The notes under the pieces: generated by a model | Database searches by the model: none | What the model was told of the DNA's origin: nothing | The model's input: only the letters and a program-made list of their open reading frames with translations | Made by a program: the position numbers and the translations under genes | Shown: piece by piece, positions 1 to 64,000 of the stretch | Numbering within the stretch: position 1 is the stretch's first letter | Layout of the letters: every line of letters begins with the position of its first letter | Assembly: GCA_944474755.1 (NCBI GenBank) | Contig: OX104112.1 | Coordinates: forward strand, 64,201,640-64,265,639 | DNA: 64,000 nucleotides | Direction of reading: 5' to 3' | Source: Limnoperna fortunei | Lineage: Eukaryota; Mollusca; Bivalvia; Mytilida; Modiolidae

Positions 1-1209
1 ACTTTGACCTCAATTTCACGGTCCAGCGACTACGTTAAAGTTTTTGGGTTATGGCTGTTCTCCTGTAACTATGCAGGGTTCGGTGACAATATTTTGTATA
101 CAGGCCGCTGCTGATATTTAATGCTAGTTACGTAATGCTTATGACGAAATTTATTTTCGTTACTGATGCGGAATGCAGGCGAGACGTTTTTCTGTGTCCA
201 CACTTATTTTATTTTTGTAGCAACTACATGGTTTTATGAACCATTTTTCTGAAATTTGTTTTCTATTTTGGCTAGGACATCCACTTAAAATATTAATTTT
301 AGATCTGTGATTGGCATACACATGTATTGCAAAAATATTTACAACAGGGTTTTATTGAAATTTGAAAAAAAAATCTTTTTTTAGATCAGTAGAAAAACAT
401 AGATTGTCAAGGTTCTTACAGTTCCCCTATAGCAATTGCCTATATTTTATTGTGTAACTGCAATCCTGAATTTTCATAATAAAACAAAATAACAGTTTAT
501 AACAATCAGTCATCAATCAATCAATCAGCTACTCTGCTTTTGTTCACTTTTAAGCAGCTCATCTATATTCTGTTTACTAAGAAAATAGATTTGATGCAAG
601 AACTTTTTTTGTTTTTTGTTGTTTGAATGATATTTAACGCCACTTTCAGCTCTGTCCAGCTATATCATGGTGTCCAGTTTGTATTGGGGGAGGAAGCCGG
701 AGTACCCGGAGAAAACCCAGACCTTCTGTTGGAAAACTGGCAATCCTTGTCAATTAAGATTGGAATCCAGTACTCCCTGCCTGCAGTGAGACTAGAACCC
801 GCAACCTCAGTGTTGACAGACCACATGATCAATAGTAGAGGAACCACCTTAACCACTCGGCACACATGGCCCTTGAAAGAACTTTTAGTCCTCATTCACA
901 ATATTATATCACAATATATATTAATATAATTAATATATGTTTTAAGAAGCAGGAATATTGCTAAGCTTTCATAAAAGCCATAAAGAAAAATATTATTGTT
1001 ATGTAAATTTTATTGGTTTTAATCTGAAGAGAGATTGATTGGTTGGTTTGTTTCCTAACAAATTTGTTTGTCAATAACCATACAAAAATAGTTTGTGTAA
1101 TATGCAGTGTACTGTGTTTGCAAGAGAACTGTAGTATACATTCTGATGTTAGATTTAATCTTATGGCTATTTTTATTGAGTGTATAATGATTGTAATATT
1201 TGTATTTAG
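1..1209. other. Intron sequence upstream of the first visible ATPase exon
   Basis: No exon is seen here. The first ~220 bases resemble a dispersed bivalve repeat (a phrase like TTTGACCTCAATTTCACGG), recognised from memory only. A SINE lies at 614-872. The 3' end, TGTATTTAG, is the acceptor for the exon starting at 1210. Confidence 0.5.
614..872 (-). mobile_element. tRNA-derived SINE, near full length
   Basis: Read on the minus strand, the head carries an A-box-like GCCGAGTGGTTAAGG and a B-box-like GGGTTCTAGTC, then a unique body about cutting and pasting phrases such as GCCAGTTTTCC and ACTCCGGCTTCC, ending near GGCGTTAAATATCATTCAAAC. The same body recurs at 9508-9761, 16105-16362 and 31207-31390. 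The tRNA-like head implies internal RNA polymerase III promotion and LINE-driven retroposition (known for the class). The 100-residue ORF across it is chance. Confidence 0.8.
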
Positions 1210-1307
1210 GCTGTGCCAGTGTAATCTGTTCAGATAAGACAGGAACACTAACAAAGAATGAGATGACAGTCACAAAGATATATGGAGCTGATGGCAGCCA
1301 TGCTGAT
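1210..1307 (+). CDS. ATP2C1: ATP2C exon: phosphorylation site
   Basis: Encodes [20 protein letters not shown] and onward to GADGSHAD. The Asp of DKTGT is the residue phosphorylated in the transport cycle. Enters with 2 bases completing a Gly codon and leaves in phase 0 at GAT|gtaatt. Confidence 0.93.
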
Positions 1308-4300
1308 GTAATTTTTTAATTATTGGTTGTGTATTATGAAAATTTCTTTTAAAGATAATTGTTTATACATGTGTATTTGTTAAACATGTATGGTCATCTG
1401 AGCAGTGCAATTTGATTGTTAAATTATCCAGCATATGATGACCAGTGCATGTATTTTTTATATACACTGTATCATAAATATATTGCAGTCTATTTGTTTT
1501 CAACCATTCAATTGTTTCTAAATTTAATTCAACAAATGGATTTATAGCTGAGCTCTCATTTTCTAGAACTCCATTTAGTAAAGTTAAGAAAGCAGCAACT
1601 ATCTTTATACCCCCGTAGACTTGTTTGGGGGGGGGTGTATATAGGAATCACCCTGTCTGTCTGTCTGTCTGTCCAAATCCCTTGTAAGCACAACTCCTCC
1701 CAAACTGCTTGATGAAATTTAATGAAACTTAGCATGAAGGAAGTACATTATATGTAGATGTGCATCAAGGATTTTTATTGACCTTGGATATCATTAAGGG
1801 GAGATAATTGGACTTGAATGAGAAGCAGGGGTATCCCTTTGTTGGCATGATCACAGTTCACACTTGTTTATCATTTGCATTTGATTTTTTTTAGGTTTAA
1901 ATGATTATAATGCACAGAGTTATAGGATAATTAATTGGGCGGAGTAAATATCCAAAATAAGATCACGAGTGCCGCATAACGCATCTGATTAAATGAGTGC
2001 GCAGAACTTGTTCAGCGCACGAGTTTAATCTGATGCTTTATGCGGCACGAGTGATCATACTTTGGATATTCATGATGCCCAATTGATTATCCTATTTATT
2101 ATATAGATCAAAATTGTTTTCGTAAAATTTTAATGCTTAATCCTACATTTTATGAACGGCGGATGAATATCTGTATAGTACAAAACCAACTGCAACATTT
2201 TGGCGGGAAAAAACCCAAGAGTGAAAATAAACGATAATTATCACATGTGATTTACCGTGATTTCTGTCACTGGGACAATTCTATATTTCATCTCTATCTA
2301 TATAATAACCAGAAATAATGATGTTATTGTTTGACCTGTATAGGTATCAGGAGTAGGATACAATGCCACAGGAATCGTAACATGTAACGGAGAGGTAGTC
2401 ACAGATCATACACACCCATCCATCAGTAAGGTGGTAGAAGTGGGATGTATTTGTAATGATGCAGAAATCACACCTGATGGTTTACATGGCCAGCCAACAG
2501 AGGGAGCATTGATAGCTACAGCTTGGAAAGTAAAAAAAATTAAATAAACATATATAATAAATTAAGTCAAGTATGTGTATATATATGAAAGTAAGGTTCC
2601 TGAAATAATGTTTTTTTTTACAAATGGCTTCTCATTACAGGCTAGTGGAGCAGAAATTTTCTGAAAACACTTTAAAAGACCATTTTAATCTAAGGAATAT
2701 TTGTATGTCTGGCTAAGAATAAGTTATTCTTATTTCTACATAATAACTTATTTTGGAGTTTGCATCATTCTTTCCAATACAATACATATTTTTTGCAAGC
2801 TTTATTCCTCCACTACTACGATGGCCAACAGAATGCAACTTTAAAATTTTTTATCAAATTCTTTATTATATTAATAGATTTTAAAATTTTTAAAAAGTAG
2901 CAAATTAAAATGAAAAATGTTGATGTATGTTTGGCATCAATACATGTGCCACAGTACTGATAAAAAACTATTTAAAATAAAGAAAACACATCAAATAAAA
3001 AAATGTTTAGCTTAATATTATGCTGAAGTTAATAGTAAAAAAAACTCTTGGAAATAAGTAAATCAAAATAAATGAAAAATGTTTGGCATTGATAATATAC
3101 CACTGTCTGTTACTATCATAGTCACTTTTTTCTCAATAAAAACAATGCTTGATTAAGTTTTTATATCTCTTTTTCTAGAAGTGTTTTATCTGTGTAATTA
3201 CAGTTAAATATCCATCATGTTAGAGATTTGTACATACGACTGGAAGAAATGCCTTTTAACTCGGACACAAAGTACATGGCTGTGAAATGTACACCAAAAT
3301 ATGGAGAGGTATGTATATTGAATTTGTTCTATGCTTACATATATAAGGTTTTATTTGGGCACATTTATTTTGATTTGTGATTAAAATAAAACAAACAAAA
3401 AAATGTCTCGTAACGATAAAATCATTGACATAAATTCTTGATTTAAATGTTGAAAAATATCAGACCATGATGTCAGTGTGGTTAGCAATTAAAACAAGTA
3501 TTATAAAAATGACAGACACATTGTTTACAAGTTCTGAAAATAAATTGCTCAAACATCCATGGCAACCCATGAAGACATTAACAAATCACTGTGATGGAGG
3601 AGAAGGAAACAAACACGTAAATTAATACAGTGAAACTTCTCTAAACCAGCTGTTACTGGGACAGACATAAATGACGGGTTTACAGAAGTGGCCGGTTTAG
3701 TAAAATTTTGTGAAATCTAGCGTGATTTTCAGTTACCGCCCTATTGGGTAAAGTGTGGAGGTCCTTAATCAATTTTACTTTATCGTTAAGTTATCACAGC
3801 ATGTTTTATTTAAGAGCAGTTAAAAAAATTCAATTGCAATGCTTTTGAGAAATGTTCACTTCAAACAAAAAAAATGATAGATCAATCGAGTTTGATAATT
3901 CGGTTTGTACAGTAAACCAGCCCTCTTTCAGGAACGTTATTTTCCGTATCTTCCAACTGTTACGCATTGTCTTCAATTTGCTAAAGACTGAACATCTTCA
4001 TTGCAAATTTTAACTAAATATCAAATAATGATCATACAACTAGTATTGTAGAAAAAATACGTCTTGTTGCAAGAAATATTCCAAACGAAAGCAAGAACAT
4101 GTTTCGATTTTTACAATCATCTCATTAATATTCATGAGGTGATTTATCGTATGTAAACACACACAAGGCACATGCTTTGTGTATTTTCGTGGTGTTTTAG
4201 TGTTGTTTTTTGTTAAAATTAGTTGAAAGGCATGCAGTTCAAATTATACCTATTTTAAAGATTTATTAACAAATATTGAAAAAATTATGTTGATGTTACC

Positions 4301-7300
4301 GCGAATCATAAAATTTATGCTTATGTGGACGGATTTACCGGACGGCATCGGATATTTATTAAACAATAATATTCAATGACATTTAATTTATGTTAATCAA
4401 TTGTTTTTTCAAACCATAATTTATTCGGGGATTTATGACAGGTAAGTTTTATAACTGACTGGTAAAGTGGCGTGAAATTTACTTTTAAATTAAAGCAAAA
4501 CTTTAGAAAATTGGCCGGTGTCCGGCTTGTAGAGGTGACCGGTTTTGTGAAGATAATTTACATTAACTTTAATGAGTAATGACTGGGACTTTTTAATATG
4601 GACAATTTGAAGTAGAAACCAGTTTTCTGAGGGTACAGTTTAGAGAAGTTTCACTGTATGTAATTTTCTTTAATCATGCTTTTTAGTTAGTTTGTTATAT
4701 AAGAATTTTAAAATTAACAAATTATGGTTTGGGAGCTTTAAGGGTGACTGAGCATAGAAATTAGAAAATTACAGTTAATATTTATCAGTTCTGCAGACAA
4801 GAAAAAAGAATAACATTTCACAAAATTCTGTTAAATGATATTTACGAAAATTTTTCTATTATGTTGAGCTGATATTGAAGCTCTAATTTTGTCTATTGGA
4901 GAATTGAGTTTTAAACAGAATTACCTCCCTTTTTCAAAAGAAATCTTTGCTTAACTTAAAACTTAGATAACTAATTATAGTTGATCTGTAGTACTTGTTA
5001 ACATTTCATGCATTCATTCACTGTTTTATTCATTTTATATTTGCTTTTAGCATGGTTTTGAGGTATGGGTTTGATTTATTTTTACCAATTCCAGCACTGT
5101 TAGCATGTTCTTGTGTCCTCTGTCTAAAATGATTTGCATGCATTTACATATCAATGTAGCTGCAGCACAAGCAGGTTTGTGATGTAGAAATCATTCTGAA
5201 AAGACCAATCAATGTTTCTTTAGAGATTCTCTGGAGATGCACTGAAAGATTTGATTGGTTGATTTTTTGTGTTATTTATAAATAGATTAATGTTTTTGTT
5301 GTATCTTAATTAATTTTTCTGTAGCAGTTGGTAAAACAAAAAACTTGTTTTCTAAATAAGAGCTTCTGTTGCTTTTCTTCAAGGCTCTACAGTCTTTCTG
5401 CTGTTTTTTTATGGTCAGCATGGATCACACTTATGGAAATCCAAGTCTTTGTTTTCCGCCTGCTTGAACATTTGTTTTTTAAATTTTTTTTTTTTGGGGG
5501 GGTGGGGGTGGTTATACACCCATTACACTATTCCTTATCCACTACTTTTCCTTCATAACTGAATGAAATTTGATGAAACTTTTACAGGATCCATGTTACA
5601 TGTTGCCTTGTGCCTGATATTTTACATTTTGATTGGAATTATATTTTTTGTTTCTCATAGCAAACATGGACTTTTGGGGGCACCCATCTCTTATACAACT
5701 TCACCTTAGCTAATGTTTGAAATTTGAGGAAACTTTACGAGAATAGTTTTCATATAATACTTCTATACACCTGTTTTACATTTTTATTATATTATATTTA
5801 GGGTCCCCAATAGCAAAACAAGGACATGTACATTTTATGTACCCTTCTTATCCAACTAAATACATAATTGGGATTTGTTGAAACTTTCAGAGAATATCTG
5901 ACATAATACTATTAAACACTTGATTTTTTAACATTTTGATTGAAATGATATTTGGCATTTCCCATAGCAAAACATGGACTGCCATTCTGTGACATAGGGA
6001 AGCAGAGGGTATCAATAAGTGAGCAATGCTCATCTACTTTTGGGAGCAATAACCAACATGATCAGATGTTATAATACTAATTATTGATTTGAATTCTGAG
6101 AGCAGTTCATAGGTTGTAAGTTTGTTTAGTTCATTTTAGTTACTAGTAGTACAGGGTTTAAGTTTTATAAAATATCTCAATTTGAGGATTTCCACAAACT
6201 TATTCTCAGCTGAAATATTTACCACTTAGATTTCTGAAAAATATGTAATCAAACAAAAAGTTAAGGATTTGACCTAAGTCTTCATTCCAGAAGTTGTTTG
6301 AAACTAAACCAAGGTTAAGTTTAAAACCCACTATTTTTATTTGAGCTGTAAACAGTGCTTATTGTTACATCAAAAAATGAACCATGCTCACCAACATGTC
6401 AGAAGGTAAACGATGTCCATGACTACTTTAGAAGCATGTTGATCTTATTTATTGTTAATATTCAGATCTTGACAAATTTCTTTGTTTTATATTCAGCATG
6501 CAAGCATTAATTAATAGGACTATCCATGCATCTTCTGCTACAAAAATCAAACCATCACAGACTCTGTACCAATGTTTAGATTAAGACAAATCATGTGTGA
6601 CAAAGTTTTTGTTTTTCTTTGCTAGATTGCTCAGTTATTACCATTGTTTTGTTATTGTAATTTATTTGACTAATGAATAGATTTTTTTATAGCTTACAAA
6701 CCTACATTGTACATGGATATCACATCCCCTAATGTTTAACACATTTTACTTGACAAGCTCTTAAGTATGCAGAGCTCCAGATAAGCTGCGTATTGGCGTT
6801 ATTACGCAATTAAATTTTCATAAAACCCAATTATTTTTATTGCTTTGCGTTGCAAAACGCAATATCAAAGGGCTAAAACCCAATCAATTTTTAGAAACAT
6901 GCCTAATTCACTCACTGAGTGCATAAAACTGTTCAGTGTTTGAGTTAATTGGTTCAAATAAATACACAAAGTTTAGTAATTATGATTACAATTATTTTGC
7001 AATTTAACAACCGAGGTATTATGAATGTAATGTATATTTCATGCAGCATACGGTGCTCTAGGTATGGAGATTTATTTCACAAGAAGAGATGCATGTTCCC
7101 TGTTGAATATACTTTTCTTCCAAAATTTTATTTTTGGTTAGAACCAGTCTAGTATTTTGTTGTGGCTTCATGAATAGACGTGTATAAAACCATAGTGAAA
7201 AAAAACCCAATTCAATAAATTTTAGATGTGTGAAAAACTCAATTAACTTATGTTTGAGTGGGTTAAAAAAAATGATAAAATTGATATATAGAAAAAAACA

Positions 7301-10300
7301 CCCAATGAAATAAATCATCAGATGGGTAAAAAACCCAATGAAGAAAATCATGTCTGAAGCTCTTAAGTATGTGTAACAAATCAGCAAATAACCTTATGTT
7401 GCTAATTTCTACAAATGTTATTTAAAAAACCCAAAAATATCTCATAAGAATTTTAAAAAGTAGACAAAAAAGATAATTGATTGGTTGTGTTCATCTGAAC
7501 AGTTTCAATCATCACTTTATTATTGGAAATTATACAACTGTCCATTTTATTATACCCCCGTTTCGAAGCTCGCTGTTGTCCATTCACCCGATCGTTCATT
7601 GGTCTGTCCATCCATCAGTCTAACCCTTTGTAACTAAAATTTCCATCACAGTTTTTGTTGCATCTATAGAATGCAGAATACTGATATTTATTGCTTTATC
7701 CTATATTACCATATGGTGTAAAGCAATTTCTTGCTTCTTGGTCATCTAATTCCTGTTTATCGAATACTTAAATTTTTACACATGCAAAATTGTTGGGAAA
7801 GCATGGGTATCACTAGTGAGCATTAGCTCACAGTCCACACTTGTATTTTCTGACTTAATTATACATGCTATTTCTGAATTCCTTGATTTAATATTTATTC
7901 AAAATTAATTTGTTTATTGGTTGTCTACTATTGATCATAGAGTCTGTCAACACTGAGGTTGTGGGTTTGAGTCTCACTGCAGCGCGATCTGCTCGACTCC
8001 ATTCTTAAATGACAAGCATTGCCAGTTTCCTACTGATTGTTGTGGATTTTCTTCAGTACTCCGGCTTCCTTCCCAATAAAAACTGGACGCCATGATATAC
8101 CTGAAAAATTGCAGACAGTGTCATTAAACATCATTCAAACAAACAAACCAATTAAACTACAAAACATTTACTGTCAGACTACAAGTGACTGCATTGCTCA
8201 ATTTGTATTTATACTCCCCCAAACTTGTTTGGGGGGTATATAGGAATCACCCTGTCTGTCCACATCACTTGTAAGCGCAACTTCTCCTAAACCTCTTGAT
8301 GAAATTTAATGAAACTTAGCATAAAGAAAACACATTATATGTAAATATGCATGAAGGATTTGTATTGACCTCGGATATCATTGAGGGGAGATAATTGGAC
8401 TTGAAAGCGAAGCAAGGGTGGGGGGTGGGTGGATATCCCTTTGTGAGCATGCTCACAGTCCACACTTGTTTACATTAAGCATAACTTACATGCATTACAA
8501 TAACACAGGACCAATTCAAGCAAAAAAGGAATTCTTGTTAATTTATTCTATTATACTTTAAGCCCTGAAAGCTACCCATCAAAAATATTATGCTATTGCT
8601 AAAGTCATCTCCTTATACATAAATAATCCTATGAGCAAATCTTATTATTAAGTGGCTATTAGCGAAGCAAGGGTGGGGGGTGGGTGGATATATCTTTGTG
8701 AGCATGCTCACAGTCCACACTTGTTCACATTAAGCATAACTTACATGCATTACAATAACACAGGACCAATTCAAGCAAAAAAGGAATTCTTGTTAATTTA
8801 TTCTATTATACTTTAAGCCCTGAAAGCTACCCATCAAAAATATTATGCTATTGCTAAAGTCATCTGCTTATACATAAATAATCCTATGAGCAAATCTTAT
8901 TATTAAGTGGCTATTGGCGAAGCAAGGGTGGGGGGTGGGTGGATATATCTTTGTGAGCATGCTCACAGTCCACACTTGTTTACATTAAGCATAACTTACA
9001 TGCATTACAATAACACAGGACCAATTCAAGCAAAAAAGGAATTCTTGTTAATTTATTCTATTATACTTTAAGCCCTGAAAACTACCCATTAAAAATATTA
9101 TGCTATTGCTAAAGTCAGCTGCTTATACATAAATAATCCTATGAGCAAATCTTATTATTAAGTGGCTATTGGCGTACAAAATATATATATTGCTGTGAAG
9201 TATCAAATTTATTTGTAGAAGGTATAAAAATTGAAGTGAGGATCATAGAATCTTTTCTCTCCAATTCATAGTGGGTGCAAATAAAATGGGATATTTTTGA
9301 CAATGTTCCTATGTTGTTACCTTGCAATGTTAGATGTACGGTGTTAAAATTGCTTATTTCTACTGTAAACAACAGAAAGAAAAGTACATCATTTGGATGC
9401 AGCCATGACGAGGACTCCAAGACTATGATTTAAACATTTGTCTTAATGTGTAAACTTGTTTACATTTAGTTTCAGGAGAAACATTTTGTGTCCCAGATTA
9501 TTTGTGTGTATGATGTTTAACGCCAACTTAAGCAATTTTTCAGCTATATCATGGTGTTCAGGTTTGATTGGGGGAGGAAGCTGTAGTACCCGGAGAAAAC
9601 CTAGACGTTCAGTAGGAAAATTGGCAATCCTTGTCAGTTAAGATTGGAGTTGAGTGCCCCCTGCCTGCAGTGAGACTCAAACCTGCAATCTTAGTGTTGA
9701 CAGACTGACCACATGATCAATATTAGATGAACTACCAGGACCACTCGGCCACTGAGGACCCTTGTGTACCAGATAAATAAACCAAAACATATTTTATATA
9801 CCTTTATAGTACTTCAATGTAATGATTGTAGTATAAAAGATTTTTTCCCATTGAGAAAATTACTTACTTTTTATACTAAAGATTACTTTGTTTTTAACTT
9901 CAAGGGTTTTAAATTTGGAGTATCAGGTACTGCTTCATGTTAAAACAATTTTTGTGATGCAATTATTATTAGAATAAAATTATTTCATTTTCATTTCATA
10001 AATTCATTATTATGAACAGTTGATGTGCAACAGCTTTTTTTTCAAAAGAATCATATTTATTTCATGAGAATGAACCGAAAATGGGGATGTTACCTGCAAT
10101 GTCTGGAGTAAACCAGACTTTCAAAACTTAATATTTTGAACTAATCATGTGCATCAGGTGTTGTTTTGCTTTTGGACCTAACAAGAATTTCTTCAAGCAT
10201 TTACCAGATACAGAAAAGGGGATGAATTTCTTCATATGGTTATATATAAATTTTTACAGATGAACTATGAATGAAATGTCGGAACATATGTCTGACAATT

Positions 10301-13300
10301 TTTGTTCTGTTACAGAGTAAAGAACACATGTTTTTTGTGAAGGGTGCATTGGAGAGGATATTGAACAATTGCAGTAAATACTACAACCAAGGTCATTTGG
10401 ATACAATGACTGAGAAACTAACCCAGGAATATTACCGCCAAGCCTCATCGATGGGAAATTCTGGATTAAGAGGTATGGTACAAAAATTCTTGGAATATGT
10501 TTTGTACACCTTGACATGTATAATATATTTAAAACTGAAGTATAATCGAGTACAGTCTTGCTTTATGTTCAGTTTTGGCTATGGCCTATGGTCCTAGTAT
10601 GAACAACTTGATATTGTTATATTTTGGGTATTCATACATGGCCTATGGTCCTAGTATGAACAACTTGATATTGTTATATTTTGGGTATTCATACATGGCC
10701 TATGGTCCTAGTATGAACAACTTGTTATTGTTATATTTTCAGTATTGGCTATGGCCTATGGTCCTAGTATGAACAACCTGGTATTTGTTGGCATGGTCGG
10801 TATCATAGACCCACCAAGACCTGGAGTGAAAGAGGCCATTGAACAGTTGATCCAAGGGGGTGTGGCAATCAAAATGTTGACAGGAGATGCAGAAGAAACA
10901 GCTAAAGCTATTGGTAAGTTAATAGATTCAATGTTTGCTCAATGTCTAGTGAACAATATTTTATATTAAAGACAAGAACACAAGTTATAAATGATAATTC
11001 TAAGGGAAAAAGGGATGGATCATTGGGAACAAAGTTTTGACTGACAGTCGAACAAGGTATAGAGGTTTCGGTATGGACTAGGAATTAAGCGTGTTGTAGC
11101 TGCTTGAATGAGCCAACTGTTGGGAAATTGATGAAAGGGTTTTTTTTATCGTACAAGTAGTGAGGCACTCTCCAAACATGTTACCCACTATGGTCCTAAG
11201 TCGTCTTTACCAACTTTGTCCTGACAACCACCAAACAAGACAGCCTCCTAGAGAAGTATAATACAGCACTATGTTGAGCACTGGTCTAAGATATTAGTAG
11301 GATATATAGTAAACAGTTTTTCGTAACAAAAGTATTTTACAGACTAAATACAATTTAAAACTGTAAATGAATTCAAACAAAAGAGGGTTTATGTTACGTT
11401 TCTGTTTCTATAAAGATCCCCAAAATATACAATTTAATTTAGTTTAATTTTAGTTCATTACTTAAGTTTTTTTTATTGACAAACTAAAGGATAAAATTTA
11501 ATGCACATTTTCACATTTTCAGTTTTAAATCTGGAAAAAGGTTATTAAAATTAACAGGTATATATATCATAATATTTGCCTAAATAAGAAAAAGGAAATG
11601 ATAGTAATATAAGAAGAAAAAATATCTAAATCAATATATTTTGTAATTGTAGCTTCAAGGTTAGGACTATATGTATCAGGCAACACCTGTTTATCAGGGA
11701 AAGAGATTGAAAATATGGAAGAAGATGAGCTGTCCAAAATAATTGATAATATCACTGTTATGTACAGAACTACACCAAAAAATAAAAATAAGATTATTCG
11801 GGTATGTATATTTATTACAAAGACCTATTAACATGTTGATAGTCCTATTAGTTACAGTTTATATATTTGTATTTTTTTGTGATTTTCTGCTTGTTTTAAA
11901 GTAAGTTTGGGTTTTCAGCCTTAATACAACTATAATGTGCCCAACTCCAACCCTAACTGACAAAGCTTGACAGTTTTCCTGCCGAATGTCAGGTTTTTAC
12001 TAGGTGCTTTGTCTTACTCTTCTGGATGCCATAATATAGCTGCAAAATAATTGGCATTAAACACCATTCAGTCAACAAACAAAATCAATTAGAAATTTTT
12101 CTGATAATGAACATTTGTTATTGCTTGATTTTGAGAGATTCATTGTCTAAATAAAGAAAATCTTATGTTATTGTCAGGCATTAAAGAGGAATGGCCATGT
12201 AGTTGGGATGACTGGAGATGGTGTGAATGATGCTGTAGCTCTGAGGAGTGCTGATATTGGTATATCTGTAGGTACTGGGACAGACGTCTCTAAGGAAGCA
12301 GCAGACATGATTCTGGTTGATGATGACTTCTCGGTTGTACTGTAAGTACACTTTTGTGTTAACAGTAATACATATAGTATTAGAGTGAGGCATTATCATG
12401 ATTATCAGTTGACATTTTTCACTGAAACATAAAAACCATAAATTTCAATTTTGCCTTCTGGTAATAAAAAAAACAGTTTGCCTGCCAAACTGCTGTAAGT
12501 ATAAGTGTACTTAACTTCTCAGGCATGCTTAGTGCAATTTTACCTTTAATAATGCACACATACTAAGATTTACAGCTAGATAATTTAATTTGCTTTGTAA
12601 GCTGAATTCTGATTGGCCAATTCAAATGGAGAAACCTATATTATACGATATAACTTGCATTCGTCATTTTACCTATTCTTATGCTGTTAAAATTCAAGTA
12701 GTGCCATGATGTCATTGCTATTTTTACCATTAAAATTATCAAGATGCATAGTTAAAGGAAATTATAAGGAATATTTTATATTTCTGAACAGGTTATACTC
12801 TATAACATGGTTTGGTTCTGTTTACACCATTTATAAACTGCTTCACAGTTTATTAGTCGTAAACAGACCCAAACCATATTATATCGTATAACCTCTTTAG
12901 AAATTTGAAGTTTTCCTTAAAAAAAACATGGAGAACCATACTGGCTTAGTTTAGATTAAACTTGTATCATATCATCTTAAAATAAATATGGACATGTTCA
13001 TGTATATGTTTATAATATATGTAGCACTTTAAAAGAACTTTCATTTAATAGGTCAGCAATTGAAGAAGGAAAGTCCATTTTTTACAACATTAGAAATTTT
13101 GTGAGATTTCAGCTTAGCACGTAAGTATTTTTCATGATTATTAGATTATATATAGAGAGAGAAACTAAACAGCAAACAGTGATTATCTTAACAAGCTTAT
13201 AATAAGTCCAACATAACTACAGTTGTCAGTCGAATCCTTACAGTAGTTATTGCCCTTAATGGGCTTGTTTTAGAGTACATATTGTTACATGTCCCATGTT

Positions 13301-16300
13301 GTTTATCTATGTAGAAGGAAGCAACAGTTATAATTTGTTATTTCAGGAGTATCGCTGCTCTGTCATTGATAGCAGTGTGTACAGTCACCAAGTTACCCAA
13401 TCCACTGAATGCCATGCAGATATTGTGGATCAACATTATAATGGATGGTCCACCTGCCCAAAGGTTTGTTCTTATGTCCTGAAAAAGCTTTGTTATTTTA
13501 ACAGAATTTCATGTAAATATTCAGTTCCAAACATTATCTTTTCAGTATTATCTCATACATGTTAACTTTTGTTTAAAAGAACAAAACTTCCATTGGTGAA
13601 TTTAAAAGGGCATGTATTTGCACAATAAACATCACTAAAAATTTGAGGTTGAGTACTATTATTCTTCTATGTTCAGTGTTATTTACTTAAAAATAGATTA
13701 GTGTATCACACATTTTTGTCTAACTATCTGACACTGGTAGCCATGTTAATTACTTTTTACCTTTATTACTTTTAATATACCCCCACTACCAGAAGGGGAT
13801 AGGGCTGGGAATACTGATTTTTATCTGTTTGTGTGTCTGTCTGTAACCATTTTTCATCACATTTTTTTCACCTTTGATAATGATACTTTGCATGATCATG
13901 CCATATTGTGATATTTATGTTCAGAGCTCACTCAAGTTACAAAGCGGAGATATCATAAGGGAACATTAGTTCAAAGTAATACTTGATTCTTACTTTAATT
14001 TTTCAGTCTTGGTGTCGAACCGGTGGACCATGATGTGATAAGACAACCACCTAGAAAAGTCAAAGATCCAATTATAACACGAAGTTTAATTGTTAATATA
14101 CTTATATCAGCCACCATAATTGTCACTGGTACTTTATGGGTTTTCTGGCGAGAGGTAGGAATAATATTTTCTATGTAGAAATTTAAGAAATGATGTGAAG
14201 ATATTTATTTGTTTTCATTATGGTAACTTGGACATGTATGTTTTCGTTGTTTAAATTGTATTAATTCTTCACTCTGACTTTAACAAGAAGTAGTTCTAAG
14301 ACATTAAAACTTAAATTTAATTATACCCCCGCAACTGAGAAGAGGAGGTATACAAGTTTACCCCTGTCCATCCATCCTTCCGTCCACAAAATAACTTTCG
14401 TAACAGTTTTCTCAGCAACTATTTATCACAACCACTTAACATTTTATATGTCACCTTACCATGTGGTCCTATATTTCAATTACCAATTTTAGGTCTGTCC
14501 CATATGTACTTCCTGTTTACCGACAATCGATTCAATGATGTGAATAGCAGGGTATACTGAGTGAGCAGTAGCTCTCATATTACTAGTTTTGGCTTGAAGG
14601 TGTAAATCTCAGAAAATATAAACTGCATGTGTAAATATAAAATAAAAATCATAGAATCCTTTAGATGTAAAGAATACTAGACAAAATAAATATATATTTG
14701 TAGTTATATTCTGTTTTGATGTTTCCAACATTTTTTATTTTCAGATGAGTGACAACAAAATAACCCCACGTGATACCACAATGACTTTCACTTGTTTTGT
14801 TTTCTTTGACATGTTTAATGCATTAAGTTGTCGATCACAGGTCAGTTTAAACATTTATTTACAATAATCATGTGCTGCAATAAATGTTAAGAAAATAATG
14901 TTAATTAATAAAGTCAAACCTAGACAGCAGGAAGTTGGAATATTTATAAGATTTATGAATTGGGTTGATTTAACCAGTGTTCACTTGTATATATAGAACA
15001 ATTTATAATGATTCATAAAATTTGGCTCAAGGTCATTGTTGAAATAAAGTTTTTAAGTGCATATGGTTTATTAGTACGTTTATGTAAACATTTCCATGAA
15101 TAAATACAGTTTTTAGTTTCTTAATTTTAATTGTACCATAAAAAGCCATGTATTGTCTGCATTTATGTATTGTCTGCACTCTTTTCTTGGACCAGAAAAT
15201 TGCTGAAAAATTCGTATATGCATGTACAATCCGCACGTACAAGTTTTCACAAAACGTCTCAAGATTAAAACATCAGAGTTGACTTGGCCATGCTTTTAAA
15301 AATATTTTACTGTAATATGTAATTTATTCTCTCCTGAAATATCATTTAGGTTTATAGTATTAATTTCTTGTTATTGTATTCATTGTAATAAATTAAATTT
15401 TAAAAAATAGTTCATTGCCGTATCATTTATTTTGATCGTTGTTAGACCAAAACTCACTCGAAACCAAACCAATTTGTCAACGAAAGCAAAGAAAACAAAA
15501 TATTGTTTTATTTTAATCCATCAAAGATTGAAATCAAAACATTGATCTTCAACAACTAAAGGTTACTTTTCATTTAGTAGTGTCATTTCATTTAGTAGTG
15601 ATTTTGTTTCTTCTTGCAGACAAAATCTGTGTTCCAAGTTGGATTGTTTACAAATAAAATGTTTGTAGTAGCTGTTGGTGGTTCTATTATTGGCCAATTA
15701 TTGGTTGTTTATTTTCCTCCTTTACAAGCAGTATTTCAAACAGAGGCTTTATATTTATCAGGTAAGATTTTTTAAAGAATATTTTTGTGTCATCTTAATA
15801 GCAATTTTGACACATTGGGATTACTATTAATTGTTTCAAATCTGGGTCTTAGTCTGCCAGTTTTCCTACTGAAGTTCTGGGGTTTTCTCTAGGCACTCCG
15901 GCATCCTCCCCGAAAAATACTGGATGCCATGATATATTTAAAAAATTGCTAAAATTGGCATTAAATACCATTCAAACAAACAAATAAGAGGCATCTGTAT
16001 CTGGATCAGCTACATCATTGTATTTATTTATTTTTTGGGAAGCATTGATTTGCATTTCCTATATAGTTGTTAAATATATCTGTCCACTACATATTGGAAA
16101 AGGCTGACTCGGTGGCCGAGTGGTCAAGGTAGTTCATCTACTAATGCTCAAATGGTCTGTCAACACTGAGATTGCGGGTTCGATTCTCACTGCAGGCAGG
16201 GTGTACTTGACTCCAATCTTTATTTGATGTATTTCCAGTTTTCCTACCGCAGGTCGGGGGTTTTCTCCTGGTACTCCGGCTTCCTCCCCAATAAAAACTG

Positions 16301-17662
16301 GAGCCATGATATAGCTGAAAAAATTGCTGAAAGTGGCATTAAACACCATCAAACAAACAAACATATGGAAAAAGTTTTTATAACCCCCACAAACTTGTTT
16401 GGGGGGTATATAGGAATCACCCTGTCTGTCCGTCTGTCCACATCCCTTGTAAGCGCTTCTCTTAAAACGGTTCACAGATTTTTATGCAACTTAACATGGA
16501 GGAAGTACATCATATGTAGATGTGCATGAAGAATTTTCATATCTGTCGGATATTATTCAGGGGAGATAATTGGACTTAGACTTTTTAAATATAGTATTCA
16601 GTGCAAGACCTCATAAGCGCAACTCCTCCTGATGAAATTTAATGACATTTAGCATAAAGGAAGTACATTATTTGTAGATGTGCATAAAGGATTTTTATTG
16701 ACCTTGGATATTATTAAGGGGAGATAATGGGACTTGAAAGCGAAGTTTGGTCTATAAATATTAGACAGAATCCTTTGCTGGCCCAATAGCTACTTTTCTG
16801 TCATTATGTTTAGAACATTGTGAGTTTAGTTCTGTATTGAAATACATTAAGGTGTTACATTTCAGTGTTAGGTGTAGTTGCTTACTTCAGTATGTTCAGA
16901 CAAATTCAATCAGCATTAATGCATCCATAAATTATTTTGATACTTTTGTGATGAGCCTTTAAAATGTTTTAAAAAGAAGTCTTTTTATTTGTTACATTTT
17001 GTTTTGTTCTTATCACATGAAAGAATCTTGGGGGCCTTGGTGGCTATGTGATCTAGATAATTAGCCATCAATAAGTCATCACTCTCCTGTTGCTGCTTCG
17101 GTTGCCAATTCGTGCTCAACTTTAGCAAGGTGTGCTTAACTGCAACCTTAATTGACAAAGGCTTATCTGTGTGTCAGAGAAATGAGCCTTTTTAGCAACT
17201 ACATTAACTATACTCTTTTCTACAAAAGGTCTTTTACTTGCAACAGAGGTGTTTACCATTACGGATTTTCTGGAATTATTCCGAATTTGGGTCTAAGAAA
17301 ATTGTGTATAAATAAGATAATATAAGATCTAAAAAAACATTAGTGTGGTATGACAGCAGGTTTCTACCATTAACTAAACATTATCATGGGTATCTGCAAT
17401 GATCAGCAGATTTGAGCTGACTTGTCACAAATTATGTATATCATTTAGACAAATCAGTTACATGTTACTGACTGCCACAGTATCATTCAATACACTGGTT
17501 ATTGACTAAATGCAGCAATGATTTTTGTTCCTTTTTTCAGATTTTCTCTTCCTGATAGTTCTAACCTCAAGTGTATGTGTTGTGTCAGAAATTAGAAAAT
17601 TTATATTTAGAAGAAGAGGACAGACAGCAATTATTGATAAAGATGTTTATTTCATGGTGTGA
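1210..17662 (+). CDS. ATP2C1: Secretory-pathway Ca2+/Mn2+-transporting P-type ATPase (SPCA), C-terminal 573 residues, 13 exons
   Basis: Golgi-type P2A pump that moves Ca2+ and Mn2+ into the secretory lumen at the cost of ATP (known for the family). Exons: 1210-1307, 2344-2529, 3204-3308, 10316-10472, 10743-10913, 11653-11801, 12178-12341, 13052-13120, 13347-13463, 14007-14154, 14745-14840, 15620-15761, 17541-17662. Every join is GT-AG and all phases add to one open frame of 573 codons plus TGA. Visible: phosphorylation motif DKTGTLT, substrate loop KGALE, ATP-domain MLTGD and MTGDGVND hinge, then membrane helices with [11 protein letters not shown] (M6; its Asn and Asp are cation ligands in SPCAs). 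The [13 protein letters not shown] and GVEPVD wording marks SPCA rather than SERCA or PMCA. The actuator domain, M1-M4 and the start codon lie left of the window. The protein ends ...DVYFMV. Assignment is strong; ATP2C1 versus ATP2C2 is a vertebrate split and does not strictly apply. Confidence 0.95.
1607..1868 (+). repeat. TATACCCCC/CTGTC-type interspersed element
   Basis: Begins ATACCCCCG, followed by a G-run hairpin (ACTTGTTTGGGGGG) and a (CTGT)n tract, then a conserved body (TGATGAAATTTAATGAAACTT) and an end near CACAGTTCACACTTGT. Related copies start near 8210 and 16381 and, more diverged, near 7551 and 14322. Confidence 0.7.
1922..2095. repeat. Foldback element, ~80-bp inverted arms
   Basis: The sequence ATAGGATAATTAATTGGGC at the left is matched inversely by GCCCAATTGATTATCCTAT at the right, and similarity continues through GAGTGCCGCATAA to a short central loop near position 2008. 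It could form a long hairpin in the ATPase pre-mRNA. No clear target duplication was found. Confidence 0.75.
2344..2529 (+). CDS. ATP2C1: ATP2C exon: nucleotide-binding domain, N part
   Basis: 62 codons from [10 protein letters not shown] to [10 protein letters not shown]. Contains CNDAEI and the PTEGALI segment typical of the P-type ATPase N domain. Phase 0 on both sides. Confidence 0.93.
3204..3308 (+). CDS. ATP2C1: ATP2C exon: nucleotide-binding domain
   Basis: 35 codons, [20 protein letters not shown] then DTKYMAVKC to KYGE. Phase 0 on both sides; joins to [13 protein letters not shown] across a 7-kb intron. Confidence 0.92.
3628..4656. mobile_element. MITE with pogo/Tigger-like ends, TA target duplication
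   Basis: Perfect 19-bp terminal inverted repeats CAGTGAAACTTCTCTAAAC at 3628-3646 and 4638-4656, each flanked outside by TA (3626-3627, 4657-4658). TA duplication and a CAGTGAAAC-type end fit the Tc1/mariner-pogo superfamily (family knowledge). The 1029-bp body has no transposase reading frame, so it is non-autonomous. Confidence 0.85.
6770..7363. mobile_element. hAT-like non-autonomous element
   Basis: Starts CAGAGCTCCAGATAAG; the other end reads TCTGAAGCTCT, giving a short imperfect inverted repeat. The 8-mer TAAGTATG directly repeats outside both ends (6762-6769, 7364-7371), the size of a hAT target duplication. The identity actually extends leftward to a 15-mer AAGCTCTTAAGTATG (6755-6769 and 7357-7371), so a TPRT-type 15-bp duplication is the competing reading. 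Confidence 0.6.
7551..7846 (+). repeat. Diverged TATACCCCC-type element
   Basis: Begins TATACCCCCGTTTCG with TGTCC/CATCC-rich sequence just inside, and ends with GTGAGCATTAGCTCACAGTCCACACTTG, the same end phrase as the elements near 1607 and 8210. Confidence 0.5.
7925..8149 (+). mobile_element. SINE, head missing
   Basis: Shares the body of the SINE at 16105-16362 from ACTATTGATCATA through the degenerate B box GGGTTTGAGTC to the tail CAAACAAACAAAC, but lacks the A-box end. Confidence 0.7.
8210..8469 (+). repeat. TATACCCCC/CTGTC-type element
   Basis: CTCCCCCAAACTTGTTTGGG hairpin, then GGTATATAGGAATCACCCTG, CTGTCTGTCC and the conserved body seen at 1607-1868. Its 3' part is the seed of the 255-bp triplication that follows. 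Confidence 0.7.
8407..9171. repeat. Three tandem 255-bp units
   Basis: The phrase GCGAAGCAAGGGTGGGGGGT recurs at 8407, 8662 and 8917, exactly 255 bp apart, and the third unit ends at 9171. Units differ at only a few positions, so the duplication is recent. Each unit carries the end of a TATACCCCC element plus ~190 bp of other intron sequence. Confidence 0.93.
9508..9761 (-). mobile_element. tRNA-derived SINE, near full length
   Basis: Minus-strand head GGTCCTCAGTGGCCGAGTGG with B-box-like GGTTTGAGTC; tail at GGCGTTAAACATCAT. The body matches the other SINE copies in the window. Confidence 0.8.
10316..10472 (+). CDS. ATP2C1: ATP2C exon: N domain with KGALE
   Basis: [20 protein letters not shown] onward to SSMGNSGLR plus one base. 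FVKGA is the adenine-pocket motif of P-type ATPases. Donor GAG|gtatgg. Confidence 0.93.
10571..10785 (+). repeat. Four near-identical 57-bp copies of an intron end/exon start
   Basis: ATGGCCTATGGTCCTAGTAT occurs at 10581, 10638, 10695 and 10751, i.e. spacings of 57, 57 and 56 bp. Only the last copy continues into the real exon. The first copy keeps an acceptor-like TTCAG (to 10572); copies 2 and 3 have lost the AG. The 19-codon periodic reading frame across them is a by-product. Confidence 0.95.
10743..10913 (+). CDS. ATP2C1: ATP2C exon: P-domain loop
   Basis: [20 protein letters not shown], then [12 protein letters not shown] and [18 protein letters not shown] is a conserved P-domain motif. 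Acceptor TTTTCAG at 10736-10742; enters with 2 bases, exits with 1. Confidence 0.93.
11653..11801 (+). CDS. ATP2C1: ATP2C exon: P domain
   Basis: [20 protein letters not shown] to [14 protein letters not shown]; corresponds to the FYRASPRHKMKI stretch of SPCAs. Phase closes to 0 at CGG|gtatgt. Confidence 0.92.
11965..12080 (+). repeat. SINE 3' fragment
   Basis: Retains GACAGTTTTCCTGCCGAATG, GGATGCCATAATATAGCTGC and GGCATTAAACACCATTCAG, all from the 3' half of the tRNA-derived SINE. Confidence 0.55.
12178..12341 (+). CDS. ATP2C1: ATP2C exon: hinge GDGVND
   Basis: [20 protein letters not shown], then [20 protein letters not shown] and [10 protein letters not shown]. The GDGVND Asp residues bind Mg2+ in the P domain. 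Exits with 2 bases. Confidence 0.94.
12807..12877. repeat. Short hairpin repeat in ATP2C intron
   Basis: Arms ATGGTTTGGTTCTGTTTAC (12807-12825) and its inverse (12859-12877) match at 18 of 19 positions. The loop holds TAAACTGCTTCAC, which also lies in the loop of the hairpin at 33314-33395 in inverted orientation. Confidence 0.7.
13052..13120 (+). CDS. ATP2C1: ATP2C exon: entry to M5
   Basis: [20 protein letters not shown] then LST, the stalk leading into transmembrane helix M5. 69 nt, phases 1 and 2. Confidence 0.92.
13347..13463 (+). CDS. ATP2C1: ATP2C exon: M5-M6 cation site
   Basis: [20 protein letters not shown] then [18 protein letters not shown]. The Asn and Asp of NIIMDGP are the M6 cation ligands in SPCA pumps (family knowledge). 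Confidence 0.94.
14007..14154 (+). CDS. ATP2C1: ATP2C exon: M6-M7 loop and M7
   Basis: [20 protein letters not shown], then a hydrophobic helix [19 protein letters not shown]. Confidence 0.93.
14322..14576 (+). repeat. Diverged TATACCCCC-type element
   Basis: Begins TTATACCCCCGCAACTGAG, with TGTCCATCCATCC-like short repeats inside and the end phrase GAGTGAGCAGTAGCTCTCAT. Confidence 0.5.
14745..14840 (+). CDS. ATP2C1: ATP2C exon: M7-M8
   Basis: [20 protein letters not shown] then [12 protein letters not shown]; the [17 protein letters not shown] wording is diagnostic for SPCA. Phase 0 on both sides. Confidence 0.93.
15620..15761 (+). CDS. ATP2C1: ATP2C exon: M8-M9
   Basis: [20 protein letters not shown], then [20 protein letters not shown] and TEALYLS plus one base. 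Confidence 0.93.
15845..15987 (+). repeat. SINE 3' fragment
   Basis: GCCAGTTTTCCTACTGAAG through GGCATCCTCCCCGAAAAATA to ATACCATTCAAACAAACAAA; head absent. Confidence 0.65.
16105..16362 (+). mobile_element. tRNA-derived SINE, full length
   Basis: Best copy in the window. A box GGTGGCCGAGTGGTCAAGG, B box GCGGGTTCGATTCTC, body with GGTACTCCGGCTTCCTCCCC and tail AAACACCATCAAACAAACAA. The head resembles a class II (Ser/Leu-type) tRNA; it is not a tRNA gene because the acceptor stem is not closed. Confidence 0.85.
16381..16745 (+). repeat. TATACCCCC/CTGTC-type element with partial internal duplication
   Basis: TAACCCCCACAAACTTGTTT, GGTATATAGGAATCACCCTG, CTGTCCGTCTGTCC and the body; the segment from GTAAGCGC to GGGGAGATAAT occurs twice (near 16449 and 16615), so this copy holds two body units. 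Confidence 0.7.
17541..17662 (+). CDS. ATP2C1: ATP2C last coding exon
   Basis: [20 protein letters not shown] (M10), then a basic tail [13 protein letters not shown] and ...VYFMV, TGA at 17660-17662. Confidence 0.93.
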
Positions 17663-18698
17663 TAAAACCAAACAAATCCAAGATTTTAGATAATTTTATT
17701 TTTATGAGCATTCCTATTTTATTTATAGAGTTGTTCGAGTGAAATGTATACATGTTTATATACTTAATGACAGACATGAAAAGATTTTATATGGTACCAT
17801 GACATGGTAGTCCTTAGTCTTTTTTCTGTCACTTTTTGCTGGTACAGATTAATTAATTACCAGTCAGTTTTATTCCAGTAAAAGTCGTGTAATTAGTGTT
17901 TTAAGAACAAAAAGCCAATACCATATAATATTTCTGCCTGCCTGTATAAAGTGTTCTCTGAGGTAATTAGTAACTAAAAGATTAATTTTTAGCAGATAAA
18001 AAAAATACTGTTTTCATTCTCTGACTATTACATGTGCTTTGGTTTTAGGTCCGCTTACCTTTCAACCACCCAGATTAAATACAAAGAACTTTTCTGGAAT
18101 GGACTAAACTGGAAATTTTGTGGGCTTCATTTTTATGTATTTAATCCTGTATCTCTAATGATCTTCAGTGCATTAAAATCATGCTTGAAAAATGATACAT
18201 AATTTTAATGAGCATTTAAATATTATTGTTTGAAATAATAACATTTTTTATGTCCTTTAAGTGTGCTTACTATGTTCTAAATGTTTTGTGAATGTCCAGT
18301 CAAAGACTGCATTCATTTATCTCTTGGTATGTGTATTTATCCCTTGTGAAAGTCGTATAATATATATATTTTGCTGTAATATTTTTAATGAAATTTTGTT
18401 GTTGATTATTATTTACAATGCTATTCAATGAGATCTACTTTGTTGTGTAATAATTTACGGGTCATGTTACACTGCCTGTAAAGATAAATACTTGGAATGC
18501 CATAATACATTGTTGACACTGATATTTATGTTCAGGTATAGCTGAGTAGTATCGTGACTAAGTAGTTACACGCAAAACTTTAGTGTGAGATTTTTGTCTT
18601 TAGCTAGAATTATTCAAGAATACAATTAAAAATAAAAATATATTACTGAGCAAAGTTTCTTTTGAAAATAACATGTTCTTTTTAATCTTTTGAAGCTT
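17663..18698 (+). other. Presumed ATP2C 3' untranslated region
   Basis: AT-rich, without coding exons. AATAAA-like signals occur near 18640 and much later near 21849-21862; the true cleavage site cannot be chosen from sequence alone. Confidence 0.45.
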
Positions 18699-18702
18699 TT
18701 AA

Positions 18703-18972
18703 GGTATCCGGCCCATAATTGACCACATGATCATATTTGGTGTCCCGGATGTCCATTGTTTTTCAATGGAGCAGACCTCGGTAATGTTCGGCAAACATCG
18801 GAAATACTATTTGAGCAACTAATTTTTTTTGGTCAAAACTGTTAACATTGACTAAAAGTAAACCAATCTATTTAATTTGTATCATTAATTAGCAATACCG
18901 TGATGTAGTAAAGCTGTATTTCTTTGTCGAAAAATAAAATTAAACTGTGACTTCAATTATGGGTCGGATACC
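18703..18972. mobile_element. TTAA-flanked MITE (piggyBac/Kolobok type)
   Basis: Ends GGTATCCGGCCCATAATTGA and, inverted, GGTATCCGACCCATAATTGA (one mismatch in 20), each bordered by TTAA (18699-18702, 18973-18976). A TTAA duplication is typical of piggyBac, Kolobok and Sola3 elements (family knowledge). 270 bp, no coding capacity. Confidence 0.85.
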
Positions 18973-21900
18973 TTAAATATAAAGTCCATTTTCTTAGCAA
19001 ATGACATATACATATTTTATTGGTCAAGAAAATTAGCAATTTTTGGAATAGCAACTATTGTACAACACTATTTTTAGTACACTACCTACAATATAAATTA
19101 TATAATATTCACTGATGAGTCTTGATAAGATGAAACGCCCATCTGGCATATTAAATTCTAGTATCAACATTTGATGTTTTTACAATGTGATCACATTTTA
19201 AGATTACTTGACAGAAAGTAAGTGTGAGCTGTTGTCATCACTTTTTATCTATTGTCCATCAAGTAGGAAATGTTTTAGACTAATTTTCTGCTCTGAAACC
19301 ATAGTTAATGTTAACCAAACTTTGTATGGAGTTTTATTCCATGATCTCATACAAAAGTTAAATCCAGAAGCCCTTCAACCAAAATTGAAACTAAACAAGC
19401 CTTTAATTGGCTAATTCTACTTCTTTCAACAAAACCATTTATAAAATTTGAACTGTAGTTTCATGAAGAGAAATGCTTAAACATATATTCCAGGTTTTTA
19501 TGAAATTTGGTAATGTGTGCTGATTTAGCAGAACATTTCAGTTTAAAATATTGTCCTCTGAACCCAATTGAGCCCCTGGACTGTGTAAAAAAAAACAAGT
19601 AAAACAAATCTAGTCTTTGGACTACTGTACCATGACAATACACCTTAAAGATCTAAATTATTAATATAAGTGTATTTTATCTAGATTTTAACCATCTTCT
19701 ATGATTAGTCGAGTAATGGTTCATATTCCTTAACATGTTTTACAGAAGTTGTGTGTAACACAATCTATTATGGTACTTCTCATAGAAGTGTTGATTTGAG
19801 TTAATTGATATTTGGTCAAAGTTTCACTATCTACCTACTATTTATCTTGTATTACCATCTTTTAATTCTTTGTTAATATTATCTTATATGTCCTATCCAC
19901 CTACAGGCGATCTAGCAAAGGTATTACCTCATTTTGATTTATTGTTTGCTTTCCAATTAACTAGGGGAGGTAACCAGTGTTATTGTTCTGCAGTGATTCA
20001 TTCTATGAAAGTATATATTTTTTTAATGAGACATATAAGTGAGGACATAATCTTATTATTGGACATGGATTAATTAATTAAAACATCTTTATTTCCTCCC
20101 AAGGTTTTCTAGATTTTATAAGGATTGTTAATTTGTAAATTGTATTATCTTTTGTACTTTTCTAGATTGTTTCATGTTGTAATTAATTATATAAAGGCAT
20201 GGATATCGGCTTATTTTGCTGTATGATGTACTTTTTTTTCTTAGTAAAGTTGGCTTTTTTTTAAATTTACCATGTGTACACTTCATAGAACTTAATTATT
20301 AATTTCCACCTATTTCTTCCAATGCAATTTTTGGCCAGGTTGCACAAAGTGCAAAGTGCAAACCCGTGTCATAGTATGGTGAAGTCAGTCGGGTGGGCGG
20401 CATGCTGGCGGGTGAGGAAAAAAGGGTTTCTATTTTGTGTAATCAACTCTTCTTACAGTTTTCAACCCAGATCTCTGAAACCTCACAGAAAGATTGCACA
20501 TGTATTGAAGTTGTGCACCTGCTATTATGGAAGTGTTCCAGGATTTTTTTCATAATTTTCCAGCCTTGGAAACTGAGTCATTTTTCAGAACATTTGACAA
20601 TACCAATACAGACGGCAATACCAATTTTCTGTAATCAGCACCTACATTTTTATACACAGACCCAACCTTCTTCCAACAAATTATAAAACATTCTCTTTCA
20701 TATTTATCTAGGCACTTGGTTTGAAACCAGCCATTTCAGACTTTTGCGATTTTTGTTATTCAAGAAAATTGTTCTGTGGTCCATTAGAATATAATCATAA
20801 AAACAAATAATAAATGTGTGTCGCTCTTTGTATGTTGTGTTTTTTCTGTACATTTTTCAGTGACGGACTACATACAGGAGTTTAAAGTAATTATGATAGT
20901 TTTGTGTTTTTTATTACTATATATTTATTGTTTTAAATAGGATGATGTTACATGTTACTGGGGGACTTTGTGGACAATTGGTTATGGCACTGGTCATTAG
21001 TAATCTGCTGTTGATGTGAACACTGGGGATGTATTATTTCAAAAAGAATGTGTGTTTGTCTCCAACCTTGAAGGTTGATAGTTTTCCTGATGGTGGTCAG
21101 GGGTTTTATGGTTACTCAGGCTTTCTACCTGATAAAAAATGGATGCCATTCAATAACATTAAGTTTATTAGTTTCTGTGTATTATTATGACAATTATTCA
21201 TAGTATCCTCACATTGGCCTCCAACAATTAAGTTTTTTACTAAAGATGTTGTGGTTCAGATCACAGCAGTTACATTTTACTTGGTGCAAATCATTTTCTT
21301 ACAATTTTTTTTTTTCTGTTGGTCATGTTGACAACCCCTTTTCTTGTAATTAAAACCTGTATTTTCAACATTGTACATACATGTATATACATGAATTGTC
21401 TTCTTTTAAAATGATGTTCTTTTTTTACAATGAATTCTGATGCTCAATGTACATGTATATGTCTTAATGCAGTATGAGATATATATATTAATTATATAAA
21501 ATTAATTGTTGCAGTTTAATTACAATGTTTATTATGTAATGATGTATGTTTTTCATGATGTAATCAAAAGTTAGAATGCATTTGAATCATGGCATAACCG
21601 GTGATTTTAAAAGTAAAAATGGTTTGAGGCTCTGCTATTTGAATATTGTATTAATAGTGATGAGTTTACTAATCAGTTAAGTAGAATGTAATTGAAGTTG
21701 GTTTTTTTTCCTTTGCTTTCCACATTTATCAACAAAATACTAAAGAAGCATTTATTTTTGTAAAGAATTATGAAAACAAGTTATTCAACACAAATTTATC
21801 ATGTTATTTACTTATCTGTATGACCTTAATCTACATTTGATGTTGTGACTAAAATAAAAGCAATAAAACTCTATGTTTATTTACTCAAAATTGTGTTTGA

Positions 21901-22622
21901 AATAATATGATAATTACATACTTTATAAATACTTTCTATAATATCATGACCAATTTTATGACAATTAGAATATGTTAATTGTTCCTTATTTTTGTAGTAT
22001 ATTGGCTGATGGCATATACATTCATGATATAGGTTTTATTTCAAAAGGTCATACCAAACAGTCATGTGTAATGCTATGAACCAATCAAATTTTGTCAGTG
22101 CAATAGGATGTTTTATCACATAACATAACAAACATAACAATATTGACCATTGCCTTTTATTTTAATCAGTTTTTTTTCCATGCCGATAATTATTGATTTA
22201 TGTATTTTGACAAGAGATTCATTTTCTCATCCATATCTCTTTGAAGGGCACCAGCCTTGAGATGATATGACAGGAAAATGCATTGAGTTTAAAAAATAAA
22301 AATAATCTATTTATTGCTGTTTTGTAAAAAAAAACTTTGTGAGGTCACTTTGTTAGCTTTACGTCTTAACAAAAATGTCCGATGGGCCCATCTCGTATCC
22401 GCAGAGCGAGATAGGATAATACAACATATAAAGATCAAAGGAAAATACTGCAAAATAACGATAACATTATACTGCACTGACTGTTATTATTCAATGGTAT
22501 TAATAATGACATTTGTTGTATAGGTCAGGTGCTTGCCATGTAGGTTGTACACAAATGTCTTTCATCTGAAGCAATAATTTACATCCATTTATGTTATTTT
22601 AATTTCTCTGACCAATATCAAA

Positions 22623-22742
22623 AGGGGCCTCAGTGACAAAGTGGTCTATGTAGTCAGTCAGTTTACTCGACTCCAACCTTAATTGACAAAGATTGCCAGT
22701 TTTCCTGCTGAAGATCTGGGTTCTCACCAGGCACTCCAATAA
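22623..22742 (+). repeat. SINE fragment, internally deleted
   Basis: Starts AGGGGCCTCAGTGACAAAGT and jumps to ACTCGACTCCAACCTTAATT and GCCAGTTTTCCTGCTGAAG; the B-box part is missing. Confidence 0.55.
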
Positions 22743-24299
22743 ATACTCATTTGCAGATTGTGGCATAAAATCTCACAGAAAAAGCAACTTCACCACCCTG
22801 CCCTGATATCCAAATACAATAACAGAAATTTTACAGATACTGAGTTCTATATCTCTGACTGTGATAATATATATATATATGCTGGCTTGTGCAGGGAACA
22901 GAATATATGAGGTATGATTGTGTTCCAAATCCTTTTTTTTGTCTTGTAACACTGTCTCATGTATTGTTTAAATTGTAGCCTGATGAATTCATACAAATTC
23001 TTTTTTACAATAAAATAAAGTTTGTGGAATTGTTTTGGTCAGTGCTTGGAAAAAAATATTTACCAATACATAATTATGTACTAGAGCCATGAATTAACCA
23101 ATGCATCATTTAACCCTATTCTACTTTTATGAATTTTATTTATTTTTTATTTATTGATTAAATTGCTTAAATTTTATTTAAAGAATTGTTCTACTGAACA
23201 TATAAAATACTAAAATATTTTTTTATTTGATCATTTGATAAATATTTTGAGAGCAAAGGATGCGATATTTGTGTAATTGTAAGTATGGGAATATTTAATT
23301 TGTTTATTTGCTAAGAAAAAAAAAGTTACATGTATATTTGTGTAATATTGCTTTGAGTCATCTTATTGCAGAAAATGTTATCATAAATCCATATATCTAC
23401 CATTTCTTGCATATTTTTGTGTAATTTATGTGGGATTATTATTATTAGTCTTTGTGATGGTTTCTGTTACCCTCTAAAATGGGTGCTTGTGGAGAAAAGA
23501 AAGTGGATGTGAATTTTACATGTATGTTTTTTCAATACTCCTATCAGCTGTTTCTTCTCGAATTTTAGTGAGTTAGATGATTTAATTAATTTAAATTTAA
23601 ATTTTATTTAGAGGTGTGTACTGTTATTTGTAGTATACTGTGTTGTTACATTGAAATTGTATGTAATATATGATTTCATAGTTTGTTTCTATTAAACTGG
23701 GAAACCATTCTATTATGTTCTTTTCATTTGTAAAGGAAATTGAAAGCCATACCATATTTATAATAGGTCTTGAACACTGACCAAGAATATTGATGTAATA
23801 TTTTGTAGCACATGGCTAAGTAGATTTCCAATGGAGTGTTGGGAAGTAACTGGTCACCTCTTAACAATAGGGAGGTAATCCAGTGCACCTGTTTTGGTAA
23901 TTGGATAAATCCAGACCTAAACTTACAACTGATGAGCTTCAATAAACTGGATTAATAAGACCCTGCACCTTAGCTTATCAGCTCCAATTCCATAACAATA
24001 ATGGATGCTATGTGACAATTGTAATTCTCAAGGCAAGGAGAAATGACATTAATTAGAGTGGCACCATTTTATTTTATAAAACAACAGCTTTTTTAACACA
24101 CATACTACATACAATTATAAATACTGCCACTTAACTCACTAAACACATGTGTAAGATTATGTATAGCATGAAAACAATATTATACCAATGAAAATTATTA
24201 TGTACATGTTTATAATAGTGTGTAGTTATGCAAAGGGTTAGTACTGTCCCCTTTTGTAGATTTCGAAAAAGAGTAGGCTCATTGTAGCCGCTACAAAAT

Positions 24300-24480
24300 G
24301 CTAAAATTTCCGCCCCTACCCAAAACTCCATACTTTTCCAGTGGCAGTCAAAATTGTATTCCCTGTGACCCATCCCACCCCCATTTTCCGTTGATTATTG
24401 TTTGTTAACTTGTTCCCGTCCTGAATATAGCTGAAATACTGCTCGCTGGACGTAAAGCAGACATCCAATCAATTAATCAA
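24300..24480 (+). repeat. Second SINE-like family, 3' part
   Basis: TTGATTATTGTTTGTTAACT, then GAATATAGCTGAAATACTGC and GGACGTAAAGCAGACATCCA, ending in AATCAATTAATCAA. A relative lies at 59690-59835. Unrelated to the CAAACAAACA-tailed SINE. Confidence 0.55.
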
Positions 24481-26323
24481 ACCTGAACAAAGAGCAAAAA
24501 TGAAATTTAATACAAAGGGTCTTAAAACTAATGTTTCATAAGATATGGTGTTTTGATAAGATTTGATTGTTGATGGGATAGGCAGTTGCTTTATGTCTAG
24601 CAAGCAATATTTCAGCCAAGGACATTCTGTAAATGGGATTAAATAAGGGAAGAAATTTTGACTCAATGGAAATGTTTGGAGAGATATGGAATTTTGCCTT
24701 CTGTAGTGGCTGCTATGTTTTTGGAAAATTACAGCAAAGGTTCCTGGTAGGCTTTCTGTTATAACTTGACAATCTACCCCTCCCCTTCAACAAGAGAGCA
24801 TCCCCTATTTGCCCCTGTGAACACTCCCATTCCTAGGAGCAGGTTTGACTGAGTGAATTAGGACAAAATTCCTCCTCCCCCCCCTGTAAATTTTTAAAGG
24901 CAGACAAAATCCCCTTTTCCTATAACATGTATAAGGCAGGTGAAATCCATCCGAATCAGATTTAAAATGCATTTTTGTTAATAACGTTCACACCATACAG
25001 TCTTGTACATATAAAGGAAAATCTTAAATAATGACCTTATAATATGACAAAACCGAAAGATTTTTAATTACTAAATAATAATTGTTTGTCTCAAGGTAAA
25101 AAGCTCATTTAACACGCTTGATTGATAACCTTTAATTAATTTGTTTGTAGACCCGCATTGAGCTAGTGACAAAAACATTCAGTACATCTTGTAGAAAAAT
25201 TTAAACAGTTAGGGGTTTTAGTAACTATGGTAGTTATAATTTAGTAAAATAATTGCATAATTATTTCAATAATTGAATTGTTTACGTTAATAATAATGAA
25301 AGGAATTAAATGGCATGATTCATTTAATGATAATAAATTAATAACACATGTACCAAACAAAACCAACCATTAATAATTTAAACCAGAGCAGTATAAATTA
25401 AGGAATTTGGCAATAACTGTAAAGTAATCATGGAGAGACATATACATTTTATAATGTTTATTTATCAAATTTTGATATGTTGCAGTAAAGAAAGAAAAAA
25501 AATATTTTCATATTTGCATCATCTATCATTTCATATGGAACAAGGAATTCTTTAAGGACTATCTTATATGTATCATACTTGTCCGTATTTTCATAATCAG
25601 ATTATGGGAAATTATGGCTGTCTAGAAAATTTTAGAGGGGATTTTGTCAACCTTGTAAATTCTAGTGGGGATTTTGACCACCTATGCTAAATTTCATGGA
25701 AGGGGTTTTGTCCGGGGGGATTTTGAGCATCCCTCTGTTTGAACAGGCACCTCTTTATTATGGGCACCTGCTTATAGTGAGCAGGCTGACATTCTCCCAA
25801 TGCATTTCTCTATCATATGTCAAAATATAGCAGACGCTGTCCAATGCAGTAAGTGGGCACAGTATTGTCATGCAAATTGTCGGAAAAACCTGAGCAATAG
25901 GCACGCAAACTTATTGCTCTTTAATAGATAACCATTGCCTTTTAATGTTCTTGAGTTTAACCATAAAATTACTTCAATACAAGTTGATAAAACTATTGAT
26001 AAATGAAAAGATTAAAGGTTGAGATCCATCAATTCGTAATTAAATTTATTTTATGGTTAAAATACCTATAAAACAGACAGCTTTTTCTTTAGAGCAGTGC
26101 ACTGAAGTAAAAGGGAAAAAAAAGCTGACAAATGATTTCAAAATTAACACTTCTCCAGATCGAAATTGCCAACATTGGTGACATTTATAGTGTTGACCAT
26201 TTCTTGTATTTTGCTGTAAATAAATATTTATATAAGTATAGTGCACATTAATTTAGATACACGGACAAGGAGAATCATATAATAATGAGTTGTGGAGATT
26301 GTACATAATGTAGAAAAAAAACC

Positions 26324-26329
26324 TTTATT
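26324..26329 (-). terminator. STOML1: Candidate STOML1 poly(A) signal
   Basis: AATAAA on the minus strand, 1.8 kb past the STOML1 stop. It is the first such hexamer I noticed beyond the repeat at 26970-28035; inference only. Confidence 0.35.
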
Positions 26330-26969
26330 TTAACATTTACAATTTTTGAAATTCATAAAATAATATTTGCACATCCACCATACAAACAATCTATAAAACA
26401 AGAGTACCTGAAACAAAAACAACACACTGAATATGCTTGTGTAGTACATAATACTTCATGTGTTAAGCTCTTTACAAAGGGTACCTGTGTATAAAGGGCA
26501 CATCTGTGGTTTCCCATCAGTGTCCTTTATAGACAGGTTTACTGAATATAGTAAAATTATTTAACAATAAGTAGGACATGTGTCATTGTTTGAGTATTTT
26601 CAGCAGATGAATTTAACTTGGTAAAGCATGCAATTTACTGTAGGTAAGCTATCATTGTTCATTCGATTCAACAATCTTTTTTATGCCAGATCACAAACCA
26701 GAATACTGTGAAGCATTATAAAAATGAAATCAGGAAATGCAAATCAAAAACTTCCAGGAATTTCCCCACAAAATTGAAAAATGCTTACTGCCTGATGAAA
26801 AGTAATAACAATTTCACAGTAATGCCCATCCAATATCTAAATATGTTTGTTGAACTACAATCAATTTTTTAAATCATTAAAGTTTGTAACTGATGTGTAA
26901 AAAACTCCTATTTGTCCAAACTATATCTGAAAACTGAAAACTAAAACTAGACAAAGTCGATCTAGCGAT

Positions 26970-28035
26970 CGCTGATACCCCCGCTTTTGTGAAAATTTCT
27001 AACCTTTTTCGTGGATTGTGACCTTGAAATTGGATGGATTTCCACCAAAATCAATAGGCTTCTTACCAACAAAATATATAAGAATATTTTACAGTTTCAT
27101 TAAAATCGGATGAAAACTTTTTGAGTTATTTTCCGGAAACAACTATTTGTAAAAATTTCTAACATTTTTCGTGGACTGTGACCTTGAAATTTGACAGATT
27201 TCCCCCAAAATCGATAGGCTTCTTACCAACCTTATATATAACAATATCCCAAAGTTTCATTCAAATCACATGCAAACTTTTTGAGTTATCATCCGGAAAC
27301 AACTTTTTTGTAAAAATTTCTAACGTTTTTCGTGGACTGCGACCTTGAAATTTGATGGATTTCCCCCAAAATCAAAAGGCTTTTTACCAACCTGATATAT
27401 AACAATATCCCAAAGTTTCATTCAAATCGGATGCAAACTTTTTGAGTTATTGTCCGGAAACAACTTTTATGTTAAAATTTCTAACGTTTTTCGTGGACTG
27501 TGACCTTGAAATTTGACTGATTTCCCCCAAAATCGATAGGCTTCTTACCAACCTGATATATGACAATATCCCAAAGTTTCATTCAAATCGGATGTAAACT
27601 TTTTGAGTTATTGTCCGGAAACAATTTTTTTGTTAAAATTTCTAACGTTTTTCGTGGACTGTGACCTTGAAATTTGACGGATTTCCCCCAAAATCGATAG
27701 GCTTCTTACCAACCTGATATATGACAATATCCCAAAGTTTCATTCAAATCGGATGTAAACTTTTTGAGTTATTGTCCGGAAACAACTTTTTTGTTAAAAT
27801 TTCTAACGTTTTTCGTGGACTGTGACCTTGAAACTTGACGGATTTCCCCCAAAATCAATAGGCTTCTTACCAACCTGATATATAACAATATCCCAAAGTT
27901 TCATTCAAATCGAATGTAAACTTTTTGAATTATCATCCGGAAACCAAATGTGGACGGACGAACGGACGGACGGACGGACGGACGGACGGACATGAGGACC
28001 ACTATATACCCCCGACTCTGTCGAGCGGGGGTATA
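26970..28035. repeat. CCCCCGC-ended element with six 161-bp tandem units
   Basis: Left end TGATACCCCCGCTTTTG and right end GAGCGGGGGTATA are inverted repeats. The phrase TTTCTAAC recurs at 26997, 27156, 27317, 27478, 27639 and 27800 (spacing 159, then 161 each time). After the last unit comes a (GGAC)n tract (27952-27990). It lies in the presumed STOML1 3'UTR. A diverged relative is at 62021-62369. Confidence 0.9.
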
Positions 28036-28149
28036 AAAAAAGAAAATAAAGAGGTGTTACATATCTTTACACATGCAATAAACAATATAACAATAAAAAT
28101 ATAATATGATTGTCTGGCATCTACAAAAACTTTTACATATTCTTATAGA

Positions 28150-28385
28150 TCAAACAATAAAAGGATCTCTCCTATCTTCTTTTACTTTTTTCATCACAGT
28201 TTTGATAACATCCCCGAGCTGAGTGGCTGCTGAGAGGTCACCTGACACTTTGAGACGACCACTCATATAAGCCTGTAATGGTGACAATTGTCCAATGAAC
28301 ATACTCTGCATGTCACCTACAGTAAGCGTGAGCGTAGCATCTGGTTCTCCACAGGGAGGCAAGCCTTCTCCAGCATCACCGCTAC
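28150..28385 (-). CDS. STOML1: STOML1 exon 9: SCP2 domain, C-terminus
   Basis: GSGDAGEGLPPCGEPDATLT, then GQLSPLQAYMSGRLKVSGDL and the end ...DRRDPFIV. Acceptor ATTAATAG. Confidence 0.95.
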
Positions 28386-31300
28386 CTATTAATAAAATAT
28401 ATTAGCATTAAACTCGACTTGTCTAAGCTGAACATTGAATAATCAACCCTGTGTGCAACCTTAGTTAACAAAAACATAGTTCTGAGACTGAAATAACAAT
28501 AGCTGCAATGAATTATCTTAATTTATTTCATATCAGTAAAAAAAATTTTTTCAATTGGATAAAACAAGGTCAGCTGGTATTAATTAATCTGCAGTAATTC
28601 AACATGAGGGAATTACCATGCCATGATAACGCCTGTGAGCGTTACCACGTCGTGGTAATGCCCTCTCCAGTTACAAGCAACATGAAATTGTTTATTTTTA
28701 ATTTTTAAAAAAAAGATGCCCCCGCTAAGTCCCAAACAGGAAGTAAATGTCCGACAGGTCTGAAAGAAGGCTTAGGATGTACAACTTGTGATACTGAACC
28801 ACCCTGCCAAATTTCAAACTGTTCTCGTGTACGGTTTCTGAGAAAATCTTGACGGAAATTTGTATAGACTGACTTATGTACGGACGGACGGACATGAGTA
28901 AAACTTAATGCCCCCCCCCCCCCGACATGTCGTCGCGGGGGCATAAACAATATATGTACATGTACAACCTAAATGAGGAAAAAATTTCGTAAAGTTTAAA
29001 AAACTAACTGTGTATTGCCTTAAAATGGCTAAACAATGATATATCATGAGGCCCACAATCAAATCATAATGCAAGCAGCTGCAAATAAATAAAACAATCT
29101 TAAACACATGGTTTCTTAATTCTTCAATAAAATAAATATGTAGCTGGCATTGTCATGTACTTGACAGCACTCAGGACAGTGGTATTGCCTTTAACATTGA
29201 TAATGCCCTCGCCTTTGGCTCAGGCATTTTCAATGTTTCAGGCAATGCCACTCTCCCTTTTGCAGTCAAGATATTATGACAATGCCCTCTATATAAGCAA
29301 CTATTGTATAAATATATCATACATATATAAGAAGATGTTAGACCTACAGCAAATATGTTTCATATGAACCTCTCTTTCAATCCCTGCAGTAGTAACCACA
29401 ATATATTTTTTATTACTAGCAGTCTTAACCCCTAGCTTGCTCCAGCCCCCTTTTTGTGGTGTCTGTTGTGCTCATTTTTCCTTGTTTTTAATGGTCATTC
29501 GAGTTTGTTTTAGATTTTTATTGTTGGACACATGTGTCTCTTTATCACTTCTTACTGTCATCTTCTTTTCTTATTGTTATTACATTTCAAAATCTTATCC
29601 TTACCATTTTTTAGATCTAAAAAGAAGACTCCTCCATCTGGTCCTCTAAGTTGAAACATATACACTGAGCCTATACTTCTAACCATAGACTCTGACATAA
29701 CAGTCTTCACCACACCTATAAACTCCCTGGGGGATGGTATATTATGCAGCAAGGCATCATCAACACCAGCTGCCCCAGTGTCTGGTAACAGAGTAACTGA
29801 TTCAGGCATCTTAGGTATTGCATTAGTGCTTGCATCTCCACCTGGAATATTTTTTTATTATTTACAGTGTGAATACAAAAGCAGATCAAAAGAAATATGA
29901 ATGCCATTTATATTATAATTTTTGCCTTCTTCACAACTTATAGATGTGCATCGGGAATCTAAAAAAGAAACAAGGCCCTAATAACAAAACTGACCTTAAA
30001 ATTAAAATTTGGTGCAAAAGGGAAAAGGGAATAGGAAATTAAATACATATCTCTATCAATACTCCACAATTGTCAGACTTTCACAGAAAAACTAAAACTA
30101 ACAAACAGAAACAAAATTATTAAATATGAAATCTTTTACATTTTTGAAACTAGCTTTATACCCAAATAAAAAAGACGCTATTTAGCACAGAGTGATTTCA
30201 TAGACAACAAAATAATTTGATACAAATCATACTTGCTGAAGCCTGTAAGAATGCAGAAGCTAACTGTTGGAATGTTTGTGGTAGTCCTGCTGGCATCCCA
30301 GAGTTACTCTCTGGTCTCTTTAATATCTTTATTGGTGAGCTGTTACAAAAAAAGAATATGCATTGCCTTAAAAGCTGAGTCATTAAATACTCTAAATTTC
30401 CACCTAACCAGAAATGGAAGTGAAGTGTCTTTAATAATCTTGACATGTGAACTCACCGAGAATCATTAGGATTTCTTACTGCTCTTAAAATCCTGGTAAT
30501 TTTTTAATACTACCTTAAAATCTTTGTGATTTTCATACCCCATAAAATTATTTAGAACTTACAGACTTAACAGAATATTGGTAACTTATAATGAATTTAA
30601 GACTCATAAAGAATCTATACCATTTTCAAATTGCATTTGAACCTCTGTGAGTTTCAAACTACTGGTTGTGAGATATTTAATCAAGAAAGTATACAAATAA
30701 AATCCATTTCTTAGATAAAAAAACAACAACAAATGGTGTTATATCAATGTAGATTATTGCCACAAATATAGAGCTGGTTGGTTCACCTGCTTGCCATCAG
30801 ATTTTTTGTTGTTGAAAGAGAATACAATAATAATGTCAAATCCTAACTATAATATCCTGAGAATTTAGACTCTCCGCTTCTAAATGTGTACGGATTACTT
30901 ACAGTCTTACTTCATGTATAAGAACTCCCCAGTCTTTACAAGTCTTGTTACTGCTTTCCTAAAAATAACAATAATTTTTATAAAATTCTTTGAATGGTTT
31001 ATTTATACAATATATATTTCTTAATAATATACATGAAACATATGTCTTTTGGAAGCCATAAGATTTATGACAAAAAACAATATTAATGAGCCTCAGGTAA
31101 TACATGTTAATATTCTAACATGGGGTCCTGTCTACTGAGCATCTGATACGATCACATCATGTTGACAAGGGAAATGTTGTATCATTATAAGTCAAATAAG
31201 TGTGTAGGGGCCTCCATGGCCAAGTGGTTAAGGTAGTTAGTCTATTATTGATCACACGGTCTGTCAACATTGAGGTTGTGGGTTCACTGTCTGCAAGCAA

Positions 31301-34300
31301 GGTGTACTCGACGTCGACCTTAATTTACAAGGATTGCCAGTTTTCCTACCGAAGGTCGGGTTTTTTCTCCAGGTACAAAACAAACAAACGCCAAAAAAGA
31401 GTGGGTCTAAAATAAGGTTTTTAATTATTCTTGTGGAAGTGGTGCTTCTACAGCACAAATAATTTCTGATGACCAAAAAAGTATATAAAAAAATTTAACT
31501 CAAAGTAGCATAAAAACAACCACATGTTAAGGATAAAATTAAAAAATAAATAGCCTTCCATAGGAAGAATCACTTTTTCAAAATTAGAGAACCTTTGTGA
31601 GCAGGATCACATACCAAATGCAGCCACATTGTCACTGGGCAAATCCAGCAAAAACAAAATGTTGAAATTTTTTTTAGCTAGGTTTGCCAGAAAGAAAAAC
31701 AAAATTCAGCCTAGAAAAAGTATGACATCACATAATCCTTATTAAATACAGAATTTCATGAATTTCTTCGTGTTGTGCTGACAAAGTGTTGCTGTAGCAT
31801 ATTTTGGCCAAAAGTCTACGTTAAAAGGGGTATTACTCCTAAATAAAATATGCAATAATAATTTCTGGTAACTTCATGGGATTGGGTATAATTAAATGAA
31901 TTAAAGCTTAGACCGACTGCTAGCTATTTTTCTGCATAATAACATTATCCACAATGATCAATTAAGAAATACTAGTAGATTATTGCAAGCAAGCCGTATG
32001 TGAATTAGAATGATCAATATAGTCAGACCTTATATTTGTCAAGTGATAACAAGGTACAAAATGAGACAAATAAAAGGTCTCAGTATGTTCTAAATCACAT
32101 AGAGCCCAATTAAAACAAACTATTTTGATTCTAACAGCCTAACAAATGTTTTAAAATTTTGATGTGGCTCTAACAGAAAGGTAAGAGGATGCTTTCAAAT
32201 ATTTTAATTTCCTTTAAATACTCAATAGCCGAGCAACATTGTCCATTTCGTATAACCTAACTTGGTATTTCAGTAGTGACTATTTGTCATAATTATCTGT
32301 ATTGATGACGTCGACTAAACATGAATTCCTCCGCAAACAAGTGACAAAACTAATAATTGTGAATTGCAAATATTATTTGATTATTGGTTAAATATTGTTT
32401 TTATTATTTCTGTTTATGATATTGAATTTAAAATATAAGAATTGTTTTCAATTGCTGGTTAGATTATTGGATATAGACGCATACATGTGATATCTCACTG
32501 CGTGAGACAAAATCTCACGCAATTCTGAAGGTCCCCACGCTCTCACGGCGTGAGACAACGATCTCACGCAAAACAAATAATGTAAAGTAAAAGAAAATTG
32601 ATATTATTTCAGCACGAAGCATCTTGCTATTTCGTAAGCCGCCATCTTTGTTAACAATAGATTTTTCATTGAGCGGTAGATAAATCCCGAGATTATCGAA
32701 ATTACACCTATTGATTATTTTGGGTGTTACTAAATTAAGGAATATGGTCAAAATTAATTGGAAATAAAGTGACAATGTTTTTTTAGGGGTAAATACAAGT
32801 TAATTAATTAATTAAGAATTAGTTCAAAGACAAAAATAATATTTGTTCATTAATAAATTAAGAATTAGTTCAAAGAAAATAATATTTTTTAAAGTTTATT
32901 TTGTACAACAATTTCTACTATTAACAAATGATAGATTTGTAAGGTCACCTAAATGGGAACATTCATGTACATAATGCTGGCTATAATTTTTATATAACAA
33001 ATATTACAAAATTCTAGATTTACAACTTTCAAAGAGCTAAAACTTGCTGAAATACTTCAACTTTTATTCATTTCATGAGTATCAGGTACAGTCCAAGAGG
33101 GGACAAATATATCCAATACAGGCTCCACCAAAACATCAGAGAATAATCATAAACATGGTTAAACAATTAAATGAAACAACAAAACAACAAACAAAATCAA
33201 AGAATGAAAACATGAAAACGCTAATAATAACGCAAAATCAGGGTAGACTAAAAATCTCACACAAAATTTAGTCCAGTCTCACACATTGGGCTGAGAGAAA
33301 TATCACATGTATGTATAGACGACTTTGGGTCGGTTTATGCTAATAAACCGTGAAGCAGTTTATGTATAACATAAACCGACCCAAAGTCGTCTATATCCAA
33401 TAATCAAACCAGCAATTGAAACCAATCCTTAATTGCCATACTGGTTTTTAAAACTAAATAAGATATACCAAAACAGCATTTTGAACACATGAAACTGATG
33501 CAAATATATACATGTATGCTCGTCATTTTATTGAAGATACATTAATAATAAGCATAAAAATCTATAAAATCTTAACAAAATATGTGTAATCAAATGAAGG
33601 ACACTTTATGAGTAAGTACACATAGCATACCATTATACCACCAACTATTCCTAGTTTATCACTTTCAATGTCTGAGAGACTTTTCTGTACAAAATTATTC
33701 TTTAGAGATGCTTGGACGAGAAGTCTGATTGCCTGGTTCATGTCTTGTATACTGGTAACATATTTTTGTACTGACATAATCTTGTAGTAAACATCTGCAC
33801 CTACTTCTATCAATCCTCTGTCCTGTGTTATTAACTAAACAGAAACAAATGACTAAAATCAGTTAATAAATTTTCATACCCTGGCAACCATATTTGTACT
33901 AAAGAGAACAATAAACAAAATTATACAAGTCATCTAAATGTTGCTACTATTTACCATTAAAATATTTGATATATTAATATTCATAGCATGATTTCAAAAA
34001 GAAAGAACTCAGATCAAGCTAAGAAATATAGGATCTTACATTTGTACGAGCGGATTATCTGATTTCTCCAATTGAGATAGTTAAATTGTGGAATTTTAAG
34101 TCTGAACCTTGGCGAGGACTTAAATTTCCATAATTTAACTATTGAGAAACGAAGTGCAATTATAATTTCTCCCAACTCCAATTTACGTTCATGACTTGAA
34201 ATTTAAGGTGTTTTGTTTATGACGTCATGAGTTCTTATTGTGACGTTATTATTTTTAACCAATGTGACGTTATTATTTTTAACCAATCAACTGCCGAGAA

Positions 34301-37300
34301 CAACAAATTCACTAGTGACGAGAACTACATTTTCCACACCGGTCAAGCAGGTGAAATATTACATCAAAATTAGAGAAATAGTGTTTGAACTATCACCTAT
34401 TTTAATAACAAATGCAATAACAGGAAACACATAAATAATGAATTATTTTGTCTGATTATACGTACATGTTGTGGTGGGACATTGAATGCTCGTATCCGTA
34501 GATCTACTTTGACAACTTTGTCTATACAGGGAATGACAAATACTGTGCCTGAAAGAAAACTTTATCAAATTTGTTGTTTCAGTTTAACATGACAAATTCA
34601 TTATTATCTAGTTCTACATGCATTTAAGGGGCCTCGGTGGCCCACAGGTTATGTTAGTCTACTATTGATCACATGCCTGGCAACACTGAGATTGGGAGTT
34701 CGATTCTCAGTGCAGACAGGGTGTGCTCGACTCCACTCTTAAGTGAGAAGGAATGCTCGTTTTCCTGCAACTTAATGTTTTCTCTTAATGATATGACCTT
34801 GTTATCTATTATTCACACAATTAATAATATTTCATTTCCGGCTTATTAAGCTATATTTCAGGTTCAATCTGTATAATGTAAATGATTCTGATTGATTTTC
34901 TTACCAAATGCTGGGTCTCTGTGGCAGACTGAACAAATCACTGAGGGATTTTTACTTGATTCAAGCCTTAAATGACAAGGCTTGTTATTTTTCAAGTTTT
35001 TGTTTGGGGTTTCTCATTAGTAGTTCAGCTTCAACCATAATAAAATTAGGATGCCATGATGATTTTGGTAAAAAATTGCTGAAAAGGGCATATTAAATCA
35101 TTCAAACAAACAAATGTACCCAACTGAATTGCAAACACAATACTGACTGGTTCCCACAGAGTCCAGCAGTCAGGGTCCAAAAGTCATACATTTGAGATCA
35201 TTTTTAAGCAATATCATAATGGCATCCTATTTTTATTGTGAATCAATTAGAATTGAAAATTTGTTTATGTACTGTACAAAGTTAGAGACATTATTTATTA
35301 AAGTTCAGCTGTTCCTTATGTGTATCCTAACTGCTTGAGCCAATAAAACATTGTTCTAAAAGGGCATAAAACACTTAAGAAATAATTCAAGACAATGTGG
35401 TTTATAATTTTACAATTTTACAATAGGATGCCAAATTCACATTATTTGACCCCAATCGATAGTGAGCAATAAAATAATGACACCATTTCTGCCATAAACT
35501 GGCTGTTCCATCAATGCAGCACAGAATATATTGCACCTGATAATTATAGCACTTGTCACCATCTTTAACATTAATATGTCACACTGGTGGGAGTTACAGT
35601 TGACAACGGCCTCAATTATTTGCGTATAGGGGAAACTATTAACATTTTTTGTTCTGACTTAGACACCAAGTTTTCTTGAGTAATGAGAGACCCCTCAAAA
35701 CAAGCGAAATAATTTCAGTTATATCAAATTAAATTTTTGGGATGTCATGTCAGATAAAATTTTTCGCAAATTTAGAAACACCAAAGGGTACTCAAGGAAA
35801 CTCACAAACACCCATAAAATAGTCCAGAAATGGGCTTTGCACAATCAGCTGAAAAATGACCAATCAATTTAACAAAATATATAAATTAATTTATTTATCA
35901 ATCCTGTATTAAAGTGCTTTTTAAATACAGCTCTAATATCAAAATTCCATTGAATAATAAATCCACTGTCCATGCTACAGCTTGGCACAGCCAAATATCA
36001 AAATAAGAACTAATTTCCTCTCCCTCAGTCAAAGGTCATTTACAGAGCCGTTGTCAGTTGTGTAATTCAAGACATGCCCTCCTCATTAATATGTAGTTCG
36101 TACATGTACATGAATCAATTTTTAGCACTGTTGTGGTCTCAAAATGTTTAAAGCAGGTCATATTACAATTATCAATTAAACTAGTGGAGACAACAAATAA
36201 GATTCTCAGTATTTATTATTCTTAGAAAATAAAACTGCCTTGTCACAGAACTAAAATTTCATGTAACTTTTAAGTAACATGAAAATTTCCTATACACAAA
36301 TTTGCAAGAAATAATTTTTAACTAGAACCTAATGGGTACTCTTAAAACTTACTTTAGGACATTTGATACTAAGCTCAGTGATATATAAGATGTGTATGTA
36401 AATACATTGTTTCACGTTATATAATGATGACATACCATGTTCTTGTAGAGGCAGCATTCTACCTAATCTGAATATAACAAGCCTCTCATGTGGTGTGATT
36501 TTCTGAAAGATAAAAATCCTTTAAATGCATATTACCTATTGCTAACTAGAGTAACAGTATGTAGATATGGCATCAAACTAGGACACATTATTTTAACCTT
36601 AAAGTTGTTGGCTAGATATTGTATATATGCCTTTAATCCTGCATGCTTAGTAAGGAAGCAGAAAGTACCAATTTTAGTTAATCTAATTAAAATCAGATTT
36701 GGCATTGTTCCCATTTTATTTAAGAAGAACATTAAGATCTTCAGAAACAACATCATATTGATGTTCATGTTCAAGTGACATTGTAATCAAAATGGATTGC
36801 AAGATTAATGTCTTTTGATTTGATGCAACTGGTGATGATAACCATTATCTGTATCGATGATGCCATGGGTGATGATACCCATGCTGTCCTGTATTCTAAA
36901 CAACATTATTAGCTATTTATGTTGTAGAAGCTATAACAAGATCAACTGCACATTAGTTATATTACCAGTAAACATCATTGAATTGCTATAATGAAATTAT
37001 AATCAAAGTTAGTTGAAATAATTATATTTCTTTACATTTATTAATTTGGTACTTGAGTACCTAAATAATTTTCATTACATTTATTAATTTTGGTACTAGA
37101 GTACCTAAATAATTAATTCATCCTAGTATTTCTCTGTCCACACATATATGAATACAGAAACTATTATTTATTTTAAATGTCATATTGAAATCAAGCAGAT
37201 AATGGATTATAAAAATTGCATAACCACACCTCTTCCTTCCACAACAATACACAGAATAATATACATGTACATGTATATAAAGACAGAACAGAAAACAGCA

Positions 37301-39924
37301 ATAAAACATCTGTAAAAACTAGATATCAGTGAGATGGTACCCATCTCTGTGGGCCCCGCCGACCTTAAGGTCAAGGTCAAAGGTCATCAACCATGGTATG
37401 CAAAACATCGCCTTGATATTATCTACCCACATTCCAAATATCAAAAGCCTACCTCGAAAGATAAAAATGTTACAGCCCAGACATGAATTTGTCATTCAGA
37501 AAGCAATAATTTGACCTTAGGTCAAAGTTCAAGGTCAAAGGTTAACAACCATGGTATGCCACATATCGCCTTGATATTATATACCAACATTCCAAATATC
37601 AAAAGCCTACCTCAAAAGATAAAAATGTTACAGCCCGAACATGAATTTGTCATTCAGAAAGCAATAATGTGACCTTAGGTCAAAGTTCAAGGTCAAAGGT
37701 TAAGAACAATGGTATGTGACATATCGCCTTGATATTATCTACCAACATTTAAAAATTCAAAAGCCTTTCTCAAAAGATAAAAAAAGTTACAGCCCGGCAG
37801 AAAGCAATAATGTGACCTTAAGGTCAAAGTTCAAGGTCAAAGGTGATCAACCATGGTATGCGACACATCGCCTTGATATTATCTACCCACATTCCAAATA
37901 TCAAAAGCCTACCAAAAAAGATAAAAAAGTTACAGCCCAGACACGATTAGTTTGGGAGGGACGGACGGACTCACACACTGACGGATGGACGGACAGACTG
38001 ATCACTATAGGGCATCCGCCACAAAGTGGCAGGGCCCTAATTATAAAATTTGACAGTTTTCTGTAATATATTTTTATACAAAAAAATCCACACAAAACTC
38101 TTGTCTTCAAATAGCTATTTCAGAATGTAACATGTAAGACTCACCTTTATACAGAACCACAGTGAAACAGGGCATGTCAGTATGATAAGCAGGACTGCCA
38201 GCCCAGTCAACACCCAGTGTAATGTTTTAGCCAAACAATTCTGTTTAACTGAAATAAAAATGCCAAGAACATTTCACAAACATAAAAATGGTGTATAAAC
38301 AAACTCTATTGACCACTGACACAATATAGTTAAGGTCCAGTGGTCAAGTTACATTTAGTCATATTGACCATTGATTACTGGTGTCTTCACTGGGGTTTTC
38401 TGACATCCATGTGTTCGACTCCAATCTAAGCTGAAAAGGCTTGTTTGTTTTTATGATGGTCTTGGTTCTCATTAATGGGTACTTCTACTTAGATTCTGTC
38501 ATCAATAAAATCTGGATGACATGATAAAGCTGAAAATGCTATCAAACCTTGAACACTCAAAAATACATTTTAATTGTATTCATGTATTTACAAGCATTAT
38601 AAACCACCATTTCTTTCTGTGATTTTACATGTTTGGTTTATATATTCTACTACATGTACATGTAATTATTTTTAAGATTTTAAAATTTCATTTAATTCAT
38701 ATTAATCTGAAAGACAAAAATGTTATTAGTCAGCATTTTGTAAGAAAGTTCAAACATGTAAATATAACTGGACAAGAAACCAGCCATATAAATAAATAAA
38801 TGTACTAGTATATCAATGAATAATTCTAATCAGTCCAGAAACTAACTAAATATATTTAGTATATAACACATCTAAATTACCATTTTTAATTGGATAATTT
38901 GTCTCTACTATTTTTGAACAGTATTGGCTTGATCTTAGCAATGACAGACTATACCTAAAGATGGATATTACACAGTACCATAAGATTTCCTGTGGGGTAC
39001 TATAGGTTCATAAATTCCCGCACTTTTTATACTGGAGGTTCAGCAAGAATTATCTCCCTTTATATTTTGTCACTGTTTATGGTTTTTAACATAAAACTAC
39101 AAATACACCAGCTTTTAATTTTAGTAATTGTAATCTTACATGATAAAAATTTTGGAAACTGTTTTCCTATAGTTTTGTCTGGAGAGATGTAGTGCCCTCC
39201 CCTGTGGCTTGTGCACTATACTCACCGGAAAAAACATTAGGAAAACAGTTCCCTCTTGAGAAGTCTATAATAGATACAGGTAAAAAGTTGCCATAAATAA
39301 TTAGACATATGCATGCATATTTATACTAGCCCAGTACATGAACTATACAAGTATAACTGGAATATACATGTACTAGTACATGTAAGTTTGTTCTATAAAG
39401 GGATATTCATTTAATACTTGTTTAGAACCAACACATTAAATTACTTTTAAGTCTGGTTCTGTTTGTAATTTTATTTGAAAATGAATATATTGTGTAAGAA
39501 AAAAACAATGTTAAATGGATGGTAATGAAACTCACCAAGATTTTAAGGCAATTTTTCTCATTTAACTTTAAGCTTAACATAAAATAATGATGTACACTTG
39601 AATAATAATGGCTTAGTTTTCAATTTTAGTAATTTTCAAGTGCCACAATTTAAAATTCATTAGGTTGATTTTAAAAACATAATGGTTGAAAACATGACCA
39701 GGTGTTGGTGGTACAAACTTAATACATATGCACGTACCTCTAACAAGTCTAGCATCATGGCGATCTTCCTGAGGATTCCAGTCTTTGTATGTGAATGCTG
39801 ATCTAAAATCTGCACTTGAAGGTCTACTAAAGCTATCTGTTTTACTGTAAGTAAAGGCAGATTCAAAGTCCAGTTTTACCTCATCCATATCAGAGTTTGG
39901 CAGACGACTGTATTTCACATTCAT
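28150..39924 (-). CDS. STOML1: Stomatin-like protein 1, complete coding region, 9 exons
   Basis: Membrane-hairpin scaffold of late endosome/lysosome linked to cholesterol handling and acid-sensing channel regulation; the nematode homologue is UNC-24 (family knowledge). Exons in coding order: 39738-39924, 38145-38248, 36436-36502, 34466-34548, 33631-33834, 30903-30958, 30233-30339, 29605-29841, 28150-28385. All joins are GT-AG and the total is 1281 nt = 426 residues plus TGA. Layout: cytosolic N-tail 1-62; hydrophobic segment ~74-96 (TGLAVLLIILTCPVSLW); stomatin/PHB domain ~98-235 (ERLVIFRLGR, VDLRIRAFNVPPQ, QDRGLIEVGADVYYKI); Pro-rich linker; SCP2 sterol-carrier domain ~290-426 (FQLRGPDGG, LSPLQAYMSGRLKVSGD). 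Slightly longer than the ~400-residue vertebrate protein. The PHB + SCP2 pairing is unique to STOML1. Confidence 0.95.
28714..28945. repeat. CCCCCGC-ended element, one 167-bp-type unit
   Basis: Ends ATGCCCCCGCT and GCGGGGGCAT are inverted. A single unit (AAACAGGAAGTAAATGTCCG ... TGACGGAAATTTG) is followed by GGACGGACGGAC and GAGTAAAACTTAATGCCCCC. It preserves the uninterrupted target site used by the transposon at 52363-57549 (TAAA at 28899-28902). Confidence 0.85.
29605..29841 (-). CDS. STOML1: STOML1 exon 8: start of SCP2 domain
   Basis: GDASTNAIPKMPESVTLLPD, then PREFIGVVKTVMSESMVRSI and SVYMFQLRGPDGGVFFLDLK. Confidence 0.94.
30233..30339 (-). CDS. STOML1: STOML1 exon 7: linker
   Basis: SPIKILKRPESNSGMPAGLP then QTFQQLASAFLQASA. 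The FQQLASAFL stretch matches the linker helix of STOML1 proteins. Confidence 0.92.
30903..30958 (-). CDS. STOML1: STOML1 exon 6: end of PHB domain
   Basis: Small 56-nt exon, ESSNKTCKDWGVLIHEVR. The CKDWGVLI segment is the conserved late PHB strand. Found only by phase matching. Confidence 0.88.
31207..31390 (+). mobile_element. tRNA-derived SINE, 3' deleted
   Basis: AGGGGCCTCCATGGCCAAGT head, degenerate B box GTGGGTTCACTG, body to CTCCAGGTACAAAACAAAC; the internal CCGGCTTCC block is missing. Lies in a STOML1 intron, antisense to the gene. Confidence 0.75.
32437..33430. mobile_element. Foldback/MITE with 43-bp inverted ends
   Basis: Arms 32437-32479 and 33388-33430 are inverted copies with about 3-4 mismatches (shared core CAATTGCTGGTT and GATTATTGGATATAGACG). 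Inside, 32495-32575 holds several CTCACGC/GCGTGAG inversions. The right arm overlaps a separate perfect hairpin at 33314-33395. No coding capacity. Confidence 0.8.
33314..33395. repeat. Perfect 26-bp hairpin
   Basis: Arms at 33314-33339 and 33370-33395 (core GACTTTGGGTCGGTTTATG and its exact inverse) around a 30-base loop containing CCGTGAAGCAGTTTATG. It shares the loop core with the hairpin at 12807-12877. Confidence 0.92.
33631..33834 (-). CDS. STOML1: STOML1 exon 5: core of PHB domain
   Basis: LITQDRGLIEVGADVYYKIM, then QAIRLLVQASLKNNFVQKSL and SDKLGIVGGIM. Phase 0 on both sides. Confidence 0.95.
34073..34145. repeat. Inverted repeat in STOML1 intron
   Basis: AGATAGTTAAATTGTGGAAT is inverted at ATTTCCATAATTTAACTATT, with a ~15-base loop. 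Arms of ~28 bp. Confidence 0.6.
34241..34288. repeat. 24-bp tandem duplication with CRE-like half sites
   Basis: GTGACGTTATTATTTTTAAC plus CAAT occurs twice in a row. Just upstream is a full palindromic TGACGTCA (34219-34226). Intronic; regulatory meaning is unproven. Confidence 0.7.
34466..34548 (-). CDS. STOML1: STOML1 exon 4: PHB domain
   Basis: TVFVIPCIDKVVKVDLRIRA then FNVPPQH; the PCIDKVVKVDLR wording is the stomatin signature strand. Confidence 0.95.
34628..34780 (+). mobile_element. tRNA-derived SINE, 5' half
   Basis: GGGGCCTCGGTGGCCCACAG, B box GGGAGTTCGATTCTC, then GACAGGGTGTGCTCGACTCC. A 3' piece of the same family follows at 34905-35116 (ends CATTCAAACAAACAAATG). Confidence 0.7.
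34905..35116 (+). repeat. SINE, diverged
   Basis: GCTGGGTCTCTGTGGCAGAC to TTAAATCATTCAAACAAACA; the middle keeps AAATGACAAGGCTTG and GGATGCCATGATG. Confidence 0.55.
36436..36502 (-). CDS. STOML1: STOML1 exon 3: start of PHB domain
   Basis: KITPHERLVIFRLGRMLPLQ then EH plus one base; ERLVIFRLGR is the classic stomatin opening. Confidence 0.95.
37325..38040. repeat. Element with four ~158-bp tandem units and GGAC tract
   Basis: Left GGGCCCCGCC and right GGCAGGGCCCT are imperfect inverted ends. The phrase CCATGGTATG (or a variant) recurs at 37391, 37549, 37707 and 37851. After the last unit comes GGGACGGACGGAC (37957-37995). Same architecture as the 161-bp and 167-bp elements but unrelated unit sequence. 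Lies in a STOML1 intron. Confidence 0.88.
38145..38248 (-). CDS. STOML1: STOML1 exon 2: membrane hairpin
   Basis: KQNCLAKTLHWVLTGLAVLL then IILTCPVSLWFCIK. The hydrophobic stretch is the intramembrane hairpin that anchors stomatins; Cys residues near its ends are possible acylation sites (inference). Confidence 0.94.
39738..39924 (-). CDS. STOML1: STOML1 exon 1: start codon and cytosolic N-tail
   Basis: MNVKYSRLPNSDMDEVKLDF, then two similar SAFTY motifs (ESAFTYSK, RSAFTYKD). The YSRLP start resembles the tyrosine-based sorting motif at the N-terminus of STOML1. Donor GAG|gtacgt. Confidence 0.93.
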
Positions 39925-41275
39925 TTTTATGAATATTTGAGTATTTCATACAATATCACTTTACATGTGATACAAGTGCATGTTTTGTATAAAAATACAT
40001 TTTATTGCAATTGCTTCCAGGAATGTATGAAGATACCCAACCTAAAACGTAAAACAAAAACAATATTAAAATACATCACTTTTTGTAATTCAGGACCTGT
40101 GCTTCTGACATCAGATTGCTATATAATTTTTTCTTCGACTGGTCTCTCAACTAATTAAAGTCAGTAATGTAAAACACATGGCTAGGGGACATCTGAAAAA
40201 AATTAGGTGCACATATTGTAATTTTTCAGTTGTGCATAGACTGTCGCAGTAATGTCTTTCATTATTTATTTATTTTGTATGTGTTATTTCTATTTTGCAG
40301 TGGAGTTTGGCAGTTTCGGTGAAACAATAGACATATAACCATTGTTTTTAGTGAAATGCCTGTTATATTGCAGTGAGGAGTATGATTAATATTACAAGTC
40401 AAGTTAATTGTATTTATAATCATTAATATGAATCAAATATATATACAATGTATAACAGGTTAAGTACCAGTTTGCAGATTCCCAATTTGCCCATTCCCTG
40501 ATCTTTGACCATTTAAGAACAATCTACAATGTGTATACTCAATGATTGTAAGTTTATTTATGCATCCTTTGTAATATTGATGGGAAAGATGTGAAATTGG
40601 TTGGTTAAATTCAGTAACATAAATGCAATTCTATTTGAATTTTTTTTTTTTAAATCAATTTTTCTCTTATTAATCTTTTCATATTAATTTAAAGCAAATA
40701 ATGGCCCAAGCTGATAATTTATAATTGTGAAAGATCATTAAAAGTATTTTCTCAAATAAAATTATCAGTTTATCATATTGAATTGAAACAAATAACGTCC
40801 CAAGCTGATAGTTTATAAGTTACAAATTAAATTCCTTTCAAGTCAATTAAATTAATTGAATTATTTAATTAATAAATTAATTTACATAATTTTCCTAAAA
40901 ACACATAATTCTAGATAAAATTCTTGTATACTAAATACACCTTGTTGATTGTTTTTAACTGATTGAATAACAGGGATTCGGCAAACTGGAAATCAGCAAA
41001 TTGGACCGGGGAATTTGGGAATCTGCAAATTGGGAATTGGCAAACTGGAATGCACCGGTATAACATGAGCTCTAATGAGCTTTTAAGGTTCCTTGTGGGT
41101 TTCCACTGTTGCTTCACATGGTGTTGTTTTGTCTGATATAATATAAAACGTTATAAATAAAGTAATAAACACATTAGTTGTTAGATTGTTACACTTTTAA
41201 AAGATAGTTAACATAGATCCTGACCTGTATGACAGAAGACATCTTACCAGTCCAAACCAATTACAAAGTATTGAA
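39925..41275. other. Upstream region of STOML1
   Basis: No gene seen. 40467-41045 is bordered by inverted phrases built on AATTTGCAGATTCCC (left) and GGGAATCTGCAAATT (right), probably another MITE. A second degenerate duplication (CAAATAATGGCCCAAGCTGA at 40695, repeated near 40789) lies inside. A STOML1 promoter should be here but no convincing core element was recognised. Confidence 0.45.
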
Positions 41276-41281
41276 GATATG

Positions 41282-42469
41282 CAGGCCTGTCAACTTTCCC
41301 GATTTTCCCGGGTTTTCCCGATTTTCGGGTCTTGATTTTGTGAAAACCCGAAACCCGATATCGGGTTTCTAAAATGGATGAAAAACCCGATTTTGAACAA
41401 TGCCTACCGATAAAATTTGGAAAATCACGATTTTCAACCATGGGAAGCAACTGTCCACAACATCCAATCAAATTATTCGTTTCATAACGATGTCGGCTAA
41501 TTTTACGCTTCATCTAAAGACCAATTGACCTGGTGGCGTAGAGTTAATTAAAGCCATAAATTTGACATTTTTATTGTTTTTCTTGTTGTATACAAAAGTC
41601 GAGTGATACATAATTATGAGTAATTTGTTCCTAATAGGATGATTAGTTAAATTGAAATTCGGAGCTTGGGTGTTGTTGTCGTAATGGGATTACGGTAATT
41701 TTATTAGTCTTTGGTAAACCGGAACGGGTTTAAAGATGTCTGCTTGGATGCTGTTTTGATACCGTGAAATGTATTCATTTTTTCTGTTTCGTATATATAT
41801 ATGGGCATTTCACAAAATATCATCAGTTTTAGATGAGTTCAATTAAGCATGGTTGTCACTCCTCCGAGTAAGAAAAAACGGTCCTCGTGCCGTTTTCTAG
41901 AGAAATGGTTGAACGATTCTAAGTACAGTACGTGGCTGAGTAAATCCCATCAGGGTGACTCACATGCATATTGTAAATTAAGTAATAAATATTTCAAAGT
42001 TGATCATGGGGGTATTAATGATGTTGCAAAGCATGCAGCTACTGCCAGTCACACAAAGAACCAGACTGCGCAGAATAGTACCAAACCAGCAACAAATTAC
42101 TTCACACGACCAGATGACGACGATGCATCTTTGATGTTTATATGTAGTGCTTTCAATAATTAATGCATGTTTTGTTATTCATCTATGTATGTTATTGCTA
42201 TTGCTGACTTCATGGACTTTGTGTTAATAAAGTGTGACACCTTCAAGCCTTATTTCTTTGCCTTTTTGCTTCAGTTGCAAATTTAAACAGGAATTGAACA
42301 GTTTATTGCAAAACAAACTACATGTATATGTTAAATATTTATCCCTTCACAGCTGGCTGTACAATAATGAACATGTACATGTATCTGTAAAAGAAAAGAC
42401 TTTCGCGTGCAATTTTTTTTTTGGCGCATAAAAAACCCCCATGGAGATTTTTAAAAGTTGACAGGCCTG
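41282..42469 (+). mobile_element. hAT-like element with 6-bp target duplication
   Basis: 16-bp terminal inverted repeats CAGGCCTGTCAACTTT at 41282-41297 and, inverted, 42454-42469. GATATG is directly repeated outside both (41276-41281, 42470-42475). It carries a short zinc-finger ORF (41849-42163) and an AATAAA at ~42225, but no transposase catalytic domain. The left part is dense in inverted AAACCCGATTTT-type phrases (41295-41400). CAGG-type ends and a BED-like finger fit the hAT group; a 6-bp duplication is shorter than the usual 8. Confidence 0.88.
41849..42163 (+). CDS. BED-type zinc-finger-like fragment encoded by the hAT-like element (104 residues)
   Basis: Intronless ORF inside the element at 41282-42469. 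A basic start (PPSKKKRSS) is followed by FLEKWL, YSTWLSK and AYCKLSNKYFKVDHGGINDV with KHAATASH. This matches the N-terminal finger of hAT/ZBED-type transposases, whose consensus has Cys-x2-Cys and His-x4-His; here the second Cys position is Ser, so zinc binding is doubtful. It stops about 45 residues after the finger with no ribonuclease-H-like domain. An AATAAA follows ~60 bases later, so it may be transcribed. Either a decayed remnant or a small DNA-binding protein left by deletion. Confidence 0.7.
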   Translation: MVVTPPSKKKRSSCRFLEKWLNDSKYSTWLSKSHQGDSHAYCKLSNKYFKVDHGGINDVAKHAATASHTKNQTAQNSTKPATNYFTRPDDDDASLMFICSAFNN

Positions 42470-42834
42470 GATATGTAGAAAAAGAGGGGCAGAATTAGAG
42501 ATTATTTGTTCACTTTATTTAATAAACATGATACAGATATAAATTAGACTCCTATGGAGACTGTCAATTGTTTCCTTAACCCCAATACAATCTAAAGAAC
42601 ATTTGTTTATATTTAAAAAATCTTATATACTGAAGAGATTTAAATCTTTAACAAAATAATTATTCAAAAATAATTTTCATCAAATTGTGCAGCAAAATGC
42701 CATTTATTGTAAAAGTCTTTAGTAAAATTATATATATTAACAATTGATTATTTCATTAGAATTATTTAATACATAACAGAATACTTTTAATTTGAATATT
42801 ATCTGTTATATTAACAATTTTGTGTTTATGAATA

Positions 42835-42987
42835 CAGGGCTGTCAAGTTTTGATGAGCTGCTCGCGTGAGATTTGCCTAAAAATTGAAAGATCAAAGGAA
42901 AAAATAAAAACATCAAAGAAATTTGCTGCCAAATTGTGGACTAGATGCGTGAGTCTCACGCGAGTTGCGTGACACTTGACAGGACTG
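42835..42987. mobile_element. 153-bp MITE related to the 41282 element
   Basis: Ends CAGGGCTGTCAAGTTT and, inverted, CAGTCCTGTCAAGTGT (13 of 16). TGAATA is directly repeated outside (42829-42834, 42988-42993). Interior holds GCTCGCGTGAG and CTCACGCGAG, another inversion. Confidence 0.85.
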
Positions 42988-43457
42988 TGAATATGATTTC
43001 TTATACATTGGAAATGTGTATTTTCTCACTGGAAGTTAGTGTGAGTCACATGTAAATCGCAGTTATCTGTCCCTAATTGGGAGGTAACACCACTTTATTT
43101 GCCTGAAACACCTGCACAATAAACAACAAAATACCAATGAAGTTATCATCTTAAATAAAACATCATAAAAAACATAGAATATGTACCAACATTGTATATT
43201 TTACCGGCCCGAAACACAAGCGCTCGCCTGTAACTTATAGTCGTAATGATACCTATTTTATTACCTCATTCAATAAACACAGACACAATAACAATTTAAC
43301 TCTTTTTAAATGTGATAAATATTTCAACACATCCAATATAATATCCAATGTAAATAAGGAAATACAAAAACGTTGGTAATTTCTGAATATTTTCGGAATA
43401 GTTAAGTATTTACGGTAGACAAGACGACAACAATCTTTTTCACAGTTTATAAACATG

Positions 43458-43800
43458 TTTGGATTCATGTCAGGTCATCTACCTCCCTACAACTATTGCA
43501 TGTGCTAGAACAATGGACGCAAATACTGGACAATGGCGGAAGTTTAGACTGTGAGTATCTTGACTTTATGAAAGCCTTTGATAAAGTGCCACACAATCGT
43601 CTGCTATATAAGACATAATTAAGCTTCAACAATATGGGAATATCGCCAGCCATTGTTACGCAATCTTTCTTGCACAATCGAAGATGAACAGCTTCTCAGA
43701 CTGTGCTTCAAAACTAATGAGATTCCACAGGGAAGTGTTCTTGGACCCATCCTATTTGTCGTACATATCAACGATCTGCCAGACAGCCTAACATCCAACT
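43458..43800 (+). pseudogene. Non-LTR retrotransposon reverse-transcriptase relic
   Basis: In broken frames one reads DFMKAFDKVPHNRLLY and, ~170 bases later, IPQGSVLGPILFVVHINDLP: RT blocks typical of jockey/CR1-type LINEs. Stops and frameshifts separate them and the catalytic block is missing, so it is a dead fragment between the two minus-strand genes. Confidence 0.85.
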
Positions 43801-45567
43801 GCTAATTATGTTTGATGACTGGTCGCATTTAGGTGATAAGGATTACAGCTGTATAACTTCTGAAGGGTTGACATCTAGGAAGGTACAACAAATCCTTGTT
43901 TGAGTAGCTTAGTGGTCAAAAGCAGTGTCCGGTCTAGAAAATCTGAATCATTATCGATCGCAAGATTTACCATAACGCAGGAAGCTTTTCTTAAGGGTCC
44001 TAAATAAAGTTCACTAGCCAAGATTTATTTACAAGCCTGTCTTAATGTAATCTCTGACGCTTTGGCCAATGATTGCATATAATGGTTAGGATCATGTTTT
44101 GAATGATTTAAAAATTGAAGACTTACGCATTACACGTTATCATGAACTACCTTCATACAAACAAACTTTTTGTTTCTATATAATTAAAAAAGACTGTACG
44201 ATCGATGAAAAGAAATTTTATATTTTCATTTTCATTCCCGTTAAAAAAAGAATTAAAAAAGCAGCTAAAAGTGTAGACTGTTAACCCTTAAACGTTTAGT
44301 TTCACTATTGTTAAAAAAAAATAAATAATCGATAATGACATGAAATCTTTTTATTTTCTTTTCAAACTAAGATAAACTTCTTGTGTCATAGCCATGTGAT
44401 GGATTCCTATGTCAATTCTATATATACTACTTACATTTCCATTCTTCCTACTAGTGCTCTTATAAATTGTATTTTTGGAGCGTTAAAAGTTATTGAATAA
44501 AAGGTACTAAAAATAATTTATTAAATGTATTGAGACGACATCCTATCAATTATTCGAATTGTTCCGAATTGTCACTGTTGCTCACAATAACAATTGTAAA
44601 ACTTTTTTCTCAATTTCACTAGGAACATATAATTTAGTAGTACTAGTCCCAGATTTTACGTCAAAGAGAAGAAACATTCAAACCGAATTATATGATAAAG
44701 AGGTCATTCATTTCCCAATTACTCATTAACAACTATAAGCGACATCACGTGACTTCTGTGACGTATTTTTGTCAGCCATATTGGATTCATCAATGGGACG
44801 ATTTAAAAACCGCCGATATCTTGTTAAATAAATAAAATATGTTTTGCACATTGTTCCCAGTTCTACAGTCCCTTATCTTTCGAATGATATGAATTTTATC
44901 AGTTTAAATTACTTGCAAAATACTTCCCATTTTGTTTGAAAAAAGCCTTATTTTATGCCTTCTGGTTACATAGTTTCAATGGGAAATTGTCAAATGTGCT
45001 CCACTTCTGACGTAAATTGCATAAATACAGTTCGTATAAACATAGTTTTGCACATATATACAAATAGTAGACATATTGATGTATTTAATTTTCACATTTT
45101 TAACACTTTAAGTTTTGATCTTCATACTTCCCATTTCATTTGAAATTAGCTAATTTTACAATTTTTAACATGGCGGAGTGCAGACCACGTGGTTCAGACA
45201 AGGGACAGGGATGTGTGGTATTTTTATGGTTTAATTATATCTCAGAAATTTGTAACATGTTTAATTTAGATGTAAATATTTTAATAATTAAATTAAAAAA
45301 ACTTTAAGAGTATTTGACAAACAAAATACTGTCTTAAGAAAAAAACTAACTGCAATTGCATTGTCTTGAATTGAAAATGTGGTAATGAACTTTGTGATAA
45401 ACATTTATAAAGTATTTATGTTAAAGATAATTACAAAAATATCCCCATTTTTCTCACGCATAAAGGTAGTCAAAATTCAAGTTTTAAGGAATAAGCTGTT
45501 CAATAAACATCCTGTACAGATAATACAAGTTTATGACAGTACAAGCTTTATCAGGAAGACACAGCAT
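43801..45567. other. Intergenic stretch, no gene recognised
   Basis: AT-rich. 44740-44786 clusters CACGTGAC, TGACGTA and GCCATATTGG, a promoter-like set, and an ATGGCGGAG begins at 45170 with a 46-codon frame that resembles nothing I know. Function is not supported. Confidence 0.3.
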
Positions 45568-45576
45568 GGGTTTAAT

Positions 45577-46077
45577 TAGCTACAATAATGTAGCTCGTTT
45601 TTTTGTTGATGGACCATCAAAAAAAAAAAAAATTGAAGAATGTGTCCATGGGACACGGATGCCCCCGCTAAAGTAAGTCCCAAACAGGAAGTAGTTGTCC
45701 GACAGGTCTGAAAGTCGCTTAGGACATACAACTTGTGATACTGAACAACCCTGCCAAATTTCAAATTGTTCTCATGTACGGTTTCTGAGAAAAGCTTGAC
45801 GGAAATTTGTACATACAGACGGACGTATTTACGTACAAATGAAGTCCCAAACAGGAAGTACTTGTCCGACAGGTCTGAAATTCGCTTAGGACGTACAACT
45901 TGTGATACTGAACCACTCTGCCAAATTTAAAATTGTTCTCATGTACGGTTTCTGAGAAAAGCTTGACGGAAATTTGTTCGGACGTACGTACGTACGGACG
46001 GACGGACATGAGTAAAACTTAATGCCCCCCGACATGTCGTCGCGGGGGCATAAAAAGGAGCTACATTATTGTAGCTA
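45577..46077. mobile_element. TIR element with 9-bp target duplication, carrying two 167-bp units
   Basis: Perfect 20-bp inverted ends TAGCTACAATAATGTAGCTC (45577-45596; inverse 46058-46077); each end is itself near-palindromic. GGGTTTAAT repeats outside (45568-45576, 46078-46086), a Mutator-sized 9-bp duplication. Inside is the ATGCCCCCGC...GCGGGGGCAT core with two units (AAACAGGAAGTA at 45682 and 45849, 167 apart), a GGAC tract and GAGTAAAACTTAATG. Confidence 0.9.
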
Positions 46078-46884
46078 GGGTTTAATTTCAATACATTGAA
46101 GGTGTTCTAAATAACACATCAGTCACAAATGTTTATTAGGTAGCCATAATTCATTAATAATTTTATTAAATAATGAACTATAGTAGTAGTTTTTAAGTAT
46201 AAAAAAAATAATGATGCCACGGAGAAACAACAATAAACGAGGAACTCCATAAATTATTAAAAATAATAGTATATATAAAAAATATAAAAAATTGTTAAAT
46301 ATTAATAATATGTTTAAAAAACATAAAATAATCTTATTAATAATAACAGCAATTTGATATATTATAAAAGTTTGGTGTTAATGATACACAACAGTCGTTC
46401 ATTGATAAACAGAGTTGTCAAACCTAATTATGACAGTAATTGTTGCATATGAATTTCTCACCTTTAGATGGTAATGCACTTCTTGCCAGAACTTATGGTA
46501 TTAACGTTGGTCCGATATGCTCGTATTTGTATTAATCTTGCTGGTATTAATAAAAGAATATTGCCTTAAAATTTTTAATCGGTTTTAGAAGATACAAACA
46601 CATTTAGATAAATATAGTACGACATGGACAACGATTAACCTTTAACGTCTAAATATTTTTATAGCAATATTAATCGAAAAGTTAAAATGTTGTGGCATAA
46701 TCGTAAAAAATTTAACAAAATGCATGAAATCTCCGAACAAAATCGGCACACGTATGTTCGTCAAGTACAGTGTCATTGTTCCATTCTATAATACATACTG
46801 ACCCTTTTTATCGCTTTATAATTTTGCCGATATTATTATGAACATTTGAACCATACGGAATAGCTAACCTCAAAACCTTGGAAG

Positions 46885-46925
46885 AAGAAGAAGAAGAAGA
46901 TGATGATGATGATGATTATTATTGT
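46885..46925. repeat. Compound trinucleotide microsatellite
   Basis: GAAGAAGAAGAAGAAGA followed by TGATGATGATGATGAT and TTATTATTG. Confidence 0.9.
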
Positions 46926-48186
46926 TATTCGTTTCACCAACAATAATTGATCATAAATCGCCTTTACAAGATTTCATTCATTTCTAGTACATTTGACTTA
47001 TGTACCGGTCTTGTTTAACTTAATCGGTGGAGGTTTTATCTTCAAAGCTACTACAAACTTGTATCTAGATATTAATTTAGTAATGACCAGTTAGACTCTA
47101 GCCCTTATATATAGATCTTAATTTATAATAATAATAAATAATAATAAATAATAATAAATAACCTGATTATTTTGTCGAGAATTGTCATTAAAAGGAAAGT
47201 TTGGATTAAGTTAGCGATTTGTAGGCTTTGCGTTGGAGATAATTTTTGAAATTTAGTTTCATTCTAGCTGTTATGGCATTTATGTTGAAGGGCAAAACTA
47301 CAAATTTCACCGAAAATCATTATTAAAGGGCAATAACTCCTATAAGGAGTCATCGGACAGTTTTCAGGCAATTTGTAGAATTTGTTCTACCGGTAATCAT
47401 TTTTGCTATTTACAGTTTTATACTCAAGGTACAACAGTTTTTTCATTTGTAGGCAAAAAATTGATATTTTGTCAGACAGTTTTTTGGACCAACTATAAGA
47501 CTTGTACGTTTTTTGTTGATTATTTTAGCAATTTACAATGTCAATCTAGGTATTAGTTTTCAAGTTATATTGTAAAAAGTGAAAAAAAAATGTTAAAAAT
47601 TTAAAAATCATAATTTGAGGGCAATAACCCCTACAGGAAGTCATTTGACAACATGGGACAAAAAGAACAATTTAACGAGCTTAATGAGCTGAAAAAGTTT
47701 AGGATACATTTTTCATACACTATTATAATTTTTGAGATATTGACCAAAATTGTGTGTTGACCCATTATGTTCTATTTTTAATAAAAGCATGAAGCCATCT
47801 TTGCTATTGATTAACACCCTGGGTATAAATTTAAAACCAAGTAGCGAAAGGATCACGTGGAAAAGTTTGAAAAAAATTGGGCAAGTGGTTGCAGAGATTT
47901 GTTAAAAAGTTTATGACAGATAACGTATGCCAAGTGATAAGAAAAGCTCACATGGATCTTTGGTCCACGTGAGCTTAAAAGTTAGAAGGGTTGGGATTCC
48001 TTTAACTGGTTCAACTCTGTCAAATATTTTATGTTCCAAGCCAGCAGTTTATGTCCTGTTATTTGTCCTATCTCATCTTTATATACATTCAATTTATACG
48101 AATATCCTAAACCAGCAAGAAATAACGGAAATATAAGTGGTGCAAATCTGATGTCCTTAACATGTTGCTGTTTAAACAATATGACC

Positions 48187-48620
48187 TACATGACTGTCAC
48201 TGTTTGATATATATGACTGTGCTGTTTAACAGATGTGGTTGCTGCTATTTGAGAGTTATTATTGCTACTAGTTCCACATAAATAGTTGTTACTACTCAAC
48301 AGATATAACCATTACTGTTAAAAAGATTTGACTGGTGCGGTTTAAAACTCATGACTGTTCCCGTTTGATAAATATAATTTGCTGTTTAAAAGAGATACGA
48401 CTGTAAATTGTTTCACTGAAATGACTGTTTGACAGATATGGCAATTAGTGTTTGAAATGACTTGTTTACCATTTCACAGATATAGTCGTCAGTGCTTAAC
48501 AGATACAACTATTACTGTTTGATAGATAGGACCATAATTATTTAACTGATTTGACTGTTACTATTTCAAGATAGGACTGTAACTGTTTGATAGTTGTTCA
48601 ATTCTTAACAAAATAACCAT
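48187..48620. repeat. Degenerate minisatellite, ~25-35-bp units
   Basis: Many imperfect repeats of the idea TGACTGTTACTGTTTGACAG ATATGACTG; units differ in length and sequence, so the array is old. Confidence 0.65.
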
Positions 48621-48686
48621 AATGTTTCATAGTACCCTTGTAGATATTTTATAATAATAAAAACACATTAAAGAGCAGTCAAATAA

Positions 48687-48692
48687 TTTATT
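48687..48692 (-). terminator. RANBP2: Candidate poly(A) signal of the nucleoporin gene
   Basis: AATAAA on the minus strand, followed by a TG/T-rich stretch; would give a 3'UTR of about 1.8 kb. Nearer hexamers exist, so this is an inference. Confidence 0.35.
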
Positions 48693-49438
48693 CAAGCAAC
48701 AGAATCATTATGAATGTAACAATCCTTGATTATCAGACAGAAAAGATATTAGAGGTAAATACTGAGCAGGACATGAATGTACAATGTATGAAAAAAGCAT
48801 GAGTTAATTAAAAAATGACTTTTATAATTACAGTACATTCTTCAATCAAGTTTGAAATTTTTTAAATTAATCATTTAAATATGAAACACATAATTAATAA
48901 GAATCAAATTCTACCAAAAATTATTGTTACATAAACTATTTTGTTTACTAAATTAAAAGTTTTGTGTGAGTGGTAGTGTATGTGGGTTAATTTGTAATCA
49001 AATACTGGACACCATTATAAAAAATTCTGTTAAATCCAATATTTTACAAATGCACTGAAGACATCATATTTCTTGTTAAAATGATTAATTGCACACATAA
49101 TATGCCTTTATGCTAACAAACAGTAAAAAGGAAAAAAGATACAAGTAATGAAATTAATTATAACATGATGTGACATGGTACATAGCACTAGAACATGTGT
49201 CAAAGTAACAACAAAGGAATCTCTTGTAACAAAGATAATCAAGCTGCTGTAAATAACACTGTCTGAATCATGTAAGAAGTGAACTCAAAATCAATTTGTC
49301 AAAACAAGGTCTCAACTAACAATTTACCTTATATACTGTATATAATTAGAGTGCTGTTATTTTGTTTATTGATGTTACATTACACACTCGATAATGACAA
49401 TAAACATCAACAATTTTCAAAGTAAGTTTTCATCTGTA

Positions 49439-49688
49439 AATGATTGGTTGATTATTGTATAACAGAAGAAAGACATCAATAACTAGCTACAATAAAGTAG
49501 TTTCAATTTTTTTTTATCTTAACAGAGCTACAAAGAGGTCCCATAACTCATAACTGGAGCAGTAATGATTGGTTGATTATTGTATAACAGAAGAAAGACA
49601 TCAATAACTAGCTACAATAAAGTAGCTTCAATTTGTTTTTTATCTTAACAGAGCTACAAAGAGGTCCCATAACTCATAACTGGAGTAG
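49439..49688. repeat. 125-bp tandem duplication
   Basis: GATTGGTTGATTATTGTATA begins copies at 49442 and 49567 (125 apart); copies are nearly identical. Each contains TAGCTACAATAAAGTAG, close to the terminal repeat of the element at 45577-46077. Lies in the presumed 3'UTR of the nucleoporin gene. Confidence 0.9.
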
Positions 49689-50492
49689 CCCAGGACTGAT
49701 TCACACCCAGGGGTATTATACATAATATCTGCTGTTAAACTGTTACAATGATTTGCTACATACTTTGTTTACATCTTTGTAACTTACTGATATTTCTACT
49801 GCACCTAATTTATTACGTAGCTTTAACACAAATTTTAATCATGCCATTGTTGACAAATTCAAAAAGCAGAATCTGTGTAATTACTGAATTGATTCTAGTT
49901 AAACAAATGACATTCTGGGTTATTTTAGTTCTATTCATTGTACTTTCTGGAATGCCATTTTTAAAAATATAGTAAATTCACAAATTGCATACTTCTGTCA
50001 ATAATGGCATGATTACAAATCAAGTTCATTAGGCATTGTAGAAAGGTCGACTGAATGGCTGATAAAGGAAAATTAATTTATTAAACAATGAAAGCAGTTT
50101 AATAATTAAATGGAAAATATGTATTTAACCCAAAGGTAAGTTTGCTCTGGTACGAGTAATTGCACCTACTGGTAGCTCCACCAAAATAAAAGAATGGGCA
50201 AAAGAGGAACATTTTTGTAGTCAATAAATAGCAACTAAATTAAACAAGAGGTTGTCTCGATTTAAAAAGTTTACTAGTACTTATAAAGTACTTCAGGTAT
50301 GGCTTTGAGATGTTTAGTGGAAAAACTGTTTATACTTTTAAATGCTGACTTGTAATACATGTGTGAGAAGCCTTTGAACACAATTTTTCTTTTTTTCAAA
50401 GTTGCAGCAAAAATGTCCATTTAATTTGATAAATTATTTCTGGTTATAGTGGTTTATTCATTGACTCGATCCAGCATGTCCTGCAGGGAAAG

Positions 50493-50561
50493 TTATCTCC
50501 CTTGGGAATGTAACCATATTTCTTTCAGAAATATCAGATTCAATTGCGAGCTGACGACCCT
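50493..50561 (-). CDS. RANBP2: RANBP2-like last coding exon
   Basis: GRQLAIESDISERKIWLHSQ then GR and TAA (50493-50495). Acceptor is a T-run ending ACAG. Phase 0 from the previous donor GAG|gtaagt. Confidence 0.75.
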   Translation of the reverse strand, partial: RVVSSQLNLIFLKEIWLHSQGR

Positions 50562-53500
50562 GTAAAAAAAAAAAATAACATGTTGATGATTTGAAATGGT
50601 TTTTTTTTTACTTTATTTTCCCAATACACATACATGTATATATTTAATATTTTATTTAGTATTATACAGTATACATATAATGTGCCTCTTTCAGGACAAA
50701 GTATTCTGAACAGATCTATACCAACTTTGACTCAATTTCTTTCAAAATATGGGTGTAAAATATATAAGATTTGAACTCTTTGGAATAGAAAAATTGTGTC
50801 TGTCATTGTACATTGAAGAGAAACATATAACTTATATAGTTATCAACCAACTACATTAGTTAAGAAAGCAGGTGACAACAGGGAACTTTGGTATCAACGG
50901 AATTTTTTTCAATGCAAGTAGAGTGCATAGTTTTAAATTAGTAAGTTGACTCACATGTAAGGGGGAAATGGTATGTACAACTAGCATATTTTAAAGAATA
51001 TTGAGAAAAAAATCAATTAGTATATATAAGCATGACAGTTCCATCATGTTCAGTTAAATGAGTAACCTGAACTGCTACCGTTTTTGTTCTGCAAAGGACA
51101 ACTTGCAGAGACTTAAAATATGACTTGATTAGTGAAGTATTTGTCAGTTTTAACATTCTCCAAACTTACCTCTCTGACAACATTTTCAAACTCTATAGCA
51201 GCTTGATCTGAGCTAAACTGAGCTCTGAAGGTCCTTCTCACAGGTTCATCTGTTGAGAAATCTATTGGGGACCAATCACAGTCTTTCTTGTTTCTGAAAA
51301 AAAAGAACTTATATAAAAAAATTGAAGAATGTGTCCATGGGACACGGATGCCCCCGCTAAAGGAAGTCCCAAACAGGAAGTAGTTGTCCAACAGGTCTAA
51401 AGGTCGCTTAGGACATACAACTTGTGATACTTAACCACCCTGCCAAATTTCAAATTGTTCTAATGTACGGTTTCTGAGTAAAGCTTCATGGAAATTTTCA
51501 TACTCGTGTTGACACATTTTCAAATCGGCCCAGTTGAAAACAGGAAGTAGTTGTCCGACAGGTCTGAAAGTCACTTAGGACGTACAACTTGTGATACTGA
51601 ACTACCCTGCCAAATTTCAAATTGTTCTTGTGTACGGTTTCTGAGAAAAGCTTGACGGAAATTTTCATACTCATGTTAACACATTTGCATATCGGCCCAG
51701 TCGCAAACAGGAAGTAGTTGTCCGACAGGTCTGAAAGTCGCTTAGGACGTACAACAAGTGATACTGAACCACCCTGCCAAATTTCAAATTGTTCTTGTGT
51801 ACAGTTTCTGAGAAAAGCTTGATGGAAATTTTCATACTCGTGTTAACACATTTTCATATCGGCCCAGTCGCAACAGGAAGTAGTTGTCCGACAGGTCTGA
51901 AAGTCGCTTAGGACGTACAAATTGTGATACTGAACCACAATTCCAAATTTCAAATTGTTCTCATGTACGGTTTCTGAGAAAAGCTTGACAGAAATTTTCA
52001 TACTCATGTTAACACATTTTCATATCGGCCCAATCGCAAACAGGAAGTAGTTGTCCGACAGGTCTGAAAGTTGCTTAGGACGTACAACTTGTGATACTGA
52101 ACCACCCTGCCAAATTTCAAATTGTTTTCATGTACGGTTTCTGAGAAAAGCTTGACGGAAATTTTCATACTCATGTTAACACATTTTCATATCGGCCCAG
52201 TCACAAACAGGAAGTAGTTGTCCGACAGGTCTGAAAGTCTCTTAGGACGTACAACTTGTGATACTGAACCACCCTGCCAAATTTCAAATTGTTCTGATGT
52301 ACGGTTTGAGAAAAGCTTGACGGAAATTCATACGGACGTACAGACAGACGGACATGAGTAAACACCTATTCTCCGTTAATCTGTCATACTTGAAAAAAAT
52401 AAAGATAAATTCAAAAACATTTCAGAATGACATAAAACCGTTGCATTTTTAAGTTGGAAATCTGTAGAATGTGTGTGCAAAATTTTGCGACTCGGGCTTT
52501 CGTAGTTTAAAAAATACACATTCAAACGTAAACATACCCAGACAGATAATGTAATCTACGTTCTACGGATCACAATTTAATGTTTTACTAAATCTGAAAT
52601 GAAGTAGTGTACCGCAACTGGCCAAAGTGTGGGGTTAATAAGGCCAAACATGTTGAATTAACGCATAATCAAACTTTTAGCTTTTAATTCTAAACTAGAA
52701 AAAGATATAACATTTGAAACATAAACGGAAAAAATAGATTTATATGTACCTTCATATTCTCTATCAAACATTTGGAATTAAAAAAGAAACATGTTTAATA
52801 TACACATAGAATATGCCCTAACACATTTACATATGTATTGAGATTGAAAAACTCATACTAAATTATTTGTTAAGTAAGACAATATTTTTCAACATTTCTT
52901 GACAAAGAGGTAACGTAAATTACACAGAACTGTAACGTAGATTACAGCGTCATTTAATATACCTTTATTGTTTTATTAAGCCACACACGTGAAACTCATG
53001 GAAGATTTACTACAGGAAAGCTTAAATAAGCTTCAGTTATTCACTACATAATCATATGTGATGTGCATCTAGTCGATCAGGTAAAAGGGCTGACATTATA
53101 GAAAATGTTTTGGTTAAATACATAGAGAATTTTTCAAAACGTTCTTTTATCAAGATCTTTTTTTTCAATATCGTATGTGGTATTAAAGGTAAAGTGAAAA
53201 AATAATAACATTTTACGTTGTCAAAATGTCAACAAAAACAAAATTCGTAAGGAAAAGAACGGTAACGTAAATTACATAATTGAAAGGGTCATAACAAGCT
53301 ATTCACATTCCAAAATTTCAACTCAAACTTTCATTTAGAGTCGCTGAAAAAGTTATTTTATTTTCTCCTCCAATTACCACCCCTTCACTTTGTGAATTTT
53401 GTCTCTATTAGTGATATGTCATTGTCATTGATATGATAGCTCCTACCACTGCGACCAACAGGTTGCGGGACGGATATCTTGCATAATACGTCTACTGGAT

Positions 53501-56500
53501 TCACATAGATTATGTCAGGAGGTGAAGCCCACTTAAACAATAGTTTTGTGTCGTTGTTGGCTTTTGATGGACGAAGAAATGTAACTTCTAATTCCTTTTC
53601 AAAATCTATGTCAAGGATTTGTCCAATATACCAGTTGTCGTCGTACTTTACAACTATCCAATCGTTTATGGCAAAGCTTGAATCGTCGTTTCCGTTGTCG
53701 GTCTTTACTAAAGAGTTTTCATCTTCAAGTTCTGACGGTTCATTCTCTGAAACCTGGACAATGTTGTCATTTTCTTTTTCATTGGTTATTGTTTCACTTG
53801 TCTCTTTTCTACGAAGAAGATTTCCTTCACTGAAATCGTGCATATTTCCAGCTAGGCACTGATGACAATAGCAGGATGTTACACATGTCTTGATCTTTCC
53901 AGTTGAAACGGAGCCAGCTTGGTGAACTTGCATAGTACCTTTAACAGCCACAAGCTTCTTGTTAAACTCCGCAACTTCTAGTCTTGTAGTTTCAATTTCC
54001 TCTCCTGGAACAAAACGGTACAAAGCACTTTTGTGGAGACTTTGGACTTTCAGAAAATAATCATTTGCATCCTGGACAATTATTTTACCCTGCTTGATTG
54101 CTAAATCTGCAATTCTCTTTGATGTGCCACCCACTCCGTCACACGGCCCTTTGCCGTGTCCACATTCAAAATAATTCCAAATAGCCGGAACACCAAACAT
54201 ATTCTCGTGATCAGATATAACATAAAAGGCCGACTTGTTCCTGTATTGTGAACTTGGGCTGTCTGTCCAATAATGGACCATTTTAAGGTTTGGTAGAGTC
54301 TCTTTGATCTCATTTAATATCTTCCTCATAATTGTAAATACATGGCCAAAGTTATGTCCGAGATCATCTGACACATACACAAAATTCTTGTGAGATAGGA
54401 GGTTTCCATCACGGTAGTAAGCTACAACTGGGTGTAATGATACTGCTGAGCTGTTCCAATAAGCGCTTTGCACTTCATCAGCCGATATACAAGAGAAATT
54501 TTCTGCGAAATCCATTTGTAACATCACATGGCCCTCTGGAAGATTTTCTTTCAATTGATTAACGGCTGCATATTGGGTTTTAACCCTTTCAACATGAGCC
54601 TGAAATTCACATATTTGATCCTTTATCAAAGTTACGAATTCCTCTCTTTTCATCATCTTCTCAACGATAATGGTTCTTTTTTTCCCATTTGGCAGTTCTG
54701 TTTTCTTCCATTGAGAGAGGGAAATATCCCCATCTTTAAGCGATTCTAACACAGTGTCAACTGATGTGCTACCAAGTTGTCTAATGAACTCATCAGGGTT
54801 AGTAGGGACATTGGAGCCTGCAGTTTTCATTGATTTTAAGGCAAGAGCCATGTTTTGGTGACGCTGGCATAGGCACTTATTCCTACTTAAATATTTTGTA
54901 AGAGCAATATGCTTTGGTCGCATCGCACAAAATGTAGAAAAGTGAACATTACTTGACTTCTCTGCTTTGTATTTCAAGTGAAGAAACATCATACTGTCAT
55001 TTAGAACCCTCTTTTGTAAATAGCCTTTTTTGGTCTTAACTTTGTCGTTTTTTCCTGGTAAAACCCTACTATTGTCGTCTCTTTCAAGAAATGCCCTTAT
55101 CTCGTCTTGACGTTTTATGCGTCTAGCTGCATTTCTTGTTCTTTTTTTCACGCTGATCACTGTCTTGTTCTTCCTTATTAAACGATGTGATCGGATACCA
55201 GTCTTCTTACTCAGTGTGTTTTTGAGTTTATATTTCGTTAGCTTTGAACTTGAAAGCATATTGCAGATCACGGTCTTGCTTGCTTCGTCGCTTTTCTTGA
55301 ATAATGTTCCCATTTCTTCTGTAAGAACATTAACTAAAATCAACTTATCTGCTACAGTTTTGGGGATTTTACTTGGTGAAACTCCCTCTTCTCTCAATTC
55401 TTTGTATGTTCTCTTACGTGGTGTCATTGTCACCCCATGACAACCGTTCTCCTGTGCTTCTTTATCCTCTGTTTCTTTTTCAGTTCTGATGTCTGCATGG
55501 TGTTCTACTACATGAGATTCATCTTCTTTCTCCTGGTGGACTTCTGCTCTAACAACTATAGTGTTACTCTTTGTTTGAATATCCTTATTCTTTGACATCT
55601 TATGTGATAGACGTTCAAAACGTTTAGACATCGTCTTGAATTTTCTATTACTTTTCTCATTTTCTCTTTTAAGTCGTTCAATTTGGCGTTTGCATTTTGA
55701 TACTGCTCGACTGACCCTTTTCCTAGTTCTCTTCTTTGTGTCTAATAATGGGAGCTTTACTATTAGGGGTGTGGCCATTGCAGTGTCGGAACTAGAAGTT
55801 ATCTCAGGACACTGTTCTTGGTCGCTTGTACCCTGAACCGGAACATTTGCTGTATGTTCTTGTGCTTTCCTCTTCCTTTGTCTATGTTCTTGGACATTCT
55901 TTTTCACTTTTTTTCGTCTCTTCTCAAGGTCCCTTTTCGATAGTTCTTCTACTGGAACGTAGTACTTCTGAACCCTTTTTCTTTCTTTTTCAAGGTATTC
56001 TTCACCTTTTAGTTGCTTTTGTCGCTCCCTATACGCCTTTTGTTTCTCTGCTTTTGTCAGCGGCATTCTGAAATAAAGTTGTAAAAACTGTAAGCTACGT
56101 TACCAAAGTATGTAATCTACGTTACCATATATATCTCCAATTTTGGCTATGGCTTTGCAAAATTTCATATTGTAGCTGCTTTCATGACGATGATAGGACA
56201 TTGAAAAATAGAAATTACGAAAGATTCACCTTGAATTCATGTGACTCGAACTGGTGTATGTAAAAAATCTCCAAGTTTTTTTGTTTTGTGTAATCTACGT
56301 TACCAGTGGTTTGTATGCCATTTCTATTGAATTATCAGTACAAACGGAATTTCTGCGCATTAGATATGGACAACGATCATAAGACTATTTTCAGAAACAA
56401 AAACATCTTTCTGTCCTCAATTCTTAAGGCTGTGAGACACTGGTACATTTGAATGAAAAGTATAGAATGGAAATTGAACTTGAATGACCTTTACATGAAA

Positions 56501-59500
56501 CATAACACAGATCACGCATTTGTTTATTTTTCAGTGTTGTCACAATTATATACAGTTAATGTTAACATTCTTATAACTACTAGAAACGTACTTATTTATA
56601 ATTACCTTGTAAGAAAACCAGAAAAACCACTTTTTAAGATCTGCAAATTCAAATTTTTCCGCAAACAAAACTTTAAAATAACAGGAAATAAAACATGTAT
56701 TATAATATAGGAAACAACTTTCGAATGATACGACACAAAATCCGAATTTTTTCGTTGAAAACCAGATCGCGAGTACGTGAATTAATACATTCAGAACGTA
56801 GATTACGGAACGTAAATTACGGCAAGTAAGAAAAGAGCAATTATTTGTCTACTCTAGGCTTTAAAAACAATTTTAGGTAACTTTTTTTCTTCAGAGAGAT
56901 AAGTCACACCAGTGGTTAATATTGCATATGTAGGGAATCATTAATGACGTAGTTGTTGAAGGAACGTAGCTTACACTCTTAAAAAAACTACTTTATAGAA
57001 GAGCAGTTAACGCGTAATATTTTTTTTCTCTTATAAAGAAAGCATTTAGTTTATCCATATGGCATATTTTAATGATTGTATGATAATTTTAAGGGTAAAG
57101 CCCCAACATTTGAATCATTATATTCGAAAGTGATACGTGCTTTATCTCGTAGTAACGTAGCTTACGCAATTTTAGCGACACATTTGAAAATTATGTTACT
57201 TCTATTATTGTTGAAGGATTAAAACAAAATTTGGGAATATGAAACTTGAAGTATACCCTAGTGTTATGATACAATAAAATGTGTAATATTTTGCCGCAGT
57301 TTTATGTTTCTTGATTTTTAAATTACTATATCGCCTTGGCGACACGCTGTTTTTTATCAAAAGCCAGTCTTCTATGCTTTGCTATAAAAATATACACATC
57401 ATTGTGAGAACCGCATATCATTATAAATCTAGTTTAAGGTAAGTTTAAGCCAAAACAATTTTAAAATTAGACTAATCTGCAATATATTTCTCTACATTTG
57501 ATGGCGACACGTGTATAGGCAACAATGACGGATTAATGAAGAATAGGTGTAAAACTTAATGCCCCCCGACATGTCGTCGCGGGGGCATAAAAATAAGCCA
57601 CAATTATAAACTAGTATAAATGAACGAAGCCATGAAAAAATACTGTTTGAGTACTGATATTACACCTCTAATGAATAACATGTCCTTTGGAATCAAATGG
57701 TAAATCACATTCAGTAATTTTGGAAATCATGGATCCAGATACAATTATTTAAATTTCTGCTGGTAATTCGAATTTCATGGTTATAAAGTATCCTTAGTTG
57801 GTGATCCTTAAATTATCCTGCAAAGCTCAAGTAAAATTTAGAGATAACAGTATCAACCATTACAACATCAATAAGAATACTAACACTATAACTGCTGATT
57901 CTTTTGCTACCAAGTGGTTACAGACGATGGTTTTGTTGTCCAGCTCTACCATAATTCTTTGCCCGTTGACATCTTCATCATATAGTACCCTCAGATTTCC
58001 TAAACCAATAACCTAAGATAAGAAAAATAAAAAAACAAGTCTGAGGCACATTTAAGAATTACGGTAATTCTGTGGTTTCAAGGTCAACGCTCTAATTAAT
58101 GAGTTAGGTTTTATTCTTCACTGGTTCTCCTGTTATGTGATCTGAGGGCAGCCACAAAAAACTAATTCCCCATGAAATAAAGAGGATTTTACAGTTAACT
58201 TCAATTATCATCATGGAAATTACAAGTAATAGTTAAAAGTATATAAATGTTGGAAATCTCCTGAGGCAATGGTCACAATACATGTATGATACTAATGTTC
58301 ATGTAATGAAACTCTTTTCCAAACACTTCTCATGGGTTTTTCATAGCACTAGGGTATTTGCCATTTGGAATCTCTGTATATTTACTTTTTCACTGGAAAT
58401 CCCCTGACAATACCAAAATATTTGAGGATTTAAGCTGTGTACCATATCTGTCAAGAGGTATTTGTAAAAACTAACATTTTCATGCTAGATAAATTCATCT
58501 TGATTGGAGAGTAAGGAAATTTCTATAGCTGTTTAACCTTTATTTCTTTGCAATACCAAACAAAATGATAATTTTGTATCAATTTCAACGAGTAAACACT
58601 TAAAAAATATATTCAATTAGAGGAAAACCACCCATCACTGTCAACTGGAAAACAATTTTCAAAGTGATACCTTCCAGGTTTCCTCTTTGGTGAAAAATTT
58701 GATTCTTTTTTCAAATAATAGTTCTTCTTCTTCCTCTGTGCTGTAATTTTCATCATCTTCATCTTCTTCCCTCATTTCTTCTGTTGATTGTTGTGAAGTG
58801 ACAGTCATGGGTATCTTATCAGCATCTGTTACAATTACATTACAGACTTTATTATTGTTACAATAAAGCATGAGACACCCAGAACAGACAGTGTAATTTT
58901 CCTTTTTCCTAAAGTGTGCATTAAATTAATACCATATCCTTTTTCATGACACAGCACTACCTCTGGATATTATGTGTTTACAGAAGTCAAAGGATAAAAT
59001 ATATTTACAACAGGCTTAAGACATTCAATATTAACAAAAGTCACAGGACACCACAGATTTACAATAGGCTAAGGGAAACTTTTATTAACCCAGCACAAGA
59101 CACCATGTATTTACACTAGGATCAGGGCACCTGGTATATACCAGACCCAGGACACCATATATTTACAATAGGCTCAATTTGTATACTGAGGTAAACTCCA
59201 TAGTACTGTCCAGAAGCTGAGAAAAATGGTCAAGACAAAATATTATCAAAATAAAATATACGCCAATAATTTTCACAGGTCATATTCTTTGAAAGTTTTT
59301 CTTTTCAAATAACATTTATATAGGTAACAAATTACATTATTAATTGAAAAACCTCTCTTACCTCCCTTTTCTGATAAATTCTCTGGAGCTGATGATTTTC
59401 GTTGTCGCAATTCAACTTGACATTTATCTATTGTCTCTTTAAACTGATTAGCCAGATCTATAGTCTATTTCAAATAAAAAAACAACACTTTTCAATGAAA

Positions 59501-62500
59501 TTTCTTTCCAGCATGGTTTTAATACAAAAATCTTCAACAAGACATCTATATTTATTTACAAAATATTTCAGTTGGCATGTGGTCTATGTGTATCTACTAT
59601 GAATCAATTCCTTTCAACAAGCTATATTAAAGATACAAATGAATTGTTGCATATAAAATAGGCTAAATTCTCTTTACTTACCCAAACTCACCATAATTTT
59701 TAGTGGCATAGACAATTTTCTCCCCATCAGTTCATCACATTTCCTGTGGTTTTATTATTGTTTGTTAACTTGTACTCACCATGAATATACTAAAATACTG
59801 CCTGCTTGAAATAAAGCAACCCACAGACAATCATTCCATTTTTATAGCAGACCACATGAAACCTTTCCTGAGTATAAGCTGGTGTTGGTCAGGGTATTTA
59901 AACTTTTGGAAGATGAACTGTCCCATTGTTTGAATACAATACCTATTGTTCTCTCTGCAGTTTATTCAGTGGGTACTTTAAATCTGACAAGGAAAAGTCA
60001 ATCACTCATTGATTAATTTTCCTATGCCAAAAAGTAAACTCCCCAATGGTGAAAATACATGAAACTTCACAGATTGTAGGGGGGAAATGTTGTGCAATGC
60101 TGAACTATATTATATGCCATATTTATCATTAATATCATTTAGGACAAAAATGTCTATTGCTGAACTTTTTCAAAATTTTGCAATCTATTTGCTATGTATT
60201 CATATACTAGCAACATGTTTTAATGTCCAAAAAAAAATTTTGTTGTCCAATTCCAATTTAATTCTATTTCAATTTTTTATTCAAACCAATTATGTTATTA
60301 AAATTTGTATTTAACATTTTGGTTTGACCAACTAGTACATGTACTTAATAATGACCATGTTCATGTTTGGGGAGATCATGGGCATGATGTTATTAATTTT
60401 ATGTGTCATTATGTGAGGAACTGCCCCCATAGATTTGTGAAAAAATCTGAAAATGACAATAACTTTTTTTATTCTTTTTTTCAGACATTAAATTCTTAAT
60501 TGTAAAATTAGTAACAATAACTGAAAATTGACACTCAACAAGGGAGATAATTTTAATGAATATATCCAGTGTTCAAAAATTTTCACTGATTTTTCATGAG
60601 TTATTCCATCTAACACAGCATCACAAATTGCAGTTCTTGTGTGATCAAAAGTGAAATCGCTGTTTGATCTCAATATCTGTTTCATTATATGAAAGCAGTA
60701 TTCACATGTATTAAGTTGTGGGTGGTACAGTGGTTGATATATCAGGGTAACTCCTGCTGGTCTTAGCAAATAAGGCAAGTTAGTGTTTATTATATGTGAG
60801 TGATGGAAGGCCCAGTTATCCATAATAATTGTGTCACCAGGTACAAACAGGTTGCTGTCCATGTGCTAGTCTATCATTGTTGATATCAATAGCCTCAGCA
60901 AAAAAATTTAAAAGTTCCAATCTATTATATGGACCAACAATAATATTAAAATAGTCTACACCAAATCTTGAATGTAACAGATTAACTGTATAATTAGCAT
61001 TTGAAGCATATCTGTCATTCAAATGCTCTAGAACCTTTGACTGAACTGCCATAATCTCTATTCCCAGTAGTCTTTATAACACCACTTTCATCAAAAAATG
61101 TAAGGAACTTGGGTTTTTAATGCTTATAAATTCTACAAATTCATCAAATTGCAGATGGATATCATCTTTTTGAGTTTCTACAGGTAAAATGACACATTTT
61201 TTGTATGAATACCAGCTGCAGCTTATACTGCATATACTGTTTAAATAAAATATGGTTTTCTTCAGAATTCATTGACATCAAATTGTTACACTAATTATTT
61301 GGTCACCATTAATAATAATACAATTAAGTTTAGGCATATTTATTTTCATATGGAGTTTAGTTTTTTCCACATGAAAATTAATCAATCAATGATTGACTTC
61401 TCCTTGTCAGATTTAAAGTACCCACTGAATAAACTGCTGAGAGAACAATAGGTATTGTATTCAAACAATGGGACAGTTCATCTTCCAAAAGTTTAAATAC
61501 CCTGACCAACACCAGCTTATACTCAGGAAAGGTTTCATGTGGTTCGCTATAACAATAAAATTTATTCATGAACCCTCCCCTTTTTATACCAAACTTTGTT
61601 TCAAGGGAATAATGCACAAAATTTTGTAAAACACACCATACCTTAAATTTAACAGCTAGTTGCTCAATAACTGGTTCATTATCACTGAAGTCTTGTCCAA
61701 CCCAACACCATGATGTTTCTGATGTTGGCAGTGGTTTAAATGAGATTTCAGGTGTCAACCACTGATTACAAGCAATCTTTAGCACCTGTTCTCTTCTCAG
61801 AAGAAGTCTGTAACGTCCTATTGACAAATTAATGTATAATGTATTTGGGTCCATTTTGTCAGGTAAAAACATGATGATAATAATATTATACTTCAGAAAA
61901 CATTTATAGTAGTGGAAAATTTTATTTCAAATAATTAAAATGTCATAGAACTACTTATTTAGAAAACTATTCATATACACTTAAGCAAAAATTTTTTATG
62001 AAAATATCTTATTTTTTTTCAGCAACTGCAACCTTGATATTTGATATAATTTCCTCAAAATCGCTAGTCTTCTGATCCACCAGATATTGAAATATATCCC
62101 AAAGTGTTATTGAAATCAAATGCAAACTTGTGGACATCTTTTTTGGGTGTGAAAATTTCAAACATTTTCATGTCGAATGTAACCTTAACCTTTGACAGAG
62201 TTCCTTAAGCATCAATAGGCTTCTTACCCACCTGATATGTAACCATATCCCATAGTCACATTGAAGTCAGTAATCAAACTTAAAATTTTTGAAATCTTAA
62301 TTTGGATAGATGGACATGGGGATCCTTATATACCCCCTCCCAAACCTCTTGATGAGCAGGGCTATAAAAAGAAGCTAAAAGCTGATGGATGTCAAGACTA
62401 ATATTCCCAAATTGTATAAAAAATCTCACTATTTTCTTTATGTTGTAAAATTTTCATCTCTCCAAGTCCTTTCTCCTTCCATTGGTTTGCTTCTTTATCA

Positions 62501-64000
62501 AATCGGAACAACTTGGCTCTCTGACAGAACAATTTATCATATTCCTCTTCACCTACAAACAGAACTATCTATAAACTTGCAGCTGTGGAAATCTTCCTCG
62601 GTAAAAAATATCTATTTAGAAGACTGCCATTTGTTGTTGGTATTAAGTTCAATTGTAATGCATTCATTACCATGTATTTTGGGAAACCACACTATTTATG
62701 TTTCCAAATAATATGTAAAACAATATTTAAAAAAAATTTAACAAATTACAAAACATGACAGAAAAGTGACATGATCAATAACAAAACATCTAGGTAACAA
62801 AGAAAACAACAAGAAATTTTTTTTTAAAATATATAAATCATATTTTATCATATTTTTGTTCCTCTTTTTACAAAGCAGTTTAACTTTCATTCTTACCTGT
62901 TTTAACATCCACTAGGTCAGGAAGGTCAATAATAGGTTCATAATGGGGATCATAGGTGGCACCACCATCATCTCCTTCCTCATCTCCATCATCTCCTGCA
63001 TGATCCCCGCCAGCACCAGAAAATAGTTTCTGTCCAGTACCCGTCCAACTAAACTGTTTACTGTCATCTGAAAATACCAGCTTAAATATTTGGCATTGGA
63101 AATTATGGCACCTATATATAGCTTTGTATGCATTCTAAAAAATTAAACGCTGCAGAACAATTTCACATAAAAAACCAACTATTCTAAATTAAATTACAGT
63201 AAAAATATTTTCATTATCCATTAAGCATTTATAAAACTATTCAACATATTTATACTTTGCTATAGCCATAAACTTTCAAAGACCAATAATAAAATTCAGA
63301 AATTTTAATACTGATTATATTCGAAAATACAAAACCAGTTAGCTTCTTAGAGACATCCTAACAAAAATAATAATTAATTAATAAAGTTATTGTATACCAT
63401 GGAGATAACAATTGACAGTAATATTTCATAATCAATTTGTAATAAATCCATGTTTTTTATTATTTTTAATCTAACACTAGTTCATGAAGTCTTTTTTTAT
63501 GAAAATAAAAGTGGATTTGTTATTGGGGGAAACTGTTTGAACCTATTTAAAATACTGTTTTTTTAAAACCAAAACCTTCAGATGAAGTAATGTTTTGTGA
63601 TTGTTTAAGCAAAACAGTTTGATTGAAGACCAAATGTTATATTCTGAGAAAGAAAAAGACAAACTTTTTTTTTAAGATTTACAACCTAATAATCCTTACA
63701 AAATGCCACAAATTTAAAGATTCCAAATGTATAAATCAAAATAAATTTATTAGTTTGTTGCTGTGAATTTTATGATGACAACTATCTGACATAATGTAAT
63801 AATACACTGAATAAAGTTAAATACATGAAATCATACTGACCTTTGACCTTAAAACCAGGGGATGTTGATGTATTAGCCTGTTTGGCCAGGTCAGAGAAGT
63901 TAAATCCACCTGCACTACTTCCAAACATGCCTGTAGTAGACGTATCTTTAGCCAGAGAAGAAAAGGAAAAACCTGAAGCTCCTCCACCAAATACACCACC
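50493..64000 (-). CDS. RANBP2: RANBP2/NUP358-like nucleoporin, C-terminal 409 residues, 9 exons
   Basis: Nucleoporin of the cytoplasmic pore filaments that binds Ran-GTP (family knowledge). Exons in coding order: 63841-64000, 62897-63067, 62430-62552, 61642-61817, 59362-59464, 58671-58825, 57864-58012, 51170-51293, 50493-50561. Joins are GT-AG and the phases sum to 409 codons plus TAA. Layout: FG-rich start (GGVFGGG, FSFSSLAKD, MFGSS, FNFSDLAKQ); acidic stretch; a canonical Ran-binding domain (YEPIIDLPDLVDVKTGEEE, LFCQRAKLFRFD, WKEKGLGEMKIL, LLLRREQVLKIACNQWLTP, SWCWVGQDFSDNEP, EQLAVKFK); acidic linker; a divergent second one (LLFEKRIKFFTKEETWKVIG, CDWSPIDFSTDEP, FSSDQAAIEFENVVRE); short tail ending SQGR. 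No cyclophilin domain follows, unlike vertebrate RANBP2. The N-terminal part lies beyond the right edge. The junction 58012-57864 to 51293 is the least certain. Confidence 0.88.
51170..51293 (-). CDS. RANBP2: RANBP2-like exon: end of second Ran-binding domain
   Basis: NKKDCDWSPIDFSTDEPVRR, then TFRAQFSSDQAAIEFENVVR and E. DWSPIDFSTDEP aligns with the WxAxDFADGE block of Ran-binding domains. Confidence 0.85.
51315..52362. repeat. CCCCCGC-ended element with six 167-bp units, left part (split by a transposon)
   Basis: Starts ATTGAAGAATGTGTCCATGG, then ATGCCCCCGCT. The unit start (AAACAGGAAGTAG) lies at 51371, 51538, 51705, 51871, 52038 and 52205, a 166-167-bp period. After the sixth unit come GGACGTACAGACAGACGGAC and GAGTAAA, where the sequence is cut by the insertion; it resumes at 57550. 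Confidence 0.92.
52551..53275. repeat. Subterminal motif cluster, transposon 3' side (4 copies)
   Basis: GTAATCTACGTTC at 52551-52563 (inverse orientation), GTAACGTAAATTAC at 52910-52923, GTAACGTAGATTAC at 52932-52945 and GTAACGTAAATTAC at 53262-53275. None was noticed inside the ORF. Confidence 0.9.
53385..56066 (-). CDS. Putative DDE-type transposase with HGKGPCDG motif (893 residues, intronless)
   Basis: Likely transposase of the element 52363-57549 (inferred from position, intactness and candidate acidic residues). N-terminus basic and helical (coiled-coil-like, ~1-70 and 110-160). A Cys/His cluster, CAMRPKH ... CLCQRHQN (~380-405), looks metal-binding. Core ~515-660: LQMDFAENFS (Asp519), HYWTDSPSSQYRN (Asp602), then FECGHGKGPCDGVGGTSKR (Glu634, Asp643), the order expected of a DDE/D ribonuclease-H fold. 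A CxC..C stretch (CVTSCYCHQC, ~728-737) follows, then an acidic linker and a Tudor-like end (~800-885, WIVVKYDDNWYIGQILDID). I recall the DFAENF / DG..SQYKN / HGKGPCDGVGG wording from unnamed proteins in cnidarians and molluscs, without an assigned function. The ATG sits 1 base after TTTATTTCAG, so a 5'UTR intron is possible. No frameshift or stop is seen. Confidence 0.85.
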   Translation of the reverse strand: MPLTKAEKQKAYRERQKQLKGEEYLEKERKRVQKYYVPVEELSKRDLEKRRKKVKKNVQEHRQRKRKAQEHTANVPVQGTSDQEQCPEITSSSDTAMATPLIVKLPLLDTKKRTRKRVSRAVSKCKRQIERLKRENEKSNRKFKTMSKRFERLSHKMSKNKDIQTKSNTIVVRAEVHQEKEDESHVVEHHADIRTEKETEDKEAQENGCHGVTMTPRKRTYKELREEGVSPSKIPKTVADKLILVNVLTEEMGTLFKKSDEASKTVICNMLSSSKLTKYKLKNTLSKKTGIRSHRLIRKNKTVISVKKRTRNAARRIKRQDEIRAFLERDDNSRVLPGKNDKVKTKKGYLQKRVLNDSMMFLHLKYKAEKSSNVHFSTFCAMRPKHIALTKYLSRNKCLCQRHQNMALALKSMKTAGSNVPTNPDEFIRQLGSTSVDTVLESLKDGDISLSQWKKTELPNGKKRTIIVEKMMKREEFVTLIKDQICEFQAHVERVKTQYAAVNQLKENLPEGHVMLQMDFAENFSCISADEVQSAYWNSSAVSLHPVVAYYRDGNLLSHKNFVYVSDDLGHNFGHVFTIMRKILNEIKETLPNLKMVHYWTDSPSSQYRNKSAFYVISDHENMFGVPAIWNYFECGHGKGPCDGVGGTSKRIADLAIKQGKIIVQDANDYFLKVQSLHKSALYRFVPGEEIETTRLEVAEFNKKLVAVKGTMQVHQAGSVSTGKIKTCVTSCYCHQCLAGNMHDFSEGNLLRRKETSETITNEKENDNIVQVSENEPSELEDENSLVKTDNGNDDSSFAINDWIVVKYDDNWYIGQILDIDFEKELEVTFLRPSKANNDTKLLFKWASPPDIIYVNPVDVLCKISVPQPVGRSGRSYHINDNDISLIETKFTK
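56090..57165. repeat. Subterminal motif cluster, transposon 5' side (7 copies)
   Basis: Inverse orientation: GTAAGCTACGTTAC 56090-56103, GTAATCTACGTTAC 56112-56125 and 56290-56303. Forward: GAACGTAGATTAC 56794-56806, GAACGTAAATTAC 56808-56820, GAACGTAGCTTAC 56962-56974, GTAACGTAGCTTAC 57152-57165. Confidence 0.92.
57550..57591. repeat. Right end of the split CCCCCGC-type element
   Basis: TAAAACTTAATGCCCCCCGA then CATGTCGTCGCGGGGGCAT; continues the element that stops at 52362. Confidence 0.93.
57864..58012 (-). CDS. RANBP2: RANBP2-like exon: middle of second Ran-binding domain
   Basis: VIGLGNLRVLYDEDVNGQRI, then MVELDNKTIVCNHLVAKES and a hydrophobic run to LLM. The donor TT|gtaatg was chosen because only it fits the phase of the exon at 51293; the hydrophobic end is unusual for this fold. 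Confidence 0.72.
58671..58825 (-). CDS. RANBP2: RANBP2-like exon: acidic linker and start of second Ran-binding domain
   Basis: ADKIPMTVTSQQSTEEMREE, a run of Asp/Glu, then EELLFEKRIKFFTKEETWK. Acceptor TTGTAACAG at 58826-58834 fits the phase; a nearer-looking acceptor at 58909 does not. Confidence 0.82.
59362..59464 (-). CDS. RANBP2: RANBP2-like exon: C-terminal helix of first Ran-binding domain
   Basis: TIDLANQFKETIDKCQVELR then QRKSSAPENLSEKG. The LANQFKETIDKCQ helix matches the LAEEFKKKFEECQ helix of Ran-binding domains. Confidence 0.9.
59690..59835 (+). repeat. Second SINE-like family, 3' part
   Basis: TTATTATTGTTTGTTAACTT, then ATGAATATACTAAAATACTG and GAAATAAAGCAACCCACAG; relative of 24300-24480. 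Confidence 0.5.
59843..61551 (-). mobile_element. Tc1/mariner-like transposon with ~200-bp inverted ends, transposase broken
   Basis: The outer sequence TATAGC is followed on both sides by ACCACATGAAACCTTTCCTG; the left copy (59843 to ~60040) and right copy (~61342 to 61551, inverted) match almost base for base, with only a few mismatches. TA at both borders fits TA-target insertion. The coding remnants lie at 60488-61052. 1709 bp, inside a RANBP2-like intron. Confidence 0.88.
60488..61052 (-). pseudogene. Decayed Tc1-like DDE transposase
   Basis: Two overlapping reading frames on the minus strand (61052-60834 and 60862-60488) are offset by one base. The first has YASNANYTVNLLHSRFGVDY; the second has GDTIIMDNWAFHHSH (second catalytic Asp) and HPQLNTCEYCFHIMK (third acidic residue), the DDE_3 pattern of IS630/Tc1 enzymes. 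The first-Asp region upstream (~61030-61150) is also out of frame, so no full enzyme is encoded. Confidence 0.85.
61642..61817 (-). CDS. RANBP2: RANBP2-like exon: core of first Ran-binding domain
   Basis: RYRLLLRREQVLKIACNQWL, then FKPLPTSETSWCWVGQDFSD and EQLAVKFK. Carries the strongest Ran-binding motifs. Reading past the donor AAG|gtatgg gives an artificial fusion with the neighbouring transposon. Confidence 0.95.
62021..62369. repeat. Diverged relative of the 161-bp-unit element
   Basis: Two degenerate units (ATCGCTAGTCTTCTGATCCA and ATCAATAGGCTTCTTACCCA) followed by GATAGATGGACATGGGGATC and TATATACCCCCTC; matches the element at 26970-28035. Confidence 0.7.
62430..62552 (-). CDS. RANBP2: RANBP2-like exon: N part of first Ran-binding domain
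   Basis: EEEYDKLFCQRAKLFRFDKE then ANQWKEKGLGEMKILQHKEN. Donor AATA|gtgaga. Confidence 0.93.
62897..63067 (-). CDS. RANBP2: RANBP2-like exon: lead-in to first Ran-binding domain
   Basis: DSKQFSWTGTGQKLFSGAGG, an Asp/Gly-rich acidic stretch, and YDPHYEPIIDLPDLVDVKT. HYEPIIDLPD is the canonical Ran-binding opening; FSWTGTGQKLF matches the FQWANTGAAVF type lead-in of RANBP2. Confidence 0.94.
63841..64000 (-). CDS. RANBP2: RANBP2-like exon: FG-rich segment, cut by the window edge
   Basis: GGVFGGGASGFSFSSLAKDT, MFGSSAGGFNFSDLAKQANT and PGFKVK. Two FxFSxLAK motifs and two FG dipeptides; the exon continues beyond 64000. Confidence 0.9.

Follow-up and report, generated by a model that had tools for sequence, protein, structure and literature searches.

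A young family of probable DDD-type cut-and-paste DNA transposons in the genome of Limnoperna fortunei

A stretch of 64,000 nucleotides of the Limnoperna fortunei genome (hereafter, the window) contains a long open reading frame within a segment that has inverted ends. The initial annotation of this DNA had read the segment as a complete and recently inserted DNA transposon, the best candidate there for an undescribed system. This raises the questions of whether the borders of the segment are real, how recently it has moved, what kind of enzyme would move it and which of the known systems it resembles.

Borders, ends and target duplication

The transposon is complete and spans 5,187 bp (Table 1). 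Its inverted ends, CACCTATTCT, compared inwards from 52363 and 57549, are identical at 10/10, 22/25 and 25/31 positions, and TAAA stands on both sides, as had been annotated. None of 20 random 64-kb sequences contained an end pair with 10/10 and 22/25 matches and a 4-bp duplication, and in the actual window eight pairs had them. At least four of these eight pairs fall within a long inverted repeat (59.8-61.6 kb) that is a feature of its own. No sequence similar to the transposon was found elsewhere in the window by blastn at E 1e-3.

The element sits in a short host repeat, which has the ends ATGCCCCCGC...GCGGGGGCAT and 167-bp tandem units between them. The 22-mer of the junction with a single TAAA, ACATGAGTAAAACTTAATGCCC, is present exactly at two other places of the window, which bears out the earlier proposal of an empty site preserved twice; in 100 shuffles it had no match, even allowing three mismatches. 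The window copy, taken alone, is just as compatible with the alternative ends ACACC..GGTGT and a duplication of 2 bp (AA). This alternative was rejected, and a length of 4 bp settled, because the base preceding CACC varies among the six genomic copies (a, a, c, a, t, a). With motifs masked, the non-coding DNA of the element has a CpG observed/expected ratio of 0.99, the mean outside it being 0.42, and 3 of the 107 windows outside reached the value of the element; this high CpG gives weak support to the youth of the element.

Table 1. Positions of the element, its parts and its paralogous empty sites in the window.
Feature	Position	Strand	Evidence
Uninterrupted host repeat (paralogous empty site), one TAAA	28892..28913	+	Exact 22-mer match
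Uninterrupted host repeat (paralogous empty site), one TAAA	46006..46027	+	Exact 22-mer match
Complete transposon	52363..57549	.	End comparison; five further copies with equal borders
Left target duplication TAAA	52359..52362	+	Window sequence, genomic copies
Right target duplication TAAA	57550..57553	+	Window sequence, genomic copies
Left terminal inverted repeat	52363..52387	+	22/25 to right end; genome-wide pattern search
Right terminal inverted repeat	57525..57549	-	End comparison; genome-wide pattern search
Transposase ORF, 893 aa, intact	53385..56066	-	ORF listing; homologues
Predicted catalytic core, residues 500-682, RNase H/integrase fold	54021..54569	-	Structure models, fold match, conservation
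D519	54510-54512	-	Predicted catalytic, conserved
D602	54261-54263	-	Predicted catalytic, conserved
D643	54138-54140	-	Predicted catalytic, conserved
C-terminal Tudor/SH3-like domain, residues about 800-880	53427..53669	-	Weak assignment, position inferred
Subterminal site GTAATCTACGTT	52551..52562	+	Motif and matrix scan
Subterminal site GTAATTTACGTT	52912..52923	-	Motif and matrix scan
Subterminal site GTAATCTACGTT	52934..52945	-	Motif and matrix scan
Subterminal site GTAATTTACGTT	53264..53275	-	Motif and matrix scan
Subterminal site GTAAGCTACGTT, 24 bp upstream of ATG	56090..56101	+	Motif and matrix scan
Subterminal site GTAATCTACGTT, 46 bp upstream of ATG	56112..56123	+	Motif and matrix scan
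Subterminal site GTAATCTACGTT	56290..56301	+	Motif and matrix scan
Subterminal site GTAATCTACGTT	56795..56806	-	Motif and matrix scan
Subterminal site GTAATTTACGTT	56809..56820	-	Motif and matrix scan
Subterminal site GTAAGCTACGTT	56963..56974	-	Motif and matrix scan
Subterminal site GTAAGCTACGTT	57154..57165	-	Motif and matrix scan

Copies in the genome

A protein search of the 1,335-Mb assembly containing the window, in which 51 of 1,275 candidates were scored, gave at least 79 match rows with an E value of 0.001 or lower. Eight of these rows, at six loci and with 97-100% identity, belong to this transposon family; the remaining 71 correspond to related families (31-61%) and many of them are fragments of one locus. 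Five copies (L031 to L035) thus accompany that of the window, and all six were read at both ends. They measure 5,173-5,302 bp, share 99.52-99.83% pairwise identity and start and stop at equal bases, with the exception of L034, in which GGT replaces the first CAC. Their target duplications (TAAA, CATA, TTGC/TCGC in L032, TATA, TTGT and GTAA) are all of 4 bp and all different, five being exact and one matching at 3/4. Adding three insertions of two sister families and one non-autonomous element, ten insertions were read at both ends, eight with exact 4-bp duplications and two with 3/4. The borders and the 4-bp duplication, for which the initial annotation had relied on comparison inside the window, are in this way repeated across the genome.

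Uninterrupted paralogues of the insertion site, in which the four-base unit stands once at the junction, were present in the fetched loci of L031, L032, L033 and L035 (39/40, 34/40, 33/40 and 33/40 matches to the empty site, respectively), and these scores dropped to 26/40 or less when the four bases were doubled or removed. The letters of the unit in the paralogue are identical for L031 and L032 and different for L033 and L035; for L034 no such paralogue was found in the fetched locus. The TTGC/TCGC mismatch of L032 had been considered as CpG decay, an explanation dropped since its paralogous empty site reads TTGC. Direct paralogues of the insertion site (at least 33/40) lie within the flanks of 4 of the 5 fetched copies, compared with 59 of 583 40-mers taken from the flanks of these loci and 20 of 260 positions drawn at random in the window. 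Around the insertion site of the window no such paralogue lies within 2.3 kb and the closest is at 6.3 kb, and the sister-family insertions have none (0/3). As the 33/40 threshold of this comparison was chosen after the data were seen, a preference for locally repeated DNA is not claimed.

Across the six copies 51 sites vary, of which one is common to two or more copies. The other 50 are private to single copies and the tree of copies is therefore star-shaped. These private differences, together with the high identity, point to a recent burst of copying and sustain the annotated recency of the insertion. When the terminal 500 bp of the element were used as queries, the six copies were recovered and, with the left end, one old relative (69%); the family is therefore young and of low copy number. 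The open frame of 893 codons, which had been predicted as intact, is indeed so in the window copy, L031 and L032, and frame-breaking indels interrupt it in L033, L034 and L035. Given the three intact frames, the family is a candidate active element.

The transposase and its relatives

Two ORFs of at least 150 aa are listed in the window, of which that of 893 aa is the longer. The nearest named relatives of its product are Mytilus proteins, as would suit a mussel host, although transposons can pass between species. Structure models, fold matching and conservation indicate a cut-and-paste transposase of DDD type, with three conserved aspartates in a predicted integrase/transposase fold. The third of them, D643, is retained in 158/158 filled alignment rows. 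E634 was ruled out as third catalytic residue, the outer group of relatives having A, G or S at that position. In the C-terminal part the structure model has strands at residues 803-870, and one Foldseek row matches the Tudor domain 3qii (rmsd 2.1, TM by target 0.77, E 0.37); since this row comes without a query range, the placing of a Tudor-like domain there is tentative.

Neither Pfam nor NCBIfam gave a family for the window protein. A Pfam scan of 32 members returned 18 families, scattered so that each was present in two members at most, the strongest match being Ribosomal_S7 in one member (E 0.00058). The PDB sequence search produced weak matches only (influenza HA2, E 0.25 or worse), and the PDB profile search a weak one to PEX14 over the N-terminal part (E 0.008). 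Foldseek against viral models gave nothing at E 0.001 or better, and neither relatives nor the end sequence were found in the viral and prokaryotic contigs scanned, an absence that says little.

The outer group of relatives is formed by uncharacterised 'HGKGACDG' proteins from spider, rotifer, hagfish and limpet (among them P0129, P0080, P0146 and P0168), represented in the conservation analysis by 120 listed of 597 matches. As in the window transposase, they have the three aspartates, a D2-D3 spacing of mostly 40 and a C-x-C-x-x-H motif ahead of the core. However, position 634 is not E in them, and both the YRER-type N-terminus (0 of the 120 listed against 35/49 in the inner group) and the CYCxxC motif (0 of the 120 against 30/49) are absent. 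One tree took in 56 of 65 rows and had one very long branch (P0049).

One outer-group protein carries the source name 'Cc8L18.2-like', which presumably derives from a Cotesia bracovirus gene. Sola2 elements are abundant in the wasp Cotesia congregata, according to PMC7822920. Both facts are no more than a hint towards Sola. As described in PMC10741241, Sola has a DDD transposase, 4-bp duplications, inverted ends of 11-1124 bp and elements of 2-9 kb. The window element agrees with it in the 4-bp target duplication, in a triad that conservation and modelling give as DDD and not DDE, and, as far as that description goes, in its ends of 25 bp and its length. Sola1 and Sola2 are also reported in bivalves, Sola1 with a mean length of 5,445 bp (PMC10294476). 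On this comparison we consider that the element probably, although by no means certainly, belongs to the Sola superfamily. The lineage could instead be a separate DDD superfamily, in favour of which no relative bearing a transposon-family name was found among the matches, the nearest source name being that of the outer-group protein. As all the features listed above fit Sola, we regard this separation as rather unlikely.

Subterminal sites and related families

A further feature of the element is a 12-bp word, GTAAWYTACGTT, which has eleven matches in the window (8 exact and 3 with one mismatch), all inside the non-coding parts of the element. This number compares with 1.6 expected and a maximum of 6 in 100 shuffles, and the significance of the sites rests on it. 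A weight matrix, built from the same eleven sites that it scores, gave them 20.4-25.3 and the next window site 9.6. Because its sites vary, the element reaches a count of 5 when identical 9-mers are tallied, the same as the highest shuffle. The orientations (+ - - - [ORF] + + + - - - -) form a mirror arrangement, with a pair spaced by 22 bp on each side of the ORF (52912/52934 and 56090/56112). The subterminal word is the probable binding site of the transposase.

The core of the word recurs in related families. In a set of 24 distinct insertions (the window and 23 fetched related ones, a subset of those in the genome), TACGTTA has 4-11 copies outside the longest frame in 16, and none or one in 8. 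The count was made on 26 rows, two being second reads of insertions already in the set, and omitted 15 of 40 loci, these being copies of the window family or overlapping with retained loci. The left halves of the word are family-specific: GTAATcTACGTTACC, GTAATTTACGTTAT, GTAtTTTACGTTAT, GTGAATTACGTTAC, ATATTTACGTTACC and GATACATACGTTACc. In L009, L010 and L026, which carry TACGTTAT, the score is 0-1 with ACGTTAC, a word of which some shuffles attained 3 copies, and 4-7 with TACGTTA, counted without shuffle control. In the motif-less families the best 9-mer counts were not above the maximum of 100 shuffles. The transposase tree had 24 inner rows from 22 distinct insertions (two duplicate pairs), several of them on long branches, and omitted L010 and L016 for their short ORFs. 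Seven of the eight word-poor insertions entered it and form one clade (100/99), so that word presence needs one change on this tree.

Two sister families were delimited. F2 (L037 and L038; transposase identity 37%) measures 5,116-5,117 bp, with the ends CATTCAAAATCAGT matching at 24/25 and the duplications ACCT and ATAA. F3 (L040; 34%) measures 5,103 bp, with the ends CAGTCATTCTC and the duplication ATTA; it was counted as one insertion, a recognisable right end not being found in its second copy, L039, and the TACGTTA word was not found in it. A non-autonomous element of 1,993 bp with matching ends (C5:63758626-63760618) is flanked by AAAA/AATA and has no transposase row among the 79 or more.

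The subterminal word might also be a host transcription-factor or replication motif, or the product of chance. The position of two sites shortly before the start codon would suit such a motif, and so would the word-poor clade and the lack of an inner-side site, within the 1.5 kb examined, at four loci with a matching end (L055, L058, L059 and L060); two other such loci (L052 and L054) have three inner-side sites each. However, the confinement of all the window sites to the element, the variants in two thirds of the insertions with their single change on the transposase tree and the 1,993-bp element, which at two loci has five sites inside and none outside, make this explanation unlikely. Binding by the transposase thus remains the preferred reading.

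A stronger proposal is that the lineage constitutes its own animal DDD superfamily, in which the transposase reads a multi-copy, mirrored word with TACGTTA fixed as its right half and a left half that differs between families, co-varying with the transposase. We put it forward tentatively, as something that we doubt; if true, the record of the word would be a natural trace of a transposase and its binding site evolving together.

Proposed mechanism

The element is very probably an autonomous cut-and-paste DNA transposon of DDD type that has recently spread in this genome. The transposase would bind both to the inverted ends and to the mirrored set of eleven subterminal sites, draw the two ends together in synapsis and excise the element. 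Joining at another place would follow, with a stagger of 4 bp, and filling of the stagger by repair would leave the duplication. The two sites next to the start codon may permit the transposase to regulate its own gene.

With six near-identical copies in one genome, several of them near paralogous empty sites, the ends and the insertion mark can be read, and the exact ends, the four-base mark and the repeated internal sequence make the element a good subject for the study of transposon movement. In addition, the ends, target mark and candidate binding words of the sister families are readable, which makes possible a direct test of the co-divergence of transposase and site.

Comparison with other known systems

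Chapaev, of the CMC/EnSpm (CACTA) group, would make the same element one with CAC...GTG ends, 3-4-bp duplications, subterminal repeats and a DDE transposase. Subterminal repeats are typical of CACTA elements, for which Pfam contains transposase models. The window element does end in CAC...GTG with a 4-bp duplication, as Chapaev does according to PMC4079192. However, the third catalytic acid is D643 and not the E of the DDE motif, in every filled row of the alignment, and the window protein has no Pfam match. Moreover, the sister families with related transposases begin with CATTC and CAGTC, so that the lineage is not bound to CAC; what the three families read have in common is the 4-bp duplication and CA...TG ends. 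The Chapaev assignment is accordingly improbable.

Kolobok and KolobokP, as PMC9587614 describes them, share with the element their occurrence in bivalves, a DDD/E transposase and a 4-bp duplication. They differ in that their duplication is TTAA, the element and its relatives having TAAA, CATA, TATA, TTGT, GTAA and others, and in that their ends are given there as RR...YY, against CA...TG here. The long terminal direct repeats of KolobokP were not found either, with no direct repeat above 34 bp in the element among the 20 largest of 30 repeat families. The intact and stop-free frame of the ORF might suggest a domesticated host gene of transposon origin, enclosed by old borders. This is extremely improbable, since near-identical copies are dispersed at six loci with 4-bp duplications and three of these copies are broken, unlike what a domesticated gene in single copy would show.

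The system proposed as undescribed is so in one respect, the family being unnamed in the libraries searched and absent from a literature search at the level of titles and listings, but its mode of movement looks like a known cut-and-paste one, probably that of Sola. The inverted repeats at fixed borders, the duplication of fixed length and a predicted RNase H-fold core with three conserved acids are those of cut-and-paste DDD/E elements. All these results indicate a new family, its kind being already known, with unusually clean ends and target and with probable binding sites, whose place is most likely in or beside the Sola superfamily.

Insertion sites and related elements

In four of the five other genomic copies of the transposon family that were fetched (L031, L032, L033, and L035), a direct paralogue of the insertion site was observed nearby, at a distance of 82 bp to 1.2 kb. 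Nearby paralogues were commoner at the insertion sites of the fetched copies than among flank 40-mers generally. Three sister-family insertions were also examined for a nearby direct paralogue and none was seen. The remaining copy, L034, has a perfect TTGT duplication, yet its left-terminal CAC is replaced by GGT, the change being restricted to the outermost three bases.

At L030, a locus of a related family lacking the TACGTTA word, GTTACGGAAGTTAA occurs four times in the flanks, always in a single orientation; its count there was not higher than in shuffles.

Three proteins filed under bacterial Sedimenticola MAGs (P0012, P0027, and P0155) are relatives of this animal transposase, and are probably host DNA within symbiont bins.

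Repeats in the window

Positions of repeats in the window
Feature	Position	Description
Host repeat	51348-57588	copy split by the transposon
Host repeat	45659-46051	further copy
Host repeat	28716-28944	further copy
Inverted repeat	59833-60042 and 61352-61561	210-nt arms
Tandem repeat	8406-9174	three 255-bp units, nearly identical (98%)

The arms of the inverted repeat, separated by 1.3 kb, are 93% complementary, and a 164-aa ORF (61378-61872) overlaps this repeat. The host repeat, found in three copies, has inverted ends (ATGCCCCCGC/GCGGGGGCAT) enclosing tandem units of about 167 bp. Non-autonomous elements carrying satellites are known in bivalves, and the host repeat is possibly one of these.
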